A stretch of DNA of 47,974 nt from positions 1 through 47,974 of the forward strand of contig JAMPEW010000004.1 of NCBI GenBank assembly GCA_023664775.1. The letters run 5' to 3'. The stretch comes from Clostridium sp. GTDB lineage: Bacteria; Bacillota; Clostridia; Lachnospirales; Lachnospiraceae. Position numbers and translations under genes: made by a program. The notes beneath the pieces were generated by a model that saw nothing but the letters and a program-made list of their open reading frames with translations, did not search any database and was not told where the DNA came from. Shown here in pieces: positions 1 through 47,974 of the stretch. Every line of letters begins with the position of its first letter. The first letter of the stretch is position 1.

Positions 1-135
1 AACATCGCAAATAGCGCATCGTCAATCTTCGATTGGCGATATGGTATAATATGCGCAAACACATATTATACTTTGCGAAAGAACATCGCAAATAGCGCAT
101 CGCCAATCTTTGATTGACGATATGGTATATTGTAC
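1..135. repeat. Nested direct and inverted repeat element
   Basis: Two copies of a roughly 50-bp unit begin at 1 and 82. Each contains an imperfect hairpin (18-40 and 99-121). The differences between the copies are complementary: the left arm of copy 1 (18-27) pairs perfectly with the right arm of copy 2 (112-121), and the right arm of copy 1 (31-40) with the left arm of copy 2 (99-108). Between them lie a perfect 10-bp stem (44-53 with 62-71) and a 6-bp stem (72-77 with 87-92). The DNA or RNA could therefore fold either as two small hairpins or as one large nested structure. It could be a small non-autonomous repeat or a leader of the MutS-like gene; the left part may extend beyond the window. 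Confidence 0.6.
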
Positions 136-164
136 ATTAATTTTTTGAAAGGCAAAATTATTAT

Positions 165-1970
165 ATGCAGATGGAACAGGAATATAAATATTACAGCAGC
201 TTAGCAGCTCGTCTCAAAGAGGAACAAAGCAGTCTTGCGAGGAGCATTTCTACCATTTCAACAATGAGAATGGCAAGCTTTTTAGCTGCACTTATCCTTG
301 TGTTAATTGGTGTTAGTGACAAACACGATATTGCAGTCATTTTAGGCGCTGTCATATTTGTGTTTTTTTTATATCTTATATACAGGCATAGTAAGGTCTA
401 TGCAAAAATGGAGTATGTGGATAATGCCCTTCTGTCGGCAGAAAAGTACGTTGAAAGATTTGGAGAGGGCTGGAGAAGCTTTGCCGACAACGGAGAACAG
501 TTTTTGACGGCAGAGGACGTTGTTGCCCATGATGTGGACTTGCTTGGGCCGAACTCGCTTTATCAGATGATAAATGTATGCCACACGGAGCTTGGAAAGC
601 AGTATTTTAGTGACGGTTTAAAGTTGAAGGAGTTTGGGGTAATACATGCTGAAAGGGGAAACGCAATAGCTGAGCTCTGCGAAAAAAAGGATTTTGCCGT
701 GGATTTTGAGGCTGCGGGCATGATTGTTGAAAAGACAAAACGAAAGCTGGATATTTCAAAAATTAAGAAGCATTGTGGAGATAAATCCGTAGGACTGCTT
801 CCTCTATGGTGCAGGTTTTTTATAATTATACTGCCTCTGATGGAGCTTACATTCTTAGTGCTTTGGATAACAGGGGTTGTAAATTATGGACTGCCGCTTG
901 CAGGCTTTATTTTCAATTTAGCCTTCACACAGATTACAAAATCCGTTACCGAGAAGGTTATGTCCCCTGTTTCGGACATGAGCCGTGTTGTAGAGGGCTA
1001 CAAAGACATGATGGAGCTTTTAGGGCAGCAGGAATTTAAAGTGGAATATTTAAAAAAGCTTCAGGAAACTGTTGCAAAGGAAACTGGTGCAATACAGGGC
1101 TTTAAACAGCTTAGCAAGATCGTTCAGGCTTATAATATTTCCTTCAATCCCCTTGTCCACCAAATTTTAAGCGGGTTTGTGCTGTGGGACTACATGCTTG
1201 CGGTGCTTGTCTCAAAATGGAAAAAAAAGTACGGCGGGGAATTATGCCTTTGCTTTGACGTAATTGCAGAGCTTGAAATGCTTTTAAGCCTTTCTGTAAT
1301 CGGAAATGTAAGAGAATGCAGCTATGCTCATGTTGAAGATGAAGCAAATGTTTATTTGGAGGGAGAAAATCTATACCATCCATTGATAAGGTCTGACGCT
1401 GCAGTGGCAAATTCCGTATCGCTCAAGGGCGGGGTCACAATCATTACAGGCTCCAATATGTCCGGGAAAACAACATTTTTAAGAACAATCGCAATCAATC
1501 TTGTGCTGGCATATATAGGGGCGCCTGTTTGTGCTAAGCGGCTTTCGGCAGGCAGGATGAGGCTGTTTACCTCCATGAGAATAACGGATGACATTGCAGG
1601 CGGAATATCAACCTTTTATGCAGAGATATTGCGCATAAAGGCAATGGCAGAATTTAAAAAACAGAAGCTTCCGATGATGTGTCTCATTGATGAGATATTT
1701 AAGGGTACAAATTCTGCTGATCGTATTGTGGGTGCAAAGCATGTTATTACAAGCCTTGGGGATGGCAATTGCATCACGGTTGTGTCAACCCACGATTTTG
1801 AGCTTTGCACTTTGAAAAACAAAGCAGGGCAGGAAGCAGAAAACTATCACTTTGAGGAATTTTATGAGGATGGCCAGTTAAGGTTTGATTACAAAATAAA
1901 ATCGGGCAGGTGCACGACTACAAATGCAAGGGAAATTCTTAGATTGGCAGGCTTTGATATACAAAATTAA
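165..1970 (+). CDS. Membrane-anchored MutS-family ATPase
   Basis: A 601-residue protein whose C-terminal half is a MutS/MSH-type ABC ATPase: Walker A GSNMSGKT at about 429-436, a Walker B LIDE at about 507-510 followed by FKGTN, and the STHD switch motif near 540. Unlike MutS1 it has no mismatch-recognition domain I; instead hydrophobic segments lie at about 36-73 and 215-255, so it is probably held in the membrane with the ATPase in the cytoplasm. The stretch between them resembles the MutS core/lever region. Family members of this architecture are annotated only as 'MutS-related'; a role in mismatch repair is not supported. The ATG at 165 follows a GAAAGG ribosome site. It stands alone, transcribed towards an unrelated gene. 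Confidence 0.85.
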   Translation: MQMEQEYKYYSSLAARLKEEQSSLARSISTISTMRMASFLAALILVLIGVSDKHDIAVILGAVIFVFFLYLIYRHSKVYAKMEYVDNALLSAEKYVERFGEGWRSFADNGEQFLTAEDVVAHDVDLLGPNSLYQMINVCHTELGKQYFSDGLKLKEFGVIHAERGNAIAELCEKKDFAVDFEAAGMIVEKTKRKLDISKIKKHCGDKSVGLLPLWCRFFIIILPLMELTFLVLWITGVVNYGLPLAGFIFNLAFTQITKSVTEKVMSPVSDMSRVVEGYKDMMELLGQQEFKVEYLKKLQETVAKETGAIQGFKQLSKIVQAYNISFNPLVHQILSGFVLWDYMLAVLVSKWKKKYGGELCLCFDVIAELEMLLSLSVIGNVRECSYAHVEDEANVYLEGENLYHPLIRSDAAVANSVSLKGGVTIITGSNMSGKTTFLRTIAINLVLAYIGAPVCAKRLSAGRMRLFTSMRITDDIAGGISTFYAEILRIKAMAEFKKQKLPMMCLIDEIFKGTNSADRIVGAKHVITSLGDGNCITVVSTHDFELCTLKNKAGQEAENYHFEEFYEDGQLRFDYKIKSGRCTTTNAREILRLAGFDIQN

Positions 1971-2006
1971 CAAAAAAAATTTTTAAAGTTGTGAAAAAGT
2001 TATTGT

Positions 2007-2080
2007 GCATTATGCATAATGCCGATTATGTGAAAGTTACAAAAAGTTTGTTGACACCTTGCAGACTTTTGGTATAGAAT
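2007..2080 (+). promoter_or_regulatory. Sigma-A promoter with upstream 16-bp palindrome
   Basis: A consensus -35 TTGACA (2051-2056) is followed by TATAGA at 2073-2078 (16-bp spacer) or TAGAAT at 2075-2080 (18 bp). About 28 bp upstream of the -35 is a perfect 16-bp palindrome, GCATTATGCATAATGC (2007-2022), a plausible binding site for a dimeric regulator. It would drive the 693-residue protein gene that starts at 2123. No regulator is encoded next to it. Confidence 0.6.
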
Positions 2081-2122
2081 AATCCTAGATTATTATATAA
2101 TTGATAAGGGGGTAAGTAACCT

Positions 2123-4204
2123 ATGGCTTTACCGGCAAACATTACATCTGGTTCAGATAACAATGTTTTATCAATTGCAGCATCTAATAATAAGGGCTTG
2201 CTCATAAGATTTTTAAATGAGCAGGTTGAGGATGGCTTTTATGCATTGGTAATTGACTATTTAAAGGACAGTAACTTTGACTTGGCAAACATGATGGTAG
2301 ACGAGGATGTTAAGGCACAGTGCAGCAAGCTATACGAGCTTGGAGAATTTGTTGACGAGAACATTAAAGCAACAGGCAGATATGAGATAGAGGAGTGGAT
2401 TGAGCCTCTTTTTAGATTTGTGTATGGTGATATTGACCCGTCGGATGTTGATGCACCTATCAGCACCTCCGGATTATACAGATACAGTATATGGTTGATA
2501 TATTTGTATCAGAGAGAGCGCTTTTCGGATGCTATGAGACTGATCGGAGACAGAATAGCACCACTTCTTATTAATGTAAGCTATCAGATACTGGAGGATG
2601 ACGACAGACCTAAAAACTATGATAAGGCAATGATGGGTTATCTCGATTTGATAAATGTCATCATGGATATGGGAATACCTGCCGAGGGACCGAATGCCGA
2701 TGCATACATGAATAATCTTGAGGTGTTGTTTGACTATGTTGTTGAGGATCCACACGTTGGCAATGACTACAAGATACAGTTCAGCATCGGATTATTCAAT
2801 ACATACATAAGCAATAAGGACTTTAATAAGGCATTTGAGTTTTATGGTCTTAATGCGGAGTACATTCCTATTGACAACATGGCGGTTTATGAGAGCTTTA
2901 AGGAGCTTATCAGAAATACAAATTCACCACAGAATACAAGCGTTTTAAGCAGAAGCGTTATCAATGCCATTTCAAAGCAGGAAATTTACAACAAGCGTAT
3001 TGATACGCTTATCGGAGAGGTTTCAGGCTTTGTTAAGAAGGTATACCAGTACATAGAGAATGAGCCTGACATGAAGAAAAATCTTCAGATACTTGGAGCA
3101 GGAGCAGCGCTTCGTGATAAGGCTAATATATTTGAGGGGCTGTATGAGTACAATCTTGTATTTTATGAATGTGGCATTAAGGAGCTTGTAAATCAGGATT
3201 TATCAAGCCGCTCATGGGAAGAAAAGTACGAGATACTTGAGCTTTTATATACGACCCTCAATGTAATATTTGACGGATACAACGTATATGAAATTTCCAA
3301 TAAAATTGAGCATCAGTATGTTGAGCTTACATGGATTGGCAACTATGTGAATGCAAATCCTACAATGCTTAAGCTTTTCTTCAGTGTTAAGGAGAAGATT
3401 AAGGCATTTAAGGTTCGGAAAAATTCAATCCTTGAGAAGTCAAAGACAAATTATGAGATAAAGAAGCTGATTGATGACAGACAGAAAGCGCTTGTATTTA
3501 TGGCTGCCGAGGACATGATTGTAAATGGACTTAACAGCGGCAGGGTGAACATAATAAACAGCGACTACGACCCGAAGAAGGCTGAGAAGTATCTTATTAA
3601 GACGTATGCTGAAATTCAGGTTCCTGCAAAGTATAAGAAGACAGAGACACAGTCAGGTGGAAAGCTTTTTGGAAAGAACTCATCCCCTGCCATGGACGCT
3701 GACCTAAAGAGGCTGTTATCAGATGCCAAGATTGAGGAGATGCTCCTCAAATCCGAATGGCTTTGGTTCCAGCATGAGGGAAAGGGCAATGCAAAGCAGA
3801 CGCCTGAGGAGTGTACCTACAGTGTTGCGTGCCTTATCAAGGTCGCTGAAAAGCTTTTGGATAAGAAGGCATCTTCAGCTAAGCCGGAAACTACGCCTAA
3901 CAAAAAGGTCATTATCACTAAGACCGGCAAGGTAATAGAGCTTTCTGACGAGGGAAGTCAGACACCTGTATCGAACACGATAGCATCGCCTTCCATTATT
4001 GAGAGCATAGAAAACATTATTGTCGCACTTAAAGATAAGTCAGACGAGAATGTTCAATATGTAAAATCATACATCAATGATTGGCTTGAGGTTATTGTAG
4101 GTGCAAAGCTTGACAAGAGCACGATGCTTTCCTTGTATGAGGCAGAGGAGCTTAGGACAAAGACACTTCAGGTTATTAAGAAGCTTAGAGTTGATCTTCT
4201 TTAA
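2123..4204 (+). CDS. Uncharacterised 693-residue protein, predicted helical
   Basis: I do not recognise this protein. It has no signal peptide or membrane segment and reads as a mostly helical, acidic cytoplasmic protein with TPR-like spacing of aromatic and leucine residues between about 60 and 400. A lysine/serine-rich linker at roughly 505-525 and another at about 580-640 (rich in K, T, P and S) separate it from a short helical C-terminus. The ATG at 2123 is preceded by an AAGGGGGT ribosome site, and the gene has its own promoter and a strong terminator, so it is monocistronic. Codon use matches the neighbouring housekeeping genes, suggesting a long-resident gene. A scaffold or cell-envelope-associated role is possible but unsupported. 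Confidence 0.8.
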   Translation: MALPANITSGSDNNVLSIAASNNKGLLIRFLNEQVEDGFYALVIDYLKDSNFDLANMMVDEDVKAQCSKLYELGEFVDENIKATGRYEIEEWIEPLFRFVYGDIDPSDVDAPISTSGLYRYSIWLIYLYQRERFSDAMRLIGDRIAPLLINVSYQILEDDDRPKNYDKAMMGYLDLINVIMDMGIPAEGPNADAYMNNLEVLFDYVVEDPHVGNDYKIQFSIGLFNTYISNKDFNKAFEFYGLNAEYIPIDNMAVYESFKELIRNTNSPQNTSVLSRSVINAISKQEIYNKRIDTLIGEVSGFVKKVYQYIENEPDMKKNLQILGAGAALRDKANIFEGLYEYNLVFYECGIKELVNQDLSSRSWEEKYEILELLYTTLNVIFDGYNVYEISNKIEHQYVELTWIGNYVNANPTMLKLFFSVKEKIKAFKVRKNSILEKSKTNYEIKKLIDDRQKALVFMAAEDMIVNGLNSGRVNIINSDYDPKKAEKYLIKTYAEIQVPAKYKKTETQSGGKLFGKNSSPAMDADLKRLLSDAKIEEMLLKSEWLWFQHEGKGNAKQTPEECTYSVACLIKVAEKLLDKKASSAKPETTPNKKVIITKTGKVIELSDEGSQTPVSNTIASPSIIESIENIIVALKDKSDENVQYVKSYINDWLEVIVGAKLDKSTMLSLYEAEELRTKTLQVIKKLRVDLL

Positions 4205-4233
4205 ACAGACACAAAAAAACCTTTATTATAATT

Positions 4234-4268
4234 GGAGGTATTCTATAGGGATACCTCCTTTCTTTCTT
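4234..4268 (+). terminator. Rho-independent terminator
   Basis: A perfect 8-bp stem GGAGGTAT (4234-4241) / ATACCTCC (4251-4258) with a 9-nt loop is followed by a T-rich tract. It ends transcription of the preceding 693-residue protein gene. Confidence 0.85.
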
Positions 4269-4269
4269 T

Positions 4270-4437
4270 AAAGCTTAGGCAATTGCGAAACTTAGCCTTA
4301 TAATAACGTAAGTTGGAGAAAATATACAAGTTCATAGGCAGGGCGTTAAGCGCAAGCGTGCCCTGCGTTGAAGTTGTATATTTTCGACAACGTATATTAA
4401 TAAAATGTTAGTTTCGCAATTACCTATTTAAAGCTTT
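4270..4437. repeat. Long imperfect inverted-repeat element (about 170 bp)
   Basis: The whole space between the terminator and uvrC is one long hairpin. Outer arms share AATTGCGAAACT (from 4281) with its complement AGTTTCGCAATT (ending 4421). Middle arms share GAAAATATACAA (4318-4329) with TTGTATATTTTC (4374-4385), and the core is a perfect 7-bp stem GCAGGGC (4338-4344) / GCCCTGC (4360-4366). AAAGCTT-type sequence sits at both ends. It contains no ORF. The form fits a MITE-like mobile repeat or a structured RNA leader of uvrC; the sequence alone does not decide which. Confidence 0.7.
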
Positions 4438-4456
4438 GTAGGTTGTGGAGGCAGTC

Positions 4457-6289
4457 ATGGAAGAAAAGTTAAACTTTGATATTGAAGCGGAATTAAAAAA
4501 GCTCCCCAATTCTCCGGGAGTCTATATCATGCATGACAAAGCGGATCACATATTATATGTCGGCAAGGCAATCAATCTGCACAACAGGGTAAGACAATAT
4601 TTCCGCACAGGTCACGGACACAACAATTCGCCTAAAATAGTGAAGATGGTTGAGCAGATTAACTATTTTGAATATATTGTAACCTCCTCGGAGATGGAGG
4701 CACTCATACTGGAATGTAATCTTATAAAGGAACATCGTCCAAAATACAATACAATGATGACGGATGACAAGGGCTATCCATATATACGGGTTACGCTTGA
4801 GGAGCTATATCCGAGACTAATATACAGCCACACAATGAAACGGGACAAGTCAAAGTATTTCGGACCATATACAAACGGCAAAGCTGTAAAAGATACAATA
4901 GAGCTTTTAAATAAGCTGTTTAAGCTTAGAACCTGCAATAAAAGGCTGCCACAGGAAACAGGGAAGGACAGACCGTGTCTCTATTATCAGATTGGACAGT
5001 GCATGGCACCCTGCAATGCCTATGTATCGGCAGAAAAATACCGGGAAAAAATAGATGAGGCAATTGCGTTTTTAAATGGCAACCATAAGGACATTGTAAG
5101 CAAAATAAATGCTGACATGAAGAAATATTCCGAGGAGCTTGAATTTGAAAAGGCTGCAGAATGTCGTGACTTGCTTGAAAGCATACGGTGTATAGCAGAT
5201 AAGCAGAAGGTTGAGTCTCTTGGAAATGATGACAGGGATATTATCGCCTATGCCGCAAATGAAAATGATGTTGTTGTCACAATCTTTTTTGTCCGTGACG
5301 GCAAGCTTTTAGGCAGGGAAAACCATCATATGAATGGAACTGCCGAGGATGCGGCAGGCGAGATACTTGGAACATTTATAAAACAGTTTTATACAGGTAC
5401 GCCCTATCTCCCAAAGGAAATTGTTGTACAGGCTGCCGTTGATGATTGCGAGGTTATAGAGGAATATCTCACGAAAAGAAAGGGAAGCCGTGTAAGGATA
5501 AGCGTTCCCCAAAAGGGCGATAAAAGCAAAATGGTATCGCTGGCACGGGACAATGCGGCACTTGTTTTGAAGCAGGACATGGAGCGAATAAAAAGACAGG
5601 AAAAACGGACGGCAGGGGCGGCAAGAGAGATTGCGGAGGCACTTGGAATACCGACCGCTGACAGGATGGAGGCTTTTGATATATCAAATATTTCGGGAAC
5701 GCTCTCCGTTGCCTCTATGGTAGTGTTTGAAAAGGGAAAGCCAAAACGGAACGGTTATAGGAAATTCCGGCTTAGAACCGTTACGGGACCTGACGATTAC
5801 GCTTCCATGAAGGAGGTGCTTAGCAGGAGATTTACTGACGAAAAGCTTGATGTGCTTCCTGACGTCATTATGATGGACGGTGGAAAGGGTCAGGTAAATG
5901 TGGCGCTTATGGTGCTTGACAGCTTGGGACTCTCCATACCTGTGTGTGGAATGGTTAAGGACGATAACCATAGAACGAGGGCGCTTTACTACAATAACAG
6001 GGAAGTGGAGTTTAAGAGAGGCAGCGAGGCAATGCACATGGTTACTGCGCTTCAGGACGAGGCACACCGTTTTGCAATTGAGTACCACAGACAGCTTAGG
6101 AATGCCAATCAGGTAAAATCCATATTGGACGACATCCCGGGAGTCGGCGCCGCAAGGAGAAAGCTTTTAATGAAGCATTTTCAAAGCGTAGAAAATATAA
6201 GGCAGGCATCCATGGACGATTTGTCGGAGCTTTCGGGAATACCTGATAGCGTGGCAAAAACCATATACAATTTTTTTCATCCGCAGTAA
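4457..6289 (+). CDS. uvrC: UvrC, excinuclease ABC subunit C
   Basis: UvrC makes the 3' and 5' incisions around bulky DNA lesions after UvrA/UvrB loading in nucleotide excision repair. Seen here in order: an N-terminal GIY-YIG nuclease (SPGVYIM then YVGKA), the cysteine cluster CNKRLP...CLYYQIGQCMAPC, a UVR motif (FEKAAECRDLL) near 225-235, an RNase H-like nuclease domain with FDISNISG and MMDGGKGQ, and a C-terminal helix-hairpin-helix (IPGVGAARRKLLMKHF). About 610 residues is normal for the family. A GTG at 4445 is also in frame, but the GTGGAGG just downstream of it is correctly spaced for the ATG at 4457, so I take 4457 as the start. Confidence 0.96.
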   Translation: MEEKLNFDIEAELKKLPNSPGVYIMHDKADHILYVGKAINLHNRVRQYFRTGHGHNNSPKIVKMVEQINYFEYIVTSSEMEALILECNLIKEHRPKYNTMMTDDKGYPYIRVTLEELYPRLIYSHTMKRDKSKYFGPYTNGKAVKDTIELLNKLFKLRTCNKRLPQETGKDRPCLYYQIGQCMAPCNAYVSAEKYREKIDEAIAFLNGNHKDIVSKINADMKKYSEELEFEKAAECRDLLESIRCIADKQKVESLGNDDRDIIAYAANENDVVVTIFFVRDGKLLGRENHHMNGTAEDAAGEILGTFIKQFYTGTPYLPKEIVVQAAVDDCEVIEEYLTKRKGSRVRISVPQKGDKSKMVSLARDNAALVLKQDMERIKRQEKRTAGAAREIAEALGIPTADRMEAFDISNISGTLSVASMVVFEKGKPKRNGYRKFRLRTVTGPDDYASMKEVLSRRFTDEKLDVLPDVIMMDGGKGQVNVALMVLDSLGLSIPVCGMVKDDNHRTRALYYNNREVEFKRGSEAMHMVTALQDEAHRFAIEYHRQLRNANQVKSILDDIPGVGAARRKLLMKHFQSVENIRQASMDDLSELSGIPDSVAKTIYNFFHPQ

Positions 6290-6308
6290 ATCCTGATTAC
6301 AGAGCTGC

Positions 6309-6416
6309 AAAAAAAAGGTAAAAATAACCGAAATATCTTTTATAACTTGAAAATTTACGGAAATATGGTAAACTAAAAGAAAAAAAGGCAAAAAATAACT
6401 GAAATATCTTTTATAA
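6309..6416 (+). repeat. Paired 36-bp direct repeats upstream of the AAA/DUF4143 gene
   Basis: Two near-identical copies (6309-6344 and 6380-6416, about 71 bp apart) share AAAAAAAGG, AATAAC and GAAATATCTTTTATAA. A partial third motif, CGGAAATATGG, lies between them at 6358-6368. The second copy ends just before the ribosome site of the ATPase gene. Such paired sites directly in front of a start codon suggest an operator, but no regulator-binding motif is recognised with certainty. Confidence 0.6.
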
Positions 6417-6428
6417 GAGGACGATGCT

Positions 6429-7688
6429 ATGGAAATAGAGATTAAACGTGACTTTTATTTAGAGCAGATGATAAAACGCAAAAATAATGGTTTGATAAAG
6501 ATTGTAACGGGTATCAGGCGATGCGGAAAATCATACCTGTTACGTACATTATTTAAAAATTATTTGCTTGCAGATGGTGTGGCGCCTGACCATATTATAG
6601 AAATGGCATTTGATTTGTTTGATAATATTGAGTATCGAAATCCCAAAATGTTTTATCCTTGGATAAAAGAGCAGCTTAAAGACGATGGGAAATACTACAT
6701 CCTTTTGGATGAGGTTCAGATGCTTGGCGAATTTGTCAGTGTGCTAAATGGTCTTGCTGATAAAAAGAATTGTGACATATATGTATCTGGCAGCAATGCC
6801 CGATTTTTGTCTAGGGATATTGCTACGGAATTTGGTGGCAGAGGTGATGAGCTTCATATGTATCCATTGAGTTTTTCGGAGTTTATGTCCGTATATGAAG
6901 GTAATAAGTATGATGGATGGAATGAGTATGTATCATATGGAGGGATTCCGTTGGTTGTCCTTGCAGATACAGAGGAACAGAAGGTAGCGCTGCTTGATAA
7001 TTTGTTGAAAGAAACCTACATTCAGGATATAGTAAAACGAAACAAAATCAGAAATATTAGCGAAATGGAAACACTATTGGATATTCTTTCTTCGACAATT
7101 GGCTCTCTGATGAATCCGAATAAGCTGAGAAATACTTTTAAAAGTGTGGAAAATTCAAGAATTACAGCTACAACCATTACAAAATACATTGAATATCTGG
7201 AAGATGCTTTTTTGATTGAATCGGTGAAACGGTATGACATTAAAGGAAAGTCCTATATAGGAACTCCTCTTAAGTATTATTTTATGGATATGGGACTTCG
7301 GAATGCACGAATTAATTTTCGCCAGATGGAAGTGACACATTCCATGGAAAATGTAATATACAATGAACTGCGAATGCGGGGCTACAGTGTTGATGTAGGA
7401 AATTTATCAATTGTTGAGAATAACAAAAACGAGAAGGCGATAAAGAAGCAATTGGAGGTAGATTTTATTTGCAGTAAGGGCTCTAAGAGGTATTATATCC
7501 AATCAGCGTATCTTCTTGAAACGGAAGAAAAAATAGCACAGGAGATGCGCCCGCTGTTAAAAATCAATGATTTCTTTAAGAAAATTGTGATTACCTCAAA
7601 TACACCAAGGCCATTTTACAGTGAGGAGGGAATATTGATAATGAATGTATATGATTTTTTGTTAAATGCGGACTCATTGGAGCTATAG
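6429..7688 (+). CDS. AAA-family ATPase with DUF4143 C-terminal domain
   Basis: A 419-residue protein of the AAA_14/DUF4143 type. The N-terminal ATPase has Walker A GIRRCGKS (28-35), Walker B ILLDEVQ (about 91-97) and a sensor-like SGSNA near 120. The C-terminal half carries the DUF4143 features (NVIYNELRMRGY, then VDFICSKG), which resemble a PD-(D/E)XK-like fold. These genes are abundant and scattered in gut anaerobes; their function is not established, though mobile or defence roles have been proposed. The start at 6429 follows TAAGAGGACG. The gene is monocistronic, with duplicated upstream repeats, and is somewhat richer in A/T than uvrC, consistent with acquisition. Confidence 0.88.
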   Translation: MEIEIKRDFYLEQMIKRKNNGLIKIVTGIRRCGKSYLLRTLFKNYLLADGVAPDHIIEMAFDLFDNIEYRNPKMFYPWIKEQLKDDGKYYILLDEVQMLGEFVSVLNGLADKKNCDIYVSGSNARFLSRDIATEFGGRGDELHMYPLSFSEFMSVYEGNKYDGWNEYVSYGGIPLVVLADTEEQKVALLDNLLKETYIQDIVKRNKIRNISEMETLLDILSSTIGSLMNPNKLRNTFKSVENSRITATTITKYIEYLEDAFLIESVKRYDIKGKSYIGTPLKYYFMDMGLRNARINFRQMEVTHSMENVIYNELRMRGYSVDVGNLSIVENNKNEKAIKKQLEVDFICSKGSKRYYIQSAYLLETEEKIAQEMRPLLKINDFFKKIVITSNTPRPFYSEEGILIMNVYDFLLNADSLEL

Positions 7689-7744
7689 CTTAAAACTATA
7701 TTTTAGAATGAATTGATATAAACTGATAAAGCGAGGTACGCTAT

Positions 7745-8257
7745 ATGTTTAAAATTTTTTATCCGACAGAATACTACGATTCGACCTATTCCATCGATTT
7801 TGGCAAGTATTACAGGAAAGGTTATCGGGCAGTTATATTTGATATTGATAATACGCTTGTGGAGCATGATGCTCCTTTGGATGCGCGTGCGGAAAAGCTG
7901 ATTCGGAAATTGATGAAGCTTGGGTATGCCGTATGCTTTTTGTCCAATAATGATGAGGAGCGTGTTGCCACATTCAACAAAGAGCTTGGGGCGTATTATA
8001 TTTATAAGGCGGGCAAGCCGCTTCCGTCAGGCTACCGTCAGGCAATGGAAAAAATGGGTACAGATGAAGGAAATACCCTGTTTGTGGGCGACCAGTTATT
8101 TACAGATATATGGGGCGCAAATAATGCAAGGCTTCACAGTATTTTGGTAAAGCCGATAGCAAAGCACGAGGAAATACAAATCATATTAAAGCGCATCCCC
8201 GAAAAGCTGGTGCTGTTCTTTTATTTAAGAAAGCACAAAATTAAAAGCAGAAAATAA
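7745..8257 (+). CDS. yqeG: YqeG-family HAD IIIA-type phosphatase
   Basis: A 170-residue HAD-superfamily hydrolase. Motif I is FDIDNTLV (32-39), with the nucleophile and acid/base aspartates, motif II is SNN (about 64-66), a lysine follows near 99, and motif III is GDQLFTDIWGAN (about 115-126). Length and layout match the Bacillus YqeG family, putative phosphatases that in many Firmicutes lie near ribosome-assembly or shikimate genes; the substrate is not known. Here it is isolated between the ATPase gene and the restriction-modification island. An AGCGAGG ribosome site precedes the ATG. Confidence 0.88.
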   Translation: MFKIFYPTEYYDSTYSIDFGKYYRKGYRAVIFDIDNTLVEHDAPLDARAEKLIRKLMKLGYAVCFLSNNDEERVATFNKELGAYYIYKAGKPLPSGYRQAMEKMGTDEGNTLFVGDQLFTDIWGANNARLHSILVKPIAKHEEIQIILKRIPEKLVLFFYLRKHKIKSRK

Positions 8258-8671
8258 AAGGGGCTGCCATAAAGATGACTTTAATTATTTGAAAATATTG
8301 TCATAGTTGATAAAATGTTGGTTATGTAATTTTCTTTACGTTTTCCAATAGGAATGGAAGTAATAACTTGATGATCGTTTTTAAAGCTTTTATCCTTTGT
8401 TCTAGCAACCATAAAAATCTTCTACTAATCATAGAAAGTAGAAAAAATAATATTTACGTGGTATAATATGCTATGTTGTTTATAAGCTTAAGAAAAGGTT
8501 ATAATATGAAAATTTTGTTTTTGTAAAAGAATTATGCAATGTTTTTTATAATTAAAATATGGGAAGATGATAAAAATTTTACGGCAATCAAGAAAAAATA
8601 TGTTTTAAAAGCGATTTTGAATATTCTGTTGTCGAGGAGACGTGACATGACTATGTAGCGGGGGTAAAAAA
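8258..8671 (+). other. A/T-rich intergenic region with candidate promoter
   Basis: No gene is seen in these 414 bases. The clearest signal is a promoter for the following restriction-modification operon: TTGTTT (8476-8481), a 17-bp spacer and TATAAT (8499-8504), giving a leader of about 160 nt. A second TATAAT (8462-8467) lacks a good -35. The abrupt rise in A/T content from about 8280 marks the left edge of the island. No convincing terminator follows yqeG and no direct repeats flank the island. Confidence 0.5.
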
Positions 8672-10729
8672 ATGATTAAAGATACTATAAATAGAAACGA
8701 AACTGTTTTTCCAAATACGAATGAAATGAAAATTTTAAAGGAGAATTTTCCGTCTTGCTTTAGAGAAGATGGCAGTTTTGATATTGAAAGGTTCAAAGAA
8801 TATTTGAGCGATAAGGTAACAGTAAGCAGCGAAGGGTATGAATTGAAATTTCTTGGTAAAAATTATGCTCGTTTATTAGCATCAGTTGATACTACTACTG
8901 TAATTGTTCCAGATGGGGAACACAATAACAAAGTAGAAAATAAGGATAGTCAGAATATTTACATTTCTGGTGATAACCTTGATGGCTTAAAGCAGTTGTT
9001 AAAAAGTTATGCTCGTCAAGTTAAGTGCATTTATATAGATCCACCATATAATACAGGTTCAGATGGATTTGTTTATAATGATAACTTTAATTTTACTACT
9101 AGTGAAATTGCCTTAAAGTTAAGTATTGAGGAAGAACAGGCACAGAGAATTCTTGATTTAACTCAAAGGGGCTCTGCTTCACATTCAGCATGGCTTATGT
9201 TCATGTATCCACGTCTTCTTTTGGCAAGAGATTTACTTACAGATGATGGTGTTATTTTCATTTCTATAGATGATAATGAGCAAGGAAATTTGAAACTTAT
9301 TTGTGATGATGTGTTTGGAGAAGAAAATTTTATTGCTAATATTATAATACAAGCTAACAAAAGAGGTCAGACTTATAAACAAATTGCAAAAACCCATGAG
9401 TATCTTTTGGTTTACACAAAGAATGTATATACTGAGTTAAATGAATTGAATAAAGGAGAGGGTGCTTTTGATAAACAAGACAATATTGGGAAATTTGAGG
9501 AAAGAGAATTAAGAAATCGTAACCCTAAATTTGGAAGATTTAATAGACCTAATTTGTTTTTTCCGATCTATACAAATCCTAATGTGGTAGATGATTGTGG
9601 ATATTCTCCAGTTTCTCTTGAAAAAAGTGACGAATTCAATTTGGAAATTTTACCATTAAATAGTGAAAACGAGGAAAGCTGTTGGCGTTGGAGTAAGAAT
9701 AAATTTAGTCGTTTCAATAACCCTATGCAGTCTATGGAAAGCGAAGTCGTAGCAAAGAAGAAAAGTACAGGGGAATATGGTTGTTATGAAAAGTACAGAA
9801 AAGGGACCTTTAAAGCTAAAACAATATGGTATGAAGAAGATTTAGTTGGAGATTTGACTGAAGAAGATGATGATATTTGGGAAGAAACAAATGTTATTAC
9901 TGAACAAGGCTCGAAAGAATTAACTGCGTATGGTATGGGCGATGCTTTTGATTTCCCGAAACCAACATATCTTATAAAAAAGATATTTCATATCGGCTCG
10001 AATGATGGAGATATATGTATGGATTTCTTCTCTGGTTCGGGGACATCGTTTGAAGCTTTGATGTCATTAAATGTTGAAAATGATGGTAGAAGAAAAATCA
10101 TAGCAGTTCAGTTACCAGAAAATTTGGATACTAAATATGAAAGCGTTTCAAAAAATGAGAAAGCTAAAATAAAGAAAGTCTTAGATTTTTTAGACAGTGT
10201 AAGTAGACCACATACATTAGATCAAGTTGGGTTAGAAAGAATAGATAGAGCTGTAGCTAAAATCAAAGAAGCATATCCAAATACAACAACAGATCTTGGT
10301 TTCAAACACTATAATCTTCAAGAGCCAAATCAAATTACTCTTGATAAGTTAGAAACCTTTATTCCAGAAGATCAAGGCATGTTCTTAACAAACGATATTC
10401 TTACAGACTTTGGAACACAGACTGTTTTAACAACATGGCTTGTCCGTGATGGTTATGGTTTTAATGCGTCTGTTGAAACGATAGATTTTGAGGGCTACAC
10501 TGGATATTATATTGATAAGCACTTATATCTTATTGATGCGGATATTTCAAAAGAAGCTATTGCTGCTATTGTGGACAAATATGAAACAGATGGCAATTTT
10601 AATGCTGAGAATGTTGTTCTTTTTGGTTACAGTTTTGTATGGACAATGACAGAAGAATTAAAAATGAATTTAGCAAGACTCAAGGCTACGGAAAAAAATC
10701 TTCGTATAAACTTTGATGTTCGTTATTAA
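8672..10729 (+). CDS. mod: Type III restriction-modification DNA methyltransferase (Mod)
   Basis: Mod recognises the target site and methylates adenine N6 using S-adenosylmethionine; it also forms the recognition subunit of the restriction complex. In this 685-residue protein the catalytic DPPYNTG (123-129) precedes the SAM-binding DFFSGSGT (451-458), the beta-class order found in type III Mod enzymes. The variable central part (about 240-430) is where the target recognition domain should lie. The ATG follows GGGGGTAAAA. The gene ends 11 bp before res, so the two are co-transcribed. Codon use (many AAT, TTA, AAA, TAT) differs clearly from the chromosomal neighbours, which suggests horizontal transfer. 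No simple-sequence repeat tract for phase variation was seen. Confidence 0.95.
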   Translation: MIKDTINRNETVFPNTNEMKILKENFPSCFREDGSFDIERFKEYLSDKVTVSSEGYELKFLGKNYARLLASVDTTTVIVPDGEHNNKVENKDSQNIYISGDNLDGLKQLLKSYARQVKCIYIDPPYNTGSDGFVYNDNFNFTTSEIALKLSIEEEQAQRILDLTQRGSASHSAWLMFMYPRLLLARDLLTDDGVIFISIDDNEQGNLKLICDDVFGEENFIANIIIQANKRGQTYKQIAKTHEYLLVYTKNVYTELNELNKGEGAFDKQDNIGKFEERELRNRNPKFGRFNRPNLFFPIYTNPNVVDDCGYSPVSLEKSDEFNLEILPLNSENEESCWRWSKNKFSRFNNPMQSMESEVVAKKKSTGEYGCYEKYRKGTFKAKTIWYEEDLVGDLTEEDDDIWEETNVITEQGSKELTAYGMGDAFDFPKPTYLIKKIFHIGSNDGDICMDFFSGSGTSFEALMSLNVENDGRRKIIAVQLPENLDTKYESVSKNEKAKIKKVLDFLDSVSRPHTLDQVGLERIDRAVAKIKEAYPNTTTDLGFKHYNLQEPNQITLDKLETFIPEDQGMFLTNDILTDFGTQTVLTTWLVRDGYGFNASVETIDFEGYTGYYIDKHLYLIDADISKEAIAAIVDKYETDGNFNAENVVLFGYSFVWTMTEELKMNLARLKATEKNLRINFDVRY

Positions 10730-10740
10730 GGAGGTGCCAT

Positions 10741-13707
10741 ATGGAATTAGTCCTTCAACAACAATTACCACATCAACAGAAAGCTGTTGATTCAATTGTT
10801 GATGTATTTAAGGGAGCATATATTTCAAATCCGACACAATTTTATCAAAATCCGACTTTTTCATTGAAAGACATACATATTACGAATAATATTAAAACGT
10901 TACAAAGCAAAATACCTGTAGAGTATCGTTCAAGCATTCCTGTATCTGAAAGTGAATATCTTAATCTTGATGTTAAGATGGAAACAGGTACTGGAAAAAC
11001 ATATGTTTACACAAAAACAATATTTGAACTGCATAAAAAATATGGTTTCAATAAGTTTATCATAGTAGTCCCATCTTTGGCAATTAAAGCAGGCACAGAA
11101 CAATTCTTAAATGATCCATATGTAAAACGTCACTTTACTGATGGTTGTGGATATGGAACGGAGATTGAAACTTTAGTTTTGAAAACACCTAAGAATAAGA
11201 AAAAAGGTCGTGCATATTTTCCAAGCGTTGTAAATGATTTTGTTAAAGGTTCTTGTCAAAGTACTAGGAAAATTTATGTGCTTCTTGTGAATATGCAACT
11301 TTTGACTAATGGTAAAATGCTGATGCGTGATGATTACGATTATGAAGTAGAAGGCTTTTACAAACCAGTTGATGCAATTGCATCAACTAAGCCGATTGTT
11401 ATGATTGACGAGCCACATCGTTTTTCTCGTGACCAAAAAGCATTCAAGGTAATTCTTGGAGAAATAAAGCCACAGGCTATTATTCGCTTTGGTGCAACAT
11501 TTCCAGAAACTGCTACTGGACGAGGAAAAAATAAAATTATTGTAAAAGACTATCAGAATTTATTATATGATTTGAATGCTTGTGAATCTTTTAATCAAGG
11601 TCTTATTAAAGGGGTAGTGAAAGAACATTTTGAACCAGTATCAAAGAAAGAAGAAAAGGTTAAAATAACCTCTATTGACAGCAGAGAAGCAGTACACTTT
11701 CAGTACAAAAAGAAAGACGAGGTAACTAAAAATTTTACATTAAAAAGAGGTGATTCTTTATCAATAATCAGCGATGCTTTTGAAGGAATTACTATTTCTG
11801 TAATAGACAAGTCTACTGTTGAATTTTCAAATGGATTAACCAAGACCTTAGGTGAAGAACTTGATGTGGATATTTATATGACATCTTATCAAGAGCAAAT
11901 GCTTCGCCTTGCACTTCAACGCCATTTTGAAACTGAAAAAGAAAATTTCTGCAATAGAACATTTAAGATAAAAACATTAGCTCTCTTTTTTATTGATGAT
12001 ATTTCTTCTTATAGAGTTAGTGAAGATGGAAAACAACCATATTTGCTTACTATGTTTGAAAAATTATTGAAAGAGCAAATTGAAAAAACTATTGCATCAT
12101 TAAATGAACATGATGTGGAGTATAAACAGTATCTCGAAGCAAGTCTTTCTGATATAAAAGCGTGTCATGCGGGGTATTTTTCGCAAGATAATAGTGATTC
12201 AGATGAAGATATTGCAAAAGAAATAGATATTATTTTGCGTGGTAAAAAACAACTTTTGTCTTTTAAAAATGAAGATGCAAGCCCTAATACGCTTCGTTTC
12301 CTTTTTTCAAAATGGACTTTAAAAGAAGGTTGGGATAATCCTAATGTTTTTACTATTACTAAGCTTCGTTCGAGTGGAAGTGAAAATAGTAAACTTCAGG
12401 AAGTGGGTCGTGGATTGCGTCTTCCTGTTGATGAAAATGGAAATAGAATCTCAAATGAGGAATTTGCCCTTAACTATATTGTGGATTTTACCGAGGCAGA
12501 TTTTGCACAAAAGTTAGTAAATCAGATTAATAATGAACTTCCACAGACTGCAACAATTTCAGAAGAAAAACTTGATTTTGTTGCAAAGAAACTGGGCAAA
12601 ACGAGTGATGATTTGTTTGATGAACTCTATAACAAACATTATATTGATAGACATAATACTGTAAAAACCGAAACAAGAGATGCTTTTTTTGCGGAATATC
12701 CTGAATTTGCAACTGGTCTTTCATCAGGAAAAGTAAAGGATAGAAATAAGGAAAAACCAAACTCTATAAAAATACGTAAAGCTATGTATAAAGAGCTCAA
12801 AGAATTATGGGAGACTATCAATCATCGTTATTTGCTGTTTTATGATAATGATTTGAATGGCATCATTGAAGATGTTATTTTAGAATTATTTGAGAAACCG
12901 GGAGTATTTACTGATTTAGTTATACGAAGTGAGCGAGATAAAGTCGATAGTACGGGAACGGAAATGAGTGTTGTTAGGGAAACGGGTGTTCAGTATGTTG
13001 TTCAAAAAATAATGCCCTACAATACTTTCTTGAAAGGAATTTCTACTGTAACAAATCTTCCGATTAAATTGCTTCATTCGGCTTTGTGCAGATTTGCGAA
13101 GAAGCATGGAACTGACTTTACTGCACATATAAATGAAAACTCCATAGCAGGATTTTGTTCGGAATTTTCAATATGGAAAAACGAAAACCTACAAGGAAGA
13201 TTTAAATATGAACGTAGCAAGGCTCCTCTTGGTGCTACAGCACTAACATATGCAGATGGAACAGTAAGAAGTGAAATTTCACAAGGAAGAATTGGTACGA
13301 AGCTTGTTCCTGGAACTCCAAGTGCAAAATACTTATATGATGCATATACTTATGATTCACCTTTGGAGAAAGATAATATTACTGCTGATATTGAGGAAGT
13401 AATAGTTTATGGTAAAATTCCAAGAGCAAGCATAGCTATCCCTACTATTACAGGTGGAATGTATAGTCCAGATTTTATGTATGTTGTTAAGCATATAAAT
13501 GGTAATAAAGAATTGAACATTGTTGTTGAAACAAAAGATGTTGAAGACAAGACTAATTTGAGAGATACAGAAAAAGCAAAAATTGAATGTGCCAAAGTTT
13601 TTTTTGATATGCTTACGGCTGACGGATATACGGTTCATTTCAGAACGCAGCTTGGAAATAAACAAATGGCTCAGATTATCAATGAGGTTATGAGAGGGGC
13701 AGAATAA
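10741..13707 (+). CDS. res: Type III restriction endonuclease subunit (Res)
   Basis: Res is the ATP-dependent translocase and nuclease that acts with Mod to cut DNA bearing unmethylated inverted sites. The 988-residue protein has a superfamily 2 helicase core: Walker A ETGTGKT (81-87), DEPH (223-226) and motif VI EVGRGLRLP (about 554-562). Near the C-terminus, SPDFMYVV followed by VVETKD (about 905-932) gives the D...ExK catalytic pattern of the PD-(D/E)XK nuclease domain. All motifs are intact and no frameshift is seen, so the system is probably active. An AAGGAGG ribosome site at 10729-10735 precedes the ATG. Base composition matches mod. Confidence 0.95.
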   Translation: MELVLQQQLPHQQKAVDSIVDVFKGAYISNPTQFYQNPTFSLKDIHITNNIKTLQSKIPVEYRSSIPVSESEYLNLDVKMETGTGKTYVYTKTIFELHKKYGFNKFIIVVPSLAIKAGTEQFLNDPYVKRHFTDGCGYGTEIETLVLKTPKNKKKGRAYFPSVVNDFVKGSCQSTRKIYVLLVNMQLLTNGKMLMRDDYDYEVEGFYKPVDAIASTKPIVMIDEPHRFSRDQKAFKVILGEIKPQAIIRFGATFPETATGRGKNKIIVKDYQNLLYDLNACESFNQGLIKGVVKEHFEPVSKKEEKVKITSIDSREAVHFQYKKKDEVTKNFTLKRGDSLSIISDAFEGITISVIDKSTVEFSNGLTKTLGEELDVDIYMTSYQEQMLRLALQRHFETEKENFCNRTFKIKTLALFFIDDISSYRVSEDGKQPYLLTMFEKLLKEQIEKTIASLNEHDVEYKQYLEASLSDIKACHAGYFSQDNSDSDEDIAKEIDIILRGKKQLLSFKNEDASPNTLRFLFSKWTLKEGWDNPNVFTITKLRSSGSENSKLQEVGRGLRLPVDENGNRISNEEFALNYIVDFTEADFAQKLVNQINNELPQTATISEEKLDFVAKKLGKTSDDLFDELYNKHYIDRHNTVKTETRDAFFAEYPEFATGLSSGKVKDRNKEKPNSIKIRKAMYKELKELWETINHRYLLFYDNDLNGIIEDVILELFEKPGVFTDLVIRSERDKVDSTGTEMSVVRETGVQYVVQKIMPYNTFLKGISTVTNLPIKLLHSALCRFAKKHGTDFTAHINENSIAGFCSEFSIWKNENLQGRFKYERSKAPLGATALTYADGTVRSEISQGRIGTKLVPGTPSAKYLYDAYTYDSPLEKDNITADIEEVIVYGKIPRASIAIPTITGGMYSPDFMYVVKHINGNKELNIVVETKDVEDKTNLRDTEKAKIECAKVFFDMLTADGYTVHFRTQLGNKQMAQIINEVMRGAE

Positions 13708-13722
13708 GTGCAGATGAGGTAT

Positions 13723-13768
13723 AAAACGACCACATAGTAGCATATTTGCTCTTATATGGTCGTTTTTG
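13723..13768. terminator. Rho-independent terminator after res, probably bidirectional
   Basis: Arms AAAACGACCACAT (13723-13735) and ATATGGTCGTTTT (about 13754-13766) form a 13-bp stem with one mismatch and a T tract. A-rich sequence on the other side means it could also stop the convergent por operon. Confidence 0.85.
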
Positions 13769-13851
13769 TTCCTGCATAAAGACGTTGGTTGAAAATTGTT
13801 TGTTCTCAAAAATCTCTAGACAAACGCTGGACAACAGTTTCTTTGTATTGT

Positions 13852-14784
13852 TTAGCGTGAACACTTAAATAAAAGATCCTCCCAGCGGCGGTCAACCTCC
13901 TCCTGATACTGAACGAGAAGCTGCTCATTTTCAGGCTTGAAAAGGTGCTTGAAGCGTCCTTGTGATTTGAGGAAGTCCTCAATCGGAAGCTTCTTCTTTG
14001 GCTCATAGCTTAATATCCATTTGCCCTCAACAACCTCAAAAAGCGGCCAGTAGCAGGTTTCTACTGCAAGCTTGCATATCTTCATAATGTCGGCAGCATC
14101 ATATCGCCAACCCCTCGGACAAGGAGCCATAACATTTAAGAAGGCTGCACCAGGGGTGTAGATAGCCTTTTCTGCCTTTTCGTATAAATCCTTCATTGTT
14201 CCAATAAGCGTTGACTGTGCAACATAAGGAACGTCATGGCTTGCAATGATTGCCGCGAGATCCTTGCGATTCTGCATTTTACCATTGGAGTGCGAGCCTA
14301 CAGGCGTTGTTGTCGTGTCTGCATACATAGGGGTTGCAGAGGAACGCTGTATGCCCGTATTCATGTATGCGCCATTGTCATAGCATACATAGACTAAATC
14401 ATGGTTTCGTTCCATTGCCCCTGAAAGTGATTGAAAACCAATATCATAGGTTCCGCCGTCGCCGCCAAAGGTAATGAATTTATAATTTTCAGATAACCTG
14501 CCTCTTTTCTTCAAGGCATGATATGCAGTCTCAACACCTGAGAGTGTAGCACCTGCATTTTCAAAGGTGTTGTGTATATAGCTGTCCTCCCATGCAGTAT
14601 AAGGATACATAAAGGAAGATACCTCAAGACATCCCGTTGCGTTTCCGATTACAGCCTTGTCCTCAGGCTTAAGCGCACGAAGAACTGTCCTTACTGCAAT
14701 TGTGGCACCGCAGCCTGCACACATTCTATGTCCCGGAGCGAGACGTTCCGGTTTATTCATAACTTCTTTAAAATTAAATGCCAT
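13852..14784 (-). CDS. porB: Pyruvate:ferredoxin oxidoreductase, beta subunit
   Basis: The thiamine-diphosphate-binding subunit of a four-subunit 2-oxoacid:ferredoxin oxidoreductase, which oxidatively decarboxylates pyruvate with CoA to acetyl-CoA and reduces ferredoxin. The 310 residues include the CAGCG pair (C22, C25), C52 in the NATGCLE segment and a later APCPRGW cysteine, together the likely ligands of the proximal 4Fe-4S cluster. The ThDP signature GGDGGTYDIGFQ is at about 107-118 and ends in the usual N-containing part (YDNGAYMNTGIQ). It is the last gene of the operon, 15 bp after porA. Pyruvate is the likeliest substrate, but a 2-ketoisovalerate enzyme cannot be excluded by motifs alone. 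Confidence 0.92.
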   Translation of the reverse strand: MAFNFKEVMNKPERLAPGHRMCAGCGATIAVRTVLRALKPEDKAVIGNATGCLEVSSFMYPYTAWEDSYIHNTFENAGATLSGVETAYHALKKRGRLSENYKFITFGGDGGTYDIGFQSLSGAMERNHDLVYVCYDNGAYMNTGIQRSSATPMYADTTTTPVGSHSNGKMQNRKDLAAIIASHDVPYVAQSTLIGTMKDLYEKAEKAIYTPGAAFLNVMAPCPRGWRYDAADIMKICKLAVETCYWPLFEVVEGKWILSYEPKKKLPIEDFLKSQGRFKHLFKPENEQLLVQYQEEVDRRWEDLLFKCSR

Positions 14785-14799
14785 CTCGTTTTCCTCCGT

Positions 14800-15981
14800 T
14801 TACTTTCTAAGACCAATGTATTTGTAATTTTCGACAGGCTTGCTGCCGTCCGTGTAGGCAATCAGGTCGGAATATACAGCCTTTGCTTCTGCAACTGTGT
14901 AATCACGTCCGCCTATGCCGTAGAAGTAATTGACGGCAATGCCTGAAAATTGAAAATCAAACAGCGCAGCCTTAAGCTCTGAGCCGATAGGACCGCCGCA
15001 TGCCGAAAAGCTCTCTGCCCTGTCCATAATGGCAATGGCTTTTACATGCGAAAGTGCCTTTGCCATTTCCTCGCCCGGAAATGGACGGAATACTCTTATT
15101 TTCAGAAGCCCTGCCTTTATGCCCTGTTCTCTAAGCTCGTCAATTGCGTCCTTTGTAGTGCCTGCCGCTGAGCCGATAATCACGATTGCATAGTCGGCAT
15201 CCTCAAGCTTGTATTCCTCAAAGAAACCGTATTTTCTGCCTGATATTTTTTCAAACTCCTCTGCAATTTCAAGTATGACCTTCTTGGCATTTTCCATTGC
15301 AAGACGCTGATTCATTTTTGTTTCCATATAAAATGGAGAGTTTGCATAAGGACCGACTGCCATAGGCATATCAGGATTAAGAAGATAATTTTCAGGGTGA
15401 TATTCGCCTGCAAATGCCTTTACCTTATCGTCCTCGATAAGCTCGATATTTTCAACTGCGTGGCTTGTAATAAAGCCGTCCTGACATGCCATAAGAGGAA
15501 GTCTTACGTCAGGGTGCTCCGCAATTCTGAATGTCTGTATAAAATTATCATATGCCTCCTGGTTGTTTTCTGCATAAATCTGTATCCAGCCTGCATCTCT
15601 TGCACCCATGCTGTCCGAGTGGTCGCAGTTTATGTTGATTGGTCCCGTCAGGGCCCTGTTCACAAGTGCCAGCACAACGGGAAGCCTGTCTGACGCTGCA
15701 ACATATAAAAGCTCCCACATATATGCAAGACCGCACGAGGAGGTAGCAGTAAGGGCTCGTGCGCCTGCTGCATTTGCACCCATTGTTGCACTCATTGAGC
15801 TGTGCTCAGACTCAACCGGGATAAACTCCGTGTCAATTTCTCCGTTTGCGATAAAGGTTGAAACCATCTGTGGTATTTCCGTTGAAGGGGTTATCGGAAA
15901 TGCAGGCATGACATCAGGATTAATCTGTTTGATGGCGTATGCCACGGCTTCGTTTCCGGACATTCTTTCACGAATAGACAT
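14800..15981 (-). CDS. porA: Pyruvate:ferredoxin oxidoreductase, alpha subunit
   Basis: The alpha subunit supplies the pyrimidine-binding part of the ThDP site and the substrate/CoA-binding domains. The start (MSGNEAVAYAIKQ) and the FPITPSTEIPQ motif (about 29-39) are family hallmarks, followed by ESEHSSMSATMGANAAGAR around 58-76, which contains the conserved glutamate region. Domain II begins near 255 (YAIVIIGSAAGTTKDAIDELREQG). The length of 393 is normal. It starts one base after the porD stop codon and is translationally linked to it, so subunit stoichiometry is probably set by this tight packing. Confidence 0.93.
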   Translation of the reverse strand: MSIRERMSGNEAVAYAIKQINPDVMPAFPITPSTEIPQMVSTFIANGEIDTEFIPVESEHSSMSATMGANAAGARALTATSSCGLAYMWELLYVAASDRLPVVLALVNRALTGPININCDHSDSMGARDAGWIQIYAENNQEAYDNFIQTFRIAEHPDVRLPLMACQDGFITSHAVENIELIEDDKVKAFAGEYHPENYLLNPDMPMAVGPYANSPFYMETKMNQRLAMENAKKVILEIAEEFEKISGRKYGFFEEYKLEDADYAIVIIGSAAGTTKDAIDELREQGIKAGLLKIRVFRPFPGEEMAKALSHVKAIAIMDRAESFSACGGPIGSELKAALFDFQFSGIAVNYFYGIGGRDYTVAEAKAVYSDLIAYTDGSKPVENYKYIGLRK

Positions 15982-15982
15982 A

Positions 15983-16291
15983 TTACATTCCCTCCTTCAT
16001 TGTAATTGCGCCGAAGCTGCATGCTTTTTCACATATACCGCAGCCCTTGCAGTGGTCGTAATCAAAATCCTCACGTCTTCCGTTTGAGACAGGTATTGAG
16101 CTGTCAGGACAAACAGGAGTACAGAGAAGGCACTGAGTACATTTATCCCAATCTATGACAGGCGTTTGTGTACGCCATTCTCCCGTATTAAATTTTTTGG
16201 AACCGCCTCCGCCGTAAATCTGATCTCCCGGTGTAATGTCATAATAAGGACTATGTTCATTTATTTTTGTTATATCCGTTGCCTTTGACAT
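15983..16291 (-). CDS. porD: Pyruvate:ferredoxin oxidoreductase, delta subunit (2x[4Fe-4S] ferredoxin)
   Basis: A 102-residue ferredoxin-type subunit that carries electrons from the ThDP centre to external ferredoxin. Two complete 4Fe-4S motifs are visible: C51-x2-C54-x2-C57-x3-C61 and C81-x2-C84-x2-C87-x3-C91. The N-terminal 50 residues match the extension typical of PorD rather than a free ferredoxin. Its ATG overlaps the porC stop as TAATG, with GGAGGTG just upstream. Confidence 0.94.
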   Translation of the reverse strand: MSKATDITKINEHSPYYDITPGDQIYGGGGSKKFNTGEWRTQTPVIDWDKCTQCLLCTPVCPDSSIPVSNGRREDFDYDHCKGCGICEKACSFGAITMKEGM

Positions 16292-16863
16292 TATTTCACC
16301 TCCTCAAAAGCCATTTTTAAAGCGTTCATGTTTCCCTCAATAACCTCAGGCTTCTTTGCAAATTTGTGTTGGTAGGAAGCCTCCATGTGTGACAGGAAGG
16401 TTTCCTTGTCTATAACCCCTGAAATTTTGACGATTGCCGCAAGCATCGGGGAATTAGGAAAATATTTTCCAAGCGTTGCCATGGAAACCTTGTGGGCGTC
16501 AATTATGTAAATGCTGCCCTCGTAGCCCTTTAACAGAGGGATAATTTCTTCCTTGGATTTCGTTGTGTTTATGACAATGCCGCCTTCCTTTTTAAGACCG
16601 TTTGTAACATCGACGGAATGAAGGAGGGTTTCGTCAACGACAACAACATAGTCAGGCTCATAAATGTTGGAATGAACCCTTATTGGCTCGTCGCCTATAC
16701 GGTTGTATGCAGTTATGGGCGCACCCATACGCTCAGGGCCGTATTCAGGAAAACCCTGAACATGCATGCCGGTGGAAAAGGCAACGTCAGCAAGCAGTAA
16801 GGCAGCAGTTTTTGCACCCTGTCCGCCACGTCCGTGCCATCTGATTTCAATATTTTTTTTCAT
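16291..16863 (-). CDS. porC: Pyruvate:ferredoxin oxidoreductase, gamma subunit
   Basis: The gamma subunit of the 2-oxoacid:ferredoxin oxidoreductase family binds CoA; it begins KNIEIRWHGRGGQGAKTAA, the usual family N-terminus, and runs to 190 residues. An open frame continues upstream to 16977 because the structured leader happens to be open. The ATG at 16863 with GGGAG 9-13 bases upstream and the family start both indicate that 16863 is the true start. It is the first gene of the porC-D-A-B operon, the archaeal/Thermotoga-type arrangement rather than the single-chain PFOR usual in clostridia. Confidence 0.93.
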   Translation of the reverse strand: MKKNIEIRWHGRGGQGAKTAALLLADVAFSTGMHVQGFPEYGPERMGAPITAYNRIGDEPIRVHSNIYEPDYVVVVDETLLHSVDVTNGLKKEGGIVINTTKSKEEIIPLLKGYEGSIYIIDAHKVSMATLGKYFPNSPMLAAIVKISGVIDKETFLSHMEASYQHKFAKKPEVIEGNMNALKMAFEEVK

Positions 16864-16909
16864 ATAATTACTCCCTTGAGAAATAAAAATTTCTTTAATA
16901 TACGTTCTT

Positions 16910-17032
16910 GCATAAATGCACACCTCAAAACCTTCGGCTTTTCGGTGTTCGTTACACTCACGCAGATCCTTGAGCATTCACTTGACTGCAAGCCGTCATC
17001 GAATGTTCAAGGACCTGCGTCCGCATTTATGC
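16910..17032 (-). promoter_or_regulatory. Structured leader/repeat element upstream of porC
   Basis: A 123-nt element is bounded by a 10-bp inverted repeat, GCATAAATGC (16910-16919) and GCATTTATGC (17023-17032). Inside is a 19-bp stem (16961-16979 with 17001-17019) with only one mismatch and one wobble, plus a GTGT...ACAC hairpin (16946-16958) and smaller pairings around 16922-16950. It lies entirely inside the predicted 5' untranslated region of the por operon. It matches no riboswitch class that I can name. It could be a regulatory RNA or an inserted MITE-like repeat. Confidence 0.6.
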
Positions 17033-17036
17033 GTTC

Positions 17037-17064
17037 ATTATATCATTACAAGGGAAAAAGTAAA
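17037..17064 (-). promoter_or_regulatory. Candidate por operon promoter
   Basis: Reading the minus strand, TTTACT (17064-17059), a 16-bp spacer and a perfect TATAAT (17042-17037) are present. Transcription would start near 17030, at the edge of the inverted-repeat element, giving a leader of about 165 nt before porC. Confidence 0.55.
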
Positions 17065-17126
17065 TACTGTAAAACAAAAAAACAGATAAAAAAACACATA
17101 TTTATACAATAAAAAACACATATTTC

Positions 17127-17155
17127 TTGATAATGGCTTATGAAATTGTTATAAT
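17127..17155 (+). promoter_or_regulatory. Sigma-A promoter for the membrane-protein pair
   Basis: TTGATA (17127-17132), a 17-bp spacer and TATAAT (17150-17155). Two copies of AAAAAACACATATTT lie just upstream (ending near 17103 and 17125). This placement excludes any start codon before about 17162. Confidence 0.7.
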
Positions 17156-17216
17156 AATATGGATTTTGTTTAATCTAGGAAGCTTTGTTACTGATAAACT
17201 TATATGGGAGATAAAA

Positions 17217-17798
17217 ATGAGTAAAAAGTGCTGTGGGATAATTTATTCGGATGATGAGAAAATCTGCAAAATCTGTGGAAAGCCTCTCGTTGATGAAAAT
17301 GCCCATGAAAATAACGAGGAATTTAATATAGACGATATAACGGCGATGCTTGATAAAATTAACAAGGATATTGGCGGGGACGATGATGATGCCAAAACAG
17401 ATACCGGTGAAATAAGCCTTGAGGCTGCTGACATTGATAAAGGGGAAGCTGTTGTTGACGAAGTCCCGGAGGATGACGGATGGGTGACGGTAGATGCTCC
17501 AAGGTCTGAAAAAAAGACTGACAAACCAAAGAAAAATGAAAACGGGAAAGCATCAAAGGGACTTAAGGCGGCAGGAATATTATTTCTTACGCTGGCAATT
17601 TTGGGACTTGTGCTTGTAGGCTTGTGCGTTTATTTTATGGTGTTTCGCCCGTACTATGACAAGAACGGCGAGCAGTATTCCTTAAATTACCAACAAATCT
17701 CATCTGCCTCAGACGCATATGAGATGAGTGATATGCTGGAGCTTATGACGGGCACGGATGCATCTCCTTCGGATGCGGATGCAAAGGAGGGCGAATAA
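17217..17798 (+). CDS. Zinc-ribbon membrane protein, unknown function
   Basis: A 193-residue protein. Its N-terminus has C5, C6, C17 and C20, of which the CKICGKPL part looks like a short zinc ribbon. A long acidic, low-complexity region (about 30-100) follows, then a lysine-rich stretch and a single membrane helix at 118-143, with a short 50-residue tail outside. The ATG at 17217 has GGGAG 9-10 bases upstream; a longer frame from 17127 is rejected because it begins in the promoter. The stop overlaps the next start as TAATG, so it is co-translated with the following gene. Zinc-ribbon-plus-TM proteins of this kind are common in Lachnospiraceae and are mostly uncharacterised. Confidence 0.8.
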   Translation: MSKKCCGIIYSDDEKICKICGKPLVDENAHENNEEFNIDDITAMLDKINKDIGGDDDDAKTDTGEISLEAADIDKGEAVVDEVPEDDGWVTVDAPRSEKKTDKPKKNENGKASKGLKAAGILFLTLAILGLVLVGLCVYFMVFRPYYDKNGEQYSLNYQQISSASDAYEMSDMLELMTGTDASPSDADAKEGE

Positions 17799-19270
17799 TG
17801 AAAAAAACATGGAGAAAGGTCATTATTATATCCTTTGTGCTGATTGCGCTTGAGCTTATTTTAAGCATTGTGTTTCTAACCCCTTATTATCAGGTAAGGA
17901 GAGTTTTTGACAACATAGACGCAGGAAGATGGCAGGAGGCAAGCGAGTGCTTTGAGCAGCTTAACGACAGCCAAAAGGACGAGGTTATGGGCTATCTGGA
18001 TTCCTACGGAGCGTGGGTGTGCCAAAGCTACATTGACGGTGACAGGACATTTTTGGAGGCTGCGGCTTCCCTTGATGCCATAAACAGCATAGATAAAACG
18101 GGAGCAATCTTTCAAAAATACAGTCCGGACTTAAATCATAACGAGCTTAAGGATGCCATGTATGAATACTGGCTTTCCAGACAAAATCATAATGTGGACG
18201 TTACCCACAAAGCAAATGAACGGTCCATAAACGCCCAAAAGCGAATGCTTGTGGAGGAAAAGGAACAGATTATGATAGAGATGCTCAATGAGAAGTACGA
18301 TGCCTTTTTGAAGGAGGAGATTTCCTATGAGCAGATAATTTCCTTTGCAACCATAATTACAAATTCCTCATTTTATAAGGCATACGATTATTCGGGTGTT
18401 ATAACGCACAATGCCCTTTGCGTAAGCGTTTATAGGGAAAGATACAATGAGCTTGTCGCCATGCGGGACGAGCAGAACTATCTTGAGGTTGTAAATGGAT
18501 GCGACAGTATTATGGTTGACCCGAAGGATGAAAATTATAAATCAAAAATACAGGCACTCCGTGGTGAGGCATATGACCTTGGCAAGCCTTATTATGAGGC
18601 GGAGCTTGACGCCCTTGTAAGAGACGGCGAAAAGGAGAAGGCATCACTGCTCATGGAGGAGATCGCGCAGGTATACGGCGAGGACTTTAATCTTGATTCC
18701 GTACAGGAGGCAATGCTTGAAAGCTGGCAGCTTGCATATCTGAATTATATGGAAAATTATGAGGAACGGCTGAAAACCGACCTTACGGGTACTGATACAG
18801 GCACTTATATACTTGAAAACAGGTATGATTCCTACAAGCCTGACAATTTGCTGCTATATGATATAGATGATAACGGCGTGGCAGAGCTTTTCCTGTTCAA
18901 TGCATCGCAGCTTGACCGTGATTATGTAGGCTGTTTTATATACACCTATGACGGCGCAAGCATGAGATATGTGGGATATGCAAATGTAATCAGCTTTTGC
19001 AGGGACAGCTATCTCATTACCTTCCCTGAGGCATTTACAAGAAGTGAGGGAACGGAATACAGCTTAAAGGCATATGACGGAGAAAGCCTTTCCGAGTCTT
19101 CAAGCTGTCAGGACATGGGTGGCACGTATTATGTAAACTATTCTGAGACGGATGAAATTAGCTACATGTCGCAGAGGACGATTATACTTGGACATCAAAG
19201 CGAGTACAATATAAAAAATTCTAAATATCAAAGCATTGATGATGCAAGAAAATATATTATGTCATATTAG
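17798..19270 (+). CDS. Membrane-anchored extracytoplasmic protein, unknown function
   Basis: 490 residues, not recognised. One N-terminal membrane helix (about 8-28) anchors a large, mostly helical external region with repeated Y/E/L-rich segments that resemble TPR-like solenoid helices (about 35-330). A C-terminal beta-rich domain begins near 350 with DIDDNGVAELFLF, a D-x-D-x-N-G loop of the calcium-binding/VCBS type seen in surface proteins. AAAGGAGG precedes the ATG, which overlaps the stop of the zinc-ribbon gene by one base. The pair may form an envelope complex; that is inference from the coupling. Confidence 0.8.
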   Translation: MKKTWRKVIIISFVLIALELILSIVFLTPYYQVRRVFDNIDAGRWQEASECFEQLNDSQKDEVMGYLDSYGAWVCQSYIDGDRTFLEAAASLDAINSIDKTGAIFQKYSPDLNHNELKDAMYEYWLSRQNHNVDVTHKANERSINAQKRMLVEEKEQIMIEMLNEKYDAFLKEEISYEQIISFATIITNSSFYKAYDYSGVITHNALCVSVYRERYNELVAMRDEQNYLEVVNGCDSIMVDPKDENYKSKIQALRGEAYDLGKPYYEAELDALVRDGEKEKASLLMEEIAQVYGEDFNLDSVQEAMLESWQLAYLNYMENYEERLKTDLTGTDTGTYILENRYDSYKPDNLLLYDIDDNGVAELFLFNASQLDRDYVGCFIYTYDGASMRYVGYANVISFCRDSYLITFPEAFTRSEGTEYSLKAYDGESLSESSSCQDMGGTYYVNYSETDEISYMSQRTIILGHQSEYNIKNSKYQSIDDARKYIMSY

Positions 19271-19277
19271 ATGTGTT

Positions 19278-19376
19278 AGTTTTCTGTGAAAACTGATATG
19301 TAGCATGTCCGGTGGCAAAGCCGCCGAGACAAGGCGTCAGCCCCTTTGCTGAAAGCAAAACTATAATGGGCTGACG
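19278..19376 (+). promoter_or_regulatory. Multi-hairpin leader upstream of the aconitase-family gene
   Basis: Three successive stems lie in the gap before the hydratase gene: AGTTTTC/GAAAACT (19278-19284 with 19288-19294), GGTGGC/GCCGCC (19311-19316 with 19320-19325), and CGTCAGCCC/GGGCTGACG (19335-19343 with 19368-19376), the last enclosing an inner TTTGCT/AGCAAA hairpin (19345-19350 with 19354-19359). None is followed by a T tract, so these are not ordinary terminators. The ribosome site AAGGAGG follows the last stem by only a few bases. This is a candidate cis-acting RNA; I cannot assign it to a known class. Confidence 0.5.
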
Positions 19377-19396
19377 TTCAAGAAGGAGGATAAAAA

Positions 19397-21679
19397 ATGA
19401 TTACACTGTATGACACGGGAGCCTATTTGTTAAACGGAAGCGAGCTTGTAAAGGCGAATTCTGAGGGTGAGCATACGCTGGAAAACAAGGGCATTCATAT
19501 TTCAAAGGAAGAAGCTGCCAAAAATACAATGGCTTACGACATATTAGAGAAGCATAATACGTCAGGCAATATGGAGCAGCTTAAAATAAAATTTGATAAG
19601 CTGACGTCCCATGATATTACGTTTGTAGGAATTATACAGACAGCGAGGGCTTCGGGGCTTACTGAATTTCCGATACCTTACGTGCTCACAAACTGCCACA
19701 ATTCTCTCTGTGCGGTAGGCGGAACCATAAATGAGGATGACCATATGTTTGGACTTTCCTGTGCCAAGAAATACGGCGGCGTTTACGTTCCTCCGCATCA
19801 GGCAGTTATCCATCAGTACGCAAGGGAGATGCTTGCAGAGTGCGGCGCTATGATACTTGGCTCTGACAGCCATACAAGATACGGTGCACTTGGAACAATG
19901 GCAATCGGAGAAGGCGGCGGAGAGCTTGCAAAGCAGCTTCTAAAGAGAACCTATGATGTGGCAAAGCCAGGGGTTGTTGCCATATATCTTGATGGCGAGA
20001 TAGCCAAGGGAGTAGGACCTCAGGACGTGGCACTTGCAATTATTGGGGCAACCTTTAACTGTGGTTATGTCAAAAATAAGGTTATGGAATTTGTAGGTCC
20101 GGGCATAGATAAGCTTCCTGCTGATTTCAGAATTGGCATTGACGTAATGACGACGGAAACCACATGTCTTTCCTCCATTTGGAAAACAGACGATGAGATA
20201 AAGAGATGGTATGACGTACATTACAGACCGGAGAGCTATCGGGAAATGAAGCCGGGCGACGTTGCATATTACGATGGAGTTGTGTACGTAAATCTGTCAA
20301 AGATTAAGCCTATGATTGCAATGCCATTCCACCCAAGCAACGTATATACCATTGAGGAGTTAAATGCAAATCTTATGGACATCCTTTGCGATGTTGAGAA
20401 AAAAGCACTTGTATCCCTTGACGGAAAGGTTGATTTTACGCTTAAGGATAAGGTGAGAGACGGAAAGCTTTACGTTGAGCAGGGAATTATTGCGGGCTGT
20501 GCGGGAGGCGGCTATGAAAATATTGTCGATGCCGCAGACATTTTAAGAGGTCACAATATTGGCTCGGATGAATTTACACTTAGCGTATACCCTGCAAGCA
20601 CGCCTATTTACATGGAGCTTGCTAAAAATGGACGCCTTGCAGACCTTATCGGAACGGGTGCTGTTGTAAAAACTGCATTCTGCGGACCGTGCTTCGGTGC
20701 AGGGGACACACCGGCAAACAATGCGTTCAGCATAAGACATTCAACGAGAAACTTCCCGAATCGGGAAGGCTCAAAAATACAAAATGGACAAATATCCTCC
20801 GTTGCGCTTATGGATGCCCGTTCCATTGCGGCAACAGCAGTAAATAAGGGCTATCTTACGGCTGCAACTGATTTGGATGTAGAGTATACGTCGCCAAAGT
20901 ATTTCTTTGACAAAACAATCTATGAAAACAGGGTATATAACGGAGTTGGAAAGGCAGACGGCTCCGTGGAGATAAAATTCGGACCGAACATCAAGGACTG
21001 GCCGGAAATGATTGCCCTTACGGATCATCTTTTGCTTAAGGTTGCCTCGGTAATAAATGATCCCGTAACAACGACGGATGAGCTGATTCCTTCGGGAGAA
21101 ACCTCCTCCTTCAGGTCAAATCCTTTGGGCCTTGCAGAATTTACGTTATCAAGAAAGGATCCGATGTACGTTGGACGTGCAAAGGCAGTGCAGGCTGTTG
21201 AAAAGGAGCGTGAGGCAGGAAGCTGTCTTTGCAAGACAAGTGACGAGCTTCATACAATTATCCATACAATAAAGGAAAAATACCCTGACGTTAAGGGAAA
21301 AAACCTTGGATATGGCAGCACGATATTTGCCGTAAAGCCGGGAGACGGTTCTGCGAGAGAGCAGGCTGCTTCCTGTCAGAAGGTGCTTGGAGGCTGGGCG
21401 AATATTGCAAAGGAGTACGCTACAAAAAGATACCGCTCAAACCTTATCAATTGGGGAATGCTTCCATTTGTACTTGAGGAGGATTTTGAATTTGCGGTTG
21501 ATGATTATGTATTTGTGCCTGAAATAAGGAATGCCATAATAAACAAGAACGAAATAATAAAGGCATATGTTGTAAATAAGGGCATGAAGGAGCTTGCGTT
21601 TAAGCTTGGTGATTTGACTGATGATGAAAGAGACATCATACTCTCAGGCTGTCTGATAAATTATTACAAGGAAAATTAA
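19397..21679 (+). CDS. Aconitase-superfamily hydratase (YbhJ-like)
   Basis: A 760-residue Fe-S hydro-lyase of the aconitase superfamily. The three cluster cysteines are visible: C368 in [10 protein letters not shown] and C429/C432 in [15 protein letters not shown] (155-160) and the RNFPNREGS segment (about 451-459) are also conserved family motifs. A C-terminal swivel domain follows from about 600. Members of this branch are usually annotated simply as hydratase; the substrate is not established and no citrate-cycle or leucine gene is nearby, so I do not call it acnA. AGAAGGAGG precedes the ATG. It is monocistronic, with a structured leader and a strong terminator. Confidence 0.88.
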
Positions 21680-21711
21680 TGAAAAATACAATATTTTTGG
21701 TATTATGTTGT

Positions 21712-21746
21712 AGAAAAAGTATACCCGTTTGTGGTATACTTTTTCT
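21712..21746. terminator. Perfect 14-bp hairpin terminator (bidirectional)
   Basis: AGAAAAAGTATACC (21712-21725) and GGTATACTTTTTCT (21733-21746) are exact complements with a 7-nt loop. The T run within the right arm makes it a terminator on the plus strand, and the A run in the left arm makes it one on the minus strand. Confidence 0.85.
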
Positions 21747-21821
21747 AAGTATAGCTTTATTTAATTTTTTGATTTGATAAGCGGTTATCGTCAAATAATA
21801 ATGAGAGGAGGTTTATCTATT

Positions 21822-22247
21822 ATGATAGTAGTTTGGCTGGTTGTGTCGGCAGTGCTTATTATTGCTGAAATTGTATCGCTTGGGCTTACTACCATATGGT
21901 TTGCCATAGGAGCGCTTGCTGCTGCGCTTGCGGCTTTTCTTGGTGCAAATGTAAGCATACAGCTTATCGTTTTTGCTGTGCTTTCCTTTGTATTCCTTAT
22001 ATTTACGGCGCCAGTGGCAAGAAAGCATTTTTTGAGGCAGCCGGAAAAAACAAATGTTGAAGGACTTGTAGGAATGATTGGAGTAGTGACAGATGCTATT
22101 GATAATCTGAAATCAGAGGGAACGGTTTTCTTAAACGGTCAGGAGTGGTCGGCACGTTCTGAAAGCGGGGAAAGCATTGAGAAAGATTGCAGGGTCTCGG
22201 TAGTGTCAATAAGCGGAGTTAAGCTGATTGTAAAAAGGGAAGCTTAA
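21822..22247 (+). CDS. NfeD-family membrane protein
   Basis: A 141-residue NfeD-type protein: three hydrophobic helices (about 2-20, 23-41, 46-65) followed by the small OB-fold beta domain (GLVGMIGVVTDAIDNL...GQEWSARS...I..VVSISGVKLIV). NfeD short forms are partners of SPFH/flotillin proteins and are typically encoded immediately upstream of them, as here; together they are thought to organise membrane microdomains or quality control. The ATG at 21822 has GAGGAGG about 10 bases upstream. An earlier in-frame ATG at 21774 lacks a ribosome site. Confidence 0.92.
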   Translation: MIVVWLVVSAVLIIAEIVSLGLTTIWFAIGALAAALAAFLGANVSIQLIVFAVLSFVFLIFTAPVARKHFLRQPEKTNVEGLVGMIGVVTDAIDNLKSEGTVFLNGQEWSARSESGESIEKDCRVSVVSISGVKLIVKREA

Positions 22248-22275
22248 TTATTTAAAACTATTAGGAGGGTTTACA

Positions 22276-23220
22276 ATGTCAGGTGGACAGATTTTCATTT
22301 TATTTTTAGTATTTCTTGTAATTGTTGTGGTAGCAAGCTCAATCAGAATTGTACCACAGGCACATGCCTACGTTATTGAGAGGCTTGGAACCTATCAGGC
22401 TACATGGTCAGTGGGTTTTCATATGAAGTGGCCTATTTTTGATAAGATTGCAGAGCGTATTTCACTGAAGGAGCAGGTTGTGGACTTTGCACCACAGCCG
22501 GTTATCACAAAGGATAACGTAACTATGCGTATTGATACCGTTGTGTTCTTTCAGATTACCGACCCTAAGCTTTTTGCATACGGAGTTGAAAGACCAATCA
22601 TGGCAATTGAGAACTTAACGGCAACAACGCTTAGAAATATAATCGGTGATTTGGAGCTTGACCAGACGCTTACTTCAAGAGAGACAATCAATACAAAGAT
22701 GAGGGCAACCCTTGATGTTGCCACAGACCCTTGGGGAATCAAGGTGAATCGTGTTGAGCTTAAAAACATTATACCTCCGGCGGCCATACAGGATGCCATG
22801 GAGAAGCAGATGAAGGCGGAGCGTGAGAGACGTGAGCAGATTTTGATTGCTGAGGGTGAGAAAAAGTCTGCAATTCTTCGTGCAGAAGGACAAAAGGAAT
22901 CCCTTATCCTTTCCGCGGAGGCTGAAAAACAATCTGCAATTCTTCGCGCTGAGGCAACAAAGGAGGCTACTATCCGCCGGGCAGAAGGTGAGGCCCAGGC
23001 TATCTTAACTGTGCAGAGGGCAAATGCAGACGGTATTAAATTCTTGAATGAGGCTGCGCCTGAAACGGCAGTGCTTACCCTGAAAAGCCTTGAGGCATTT
23101 GCCAAGGCGGCAGACGGAAAGGCTACAAAGCTGATTATTCCGTCAGAAATTGCAAGTATTGCAGGGCTTGCATCTTCACTTACTGAAATAGCAGTCGAGA
23201 ACAAAGCACCGCAGGCATAA
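22276..23220 (+). CDS. SPFH/stomatin-like membrane protein
   Basis: A 314-residue stomatin/prohibitin family protein. An N-terminal membrane helix (about 5-25) leads into the SPFH domain (IRIVPQAHAYVIERLGTYQ through WGIKVNRVELKNI), then a long charged coiled coil (about 170-250) built from repeated AILRAE/ATIRRAEGE units, and a hydrophobic C-terminal segment with LIIPSEIASIAG. It forms large membrane-bound oligomers and lies 28 bp after the NfeD gene, with a TAGGAGGG ribosome site. Homologues include QmcA; the physiological client is unknown here. Confidence 0.92.
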   Translation: MSGGQIFILFLVFLVIVVVASSIRIVPQAHAYVIERLGTYQATWSVGFHMKWPIFDKIAERISLKEQVVDFAPQPVITKDNVTMRIDTVVFFQITDPKLFAYGVERPIMAIENLTATTLRNIIGDLELDQTLTSRETINTKMRATLDVATDPWGIKVNRVELKNIIPPAAIQDAMEKQMKAERERREQILIAEGEKKSAILRAEGQKESLILSAEAEKQSAILRAEATKEATIRRAEGEAQAILTVQRANADGIKFLNEAAPETAVLTLKSLEAFAKAADGKATKLIIPSEIASIAGLASSLTEIAVENKAPQA

Positions 23221-23248
23221 GGTCTTGGTCTTTGGTTTAGGAGGACAT

Positions 23249-23656
23249 ATGAAAAGCTTAATGAGTTTTTTGCTTGGTATCGTGCTTACAATTGTAGGGG
23301 CAGTGCTGTTTCTGTCTAACGTAAGAGTTACAACCTTTACATTTTTTTACAGATACAAGGAAGTGAATGTGACAGCAATCCTTATGCTGCTTATGTGTAT
23401 ATTTTTTGTTGCCTACATTGTCTATTCAAACTTTGTTACGGGACTTATACTCGGAGTTTTATTCCTGCTGTTTATCATTTCAATTATACTCAGCATGAAA
23501 TTCCACATTATGTATATGTCTGCCTTTGAGGTGATTCTTATTCTGATGACCTTTTTTGGAGGGATTGGGCTTACGCTCAGAGGAATCGTACATGCAAAGG
23601 GTGAGCTTGGCGATGATGCCGGTGACAAAATCAATCATAAGGCAAACCGTAAATAA
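23249..23656 (+). CDS. Small four-helix membrane protein, unknown function
   Basis: A 135-residue integral membrane protein with helices at about 5-24, 43-60, 62-82 and 89-109 and a charged cytoplasmic tail. I do not recognise a family. The ATG at 23249 is chosen because TAGGAGGAC lies just before it; an upstream frame from 23225 has no ribosome site. It starts 28 bp after the SPFH gene and 16 bp before the next gene, so it is probably part of the NfeD-SPFH transcript and may act with that membrane scaffold. Confidence 0.75.
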   Translation: MKSLMSFLLGIVLTIVGAVLFLSNVRVTTFTFFYRYKEVNVTAILMLLMCIFFVAYIVYSNFVTGLILGVLFLLFIISIILSMKFHIMYMSAFEVILILMTFFGGIGLTLRGIVHAKGELGDDAGDKINHKANRK

Positions 23657-23672
23657 CAGGAGGTAACATCAG

Positions 23673-24044
23673 ATGGCCAATAAGCTTGAATTACAAAAGG
23701 AGGCACTTGCCCAGCTTGTGGATTACAGCGAGCATATAATGAAAGCCACGAGGGACGTGATAAAAGAGCTTCGGGTAGACAGAAAAAAAGATACGGATGA
23801 ACTGTTTAATCTTGTCATTCAGGGTATAAACTGGGAGATAGAGGTTTTTAACCATTGCGAGCAGCTTATCAATACAGAAAAAATGTACGTTGACAAAAGT
23901 AAAATGGCTGCAGCGGTCGGAAGGCTTGGAGAGGTACTTCAGGAAAAGGACGATATTAAGACGGCTGCGTGCCTTGAGGTTGATTTTCTGCCATTTTTGG
24001 AAAAAATGCTGGAGGCGGGGAAGAATATAGCCGTGCAGGTATAA
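23673..24044 (+). CDS. Small cytoplasmic helical protein, unknown function
   Basis: A 123-residue soluble, strongly helical protein, with no cysteine-ligand pattern and no membrane segment. The heptad-like spacing in LELQKEALAQLVDYSEHIM and VGRLGEVLQEKDDI suggests a helical bundle or coiled coil. I do not recognise it. ACAGGAGG precedes the ATG, and it is the last gene of the NfeD-SPFH group. In length and feel it resembles small flagellar-type export chaperones, but I see no flagellar context to support that. Confidence 0.7.
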   Translation: MANKLELQKEALAQLVDYSEHIMKATRDVIKELRVDRKKDTDELFNLVIQGINWEIEVFNHCEQLINTEKMYVDKSKMAAAVGRLGEVLQEKDDIKTAACLEVDFLPFLEKMLEAGKNIAVQV

Positions 24045-24084
24045 AAAATGTACAAAAATAAATATAAAAATTGTACAAAAACTA

Positions 24085-24113
24085 TTTCAAATATTTACTA
24101 TTAATGTTATAAT
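24085..24113 (+). promoter_or_regulatory. Promoter of the glgC-glgD operon
   Basis: A perfect TATAAT (24108-24113) stands 17 bp from a weak TTTCAA (24085-24090), about 33 bp before the glgC start. The surrounding sequence is strongly A/T-rich. Confidence 0.6.
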
Positions 24114-24145
24114 ATAACTAAATTATGCTAAAAAGGGGTGACTAT

Positions 24146-25414
24146 ATGATTAAAAAAGAAATGATAGCCATGCTTTTAGCAGGTGGACAAGGAAGCCGTT
24201 TGGGTGTTTTGACTTCCAAGCTTGCTAAGCCGGCTGTAGCTTTTGGAGGAAAATACAAGATTATTGACTTCCCACTCAGTAATTGTATTAATTCCGGAGT
24301 TGATACTGTAGGTGTCCTGACACAGTACAGACCGTTAAGACTTAATCAGCATATCGGTATCGGTATGCCTTGGGATTTGGATAGAAGCGTAGGCGGCGTT
24401 ACGGTGCTTCCGCCTTACGAAAAGAGCACAAACAGCCAGTGGTACACGGGTACTGCCAATGCTATCTATCAGAATTTGGAATACATTGATTATTACAATC
24501 CTGATTATGTGCTTATTTTATCGGGAGACCATATCTATAAGATGGATTATGAGAATATGCTCGATTTTCATAAGTCGAGCAAGGCGGACGTTACGCTTGC
24601 GACCTATCAGGTTCCGATGGAGGAGGCAGGCAGGTTTGGTGTAGTTATTACTGACGAGTCAGGCTGCATCATGGAATTTGAGGAAAAACCTGAAAATCCT
24701 AGAAGCAATAAGGCGTCCATGGGAATTTACATTTTCAACTGGAAGCTCCTTCGGGAGGCGCTTGTTGTTATGAAGGATCAGCCGGAATGTGATTTCGGCA
24801 AGCATATCATTCCATATTGTCATGAGCATGGAAGCAAGATTTGTGCTTACGATTATAAGGGCTATTGGAAGGATGTCGGAACGCTCGGTTCCTATTGGGA
24901 GGCCAATATGGAGCTTGTTGACATTATACCTGAGTTCAATCTTTACGAGGAATTTTGGAGGATTTATACAAAGAGTGATATTCTTCCTCCGCAGTATGTA
25001 GCACCTGAGGGTTCGGTTACAAAGAGTATTGTAGGTGAGGGTACTGAGGTTTACGGAGAGGTTGAAAAGTCGGTAATCGGTTCAGGCGTTTCCATAGGCA
25101 AGGGAGCCATAGTAAAAAATTCAATTATAATGAACGGTGTTAAAATCGGCGACGGCGCAGTTATAGACAAGGCAATTATTGCTGAGGACGTTGTTGTGGG
25201 AGAAAATACTGAGCTTGGAGTTGGCGATGAGGCTCCGAATGAGCTGGCACCGCATATTTACGCATATGGGCTTGTAACGATAGGTGAAAACTCGATTATA
25301 CCTGCCGGAGTAAAAATTGGCAAAAATGTTGCAATTTTTGGCGAGACGACGATAGACGAGTATCCGGATGGATTATTAAAGAGCGGTTCAAGCATAATAA
25401 AGGCAGGTGAGTAA
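24146..25414 (+). CDS. glgC: Glucose-1-phosphate adenylyltransferase, catalytic subunit
   Basis: Makes ADP-glucose from ATP and glucose-1-phosphate, the committed step of glycogen synthesis. The 422 residues open with the nucleotide-binding [14 protein letters not shown] motif and include [10 protein letters not shown] (the metal-binding aspartate region), FEEKP, and a C-terminal left-handed beta-helix made of hexapeptide repeats ([22 protein letters not shown]). The ATG at 24146 has AGGGGTG 6-12 bases upstream; an earlier in-frame start at 24125 is too close to the promoter. In Firmicutes GlgC works as a heteromer with GlgD, encoded next. Confidence 0.96.
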
Positions 25415-25416
25415 AT

Positions 25417-26541
25417 ATGAGAGCAGTCGGTATTATTTTAGCAGGCGGTGGAAGCAATAGAATGGGAGATTTGTCGGCAAAGAGAGCGGTTCCTGCAATG
25501 CCTATTGTGGGTAGCTATAGAGCCATAGACTTTACATTGTCCAATATGACAAATTCACACATTCAGAAGGTTGCCGTATATACACAGTACAATTCACGTT
25601 CGTTAAACGAACACCTTAATTCTGCAAAGTGGTGGGATTTCGGAAGAAAACAGGGCGGTCTTTATGTATTTACGCCGACCATCACGGCGACAAACAGTTA
25701 TTGGTATAGAGGCACGGCAGATGCACTTTACCAAAATATCAATTTCCTCAAGTCAGCGCATGAGCCATACGTTGTGATAGCCTCAGGCGATGCCGTATAC
25801 AAGATGGATTACAATAAGGTGCTTGAGGAGCATATTGCAACAGGAGCAGACATAACCATAGTATGCAAGGATATAGAACCGGGGGAAGACGACATAAGCA
25901 GGTTTGGTGTCGTAAAGCTTGCAGACGACAATAGGGTTATCGGCTTTGAGGAAAAGCCTCTTGTGGCAGAGACGAACACAGCATCAATCGGCGTTTATGT
26001 AGTGAGAAGAAGACAATTAATCGAGCTTCTTGAGGCATGTGCCGCAGAGGGACGAAGTGATTTTGTCAATGACATTCTTGTAAGATACAAGAGTGTTAAG
26101 AAAATATATGCCTATAAGCTGGAGTCATATTGGAGAAACATAGGCAGCGTTGAGTCATACTTCAAGACCAATATGGATTTCCTGAAAAAAGACATCAGGG
26201 ATTACTTCTTCAGGGAATATCCTGAGGTTTATTCAAAGGTTGAGGATTTGCCGCCTGCAAAATATAATGGTGATGCAGTGGTAAATAACAGTCTGGTTGC
26301 AAGCGGATGTATTGTAAACGGAACCGTTGAAGATTCCATATTGTTCAAGAAGGTATATGTTGGCAATAACTGTGTGATTAAAAATTCTATCATACTGAAT
26401 GACGTTCATATCGGTGACAACTGTTACATTGAAAACTGTATTGTTGAGAGCAGAGATACGCTTCGTGCTAATACGGTCAGGACAGGTGAGCCGGACGACA
26501 TCAAGGTTATTGTGGAAAAGAACTTTAGATACGCACTGTAA
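25417..26541 (+). CDS. glgD: ADP-glucose pyrophosphorylase GlgD subunit
   Basis: A 374-residue homologue of GlgC that begins two bases after its stop. It keeps the fold (ILAGGGSNRMGDLS, the ASGDAVYKMDY region and the beta-helix tail), but substitutions in the N-terminal loop (GGGSNRMG for GGQGSRLG) and its shorter length are those of the GlgD type. GlgD is regulatory or weakly catalytic and raises the activity of GlgC in the complex. The ribosome site AGGCAGGTGAG lies within the end of glgC, so the two are translationally coupled. Confidence 0.94.
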   Translation: MRAVGIILAGGGSNRMGDLSAKRAVPAMPIVGSYRAIDFTLSNMTNSHIQKVAVYTQYNSRSLNEHLNSAKWWDFGRKQGGLYVFTPTITATNSYWYRGTADALYQNINFLKSAHEPYVVIASGDAVYKMDYNKVLEEHIATGADITIVCKDIEPGEDDISRFGVVKLADDNRVIGFEEKPLVAETNTASIGVYVVRRRQLIELLEACAAEGRSDFVNDILVRYKSVKKIYAYKLESYWRNIGSVESYFKTNMDFLKKDIRDYFFREYPEVYSKVEDLPPAKYNGDAVVNNSLVASGCIVNGTVEDSILFKKVYVGNNCVIKNSIILNDVHIGDNCYIENCIVESRDTLRANTVRTGEPDDIKVIVEKNFRYAL

Positions 26542-26569
26542 ACAAGTATATGACTAAAGGGGGATTTGT

Positions 26570-26839
26570 ATGCAGATTACGGATGTAAGAGTAAGAAAGG
26601 TTACAAAGGAAGGTAAAATGAAGGCAATAGTATCCATTACGATTGACAACGAATTTGTCGTTCATGACATTAAGGTCATCGAGGGAGAAAAGGGGTTATT
26701 TATTGCCATGCCAAGCAGGAAGGCTTCTGACGGAGAGTATCGTGATATTGCTCATCCGATTAATTCGGAAACCAGAGAAAAAATACAGTCACTCATATTA
26801 AAAGCGTATGAGGAATCTGCCAGTGAAACTGAAGAATAG
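26570..26839 (+). CDS. spoVG: SpoVG, RNA/DNA-binding regulator
   Basis: An 89-residue SpoVG with the family start ([11 protein letters not shown]) and the conserved HDIKVIEG...[10 protein letters not shown] core. SpoVG binds nucleic acid through a positively charged C-terminal helix and affects septation, sporulation and envelope gene expression in Firmicutes. It is separated from glgD by 28 bp, with an AAAGGGGG ribosome site, and is closed off by a hairpin terminator. Confidence 0.95.
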
Positions 26840-26873
26840 CAGACTATGAATACAGGATAAGCTCCTGTGTAAG

Positions 26874-26940
26874 AAAAGGGTTGCCGCAATATCTGGTAGT
26901 CACATTATGTGATTTGATATGTGACAGCCCTTTTGATTTT
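26874..26940 (+). terminator. Probable terminator after spoVG
   Basis: An inner stem GTCACAT (26899-26905) / ATGTGAC (26919-26925) sits inside an outer AAAAGGG (26874-26880) / CCCTTTT (26928-26934) pairing, followed by GATTTT. It lies between spoVG and hprK. Confidence 0.65.
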
Positions 26941-26963
26941 AAGTTTTTGTATGGAGGCATAAA

Positions 26964-27908
26964 ATGGAGGAAGAATACAGCGTAACAGTGACAGAGCTTA
27001 TTGAGAAAATGAGGCTTGTAAATCACACACCTGAAATTGACACGGACAAGATATTGATTAAGGACCCGAATATGAACAGACCGGCAGTCCAGCTTGCAGG
27101 CTTTTTTGAGCATTTTGACGCCGCAAGGGTGCAGATTTGTGGAAATGTAGAATATGCCTACATTGCGAATATGCATACGGAGGAGGAAAATGTTGAAATT
27201 TTTGATAAGCTTTTTGCATACAAAATTCCATGCCTTATATTTTGTAGAAATATAACACCATTTGATTTCATTATTGAAGCGGGACGGCGACATGGTATTC
27301 CCATACTTACGGACAAATGTGAGACAACCTCTGAGTTTGTCCACGAGATAGTAAAGTGGCTTCATGTCAAGCTGGCACCAAGGATTTCAATTCATGCGGT
27401 TTTGGTTGATGTATATGGCGAGGGCGTGCTTATTATGGGGGACAGCGGAATTGGAAAAAGTGAAGCTGCCCTTGAGCTTATCAGGAGAGGACACCGGCTT
27501 GTGTCAGATGATGTTGTGGAGATAAAAAAGGTAAGTGACGAGACGCTTGTGGGAAGCGCCCCTGACATTACAAGACACTTTATCGAGCTTAGAGGCATCG
27601 GCATCATTGACGTAAAAACGATGTTTGGCGTAGAGTGCGTCAAGAATACAAAAAATATTGACTTGGTCGTTAATCTGGAGGAATGGAACAAGGAGGCAAA
27701 CTACGACAGGCTTGGCTTGGAGGATCAATATACGGAGTTCCTCGGCAATAAGGTTGTGAGCCATTCCATACCGATTCGGCCGGGAAGAAATATAGCGGTT
27801 ATCGTGGAGTCCGCAGCGGTAAATCACAGGCAAAAGAAGATGGGCTATAATGCCGCGCAGGAGCTTTATAACAGAGTTACACAAAATATTGCAAAACATT
27901 CACAATAA
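26964..27908 (+). CDS. hprK: HPr kinase/phosphorylase
   Basis: HprK phosphorylates and dephosphorylates Ser46 of HPr and Crh, setting carbon catabolite repression through CcpA in Firmicutes. The 314-residue protein has an N-terminal domain, then H143 (IHAVLVDVYGEG), the Walker A GDSGIGKS (159-166), and the HPrK signature ELRGIGIIDV near 207-216. A HPr-like target that keeps Ser46 is encoded about 3.7 kb downstream. Its start is preceded by ATGGAGG. It is the first gene of the hprK-glcK pair, 30 bp from glcK. Confidence 0.97.
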   Translation: MEEEYSVTVTELIEKMRLVNHTPEIDTDKILIKDPNMNRPAVQLAGFFEHFDAARVQICGNVEYAYIANMHTEEENVEIFDKLFAYKIPCLIFCRNITPFDFIIEAGRRHGIPILTDKCETTSEFVHEIVKWLHVKLAPRISIHAVLVDVYGEGVLIMGDSGIGKSEAALELIRRGHRLVSDDVVEIKKVSDETLVGSAPDITRHFIELRGIGIIDVKTMFGVECVKNTKNIDLVVNLEEWNKEANYDRLGLEDQYTEFLGNKVVSHSIPIRPGRNIAVIVESAAVNHRQKKMGYNAAQELYNRVTQNIAKHSQ

Positions 27909-27938
27909 AATGATAAATGAGTAGTAGGAGGGTAAAAA

Positions 27939-28880
27939 ATGGCAAATTATGTTATTGGAGTTGACCTTGGAGGAACAACAGTTAAAATAGGTGTTTTTTC
28001 CGTTGATGGTACTCTTATGGATAAATGGGAGATAACGACGAGAGTTGACGAGGGCGGCATGTATATTCTCGGCGACATTGCAAAGTCCATAGAAAAGAAG
28101 CTTGCAAAAATGGAGATTGAAAAGTCAGACGTGGCAGGAATAGGCATGGGTGTTCCGGGACCTGTAAAGGAAGACGGAACGGTGTTAAAATGTGTCAATT
28201 TAGGCTGGGGCATTTTCAATGTTGCAAATGAGCTTTCCAGCATAACGGGACTTCCCGTAAAAGCGGGAAATGACGCAAATATGGCGGCACTTGGCGAAAT
28301 GTGGCAGGGAGGCGGCAAAGGCTATAGAAATATAGTAATGGTTACGCTTGGAACAGGCGTAGGCGGAGGCATTATTATAAACGGCAGGATGCTGTCAGGC
28401 GTAAATGGAGCAGGCGGAGAGATAGGACACATTCAGGTGAATGAGGATGAGTCCGAGGTTTGCGGCTGCGGACGCAAGGGCTGTCTTGAGCAGTATACAT
28501 CGGCGACCGGTATTGTAAGGTCTGCAAATATTGCCTTAAATAATACGGAAAAGCCTTCAAGCCTGCGTAACCTTCAATATGTTTCGGCAAAGGAAATATT
28601 TGATGCGGCTAAAAATGGCGATGAGCTTGCAACCCAGCTTGTGGAAAATCATGGCAAATGCCTCGGAAGGGCACTTGCACAGATTGCATGCGTGGTTGAC
28701 CCTGAGGTATTTGTAATAGGCGGAGGCGTTTCAAAGGCGGGAGAAATTATCACGGAGACCGTTGAAAAGTATTTTCAGGAATTTGCGTTCCATGCGTGCA
28801 AAAAAACAAAATTTACGCTTGCAACACTTGGAAACGATGCGGGAATGTATGGAGGAGCATGTGCAATTCTGAACCCGTAA
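27939..28880 (+). CDS. glcK: ROK-family glucokinase
   Basis: Phosphorylates glucose to glucose-6-phosphate. The 313-residue protein carries the N-terminal phosphate-binding GVDLGGTTVKIGVF (6-19), the GTGVGGGIIINGRM loop, and the zinc-binding cluster CGCGRKGCLEQYTS near 173-186 (the second cysteine of the usual C-x-C-G-x3-G-C-x-E form is in place). Length and motifs match bacterial ROK glucokinases rather than NagC-type repressors, since there is no N-terminal helix-turn-helix. GAGGG before the ATG is the ribosome site. Confidence 0.93.
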   Translation: MANYVIGVDLGGTTVKIGVFSVDGTLMDKWEITTRVDEGGMYILGDIAKSIEKKLAKMEIEKSDVAGIGMGVPGPVKEDGTVLKCVNLGWGIFNVANELSSITGLPVKAGNDANMAALGEMWQGGGKGYRNIVMVTLGTGVGGGIIINGRMLSGVNGAGGEIGHIQVNEDESEVCGCGRKGCLEQYTSATGIVRSANIALNNTEKPSSLRNLQYVSAKEIFDAAKNGDELATQLVENHGKCLGRALAQIACVVDPEVFVIGGGVSKAGEIITETVEKYFQEFAFHACKKTKFTLATLGNDAGMYGGACAILNP

Positions 28881-28938
28881 TTGTTAAAATAAACGAAGTA
28901 AAAGGGATTATTTCCTTAAAATTGTTTATTTTTTCACA

Positions 28939-29007
28939 TTGAATTAAAATAATCCATAATGTATTATAGTATGAGTGCCATACGAAATACATTATGGATT
29001 TTTATTT
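28939..29007 (+). promoter_or_regulatory. murB promoter overlapping a perfect 15-bp inverted repeat
   Basis: TTGAAT (28939-28944), a 17-bp spacer and TATTAT (28962-28967) make a good promoter. Overlapping it are exact 15-bp arms AATCCATAATGTATT (28951-28965) and AATACATTATGGATT (28986-29000). An inner GTATG/CATAC stem lies within the 20-nt loop, and TTTTTATTT follows. The hairpin can act as the glcK terminator, and as DNA it covers the spacer and -10 of the murB promoter. Confidence 0.7.
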
Positions 29008-29017
29008 GGAGTAAAAT

Positions 29018-29899
29018 ATGAGTGGAGCTATTTTTGATACGATAAGCTATACCAGGGAGGAACCGCTGAAGAAGCATACAACCTTTCGCATAGGCGGTGC
29101 GGCAAGCTATTTCTTTACACCGAAACATGCAGCCGAAATTTATGATATCATCTGTTATTGCCGTGAAAATCATATGCCATATTATATATTGGGAAATGGA
29201 AGCAACGTTCTTTTTTCCGATGATGGGTATGATGGGGCAGTTATCAACATATATAATTCCATGAACGATATAATTGTTACTGGGGAACGCATATATGCCA
29301 TGGCAGGAGCACTTCTTGCTAAGGTAGCCGTAATTGCTAAGGATCATGAACTGCATGGAATGGAATTTGCAGCAGGAATACCGGGAACCATAGGTGGAGC
29401 CATGGTTATGAATGCGGGAGCTTATGGGGGAGAAATGAAGGATATCGTAAGCTATGTTGATATTCTTGACATTGACGGAGCAGTAAAAAAATATAGCTGT
29501 GAGGAGATGGACTTTGGTTACAGAAGGAGCATTGTAAGCGGCGATATGGTTGTTGTGGGTGCAGAGCTTAAGCTGCAAAAGGGCGACAGGACGGAAATTG
29601 AGGCAGAGATGGAGCGGCTGAAGCAGCTTAGAGTGTCAAAGCAGCCATTGGAATATCCAAGTGCAGGATCAACCTTTAAAAGGCCGGAGGGATATTTTGC
29701 AGGAAAGCTGATAGAAGACGCAGGATTAAAGGGCTATAGAGTGGGAGATGCCATGGTATCTGAAAAACACTGCGGCTTCGTGATTAACTGTGGAAATGCA
29801 ACCTGTAGCGATGTGAAAGCATTGATTGGCGATATTCAGAATAAGGTATTTGAAAAATTTGGAGTACAGCTTATGCCGGAGGTTAAAATTGTAGGATGA
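29018..29899 (+). CDS. murB: MurB, UDP-N-acetylenolpyruvoylglucosamine reductase
   Basis: Reduces UDP-GlcNAc-enolpyruvate to UDP-MurNAc with NADPH and FAD in peptidoglycan synthesis. The 293 residues contain the FAD-binding GNGSNVLFSDDGYDG and GIPGTIGGAMVMNAGAYG motifs and the type II ending YPSAGSTFKRPEGYFAGKLIE, with SEKHCGFVIN (usually SEKHAGF). It overlaps rapZ by four bases (ATGA), so murB and rapZ are co-translated. The ribosome site is TTGGAG. Confidence 0.95.
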   Translation: MSGAIFDTISYTREEPLKKHTTFRIGGAASYFFTPKHAAEIYDIICYCRENHMPYYILGNGSNVLFSDDGYDGAVINIYNSMNDIIVTGERIYAMAGALLAKVAVIAKDHELHGMEFAAGIPGTIGGAMVMNAGAYGGEMKDIVSYVDILDIDGAVKKYSCEEMDFGYRRSIVSGDMVVVGAELKLQKGDRTEIEAEMERLKQLRVSKQPLEYPSAGSTFKRPEGYFAGKLIEDAGLKGYRVGDAMVSEKHCGFVINCGNATCSDVKALIGDIQNKVFEKFGVQLMPEVKIVG

Positions 29900-30771
29900 G
29901 ATTTGTCATAGTTACGGGGATGAGTGGAGCCGGAAAGTCTACGGCACTTAAAAAATTGGAGGATACAGGGTTTTTCTGTGTAGATAACCTTCCTGTTATG
30001 CTTATCGAAAAATTTGCAGAGATTTCCCATGATGATAAGCTTGAGGTGGATAATGTAGCCATAGGAATTGACATAAGAAGCGGGGAATCCTTGGGACAGC
30101 TGTCCCTTTGCCTTGAGGAGCTGAAAAGACACGGCTATAATTATGAAATTCTTTTTTTGGAGGCAAATGAGAAAACCCTTGTAAAAAGATACAAGGAAAC
30201 AAGGAGAAAGCATCCGCTTTCAAGAGGAGGACGCATCAACGAGGGAATCGTAAGAGAGCGGGAGAAGATTGAATTTCTAAAGCAGCGTGCCGATTATATT
30301 ATAGATACGTCGTCGCTTCTTACAAGGGAGCTGAATACCGAGCTTGAAAAAATATTTGTCAGGGGAGAGGCGTACAGCAATATCATTGTTACAATCATGT
30401 CCTTTGGCTTTAAGTATGGTATTCCGGGAGATTCAGATTTGGTTTTTGACGCAAGGTTTCTGCCAAATCCTTATTATGTGCCGGAGCTTCGTCCGCTTAC
30501 GGGCAACGACGCTGCCGTTTCGGATATGGTAAAGAACTGTGAGGAATATGGAATATTCATGGATAAGCTTTTTGACATGCTTCAGTTTACGCTTCCCATG
30601 TATAAAAGAGAAGGGAAAAATCAGCTTGTTGTATCAGTTGGCTGTACGGGTGGAAAGCACAGGTCGGTGACGGTTGTAAATGATTTGTATAAAAAACTTG
30701 AGCAATTGCCATATACTGTCAGAATATATCACAGGGATATTACTAAGGATAGAATTGTAAAAGGGGAATAA
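29896..30771 (+). CDS. rapZ: RapZ (YvcJ) RNase adapter / nucleotide-binding protein
   Basis: A 291-residue P-loop protein with Walker A GMSGAGKS (8-15), the GIDIRS Walker B-like segment and the conserved C-terminal SVGCTGGKHRSV motif that contributes to metabolite/RNA binding. In E. coli RapZ senses glucosamine-6-phosphate and steers RNase E; in Firmicutes the function of YvcJ is less clear. Its neighbours murB upstream and whiA three bases downstream are the usual clostridial arrangement. The start overlaps the murB stop. Confidence 0.95.
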   Translation: MRFVIVTGMSGAGKSTALKKLEDTGFFCVDNLPVMLIEKFAEISHDDKLEVDNVAIGIDIRSGESLGQLSLCLEELKRHGYNYEILFLEANEKTLVKRYKETRRKHPLSRGGRINEGIVREREKIEFLKQRADYIIDTSSLLTRELNTELEKIFVRGEAYSNIIVTIMSFGFKYGIPGDSDLVFDARFLPNPYYVPELRPLTGNDAAVSDMVKNCEEYGIFMDKLFDMLQFTLPMYKREGKNQLVVSVGCTGGKHRSVTVVNDLYKKLEQLPYTVRIYHRDITKDRIVKGE

Positions 30772-30774
30772 ACT

Positions 30775-31608
30775 ATGTCTTTTTCATCGCAGGTAAAGTC
30801 CGAGCTTTATGAGCATATAAGCAGCTCAAGACATTGCAGGCTGGCGGAGCTTGGCGCCTTGGTTACATTGCAGTCAGGTGATGGTGACAAAGTAAAATCA
30901 AACGATAAAGAAAACAAAAAAAAGGCTGATAAGCTTGCAAGGCTTTTAAATATAGATATAAATTCAGAAGAAGCGGCAAGGGCGTTAAAGCTTATAAGCA
31001 TGGATGACTGTATTTGCGTGGACCATATGCTTGTGGAGCGGTCATGCTGCAAGCAGGCATTCATGCGGGGTGCATTTCTTGCATGTGGTTCCCTTACAGA
31101 CCCAAACAAGGGGTATCATTTGGAGCTGGTATGTGAAAATGAGCATAGTGCAGAGCTTATCATGTATATTATGGGGGAGTTTCAGCTTTTTCCCAAAAGG
31201 GTCACAAGAAAGAAGTACGAGGTTGTATATTTAAAGGACGGCGGGGCGATAGTTGATTTTCTCAACATCATAGGAGCACATAATGCGCTTATGGATATGG
31301 AAAATGTCCGTATTTTAAAGGACATGAGAAATTCGGTAAACCGAAGGGTAAACTGCGAGACAGCCAACATAAATAAGACGGTAAGCGCAGCGGTAAAGCA
31401 GATAGAGGACATAAGATACATCGAGGAAAAAAAGGGGCTTAAATATTTGCCTGAAGGGTTAAGAAAGGTTGCGGAACTTAGGGTTGACGAGCCGGAAATG
31501 TCTCTTAGGGAGATTGGAGAAATGTTAAATCCGCCTGTGGGTAAATCAGGCGTAAATCATAGATTAAGAAAAATAAGTGAAATAGCGAATGAGCTAAGGA
31601 GGAAATAA
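30775..31608 (+). CDS. whiA: WhiA-family regulator with shortened N-terminal lobe
   Basis: WhiA links growth and division (sporulation in actinomycetes, Z-ring and fatty-acid effects in Bacillus). The protein starts typically (MSFSSQVKSELYEHI) and has the second LAGLIDADG-like half (FMRGAFLACGSLTDPNKGYHLEL), the VRILKDMRNSVNRRVNCETANI linker and the C-terminal helix-turn-helix (MSLREIGEMLNPPVGKSGVNHRL). At 277 residues it is shorter than the usual roughly 310-330. The missing part is in the first half-lobe, where a lysine/aspartate/asparagine-rich stretch (about 35-50) replaces the expected beta strands. The frame is intact and AAAAGGGG precedes the ATG. Confidence 0.92.
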   Translation: MSFSSQVKSELYEHISSSRHCRLAELGALVTLQSGDGDKVKSNDKENKKKADKLARLLNIDINSEEAARALKLISMDDCICVDHMLVERSCCKQAFMRGAFLACGSLTDPNKGYHLELVCENEHSAELIMYIMGEFQLFPKRVTRKKYEVVYLKDGGAIVDFLNIIGAHNALMDMENVRILKDMRNSVNRRVNCETANINKTVSAAVKQIEDIRYIEEKKGLKYLPEGLRKVAELRVDEPEMSLREIGEMLNPPVGKSGVNHRLRKISEIANELRRK

Positions 31609-31609
31609 G

Positions 31610-31873
31610 ATGATTAACAAAAAGGCAGTTGTAAACTTTCCGGCAGATTCAGAAGCAAGGCCTGTTGCAATGATGGTGCAGATTGCAAGCCAGTTTGAGA
31701 GTAAGGTTTATATTATTGATAAATCTAAAAGGGTAAATGCCAAAAGTATTATGGGAATGATGAGCGTTAATTTTGGCAAGGGAGACGAGCTGGGCGTTGA
31801 GGCTGAGGGCGCTGATGAGGATAAGGCTGTTGATACAATAATAAAGTATATTGAAACGGGTAGCCTTGCATAA
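31610..31873 (+). CDS. crh: Crh-like HPr homologue lacking the PTS phosphorylation histidine
   Basis: An 87-residue HPr fold protein. The canonical H15 of HPr is a glutamate (SEARPVA, E15), so it cannot carry PTS phosphate from enzyme I, while the regulatory serine is kept at exactly position 46 (AKSIMGMM). This is the pattern of Bacillus Crh, where residue 15 is glutamine, and the position after rapZ-whiA is where crh lies in Bacillus. With hprK nearby, a purely regulatory role as a CcpA co-effector or metabolic modulator is likely; the symbol is therefore provisional. It starts one base after the whiA stop with a GAGGAAAT ribosome site. Confidence 0.85.
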   Translation: MINKKAVVNFPADSEARPVAMMVQIASQFESKVYIIDKSKRVNAKSIMGMMSVNFGKGDELGVEAEGADEDKAVDTIIKYIETGSLA

Positions 31874-31939
31874 CATGCTTCTTTGTGTTAAAATAGTTAG
31901 TGTGTATGCATATACACTTCAATTCAAGGAGGATAATGT

Positions 31940-34663
31940 ATGGGAAAGCTTAGCAATTTTTTTGGTAAACTTCCGTTCTTTTCAGGATTAGGGGGAAAAA
32001 AGAAATCAAATAAGAGCAATGTTGAGCTTCAATATGAAAAAGCCTTAAATCAGATGGAAAACGGCAATCACGAGGAGGCTGTTGAAAATCTTGAGAGAAT
32101 CGTTGACATCGCTATCGTTGACCCGCAGTATAAGCAGTTTGGCGTTGATGCACTAAAGATTATGGGACAGCTTTATGAGACGGGAAAGTACAGCAACTGC
32201 CTGGTTGACGTTGATATGAATAAGGCTTGTAAGTATTATGAGAAGTATGTAAATCTTAACAAGGATGGGGAAATGATTTACAAGCTTGCTAAAATGCTTT
32301 TGGATATTCAGAATTTTTCAAAGGCGATTACATATTTTGAGAAGGCAACGGAATGCGGTATAAAAGCAGCATATATGAATCTTGGAAGCATATATGAAAA
32401 TGGACTGAATAGAATTGACCAATATGGAAATAAGAGTGATTTTGTCGTTCCGATAGATTACGAAAAGGCGATGCGGTGGTATAAAAGACTTGCAGATATG
32501 GGTGATACGAAAGCAAAATCTGCCTATGAGAGGGTTGAATATGCCAGTCAGCATACGGACAGCATTGAGTTTGAGGAGAAAGATAGACTTTATACCCAGA
32601 TTGCTGAGTCAAGAAGGGAAAAGGGCAAGGAGCCGCGTTACAAGGCAATCGAGGCTTCAAGGCTCCAGTATCAGTATACATACGTGCACAATCAGGTGGA
32701 TGGATATATACATAAGCTTCCGAAGGGCTGGGTAAAGACTATAAATGAAGAAACGGACGAGGAATACTACGCTCCAAGCCTGACATATAAGGATTTTGCT
32801 ATGTATGTATCTTACGACAGTATTCCAAGGGATTCCAAAAAAACCCTTGAAAACTATTTGAGATATTGCAATGACGCCTTTGAGGAGGAGCTGCAGCTAA
32901 AGGCATATATAACGGACTATGCAGATGGTATTTGTACGACCTTTTACCACAAGGAAATGGAAAAGGGTATCGTTACATTTGCATTTTATCAGGGAAAAAG
33001 GCTTGCATGTATGAAATTTATCTGTGCAACCATGGATATCATCGAGCAGTATGAGGAGATTATTTTTGAGACTGCCAATTCCTTTGCATTTGTTGACCCT
33101 ACCATGGTTAGTGACCAAAGCCTGAACCGTAAAGAAAACCAGTATTACAGTGAGGCTGTTTACTGCTATTACCTTGAGGATTATGAGGGTGCCATGGCAG
33201 CAGCAAAGCAGGCACTGAAGCTTGGAAGCATAAAGGCAAGCTATCTGCTGATTGAGCTTTACTTTGACGATGATTCACCATATAAGGATATAGAAAAAAC
33301 AATAAGCTATGCAAAACAGCTCTTTGAAGCGACGAAGGATCCTGACCTTGCGTTCCTTTTGGGAAATATACATGACCAGCAGCTTAAGGATTACATGAAG
33401 GCGTTAAACTGGTATGAAAATGCACATAGGCTTGGACATAAGAGGGTTGCATTTTATCTTGGACGGCTTTATTACTATGGCGTTTTAAGGTCAAAGCGTG
33501 ACGGCGTAAAGGCATTACAGTATTTCAAGGAGGCGGCTGCAAACGGTATTCTTGAGGCAGAGGCATACATCAAGGATATTGAGGAGCTTGGCGGCGAGGA
33601 TCTTCAAAGCTCTGTTGAAAAATGGGAGAGGGCTGTTGAGGCAGGAAGCGGTGCGTCAGCACTCAAGATAGCGCTTTATAAGCAAAGTCAGGTATTTTAC
33701 ATGGCAAATTCCTACGAGATTGAAAAGGCATTTAATGAAGCACTTGGACTTGGAAGCTATCAGGCGGCATATGAGCTTGGCAAGATATATCAGCAGCAGG
33801 AAAATGACGAAAATTATCATGGCGAGATAAGAAGCATAAAATATTTTGAGAAGGCATATGATAATGACTATGACGGCTTTGACAAGGAAAATCTTTTCAA
33901 GGTAATTGAGTATAAGGCTGAAAAGCTGGAAACTGACAGTGAAAAAATACCTCTTTACCTGCAAAGCGCAAAGATGGGTCATGTGCCTGCCGTAGACGTG
34001 CTTATCAATATTGTGCCGTCTGCGACAAGCGATATAAGGGAGCTTTATGACGAGCTTATCGAGATAGCAGAAACAGGCGATGACTCGGCTATCATATGTA
34101 TGCATAAGCTTGAGCTTAAATTTAACGACCTTGTTATAAAGGAGCCTGACGAGGGCGAGAAGATTATTGAAAACAAATTCTTCAGGCTGTGTGTTCCGAA
34201 GGAGTGTACGGCAGTTATAAATGATGAGGGCGGAACAATTAAATTTGCCGATTCCGTTGTTGAATTTGCTGTTGCTGAGCTGCCGGTAAGTGCAGACAAT
34301 GAGGAAAGCTACCTTAAAATATACAAGCTTATCCTTTCCGAGTATCTTCCGGATGAAAATGCGGAGATTATAATTGCAAACTCACGTATGATAGGATCGG
34401 GCATGAGAGACACTAAAAACAATGTACATTCCTATAGTGTACTTCTCATAAGCTCCAAAAACCAGTACATGTTTAAGCTGAGCTCCAGAGATAGACGTGA
34501 GATGATGACCTTTAAGGACAGTGTAACAAAAATTGCAAGGTCTCTTGTCGAGACGGGAGAAATATATGTTGCAACTGAGGAGTCAAAGAAAAATATCGGA
34601 CTCTCCTTCCTTCTTCGGTCAAACGAAAATGGATTTTTGTCCATCGGCAAGATGGATTCGTAA
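31940..34663 (+). CDS. Sel1/TPR-repeat protein, 907 residues
   Basis: A large cytoplasmic repeat protein. Sel1-like units are clear: AMRWYKRLADMGDTKAKSAYERV, ALNWYENAHRLGHKRVAFYLGRLYYYG, ALQYFKEAAANGILEAEAYI and SIKYFEKAYDNDYDG. A basic, glycine-rich N-terminus (about 15-30) precedes the first repeats. Between repeat blocks lies a beta-rich region (about 255-370), and a similar beta-rich domain occupies the C-terminus (about 735-890); both look like the same kind of PsbP/DUF1795-type fold. No enzymatic motif is seen. Such proteins serve as assembly scaffolds, partner unknown. AAGGAGG precedes the ATG; the gene stands alone before the FMN riboswitch. Confidence 0.85.
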   Translation: MGKLSNFFGKLPFFSGLGGKKKSNKSNVELQYEKALNQMENGNHEEAVENLERIVDIAIVDPQYKQFGVDALKIMGQLYETGKYSNCLVDVDMNKACKYYEKYVNLNKDGEMIYKLAKMLLDIQNFSKAITYFEKATECGIKAAYMNLGSIYENGLNRIDQYGNKSDFVVPIDYEKAMRWYKRLADMGDTKAKSAYERVEYASQHTDSIEFEEKDRLYTQIAESRREKGKEPRYKAIEASRLQYQYTYVHNQVDGYIHKLPKGWVKTINEETDEEYYAPSLTYKDFAMYVSYDSIPRDSKKTLENYLRYCNDAFEEELQLKAYITDYADGICTTFYHKEMEKGIVTFAFYQGKRLACMKFICATMDIIEQYEEIIFETANSFAFVDPTMVSDQSLNRKENQYYSEAVYCYYLEDYEGAMAAAKQALKLGSIKASYLLIELYFDDDSPYKDIEKTISYAKQLFEATKDPDLAFLLGNIHDQQLKDYMKALNWYENAHRLGHKRVAFYLGRLYYYGVLRSKRDGVKALQYFKEAAANGILEAEAYIKDIEELGGEDLQSSVEKWERAVEAGSGASALKIALYKQSQVFYMANSYEIEKAFNEALGLGSYQAAYELGKIYQQQENDENYHGEIRSIKYFEKAYDNDYDGFDKENLFKVIEYKAEKLETDSEKIPLYLQSAKMGHVPAVDVLINIVPSATSDIRELYDELIEIAETGDDSAIICMHKLELKFNDLVIKEPDEGEKIIENKFFRLCVPKECTAVINDEGGTIKFADSVVEFAVAELPVSADNEESYLKIYKLILSEYLPDENAEIIIANSRMIGSGMRDTKNNVHSYSVLLISSKNQYMFKLSSRDRREMMTFKDSVTKIARSLVETGEIYVATEESKKNIGLSFLLRSNENGFLSIGKMDS

Positions 34664-34675
34664 AAATAAAATACA

Positions 34676-34782
34676 TACTTCGGGGCAGGGTGAGATTCCC
34701 TACCGGCGGTACAGCCCGCGAGCCTTATGGCATGATTCGGTGAAATTCCGAAGCCGACAGTATAGTCTGGATGGAAGAAGTA
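34676..34782 (+). ncRNA. FMN riboswitch (RFN element)
   Basis: The conserved RFN core is present: CGGGGCAGGGTGAGATTCCC (34681-34700), then TACCGGCGGTACAGCCCGCGAGCC in pieces, then GATTCGGTGAAATTCCG and GCCGACAGTATAGTC. Helix P1 forms from TACTTC (34676-34681) with GAAGTA (34777-34782). FMN binding should favour the downstream terminator and shut off the riboflavin genes that follow. Confidence 0.97.
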
Positions 34783-34806
34783 AGCAGAGCTTTCTTTTGC
34801 TTTTGA

Positions 34807-34837
34807 CAACCCCGATTTTATTGGGGTTGTTTTTGTT
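34807..34837 (+). terminator. Riboswitch expression-platform terminator
   Basis: CAACCCC (34807-34813) pairs with GGGGTTG (34823-34829) across a 9-nt loop, followed by TTTTTG. It lies just after the FMN aptamer and about 80 bp before ribD, as expected for an OFF switch acting on transcription. Confidence 0.9.
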
Positions 34838-34918
34838 GCTGTAAATGGGCTGATATTCAAGGATAAAAGCAGAGTAAAAGAAGAATAAATGAAAAAAAGA
34901 AGTTAGCAGGAGTTTAGT

Positions 34919-36010
34919 ATGTTTGATGAAAAATATATGCGGCGTGCAATTACACTTGCGAAAAAGGGAATAGGAGCCGTAAATCCGAATCCACTGGTTG
35001 GTGCTGTGATTGTTAAGGAGGGCAGGATTATCGGGGAAGGCTATCATGCAGGATATGGCGGGCTTCATGCTGAGCGGGCTGCATTTGCAAATCTTACGGA
35101 GGATGCAAAGGGAGCCGAGCTGTATGTTACCCTTGAACCATGCTGTCACTTTGGAAAACAGCCCCCTTGTACCGAGGCGATTGTCAGCCATGGAATATCA
35201 CATGTGTATGTGGGCTCGGACGACCCGAACGAAAAGGTTTGCGGCAAAGGAATCCTCTATCTTCGTGAGCATGGCATTGTTGTTGACACACAAATGATGA
35301 AAGAGGAATGTGATAGGCTGAATGATGTGTTTTTTCATTACATTACAACAAATACCCCATATGTTGTAATGAAGTATGCCATGACATTAGATGGGAAAAT
35401 TGCCACGAGAAGCGGTAAAAGTAAGTGGATTACGGGCGAGACGGCAAGACATAGGGTTGCAGAAAGCAGGAACGAGTATATGGGTATCATGGCAGGCATC
35501 GGAACGGTCCTTACAGATGACCCGATGCTGACGTGCAGACTGGATAAGGGAAGAAACCCAATCAGGATAATATGCGACAGCAGCCTTAGAATACCCTTGG
35601 ACAGCAATATTGTTAAAACTGCAAGGGATGTAAGAACAATTGTGGCAGCTTCTGATGAATGTGAGAAAAAAAAAGCAGAGCAATTAAACGGACATGGAAT
35701 TGAAATTATTTCCGTAGGCAAAAATGCAGACGGACTTGATTTAAAAGAGCTTATGACAAAGCTTGGCGAAAAAGGCATAGATGGTATCTTGCTGGAAGGG
35801 GGAGGCACATTGAATTACAGCGCCCTTGCGTCAGGTATTGTAAATGAGCTTAATGTGTACATTGCCCCTAAAATATTTGGCGGCGCTTCTGCCCTAAGCC
35901 CTGTAGAGGGAATGGGTGTGGAAGGTCCGGATGATGCGGAAAAATTTACTTTAAAAAGGATGGAGCAGCTTGAAGAAGACATACTTCTTGTATATAAAAG
36001 GCAGGCATAG
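34919..36010 (+). CDS. ribD: RibD, bifunctional riboflavin deaminase/reductase
   Basis: Converts the 2,5-diamino-6-ribosylamino-pyrimidinone phosphate through deamination and NADPH reduction in riboflavin synthesis. The N-terminal zinc deaminase has HAE (50-52) and the two zinc cysteines in LEPCCHFGKQPPC (C75, C84). The C-terminal reductase begins near 145 (YVVMKYAMTLDGKIAT) and includes LLEGGGTLNYS. 363 residues is the normal length. GCAGGAG precedes the ATG. It is the first gene behind the FMN riboswitch. Confidence 0.97.
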   Translation: MFDEKYMRRAITLAKKGIGAVNPNPLVGAVIVKEGRIIGEGYHAGYGGLHAERAAFANLTEDAKGAELYVTLEPCCHFGKQPPCTEAIVSHGISHVYVGSDDPNEKVCGKGILYLREHGIVVDTQMMKEECDRLNDVFFHYITTNTPYVVMKYAMTLDGKIATRSGKSKWITGETARHRVAESRNEYMGIMAGIGTVLTDDPMLTCRLDKGRNPIRIICDSSLRIPLDSNIVKTARDVRTIVAASDECEKKKAEQLNGHGIEIISVGKNADGLDLKELMTKLGEKGIDGILLEGGGTLNYSALASGIVNELNVYIAPKIFGGASALSPVEGMGVEGPDDAEKFTLKRMEQLEEDILLVYKRQA

Positions 36011-36073
36011 ATTAAGATAAAAAAGGCTTTCGCGGCTTTGCAGGGCATACTATATGAAAGGTATGGAGGTTTT

Positions 36074-36715
36074 ATGTTTACGGGATTAATTGAAGAAATG
36101 GGAACGATAAAATCCATAAGGAAGGGTGCAAAATCTGCCGAAATTTCCATATTGGGAGATTTGGTCACAAAGGATACACATATCGGTGATAGCATAGCAG
36201 TAAATGGAGTATGCATGACAGTTACCTCCATATCAGGAACTGTATTTACCGCAGACGTCATGGCAGAAACCATGAGAAGAACATCCCTTAGTACATTGCA
36301 GGCAGGGAGCAAGGTTAATCTGGAACGGGCAATGCCTGCAGACGGAAGATTTGGCGGACATATTGTGGCAGGACATGTTGACGGCACTGGACAGATAACA
36401 AGGCTTGAAAAGGAAGACAATGCGGTTTGGATTACAATAAAAGCCGATAGGGGCATACTGAAATATGTAGTGGAAAAGGGCTCCATAACAATAGACGGCG
36501 TAAGCCTTACGGTTGCGTATGTGGATAATGCCTGCTTTCAGGTGTCAATCATTCCACACACTGCAAAAAATACAATACTTCTTGAAAAAAAACAGGGTGA
36601 CATTGTAAATCTTGAGAATGACATCATCGGAAAATATGTGGAAAAGCTGATGGGGGAAAAGCATAAAGAAAGTAATATTGACGAAGATTTTTTAATGCAG
36701 CATGGATATTTTTAA
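36074..36715 (+). CDS. ribE: Riboflavin synthase, alpha chain
   Basis: Dismutates two 6,7-dimethyl-8-ribityllumazines to riboflavin. The 213-residue protein starts [10 protein letters not shown] and shows the two lumazine-binding repeats, the first with GVCMTVTS and the second with [13 protein letters not shown] and GVSLTVAYV. An earlier in-frame start at 36038 is rejected because ATGGAGG directly precedes the ATG at 36074 and the family begins there. The frame's last bases lie within 26 bp of the ribBA start. Confidence 0.96.
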
Positions 36716-36740
36716 AATTAATCAACAGGAGGAAAACATC

Positions 36741-37937
36741 ATGGACTTTAACGCAATCGAGGAAATACTTGACGACTTAAAGCAGGGCAAAATCGTTGTC
36801 ATGTTAGATGACGAAAACAGGGAAAATGAAGGCGACGTAATATGTGCGGCAGAATTTGCAACGACAGAAAACGTAAACTTTATGGCGTCATATGCAAAAG
36901 GACTTATCTGTATGCCGATGGCGCCTGAGTACACGGATAAGCTTCATCTTCCACAGATGTGCATAACAAATACAGACAATCACTGTACGGCATTTTCCGT
37001 ATCGGTTGACCATGTGGATACAACTACGGGAATATCGGCGGCAGAGAGAGGCTACACGGCAAGAAAATTTGTGGAGGACGGTGCCGTGCCTTCAGATTTC
37101 AGACGTCCGGGACACATGTTCCCCCTTGAGGCAAGAGCAGGCGGCGTGATTGAACGGCAGGGACATACGGAGGCAACGGTTGACCTCATGAAGCTGGCAG
37201 GACTTAAGCCGGTGGGACTTTGCTGTGAGATCATGAGAGAGGACGGCGAGATGGCTAGGCTTGATGATTTAGTTGCCTTTGCAAGGAAGCATCAGCTTAA
37301 AATCTCCACTGTGGAAAAGCTTGTGCAGTACCGAAAGGAGCATGAGGTTTTTGTGGAATGTGTTGCAAAAGCCAAAATGCCTACAAGATACGGCGAGTTT
37401 ACCATACACGGCTATGTGAACAAGCTGAATGGCGAACATCATGTTGCCCTTGTCAAAGGAGACATTGCGGACGGTGCGCCGGTACTCTGCCGTGTCCACT
37501 CAGAATGTCTGACGGGAGATGCGCTCGGCTCTGCAAGATGTGATTGTGGGCAGCAGTATGACGCTGCAATGAAAATGATTGCAAAAGAGGGCAGAGGTGT
37601 TTTATTATATATGAGACAGGAAGGCAGGGGGATTGGTCTGATAAACAAGATACGTGCCTATGAGCTTCAGGATAATGGACTTGATACCGTGGAGGCAAAC
37701 CTTAAGCTTGGCTTCCCTGAGGACGCAAGGGATTACACAATAGGAACGCAGATACTTGTTGATTTGGGCGTAAGAAAAATGCGGCTTATGACAAATAACC
37801 CATTGAAGGTCTATGGGCTGGCAGGCTATAACCTTGAGATTGTGGAGCGGGTTCCCATACAGATGGAGCCTGGCAAATACGATATGTTTTACCTGAAAAC
37901 GAAAAAAGAAAAAATGGGGCATATTCTTGATATTTAA
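36741..37937 (+). CDS. ribBA: RibBA, DHBP synthase / GTP cyclohydrolase II
   Basis: A bifunctional enzyme supplying both branches of riboflavin synthesis. The N-terminal half is 3,4-dihydroxy-2-butanone-4-phosphate synthase ([10 protein letters not shown], then TEATVDL). The C-terminal half is GTP cyclohydrolase II with [18 protein letters not shown] (the zinc cysteines) and [13 protein letters not shown]. 398 residues is standard. Start 36741 has ACAGGAGG before it; a longer frame opens at 36702 inside ribE but without a ribosome site. Confidence 0.96.
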
Positions 37938-38004
37938 TGAAAATCAGCGTTTGGTAATTTGTGCAAATGCTTCTATAAAAATGGTTTAAGGAAAGGAAGA
38001 AAAA

Positions 38005-38466
38005 ATGAAAACACTGGAAGGAAGATTAGTAGCAGATGGAGCAAAAATAGGAATCGTTGCGGCAAGGTTTAATGAGTTTATCGTATCAAAGCTTATAAGT
38101 GGAGCTGTTGACGGACTTGTCCGGCATGACGTCAAGGAGGATGACATTACCCTTGCATGGGTGCCGGGAGCCTTTGAGATACCTATGACTGCAAAAAAAA
38201 TGGCTGAGTCAGGTAAATATGATGCAGTTATATGCCTTGGAACGGTTATAAGGGGTGCAACAACCCATTATGATTATGTGTGCAATGAGGTGTCAAAGGG
38301 GATTGCCGCCGTATCAATGTCAACCGGCGTGCCTGTCATGTTCGGCATCGTTACAACGGAAAATATTGAGCAGGCGATAGAGCGTTCAGGAACAAAGGCA
38401 GGAAACAAGGGCTACGACTGTGCGCTTGGCGCTTTGGAAATGATTAATCTTATGAAGCAAATGTAA
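38005..38466 (+). CDS. ribH: Lumazine synthase
   Basis: Condenses the RibBA and RibD products to 6,7-dimethyl-8-ribityllumazine and usually assembles into a 60-mer shell. The 153 residues include [13 protein letters not shown], the VPGAFEIP strand, [14 protein letters not shown] with the catalytic histidine, and the [12 protein letters not shown] end. An AAGGAAG ribosome site precedes the ATG. This completes a full rib set controlled by the upstream FMN riboswitch. Confidence 0.97.
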
Positions 38467-38497
38467 TGCTGTGATTTTGAAATGGTGGAGCGGTTTT

Positions 38498-40294
38498 ATG
38501 AAGGATAGAAAGCTGAAACAATTAAATCTGCTTGTGCTTATTGCAATTGGCTGTAGTCTCATATTTATTGGCTTATTTGTGTTTGGCTTTGCGCCTGACG
38601 GTCAGAAAAAGCTTAAATCCAATGCGCTTACGGAATTTAATGAGGGCTGGCTTTTGCGGAATTACAGGGGACAGCCTGATCAGTTTGTAGATTTACCTGA
38701 AAAAATAAAGGGCGATGCTGAGGAAGTTATCGTTATTGTAAATGAGGTGCCTGAGGATATAGGACCTGACAGCGTTATGATTGTCAAGACCAATTTCCAG
38801 AATATAATGGTTACAATCAACAATGAAAAGATTTACACAAACGGCGTCATGACCGATCAGAAGCTTATGAAGAATGCCGTTCCGTGCTATAATATGATAG
38901 AGCTTTCGGATGCACAGCCCGGCGACCTTATTACAATCTATCTTGTATCCTCATATAAAAAATACAGCGGTGATTTACAGGGGATTTATTATGGCGCCAA
39001 GGGCGATGTTGTTTCCGACATTATAAGCAAAAACTGCGTAGGCTTTATATTTTCCATATTGCTTATTGTAGTTACGCTGCTGCTTGCCATATCGCTTATA
39101 TTTATGAACAATGTAAGAGTGCACAAGGCAAGGGCGGCATACGGCTTTGGCTTTATCAACGCAGTTGCGCTGTGGAGCATAACCTCAAATCCTATTATGC
39201 AGCTTATAACCTCAAATACCTTTGGCGTTTACATGACAAACATGACGATTTTGCTTATGCTGCCGATACTTTATATTATGCATCAGCGGTGCTTTGCCAT
39301 AAAAAGGCGGTATGGTCGCATATTTGAAATCGGAATTTATATATTTGCCGTAAACATGCTGACAGGCGTTGTATTTCAGATGCTGCATATATGTGACTTT
39401 GCCACATACATTATCGTTACAAAGGTGTTTATCGTATTGGGGCTTATTCTCCTGTCGGGCATCATGTATCTTGCGGCAGATACCTACGGAGATAAAACGA
39501 TATACAGCAATCTTGTTGCAAATGCTGTGCTTACTGTGGCTGCCCTCCTTGAGAGCCTGCTGTCAATTTTCAGCTTTTACAGGGAATATGACGGCGTTGT
39601 CCTTCAGATAGGCGTGGGTATTTTCATGGTTCTGCTTGTAGTTTCCGTAGAAAAGGGAATAATTAGGGATATGAACCATACGAGAAGCCTTGCCGAGGAA
39701 AATGTTGAAAGCGAGACAAACAAGGCGCTTAAAAAGATAAACACAAACCTTGTTTACAGCACATTAGGCATTGTCGTAAATGATTTAAAAACAAGAGACA
39801 TGGAAAACAGCAGACTGATATATGACACGTCTGTGTATCTAAAATATAATATTATGTCAACCGTAGAAAAAAATATGGTTCCATTTTCGCAGGAAATGGA
39901 GTATATTAAAGCATATCTGGGTATGCAGAAAAAAAGAAACGCAGCGCTTGAGATAGAGGTGGAGGATAAAATCGTTGATTTTTACGTTCCATTTAACACG
40001 ATAGAGCCTCTTGTGGAAAATGCAGTCATAAACGGTGCGTTACGCGCAGACACAGGCGGCAGACTTGTTGTGAGAAGCTATGAAAGGCTGGATTGCTTTG
40101 CCATACAAATTGTTGACAATGGAAAGGGAATCGGACCTGATAAGCGCTTCGAGGGCAAGCAGAGCTATAAGTCAATTAAAAAGAGGCTCAAAAGTATGTG
40201 CGGCGGCGCCATTGAGATTAAAAATAAGCCTGGAAAGGGTACAATTATTACCGTAAAGGTGCCTAAGGAGGGCTATGTTGTAAAGGAGAACTAA
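38498..40294 (+). CDS. LytS-like membrane histidine-kinase homologue lacking the phosphoacceptor His
   Basis: A 598-residue membrane protein. An N-terminal helix (about 10-32) is followed by an extracellular beta-rich domain (about 35-175), seven hydrophobic segments (about 178-395, 7TMR-DISM-like) and a cytoplasmic LytS/His_kinase-type region. The ATP-binding HATPase keeps LVENAVINGA (N box), VDNGKGIG and GKGTIITV. The stretch that should read QINPHFLFN, with the phosphorylated histidine, reads KINTNLVYS, so asparagine (N417) sits at the histidine position. No response regulator is adjacent. It may be an ATP-sensing pseudokinase or act through a partner. The start at 38498 follows GGTGGAG. 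Confidence 0.85.
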   Translation: MKDRKLKQLNLLVLIAIGCSLIFIGLFVFGFAPDGQKKLKSNALTEFNEGWLLRNYRGQPDQFVDLPEKIKGDAEEVIVIVNEVPEDIGPDSVMIVKTNFQNIMVTINNEKIYTNGVMTDQKLMKNAVPCYNMIELSDAQPGDLITIYLVSSYKKYSGDLQGIYYGAKGDVVSDIISKNCVGFIFSILLIVVTLLLAISLIFMNNVRVHKARAAYGFGFINAVALWSITSNPIMQLITSNTFGVYMTNMTILLMLPILYIMHQRCFAIKRRYGRIFEIGIYIFAVNMLTGVVFQMLHICDFATYIIVTKVFIVLGLILLSGIMYLAADTYGDKTIYSNLVANAVLTVAALLESLLSIFSFYREYDGVVLQIGVGIFMVLLVVSVEKGIIRDMNHTRSLAEENVESETNKALKKINTNLVYSTLGIVVNDLKTRDMENSRLIYDTSVYLKYNIMSTVEKNMVPFSQEMEYIKAYLGMQKKRNAALEIEVEDKIVDFYVPFNTIEPLVENAVINGALRADTGGRLVVRSYERLDCFAIQIVDNGKGIGPDKRFEGKQSYKSIKKRLKSMCGGAIEIKNKPGKGTIITVKVPKEGYVVKEN

Positions 40295-40298
40295 AGCA

Positions 40299-41072
40299 TT
40301 GAATTTTTCGGAACAGATTATATACGCAATGTTTAAACCGTCAAAATATAAGGAAATGATTAAGCTTAAAACGAGCAGGTTTGTAGGCTTTACGATTGTG
40401 CTTATGCTTGTACTTGGCATAGTTACGTTTGCTGTGCCTGCCGGCGCATATATAGCGGGCTTTGGCGGCTTTGAAAAGCTTTTTGTAAATAAAATGAGCA
40501 ATATAGAATTTCAGGATGGTACGCTGTCCATTGAAAATCCGTTCAATATCTCAATTGAAGGGATGAACATAATGATAGACACGGAAACGGAAACTGTGCC
40601 TGATGAGAAAATGACGAAAAATGGCGCATATATTGCCATAGGTTCTAAAAATCTCAGAATGGCAGTTGCTATGGATAATGATATATTAGATTATCAGGTA
40701 GTGTCATTGGATAAGTTTCTTCCTGAGGGACTAAACAACGAAATGCTAAAAAGTTTTATACCGGGCATATATGTTTATCTTGTTGTGGCATTCCTTGTAA
40801 CCTGCATAGGCTTTTTTGTTAAATACGGATTGATGGCACTTTTATTCTCCATTGTAATAAATTCCATGAACAAGCGTATGGAGCTGGGGCTTTCCTACGG
40901 TCAGGTATTTGCTATATGCTTTTACGGACAGACGCTTGGAATGATACTTGTAAACTTTAACTCTGCAATCGGATTTTTGCCTGCCATACTTATGAGCCTC
41001 GCAGGTGTATTTATATCAGTGAACATGATTACGCTGTCAGTTGCAATCATCCATCAGGGTAAGCAGGTCTGA
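40299..41072 (+). CDS. DUF1189-type membrane protein
   Basis: A 257-residue integral membrane protein with one N-terminal helix (about 28-50), an external region of about 100 residues, and three or four helices at the C-terminus (about 158-250). The opening NFSEQIIYAMFKPSKYKEM and overall form resemble DUF1189 proteins, which are uncharacterised. Translation appears to start at TTG (40299), with AAAGGAG 10-16 bases upstream at the end of the kinase gene. The next in-frame ATG (40329) would lose the family N-terminus. It is five bases from the kinase-like gene and probably works with it. Its last 36 bp overlap the convergent CYTH gene. Confidence 0.78.
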   Translation: MNFSEQIIYAMFKPSKYKEMIKLKTSRFVGFTIVLMLVLGIVTFAVPAGAYIAGFGGFEKLFVNKMSNIEFQDGTLSIENPFNISIEGMNIMIDTETETVPDEKMTKNGAYIAIGSKNLRMAVAMDNDILDYQVVSLDKFLPEGLNNEMLKSFIPGIYVYLVVAFLVTCIGFFVKYGLMALLFSIVINSMNKRMELGLSYGQVFAICFYGQTLGMILVNFNSAIGFLPAILMSLAGVFISVNMITLSVAIIHQGKQV

Positions 41073-41561
41073 TATATCGCTTTCTGACATGGTGCTCATC
41101 ACGCTGTTGTGAAAGCGCTCATCAAATGTAACCTCTCTGCCAATAAATGCAGGGGGGTTATATTTTTTTGCACTGTCCTCGTCAGGAAATTCTATTTCTC
41201 CCATGACAAGCCCCTTGAATTTGCCGCCGAATATGTCAAGCTCAAGGGAAAGTCCCTCCGTAAGGGGAATTAAATATCTGCATTTTGTAATGATGTTGCC
41301 CTCGGTCTTGTTCAGCAGATTTTCATATTCATTTTTTTCTAATGTAAGCTCAAATTCCTCCCTTTTAATAAGTCCCTTTCCCTTCACGGTCAGTATATAT
41401 GTGCAGCTTTCGCTGCCGTCTGAAAAAACGCTTTTTTTTCTCACACGTATTGCAGGACTTGAACATATATATGCCTGCTCTATGTCATAGTGCCTGTAAG
41501 CAGCAAGATTATCAGGAATGTTTTTTATAAGATACTTTTTTTCTATTTCCATATGCTCCAT
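41037..41561 (-). CDS. CYTH-domain protein
   Basis: A 174-residue protein of the CYTH (class IV adenylate cyclase / triphosphate tunnel metalloenzyme) family. It carries the ExExK signature at its N-terminus (EIEKK, in MEIEKKYLI), with RVRKK, LTVKGKG and ELDIFGGKFKGLVMGEIEF matching the tunnel strands. Bacterial members hydrolyse inorganic or nucleoside triphosphates, usually tripolyphosphate; substrate unknown here. On the minus strand, AGAAAGGAAT precedes ATG 41561 (a second ATG is at 41552). An upstream frame to 41639 lacks the family sequence. It overlaps the end of the DUF1189 gene by 36 bp tail to tail. Confidence 0.85.
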   Translation of the reverse strand: MEHMEIEKKYLIKNIPDNLAAYRHYDIEQAYICSSPAIRVRKKSVFSDGSESCTYILTVKGKGLIKREEFELTLEKNEYENLLNKTEGNIITKCRYLIPLTEGLSLELDIFGGKFKGLVMGEIEFPDEDSAKKYNPPAFIGREVTFDERFHNSVMSTMSESDISDLLTLMDDCN

Positions 41562-41731
41562 GATTTTTCTATTCCTTTCTGTCCGTATGCATGGTGTCAA
41601 GCCCGCTGGAAAATATACCCAAAATGCTTTTGACAACAAACATATGATGTATTATTATATACAATGTATTGGTAATTATAAAGAAGTTTTTTGTTGAAAA
41701 TTTGTGCTGTTATGTATACAGGAGGTACGGT

Positions 41732-42286
41732 ATGAGTAAGGTAAACATTTTTTTTGCGGAAGGGTACGAGGAGGTTGAGGCATTAACTGTTGTTGACCTC
41801 TTAAGGAGAGCAGGAATAGACACGGATATGATTTCCGTTACGGGAGATTTAAACGTAACAAGCTCACACAAGGTAACGGTAAAAATGGACAGGCTTTTTG
41901 AACAGGCAGATGAAAATGCAGACATGCTTGTCCTGCCGGGTGGAATGCCGGGAACGACAAATCTTGCAGGACATAAAGGACTTGCCGATATGATACATCG
42001 TTTTAACGAGGCAGGAAAATATATTGCTGCCATATGTGCGGCACCTACCGTTTATGGAAAGATGGGGCTTCTTGAAGGGAAAAATGCAACCTGCTATCCT
42101 GGCATGGAAAACGACCTTATAGGGGCAAATAAGCTTACGGACAAGGTGGTAATAGATGGAAACATTATAACAAGCAGAGGGCTTGGAACAGCTATAGATT
42201 TCGGACTTGCGCTTGTTGCTCTTTTAAAGGGCATAGGAACAGCGGAGGAATTGGCGAGTAAAATAGTATATAAGGCTGATTGCTGA
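41732..42286 (+). CDS. DJ-1/PfpI family protein
   Basis: A 184-residue DJ-1/YajL-type protein with the nucleophile-elbow cysteine C102 (AAICAAPTVYG), the conserved glutamate in GYEEVEALT (13-18 region), and VLPGGMPGT before it. Members act as glyoxalases, deglycase-like or redox-repair proteins; the exact activity is debated. The ATG at 41732 follows CAGGAGG, whereas an earlier frame from 41669 has no ribosome site. It lies 18 bp upstream of murF. Confidence 0.9.
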   Translation: MSKVNIFFAEGYEEVEALTVVDLLRRAGIDTDMISVTGDLNVTSSHKVTVKMDRLFEQADENADMLVLPGGMPGTTNLAGHKGLADMIHRFNEAGKYIAAICAAPTVYGKMGLLEGKNATCYPGMENDLIGANKLTDKVVIDGNIITSRGLGTAIDFGLALVALLKGIGTAEELASKIVYKADC

Positions 42287-42304
42287 TGTTATAAGGAGTA
42301 AGAT

Positions 42305-43669
42305 GTGTATAATATAAAGGTAAAAGACATAGTAGAGGCAACGAAGGGAAGGCTTCTTTCCGGCGATGAAAATACCCCTCTTAGTGACATTTGTATTGAC
42401 TCACGCAAAATAAAGGAGGGGGATTTGTTTGTGCCTATTGTGGGCAACAAAATAGATGCACACAGATTTATAGAGAGTGCGCTTGAAAAAGGGGCGGCAA
42501 CGCTTACACAGCACCACAGTGGAGTTGTTATATCAGATAAGCCGTACATTCAGGTGACAGACACTGAAAAGGCATTGCAGGATATAGGAATTTACATAAG
42601 AAGCAGAATGAACATACCCGTGATCGGGGTGACGGGGAGCGTGGGTAAGACAACGACAAGAGAGATGATAGCAACCGCCCTTTCCGGCTGTGCAAATGTA
42701 TATCAGACCTCAGGTAACTACAATTCACAGGTAGGCGTTCCGGTAACAATATCACGAACGACTGAGGATGCAGAGGTTGCAGTCATAGAAATGGGAATGA
42801 GCGAGCAGGGGGAGATGAATAACCTTTCGAGGATTGCAAAGCCCGACATATGCGTCATTACGATTATAGGCGTTGCGCACATTGAGAATTTAAAGACACA
42901 GGAAAATATCCGCAGGGAAAAGCTTGCCATTACAAATTATATGAATAAGGACGGAGCCTTGTTTTTAAACGGTGACGACCCCCTTCTGTTCAAGCTGAAA
43001 GAGAAAACGGGCGTTACGACATTTTATTACGGACTATCCGAAAAATGTGAGTACAGGGCAGAAAATATCCGTATGGAGGATTACAAAATAAAATATGATT
43101 ATGTACACGGCGATGTGAGGATTCCTGTACTTTTAAATGCACTTGGAAAGCATAATGTAAGCAATTCCCTGATAGGAATGGCAATTGCAGATTACATGGG
43201 CTATAACCTCCATGATGCGGCGAAAGGGTTTGAGGAATTTCATGGCATCAGACAGAAAATTATTTCAATACCCGGTAAATATACAATTATTGATGACACC
43301 TACAATGCAAGTCCTGATTCCATGAAGGCAAGCATAGAGGTGCTTGCAGACATGGAAAATAAGGGAAGAAAGATAGCCGTACTCGGCGATATGTTTGAGC
43401 TTGGAGAAAACAGCGAAAAGTATCATTATGAGGTGGGGGAATTTCTTGCGGATAAGCCTATCGATGAGCTCGTTGTGGTGGGAGAGCTTACACAGCATAT
43501 AAGAAGGGCTGTGGAAGATGCAGGCTCAGACATAAAATGTTATTCCTTTAAGGATAACGGTGAGGTTGCCCTTTACCTTATGTCCGTCATGATGCCTGAT
43601 GATATTGTTCTTATTAAGGGCTCAAACGGAATGAAGCTTGAGGAAATTGTAAGCAATATGAGGGGATAG
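42305..43669 (+). CDS. murF: MurF, UDP-MurNAc-tripeptide:D-Ala-D-Ala ligase
   Basis: Adds D-Ala-D-Ala to UDP-MurNAc-tripeptide in cell-wall precursor synthesis. Within the 454 residues, the ATP-binding VTGSVGKTTTREM (about 109-121), EMGMSEQGEMN, and DDTYNASPDSMKAS motifs of the Mur ligase family are clear, with the N-terminal MurF domain (SRKIKEGDLFVPI). It begins with GTG at 42305; AAGGAG (42293-42298) sits six bases upstream. An ATG two bases earlier is out of frame. No other mur gene is adjacent. Confidence 0.96.
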   Translation: MYNIKVKDIVEATKGRLLSGDENTPLSDICIDSRKIKEGDLFVPIVGNKIDAHRFIESALEKGAATLTQHHSGVVISDKPYIQVTDTEKALQDIGIYIRSRMNIPVIGVTGSVGKTTTREMIATALSGCANVYQTSGNYNSQVGVPVTISRTTEDAEVAVIEMGMSEQGEMNNLSRIAKPDICVITIIGVAHIENLKTQENIRREKLAITNYMNKDGALFLNGDDPLLFKLKEKTGVTTFYYGLSEKCEYRAENIRMEDYKIKYDYVHGDVRIPVLLNALGKHNVSNSLIGMAIADYMGYNLHDAAKGFEEFHGIRQKIISIPGKYTIIDDTYNASPDSMKASIEVLADMENKGRKIAVLGDMFELGENSEKYHYEVGEFLADKPIDELVVVGELTQHIRRAVEDAGSDIKCYSFKDNGEVALYLMSVMMPDDIVLIKGSNGMKLEEIVSNMRG

Positions 43670-43688
43670 GGTATAAAGCAGGTTTGGC

Positions 43689-43745
43689 TTGACACTAAAA
43701 TGTTACTGTGATATATTGATAGTACTAAAATGATAATGATTATTA
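43689..43745 (+). promoter_or_regulatory. Rubrerythrin promoter with PerR-type operator
   Basis: A consensus TTGACA (43689-43694), a 17-bp spacer and TATATT (43712-43717) form a strong promoter. Just after it lies TGATAATGATTATTA (43731-43745), a 7-1-7 palindrome that differs from the Bacillus PerR consensus (TTATAATnATTATAA) at only two positions. Centred around +14, a bound repressor would block transcription of the rubrerythrin-rubredoxin operon; derepression by peroxide or oxygen is the expected response. Confidence 0.75.
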
Positions 43746-43781
43746 ATATCAAAATAACATATAAGTGAAAGGAGAAAGATT

Positions 43782-44321
43782 ATGAAGTTTGTATGTAGTG
43801 TATGTGGTTATGTTTATGAGGGAGATGCAGCACCGGAAAGCTGTCCTGTATGTAAGGCGCCTGCTGATAAGTTTAAGGCACAGGAGGGTGAGATGTCTTG
43901 GGCAGCAGAGCACGTTGTAGGAGTTGCAAAGGGTGTAAGCGAGGATATTTTGGCAGACCTCAGAATGAATTTTGAGGGTGAGTGCTCCGAGGTAGGTATG
44001 TATCTTGCTATGGCAAGAGTTGCATACAGAGAGGGCTATCCTGAAATTGGCATGTACTATGAGAAGGCTGCCTACGAGGAGGCAGAGCATGCTGCCAAGT
44101 TCGCAGAGCTTCTTGGCGAGGTTGTAACAGACAGTACAAAGAAGAACCTTGAGCTTAGGGTTGCCGCTGAAAACGGAGCAACGGCAGGCAAGACTGACCT
44201 TGCAAAGAGAGCAAAGGCTGCCAACCTTGACGCAATACATGATACGGTACATGAGATGGCTCGTGACGAGGCAAGACACGGAAAAGCGTTCGAGGGACTT
44301 CTTAAGAGGTACTTCGGCTAA
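43782..44321 (+). CDS. Reverse rubrerythrin (rubredoxin domain at the N-terminus)
   Basis: A 179-residue peroxide reductase. Unlike classic rubrerythrin, the rubredoxin domain comes first (C5, C8, C21, C24) and the four-helix diiron domain second, with carboxylate ligands in [34 protein letters not shown] and [11 protein letters not shown]. Reverse rubrerythrins of clostridia reduce hydrogen peroxide and oxygen using NADH through rubredoxin. The ribosome site AAAGGAGA precedes the ATG. A rubredoxin gene follows 41 bp downstream on the same transcript, and a PerR-like box lies in the promoter. Confidence 0.94.
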
Positions 44322-44362
44322 TATAACATATACCAAAGGTAAATAGGAAGGAGACGAAAGAT

Positions 44363-44536
44363 ATGGATAAGTATTTTTGCAACCCATGTGGTTACACCTA
44401 TGACCCTGCTGTAGGAGATCCGGAGCATGGAATCGCTCCGGGAACAGCATTTGAGGATTTACCTGATGATTGGGTATGTCCTAACTGTGGCATAGACAAG
44501 AGTATGTTCCAGCGTTGTATAGATAATTATAATTAG
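44363..44536 (+). CDS. Rubredoxin
   Basis: A 57-residue rubredoxin, small enough to be missed by length cut-offs. Both knuckles are complete: [19 protein letters not shown] (C6, C9) and [10 protein letters not shown] (C39, C42), with the usual DPE and DLPDDW core. It binds one iron by four cysteines and passes single electrons, here probably to the rubrerythrin encoded upstream. AGGAAGGAGA precedes the ATG and a strong terminator follows, so the operon ends here. Confidence 0.96.
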
Positions 44537-44548
44537 TAAGAAAAAAAG

Positions 44549-44587
44549 AAGCCGCATAAGGACTTATCTTATGTGGCTTTTTTTGTC
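44549..44587 (+). terminator. Rho-independent terminator of the rubrerythrin operon
   Basis: AAGCCGCATAAG (44549-44560) pairs with CTTATGTGGCTT (44568-44579) with a single G-T wobble and a 7-nt loop, followed by a run of T. Confidence 0.92.
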
Positions 44588-44594
44588 GCTCATC

Positions 44595-44651
44595 CATGGA
44601 AAATTGAAACGGCTTTAGTAAATAGGTAAAATATGTTAATAAAAAAGAAAA
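44595..44651 (+). repeat. Interspersed repeat, copy 1
   Basis: First of three copies of a unit that starts CATGGAAA and continues with TTGAAACGG, GTAAATAGGTA and AATATG. Read in frame it gives WKIETALVNR then stop, matching the peptide in the other two copies (47062-47106, 47847-47903). Copies 1 and 3 also share AATAAAAAAGAAAA at the right end. A little extra similarity on the left (GTCGCTCAT here, GTCGTTCAT in copy 2) suggests the unit was once longer. It lies directly after the rubrerythrin terminator and marks the left edge of the accessory region. Confidence 0.75.
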
Positions 44652-44830
44652 ATGGAAGAGAATGCAAATTTAATAAATCAAACCCATATAAACATAGGAA
44701 AGAGTTAAAAAAATACGTACCATATATAGTATAGGTTTATGTTTTGCTAATACTGTATATGGCACAAATCATTAATAAAACAATGATTCCATTTAGCTAT
44801 ACATGATTCTCTGGTGACCTTTTTTTAAAG
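44652..44830. other. A/T-rich gap with 13-bp stem-loop
   Basis: No gene is seen. The notable structure is CCATATATAGTAT (44720-44732) and ATACTGTATATGG (44750-44762), complementary over 13 bp with one G-T pair and a 17-nt loop. There is no T tract beside it, so it is unlikely to be a simple terminator for the DUF4062 fragment, which ends at 44831. Confidence 0.5.
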
Positions 44831-45286
44831 TTATAGCATACCCGATCCTGGTAGTGACCATGGAGGTAATTCGATAGTACATGAATTTATATTTACATAA
44901 GATGAGTCTGATAAATGTGTTTTTTTGTAAAATTGCTCTTTCCAATTATGTGCAAATGCCATAGTATTTAATTGTTCAGATTTACACCATCCAACAAAAT
45001 TGTAAGTATTAATGAATTCATTAAGTGTTGAATAGACAGCTAATTTGATGTCTTTACAATCATTTACTTCACGGATTGTTTTGGACATAACCAATTTTTT
45101 GAATGTTTTATATTTGTTTATTTCATCTTTTTCAATGGTATTTGTTTTAGATTTTAAATAATTATTGTTTAATACAACAGCAAATACAGGGATGTCTTTT
45201 GACAACGCATATTCGTATTCAATTTGTGTATAACTTTTTTGTGATTGAGGTTCAATAGATCCATAACGTCCACCAAGGATAAGCAT
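44831..45286 (-). pseudogene. 5'-truncated DUF4062 gene fragment
   Basis: The 151-residue frame begins MLILGGRYGSIEPQSQKSYTQIEYEYALSKDIPVFAVVL, which is the middle of a DUF4062 domain; the usual N-terminal beta strand and helices (about 70 residues, of the KVFISSTF type) are absent. There is no ribosome binding site before the ATG and an in-frame TAA occurs a few codons upstream, so this looks like a remnant. DUF4062 domains occur at the N-terminus of conflict/defence-type NTPase proteins. The break lies about 25-30 bp from the hicAB promoter, so arrival of that locus may have caused it. A shortened functional protein cannot be excluded. Confidence 0.7.
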
Positions 45287-45317
45287 ATAAAAATTTTTAG
45301 AGAATTATATAGACTTC

Positions 45318-45346
45318 TTGACATACGTATTAATACGTGCTATCTT
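45318..45346 (+). promoter_or_regulatory. hicAB promoter with palindromic operator
   Basis: TTGACA (45318-45323), a 17-bp spacer and TATCTT (45341-45346) form the promoter. Within the spacer is a perfect 14-bp palindrome, ACGTATTAATACGT (45325-45338). The DNA-binding antitoxin HicB probably binds here and represses its own operon, the usual toxin-antitoxin logic. Confidence 0.75.
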
Positions 45347-45368
45347 AATACAAAGAGGAGGGATGCAG

Positions 45369-45557
45369 ATGCCAATGACGCCGAAACAGATAATTAAGAT
45401 ACTTGAGGAAAATGGGTTTGTAGAAATTAGGCAAAATGGTTCGCATAAGTTTTTTGAAAATAAAGAGACGAATAAAAGGACTACGGTTCCTTATCACAGA
45501 AAGGATATTAAAAAAGGCTTGGAAAATGAAATACTTAAGCAGGCTGGATTAAAATAA
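45369..45557 (+). CDS. hicA: HicA-family mRNA interferase toxin
   Basis: A 62-residue HicA with a double-stranded-RNA-binding-like fold: TPKQIIKILEENGFVEIRQNGSHKFFEN carries the catalytic histidine H26 in GSHKFF, and TTVPYHRKDIKKGLENEILKQAGL is the standard ending. It cleaves mRNA when freed from HicB. Three starts compete: TTG at 45318 lies in the -35 box and is rejected; ATG 45363 sits inside the ribosome site; ATG 45369 is six bases from GAGGAGGG and is preferred. Confidence 0.92.
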   Translation: MPMTPKQIIKILEENGFVEIRQNGSHKFFENKETNKRTTVPYHRKDIKKGLENEILKQAGLK

Positions 45558-45598
45558 TTCGGTTTGCAATAATATATTTTTATCAGGAGGTACAATTT

Positions 45599-46003
45599 AT
45601 GAAAACAGAATTATTTTATCCCGCTGTATTTCAAACAGAAGACGATGGCGGGTTTTCGGTCTTTTTTCCAGACATTGACGGATGTAATACTTGTGGAGAT
45701 AATTTGAATGATGCATATGAAATGGCATCAGATGCATTAGGACTTGTATTATCATATATGGATGAAAATAATGAGATTATTCCAGAACCATCAACACCAA
45801 ATAATTTAGTTTTAGATGAAGGACAATTTGTTGTATTAATTAAATTTAACATGTTAGAATATCTTAAGAAAAACAATTCTAAATCTATTAAAAAAACACT
45901 AACAATTCCTGAATGGTTAAACGAAGAAGCACTACGGTGTAATATTAATTTTTCTCAAGCATTACAAGAGGTACTAATGGAAAAAATACAGGCTGTTAAA
46001 TAG
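45599..46003 (+). CDS. hicB: HicB-family antitoxin
   Basis: A 134-residue antitoxin. The N-terminal partial RNase H-like domain (YPAVFQTEDDGGFSVFFPDIDGCNTCGDNLNDAYEMA) neutralises HicA, and the C-terminal 40 residues (LTIPEWLNEEALRCNINFSQALQEVL) look like a ribbon-helix-helix DNA-binding unit that would recognise the palindrome in the promoter. CAGGAGG precedes the ATG, 41 bp after hicA. Both genes appear intact. Confidence 0.92.
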   Translation: MKTELFYPAVFQTEDDGGFSVFFPDIDGCNTCGDNLNDAYEMASDALGLVLSYMDENNEIIPEPSTPNNLVLDEGQFVVLIKFNMLEYLKKNNSKSIKKTLTIPEWLNEEALRCNINFSQALQEVLMEKIQAVK

Positions 46004-46028
46004 AACCATATTTGGAGGGAGGCAATCT

Positions 46029-46063
46029 TTATCGCTCACATTTTATGTGGGCGATAATTTTTT
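46029..46063 (+). terminator. Rho-independent terminator after hicB
   Basis: TTATCGCTCACAT (46029-46041) pairs with ATGTGGGCGATAA (46045-46057), 13 bp with one wobble, followed by six T residues. Confidence 0.9.
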
Positions 46064-46135
46064 GCATTTTTTAAAGTTTGTCTGTATTGTCCGTTTCATT
46101 TCTGATATAGTGAATTTAACGAGGAGAATGTATCA

Positions 46136-46183
46136 ATGAATTATAATGGTAAGCGGTGGGGATATATTTTCAAATATGCTTGA
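46136..46183 (+). other. Possible 15-codon leader ORF before the cassette gene
   Basis: ATG at 46136 with GAGGAGA upstream opens a 15-codon frame (MNYNGKRWGYIFKYA) ending at 46183, 19 bp before the start of the following gene. An extended -10-like TGATATAGT lies at 46102-46110. It may be a leader peptide or a remnant of a further cassette copy; nothing else supports expression. Confidence 0.2.
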
Positions 46184-46202
46184 ATTTTAGGAGGTAACTG
46201 TT

Positions 46203-46871
46203 ATGACAGAGGAATCAAAAGAAGCATTAAAAAAGATTAAAGAAGCATTAAATGATGGTAATGTTAAGAATGTAGGCATGTCTGATTGGACAACGGCAAT
46301 GGGAGGGACGCCTCTTGGATTGGCTTTTTCGGAAGAAGAAAAAACTGATTATAATAAAGAACAATCAGAGGAGAAAGAGTGTGATGAAGAAATAGATATA
46401 GAAAATATGGAATTTAGATATGGTTGTATAAGTGATGAGAGATGTGCAGAGATTAACAGTTGGCGCATACCTGATCCGTATAGGCATGGAGAAAAATATG
46501 ATGCTGATGGGGATTATTTAGTTACAAATGAAGATGAATCAATTCTTTTTATCTGGGCATTTATGCCAAGAGCAGATGAAAGAGAATATTATAAAGATGC
46601 ATATATGCTGATATATAAAAATGAGTATTACTATATATATATTAATGATGGACTGCCTGTTGGGCATTATGAAGAAAGAAACGGAGTACAATATTGGGTT
46701 GATAAAATAGATTTTTTGTATAGTGAGGCTATAGAAAAAAGTCAGGAAAAATCAACGATATTAAAGTTATTAAAGCGTTTATATCAAAGGTTTAGAGAAT
46801 GTTTTAAACGAACAAGAGGACCAAAGCCTGTATATGAATTTACATTTTATTATAATGGGGAGGAAATATAA
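46203..46871 (+). CDS. Cassette-family protein, intact copy (unknown function)
   Basis: A 222-residue protein that I do not recognise. It starts with a short helix (ESKEALKKIKEAL) and an SDW motif, then an acidic linker, a core with FRYGCISDERCAEI, DPYRHGEKYDADGDYLVTNEDESILFIW and an aromatic-rich YKNEYYYIYIND strand, and ends YEFTFYYNGEEI. There is no signal peptide, membrane segment or catalytic motif. A homologous but frameshifted gene follows at 47177-47783, and N-terminal stubs of the family at 46872 and 47783. TAGGAGGT precedes the ATG. Small acidic paralogues in tandem resemble immunity-gene arrays of polymorphic toxins, but no toxin is seen, so that is only a guess. Confidence 0.7.
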   Translation: MTEESKEALKKIKEALNDGNVKNVGMSDWTTAMGGTPLGLAFSEEEKTDYNKEQSEEKECDEEIDIENMEFRYGCISDERCAEINSWRIPDPYRHGEKYDADGDYLVTNEDESILFIWAFMPRADEREYYKDAYMLIYKNEYYYIYINDGLPVGHYEERNGVQYWVDKIDFLYSEAIEKSQEKSTILKLLKRLYQRFRECFKRTRGPKPVYEFTFYYNGEEI

Positions 46872-46970
46872 ATGGATAATTATGAGGTGGCGCTTAGCAA
46901 AATAAAATATGAGTTGTCATGTAGCAATGGACCAAGTATGTCTGATTGGATAGAAAGGTGTTTAGCGTAA
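46872..46970 (+). pseudogene. N-terminal stub of the cassette family
   Basis: A 32-codon frame begins at the base right after the stop of the preceding gene, using GGGGAGGAAATATAA as its ribosome site. It reads EVALSKIKYEL then SMSDWIERC, matching the N-terminal helix and SDW motif of the cassette proteins, and then stops. It is best read as what remains of a tandem copy after deletion of the rest. Confidence 0.55.
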
Positions 46971-47015
46971 CAGTGGACATGCAGAGTGAACCGGAATGTG
47001 TGGAGGCGGATTATA

Positions 47016-47093
47016 ATGGGAATTAAAAAGTGTCGTTTGTGCAAAAAAAGTGTCGTTCATGCATGGAAAGTTGAAACGGCTTTGGTAAATTAG
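47016..47093 (+). other. 25-codon ORF running into repeat copy 2
   Basis: ATG 47016 has GGAGG 8-12 bases before it. The frame reads KKCRLCKKSVVHAWKVETALVN then stop: a CxxC pair followed by the repeat-encoded peptide. A short tandem duplication (AAAAAGTGTCGTT at about 47025 and 47046) lies within it. It may be a fusion remnant rather than a functional peptide. Confidence 0.35.
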
Positions 47094-47106
47094 GTAGAAT
47101 ATGTTA
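47062..47106 (+). repeat. Interspersed repeat, copy 2
   Basis: Second copy of the CATGGAAAGTTGAAACGG unit. It encodes WKVETALVN and ends one codon earlier than the others because AATTAG replaces AATAGG. Homology ends soon after GAATATGTTA. It separates the stub at 46872 from the frameshifted cassette gene at 47177. Confidence 0.75.
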
Positions 47107-47176
47107 TAGATGATTGAAGTAAAATGAATGAATCTTCAAATATGAGGGTTAAAAATATTATATGAGGAGAAACATT

Positions 47177-47783
47177 ATGAATAATCTAGAAAGGTCAGAA
47201 AGAGCAAAGAAGGCTCTTGAACACATAAAAAGAACACTAGAAAATGATAAAGAAACAAAAACTTCTGATTGGTTGCCGTTATTTGGTGCTGGAGGACCTC
47301 CAAATAGTGGATATCATGGTGGAAAATTTAGATATGGATTTATAAGTAAAAAAAGGTGTGAAGAAATATGCAAAATGAAAATATGTGATCCATATGGAAA
47401 TGCCCCATATTTTGATGCAAATGGGGAATATTTTGTGGCAAATAAAGACGAGTCGCTTCTTTCTCTGTCACGCTTTCTCACCAAGAAATGATATGCGTGA
47501 TACAGATTTGCATGAAATTTTCTTGTTTATTATTGGAAATGATTTTTATTTTATTAAATATGAAAACCATGAGATTTACGATGAAGAAAGGAAAGGGGTA
47601 ATGTATCGTGTTGAAACTATAAATATTTGCAAAAATGAATTTATTGATAAAAGAAACGATAAAGAGTATTTACTTAGTAATTTGAAAACCATGATTTCTA
47701 AAAATGAAGAGAATTCAGTATGGGTTCCAAATTTTAAAAGAGTATATGAATTTACATTTTATTATAATGGGGAGAAAATTTAA
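47177..47783 (+). pseudogene. Cassette-family gene, frameshifted copy
   Basis: Two overlapping frames together make one homologue of the 46203 gene. The first starts at ATG 47177 (GAGGAGA upstream; an in-frame ATG at 47162 overlaps that site) and carries SDW, FRYGFISKKRCEEI, DPYG and YFDANGEYFVANKDESLL, then runs off at about 47491. The second frame, shifted by +1, continues from about 47460 with HAFSPRNDMRDTDLHEIFLFIIGNDFYFI to YEFTFYYNGEKI at 47783. The junction lies in CTTCTTTCTCTG near 47457-47470, where a single-base insertion (or two-base loss) would explain it. A real disruption, slippage-driven on/off switching, or a sequencing error are all possible. Confidence 0.75.
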
Positions 47784-47881
47784 TGAATGGTGAAGATGAA
47801 AAAGAATTAGAACGGGCATTAAAGAAAATAAAAATACCCAAATCTACATGGAAAGTTGAAACGGTTTTGGTAAATAGGTAG
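47783..47881 (+). pseudogene. Second N-terminal stub fused to repeat copy 3
   Basis: ATG 47783 overlaps the stop of the preceding gene as TAATG, with GGGGAG upstream. The 32 codons read ELERALKKIKIPK (the family N-terminal helix), then STWKVETVLVNR and stop. The junction occurs where the family SDW motif should be, and the rest is supplied by repeat copy 3. This parallels the stub at 46872. Confidence 0.55.
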
Positions 47882-47903
47882 AATATGCTAATAAAAAAGA
47901 AAA
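47847..47903 (+). repeat. Interspersed repeat, copy 3
   Basis: Third copy of the CATGGAAAGTTGAAACGG unit, here encoding WKVETVLVNR and a stop. It shares GTAAATAGGTAGAATATG and AATAAAAAAGAAAA with copy 1. It lies between the stub at 47783 and the next start codon at 47967. Confidence 0.75.
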
Positions 47904-47966
47904 TACATAAAAATAAGAATAAAAATAGATGAAATTTTAATCAGCAAAAAGAAAAGAGGTATAAAA

Positions 47967-47974
47967 ATGGCATT
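47967..47974 (+). CDS. Start of a further gene, cut by the window edge
   Basis: AAAGAGGT followed seven bases later by ATGGCATT. Its spacing after repeat copy 3 (about 64 bp) resembles that of the 47177 gene after copy 2 (about 71 bp), so it is probably the next cassette. Only the first two codons are visible. Confidence 0.4.

Follow-up and report, generated by a model that had tools for sequence, protein, structure and literature searches.

Canonical polymorphic toxins combine a constant export part with a variable warhead and are encoded together with cognate immunity. In a large survey of these systems, the toxin-then-immunity order predominates, strings of immunity genes stand at the 3′ end of the locus, and the strings are read as remnants of replaced tips (PMC3482391). 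The locus described here is like these systems in its constant export part, its variable warhead and, as we infer, its cognate immunity, but its order is mirrored. It is also like the firmicute esaG and tipC systems, in which tandem immunity paralogues grow and shrink by recombination, although those are type VII systems (PMC9484751).

A reversed arrangement has already been published. TslA, a type VII-secreted lipase of Staphylococcus aureus, has a reverse domain arrangement and upstream immunity copies (TslA/TilA; PMC10730906). The arrangement itself is therefore known, and what we describe is a variant. TslA is exported by type VII secretion with helical partner proteins (PMC10730906), whereas here an RTX protein is accompanied by HlyB/HlyD-type genes. 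In further contrast to TslA/TilA, the first of our putative immunity proteins (ImmA) is not lipoprotein-like, no lipase match was found in the two kinds of toxin head that belong to this array (type A and type B), and truncated toxin heads remain between the immunity genes. Among the matches listed in our literature search, judged by titles and the beginnings of abstracts, none described a clostridial RTX polymorphic toxin that is type I-secreted and has its immunity upstream.

The window (the whole stretch of DNA analysed, 47,974 nucleotides) is the first part of a 117,946-base contig in a 2.6-Mb Clostridium genome, which we call G000. The features of the window given below all lie on its forward strand. 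At the right end of the window, the original prediction had seen a decaying tandem array of one cassette gene, of the orphan immunity or antigenic kind. Our results suggest that this array is very probably the immunity end of a reversed polymorphic toxin system, with putative immunity genes. Of the two kinds proposed, orphan immunity is the better reading, and a large secreted protein gene does adjoin the array. The array runs from an intact 222-codon gene through a stub, a repeat region, a frameshifted homologue, a second stub and a second repeat region to a start at 47967. The repetition exceeds chance, since its blocks can be aligned over hundreds of bases both among themselves and with counterparts in two further genomes. 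The right edge of the window is the exact start of a 100-N scaffold gap (positions 3976-4075 of locus L008, to which 43,999 is added to obtain contig positions), and the array extends beyond the window. Extending the contig to the right, as had been proposed, leads from the array through this gap to a large RTX gene. Beyond the gap come the 3′ end of a second putative immunity gene, ImmB, and then a type B RTX toxin gene, which starts at contig position 48119 and is interrupted by a second 100-N gap. A HlyB-like ABC transporter gene and a HlyD-like gene also lie past the gap, near the RTX gene.

The pieces of the array can be identified by comparison with two relatives, Lachnospiraceae bacterium UBA7076 (G034, locus L083) and Clostridium sp. 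NALB_7863_23 (G014, locus L084). The intact gene is confirmed at 46203..46871; this is ImmA-1, a putative orphan immunity gene whose 222-aa product shares 79% amino acid identity with that of the G034 gene ending at the toxin start. Stub 1 (46872..46970) starts directly after the ImmA-1 stop, as predicted. It is not, however, a fragment of the 222-aa gene, although the stubs had been taken for N-terminal pieces of the cassette gene. The stretch 46209-46954 aligns to L083 7856-8598, which comprises the last G034 family member and then 83 bases across the toxin start at 8516. Since the alignment crosses this start, stub 1 is a toxin head: 75 of 87 nucleotides are identical to the L083 toxin start, and the best ungapped match elsewhere in the L083 locus is 43 of 87. 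Judging from the alignments, stub 1 represents the beginning of a type A RTX toxin gene; it is toxin-like for 83 nucleotides and then fused to downstream sequence. This downstream sequence consists of the ImmB 3′ end and the opening codons of a type B toxin gene (46952..47029, with the ATG at 47016). The stretch 46952-47106 shows 95% identity to L084 6243-6396, which holds the ImmB end, the toxin start and the next promoter in G014, and 46972-47026 shows 96% identity to the sequence before the toxin gene of G000 itself.

The frameshifted homologue, ImmA-2, is also where it was expected, at 47177..47783. Its frameshift lies near the middle, and it is spread over two frames, 47162-47491 and 47385-47783. 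From 47036 to 47783 the sequence is 83% identical to L083 6119-6857, a stretch holding an intact 201-aa relative. Stub 2 (47783..47881) overlaps the preceding stop (47783) rather than following it. Aligned to L084, it has about 22 codons resembling the toxin head before it continues into the next promoter sequence, which makes it a weaker case for a toxin head than stub 1. Sequence like stub 2 also follows broken ImmA copies in G014. The final stretch, 47742-47974, is 97% identical to L084 5649-5882, where a family member end, stub 2, a promoter and the beginning of ImmB follow one another. Because this match runs into the ImmB of G014, the ATG at the window's edge is the start of ImmB (47967..47974, cut by the gap). 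A start at the edge had thus been seen correctly, but it belongs to a different gene. That all pieces come from one cassette gene is unsupported; the units mix ImmA, ImmB, toxin heads and promoters.

The large RTX protein next to the array carries the marks of type I secretion. RTX repeats and HlyB/HlyD genes are expected of type I-secreted RTX proteins, and both are present: Pfam finds RTX repeats, an ABC transporter with a C39-like domain and HlyD at the locus, with PF00353 reaching E 8.6e-43 in the G034 toxin and 6.5e-8 in the part of the G000 toxin before the gap. The protein is hence putatively exported via a HlyB/HlyD-type exporter. The type A toxin has two hydrophobic segments, residues 386-404 and 447-470, that could aid entry. 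The toxin also joins a constant trafficking part to a variable head, as identity between the G034 and G000 toxins jumps at residue 500, from 16-38% per 50-residue window over residues 1-500 to 78-96% over residues 501-900. The G034 and G014 toxins differ mainly in their first 150 residues, where dN/dS is 0.36, as against 0.13 over residues 151-490. Within the genus, 30 of 37 genomes have a match to the conserved RTX part, most of the matches being short; the 12 matches above 130 bits (in 9 genomes) are large RTX proteins.

In both relatives, the 222-aa family stands directly upstream of the RTX protein. G034 has three members in a row (201, 231 and 231 residues), and the gene for a 1,467-aa RTX protein begins at the base that follows the last of them. 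In G014, a 197-aa member and the RTX gene share four bases at the toxin start, and this member is preceded by broken ImmA members and ImmB copies. The homologues thus stand in rows rather than occurring only as single isolated genes, and in all three genomes (G000, G034 and G014) they have the large secreted protein as a neighbour that the original prediction had suggested looking for. The type A toxin (G034, G014) follows the 222-aa family, and the type B toxin (G000) apparently follows ImmB. In G000, the ImmB before the toxin is readable at its two ends alone, with the rest inside the gap. At locus L085, a 149-aa ImmB relative (62% identical to the G014 fragment) directly precedes a type B toxin, and at L098 (a record labelled Lactococcus plantarum MAG) three tandem genes of 151-155 aa, weakly related to ImmB, precede a related toxin.

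The original prediction knew of no named family for the 222-aa protein, a putative orphan cytosolic immunity protein, and this is borne out: at the limits used, the protein matches no family in Pfam, NCBIfam, PADLOC or PHROGs. Against the PDB, the best phmmer match is 0.069 and a profile finds none. Cas13e, DevR, CowN and BBH37 came up for fragments or relatives as weak, partial matches below curated cut-offs and were rejected. The family is rare. Counting the window genome, searches recovered it from 3 of 37 genomes in the genus and from 3 of the 61 that were examined as relatives; among 392 genomes drawn from the order, the window genome was the only one with a member. A scan of 591 genome-contig and 323 viral-contig candidate stretches gave no relatives, and plasmids and phages gave no match. 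A double-glycine leader on ImmA was considered and dropped because the glycines are not conserved.

Over roughly its first 30 residues, ImmA is similar to the toxin head, with a shared pattern of IK, G and SDW; for 8 of 16 pairs, 0 or 1 of 1000 shuffles were as good. Plain immunity does not account for this likeness.

Selection on the orphans is difficult to see. Compared with the G034 gene ending at the toxin start, ImmA-1 has a dN/dS of 0.33, which is close to the 0.38-0.39 of the broken ImmA-2. As intact and broken copies are alike, no selection keeping orphans is evident from this comparison. The orphan copies in G014 are broken, and a protective role of orphans is not evident either.

One could suspect that tandem, recombining and unequal copies such as these form a surface or antigenic-variation cassette array. 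We consider this most improbable. A Kyte-Doolittle scan found no hydrophobic segment in any of the four intact ImmA proteins, which leaves the antigenic half of the original prediction unsupported, and the units contain promoter-like sequence and toxin heads.

A search with the conserved RTX part gave 53 named loci, of which 36, together with 7 loci of the genus, made up a first survey of 43. The 17 loci first left out (L118 and L120-L135) are mostly from other phyla, with three clostridial ones (L126, L129 and L130). A locus entered the upstream count if it had a toxin start and at least 600 bases upstream, and the downstream count if it had more than 1,500 bases downstream. A same-strand gene lies within 60 bp upstream of the toxin in 29 of the 38 loci first surveyed. 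Two or more paralogous small genes stand in tandem directly upstream in 10 of 38, and a paralogous pair among the next downstream genes occurs in 0 of 24. Among the 17 added loci, 5 have no ORF over 400 aa at the match, and of the other 12 all but one qualified; 6 of these 11 have a gene no more than 60 bp upstream, 1 of 11 (L125) has a tandem pair upstream, and 0 of 8 have one downstream. The totals, 35 of 49 with a close upstream gene, 11 of 49 with a tandem upstream and 0 of 32 with a tandem downstream, are rough, since near-duplicate loci (L080 and L082) are included, a spurious ORF hides three copies in L081, genes of at least 450 aa are not counted as tandem (which omits a pair in L116), and tandem genes are compared with downstream sides rather than with random genes. 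The locus of the window genome is outside the count because of its gap. That no same-strand gene lies within 60 bp upstream in 9 of 38 loci, and in 14 of 49 overall, argues against the immunity reading. The canonical toxin-then-immunity order with a C-terminal warhead, which is also where the warheads of the esaG and tipC systems are found, is not what we see: the small gene precedes the toxin, and the variable part is N-terminal. Orphan modules and strings of related genes, a hallmark of polymorphic toxins, are present in the form of putative immunity genes.

As far as tested, the kinds of upstream gene fit the kinds of toxin head. Two related genes (35% identical) precede the toxin at L089, and the nearer one matches SMI1_KNR4 (SUKH) at E 3.8e-9. 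SUKH is an immunity superfamily, and we count this gene in the upstream position as support for the immunity reading. Genes that are lipoprotein-like, judged from their N-termini, precede toxins with lipase-like heads, with at least six in a row at L091. The toxin head at L076 (the same locus as L106) matches Mbeg1-like at E 7e-13; the other lipase-like heads were judged by their first residues. A second group of toxins has a signal-like start, and 6 of its 7 loci have between one and three upstream genes that are of the MSLNTAFKKVYGE type or related to it (L070, L077, L078, L080, L081 and L082; none in L079). The label DUF4304 for the MSLNTAFKKVYGE family was discarded, as Pfam gave no match for the one member tested. 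The six distinct toxins of this group have a D…ExK pattern in the head that recalls PD-(D/E)xK nucleases; Pfam found nothing in the two heads of the group that were run.

These comparisons bear on whether the 222-aa proteins could be chaperones or export partners of the RTX protein instead of immunity proteins. The N-terminal segment of about 30 residues that they have in common with the toxin head would fit such a role, and so would the position of their genes next to the toxin start. We nevertheless consider it unlikely. An export partner should track the constant export part, but the adjacent gene varies with the toxin head, and toxins with the same constant part have SUKH-type or lipoprotein-like genes (the latter from their N-termini) in this place. 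An export partner would also have no obvious use for orphan copies.

The reading as an immunity end is further supported by the way heads and upstream genes change together. We compared seven toxin pairs along their length, and three of them show a sharp change of identity at the 5′ end. The toxins of L090 and L091 are 98-100% identical over residues 101-650 and 74-82% before, and the adjacent upstream genes are 40% identical. Those of L102 and L105 share 92-98% identity in residues 301-600, as against 12-30% in residues 1-250; the adjacent genes are 48% identical, and agr-like genes (judged by reading) further up are 87-96% identical. For L083 and L084, identity is 36-68% over the first 150 residues and 78-96% after, with adjacent genes 34% identical. 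The remaining four pairs are diverged throughout, too far to reveal a swap. The breaks in the three pairs imply that the toxin head varies in step with the immunity-like gene and that the remainder is retained. As it appears from these identities, the pattern is the canonical module swap in mirror image, and it suggests that gut bacteria swap the weapon's front end together with its antidote.

These observations can be brought together in a simple scenario. The large RTX protein would have its variable warhead at the N-terminus and its constant secretion part at the C-terminus, and the HlyB/HlyD-type exporter would be encoded after it. With an N-terminal warhead, the cognate immunity gene would be expected 5′ of the toxin, reading into it. 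With the warhead at the N-terminus and the type I secretion part at the C-terminus, immunity genes and orphan modules would gather at the 5′ end. A new immunity gene and warhead would recombine into the 5′ end of the toxin gene and leave the displaced module (promoter, immunity gene and truncated toxin head) upstream. Repeated exchange and tandem duplication would then produce an array, in which copies no longer needed would decay.

That the array expands and contracts by recombination, as originally proposed, is supported by differences between genomes. Three related genomes carry differing numbers and mixtures of the same units at one site, and in a fourth (G036) the site is empty. In G036, the rubrerythrin-rubredoxin and MoxR-like genes, which elsewhere flank the island, adjoin. 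Homology between G036 and G000 stops at window position 44546 and restarts at contig position 55565, with 37 bases in between in G036. Hence, the whole 11-kb island has been gained or lost as a unit.

What the original prediction called a repeat between units is indeed present, but it is a promoter-like region. The first copy has two 14-bp direct repeats GTGTCGTTYRTGCA with a 20-bp period (47030..47063), a possible site for a LytTR regulator, followed by TTGAAA-18-TAGAAT (47071..47100). In the second copy the direct repeats are gone and TTGAAA-17-TAGAAT remains (47856..47884). A relic of a unit promoter lies just after the rubredoxin gene (44584..44651), with a degenerate half of the direct repeat, TTGAAA at 44604-44609 and TAAAAT at 44627-44632; its stretch 44595-44651 is 91% identical to 47847-47903 and to promoter copies in G014.

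The double repeat occurs at 42 sites in 4 of 37 genomes of the genus, 6 of them in G000, and at none in a reversed control. Such recurrence would also be expected if the array were mobile element debris with the direct repeats as element ends. In G034, seven sites are no more than 300 bases away from the end of a contig, where the following sequence is unreadable, the repeats in L073 and L155 do not point at a neighbouring gene, and the entire 11-kb locus is absent from G036; all of this fits a mobile element. We still regard this explanation as quite improbable. At most of the other loci that were read, a gene in the same orientation follows shortly after the repeat, and by eye no transposase is found among the ORFs beside the sites of 24 loci. 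After inspection of these 24 loci, insertion-sequence ends were ranked low. Moreover, in all four genomes that have the repeat, one copy has a histidine kinase-like gene on one side and, on the other, a short orthologous gene, which it precedes. The G000 copy of this short gene is LytTR (E 1.6e-8), and the other three were matched to it by eye.

Judging from its spacing and its neighbours, the direct repeat in the unit promoter probably binds a LytTR regulator. The double repeat also precedes MSLNTAFKKVYGE genes in L070, L143 and L156, a repeated gene pair with signal-like starts (L138) and operons that look WXG-like (L142 and L158).

What the warhead does is suggested by a profile built from eight toxin heads. 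Its one match in the PDB below 0.01 is the ADP-ribosyl cyclase toxin 9ro8 (E 1.3e-4), and we regard it as rather likely that the warhead is an ADP-ribosyl cyclase-like, NAD(P)+-degrading domain. The signal depends on which heads are combined. If the C-type heads (L087 and L119) are taken out, 9ro8 is still first, at 0.017; with only the C-type heads it ranks second, at 0.57. A profile of just the two type A heads has no match in the PDB, and neither the L083 head alone nor the L098 head alone matches 9ro8. The Pfam ADP-ribosyl cyclase model finds one of the eight heads at 0.051 and, in a genome search, the G013 toxin at 0.157, both under the cut-off; equally weak matches turn up elsewhere and in 3 of 14 control genomes. 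A weak match of the toxin head to phrog_30679 (E 0.011) was set aside. In 7 of 8 rows the profile has a Glu, missing in one, that we take to be the catalytic Glu from the alignment and by analogy with CD38. Of the 8 rows, 2 have the Trp of the active-site motif. Such heads are rare: with the head profile, 1 of 392 genomes of the order gave a match, that of the window.

The protein behind 9ro8 is Tac1, an antibacterial toxin for which Glu573 is named as the catalytic residue (PMC12356396). Tac1 forms the C-terminal portion of an LXG protein and is partnered by Imm74 (PMC12356396), whereas here the warhead is N-terminal and no Pfam family matches ImmA. The main text on Tac1 mentions neither RTX nor type I secretion (PMC12356396).

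Our results point to a wider class, towards which we lean only slightly: clostridial gut bacteria would possess type I-secreted, RTX-tailed antibacterial toxins with exchangeable N-terminal warheads (cyclase, lipase, nuclease and others) and strings of immunity genes at the 5′ end, in mirror image to CDI and Rhs systems. In this genus, a LytTR quorum regulator would switch the units on jointly and also control other antagonism genes. In the large survey of polymorphic toxins, the template takes the C-terminal-most domain as the toxin and N-terminal domains as trafficking (PMC3482391), so reversed RTX-tailed weapons may be missed by it. The position upstream of these toxins holds many uncharacterised immunity candidates. 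If the class is real, it would provide a clean test of the idea that protein polarity sets the operon end at which orphan modules collect, and it would mean that gut Lachnospiraceae and related clostridia have one more export route for their weapons of antagonism.

The putative immunity proteins of the array (the 222-residue ImmA family) and the variable head of the RTX toxin share a pattern of IK, G and SDW within their first 30 or so residues. The pattern lies at 46203-46310 in the window, and in the toxin heads at L083:8516-8650 and L084:8513-8650 (the toxin loci of the relatives G034 and G014). When the N-termini of ImmA and toxin heads were compared, 7 of 16 pairs scored better than all 1000 shuffles. 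The common segment may be a recombination block, or it may act in docking. An RTX toxin fragment (L086 1-3489, plus strand) has a head that matches the type B toxin, with five consecutive matches to residues 270-323.

The interval from the first promoter relic to the ImmA array contains a HicA/HicB toxin-antitoxin pair (45318-46003, plus strand; HicA E = 3.2e-21, HicB-like E = 1.4e-12). Sequence comparison shows that HicB and the following ImmA also occur together in G014. A DUF4062-matching fragment (44831-45286, minus strand; E = 8.8e-6) is apparently a partial gene within the island.

The 20-bp-period direct repeat also occurs elsewhere in the window's genome. On contig C6 (L071 4697-7746), it stands before two small genes, together with genes for a lipoprotein-like protein and a 520-residue Mbeg1-like lipase (E = 1.2e-10), an arrangement that resembles a TslA-type locus. 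On contig C3, an agr-like cluster (L074 2068-6485) comprises kinase-like and response regulator-like genes and a LytTR protein gene, with the direct repeat between a kinase gene and the LytTR gene. In G014, the short reading frame after this cluster's direct repeat, the end of ORF L162 4377-4562, might be a signal peptide gene.
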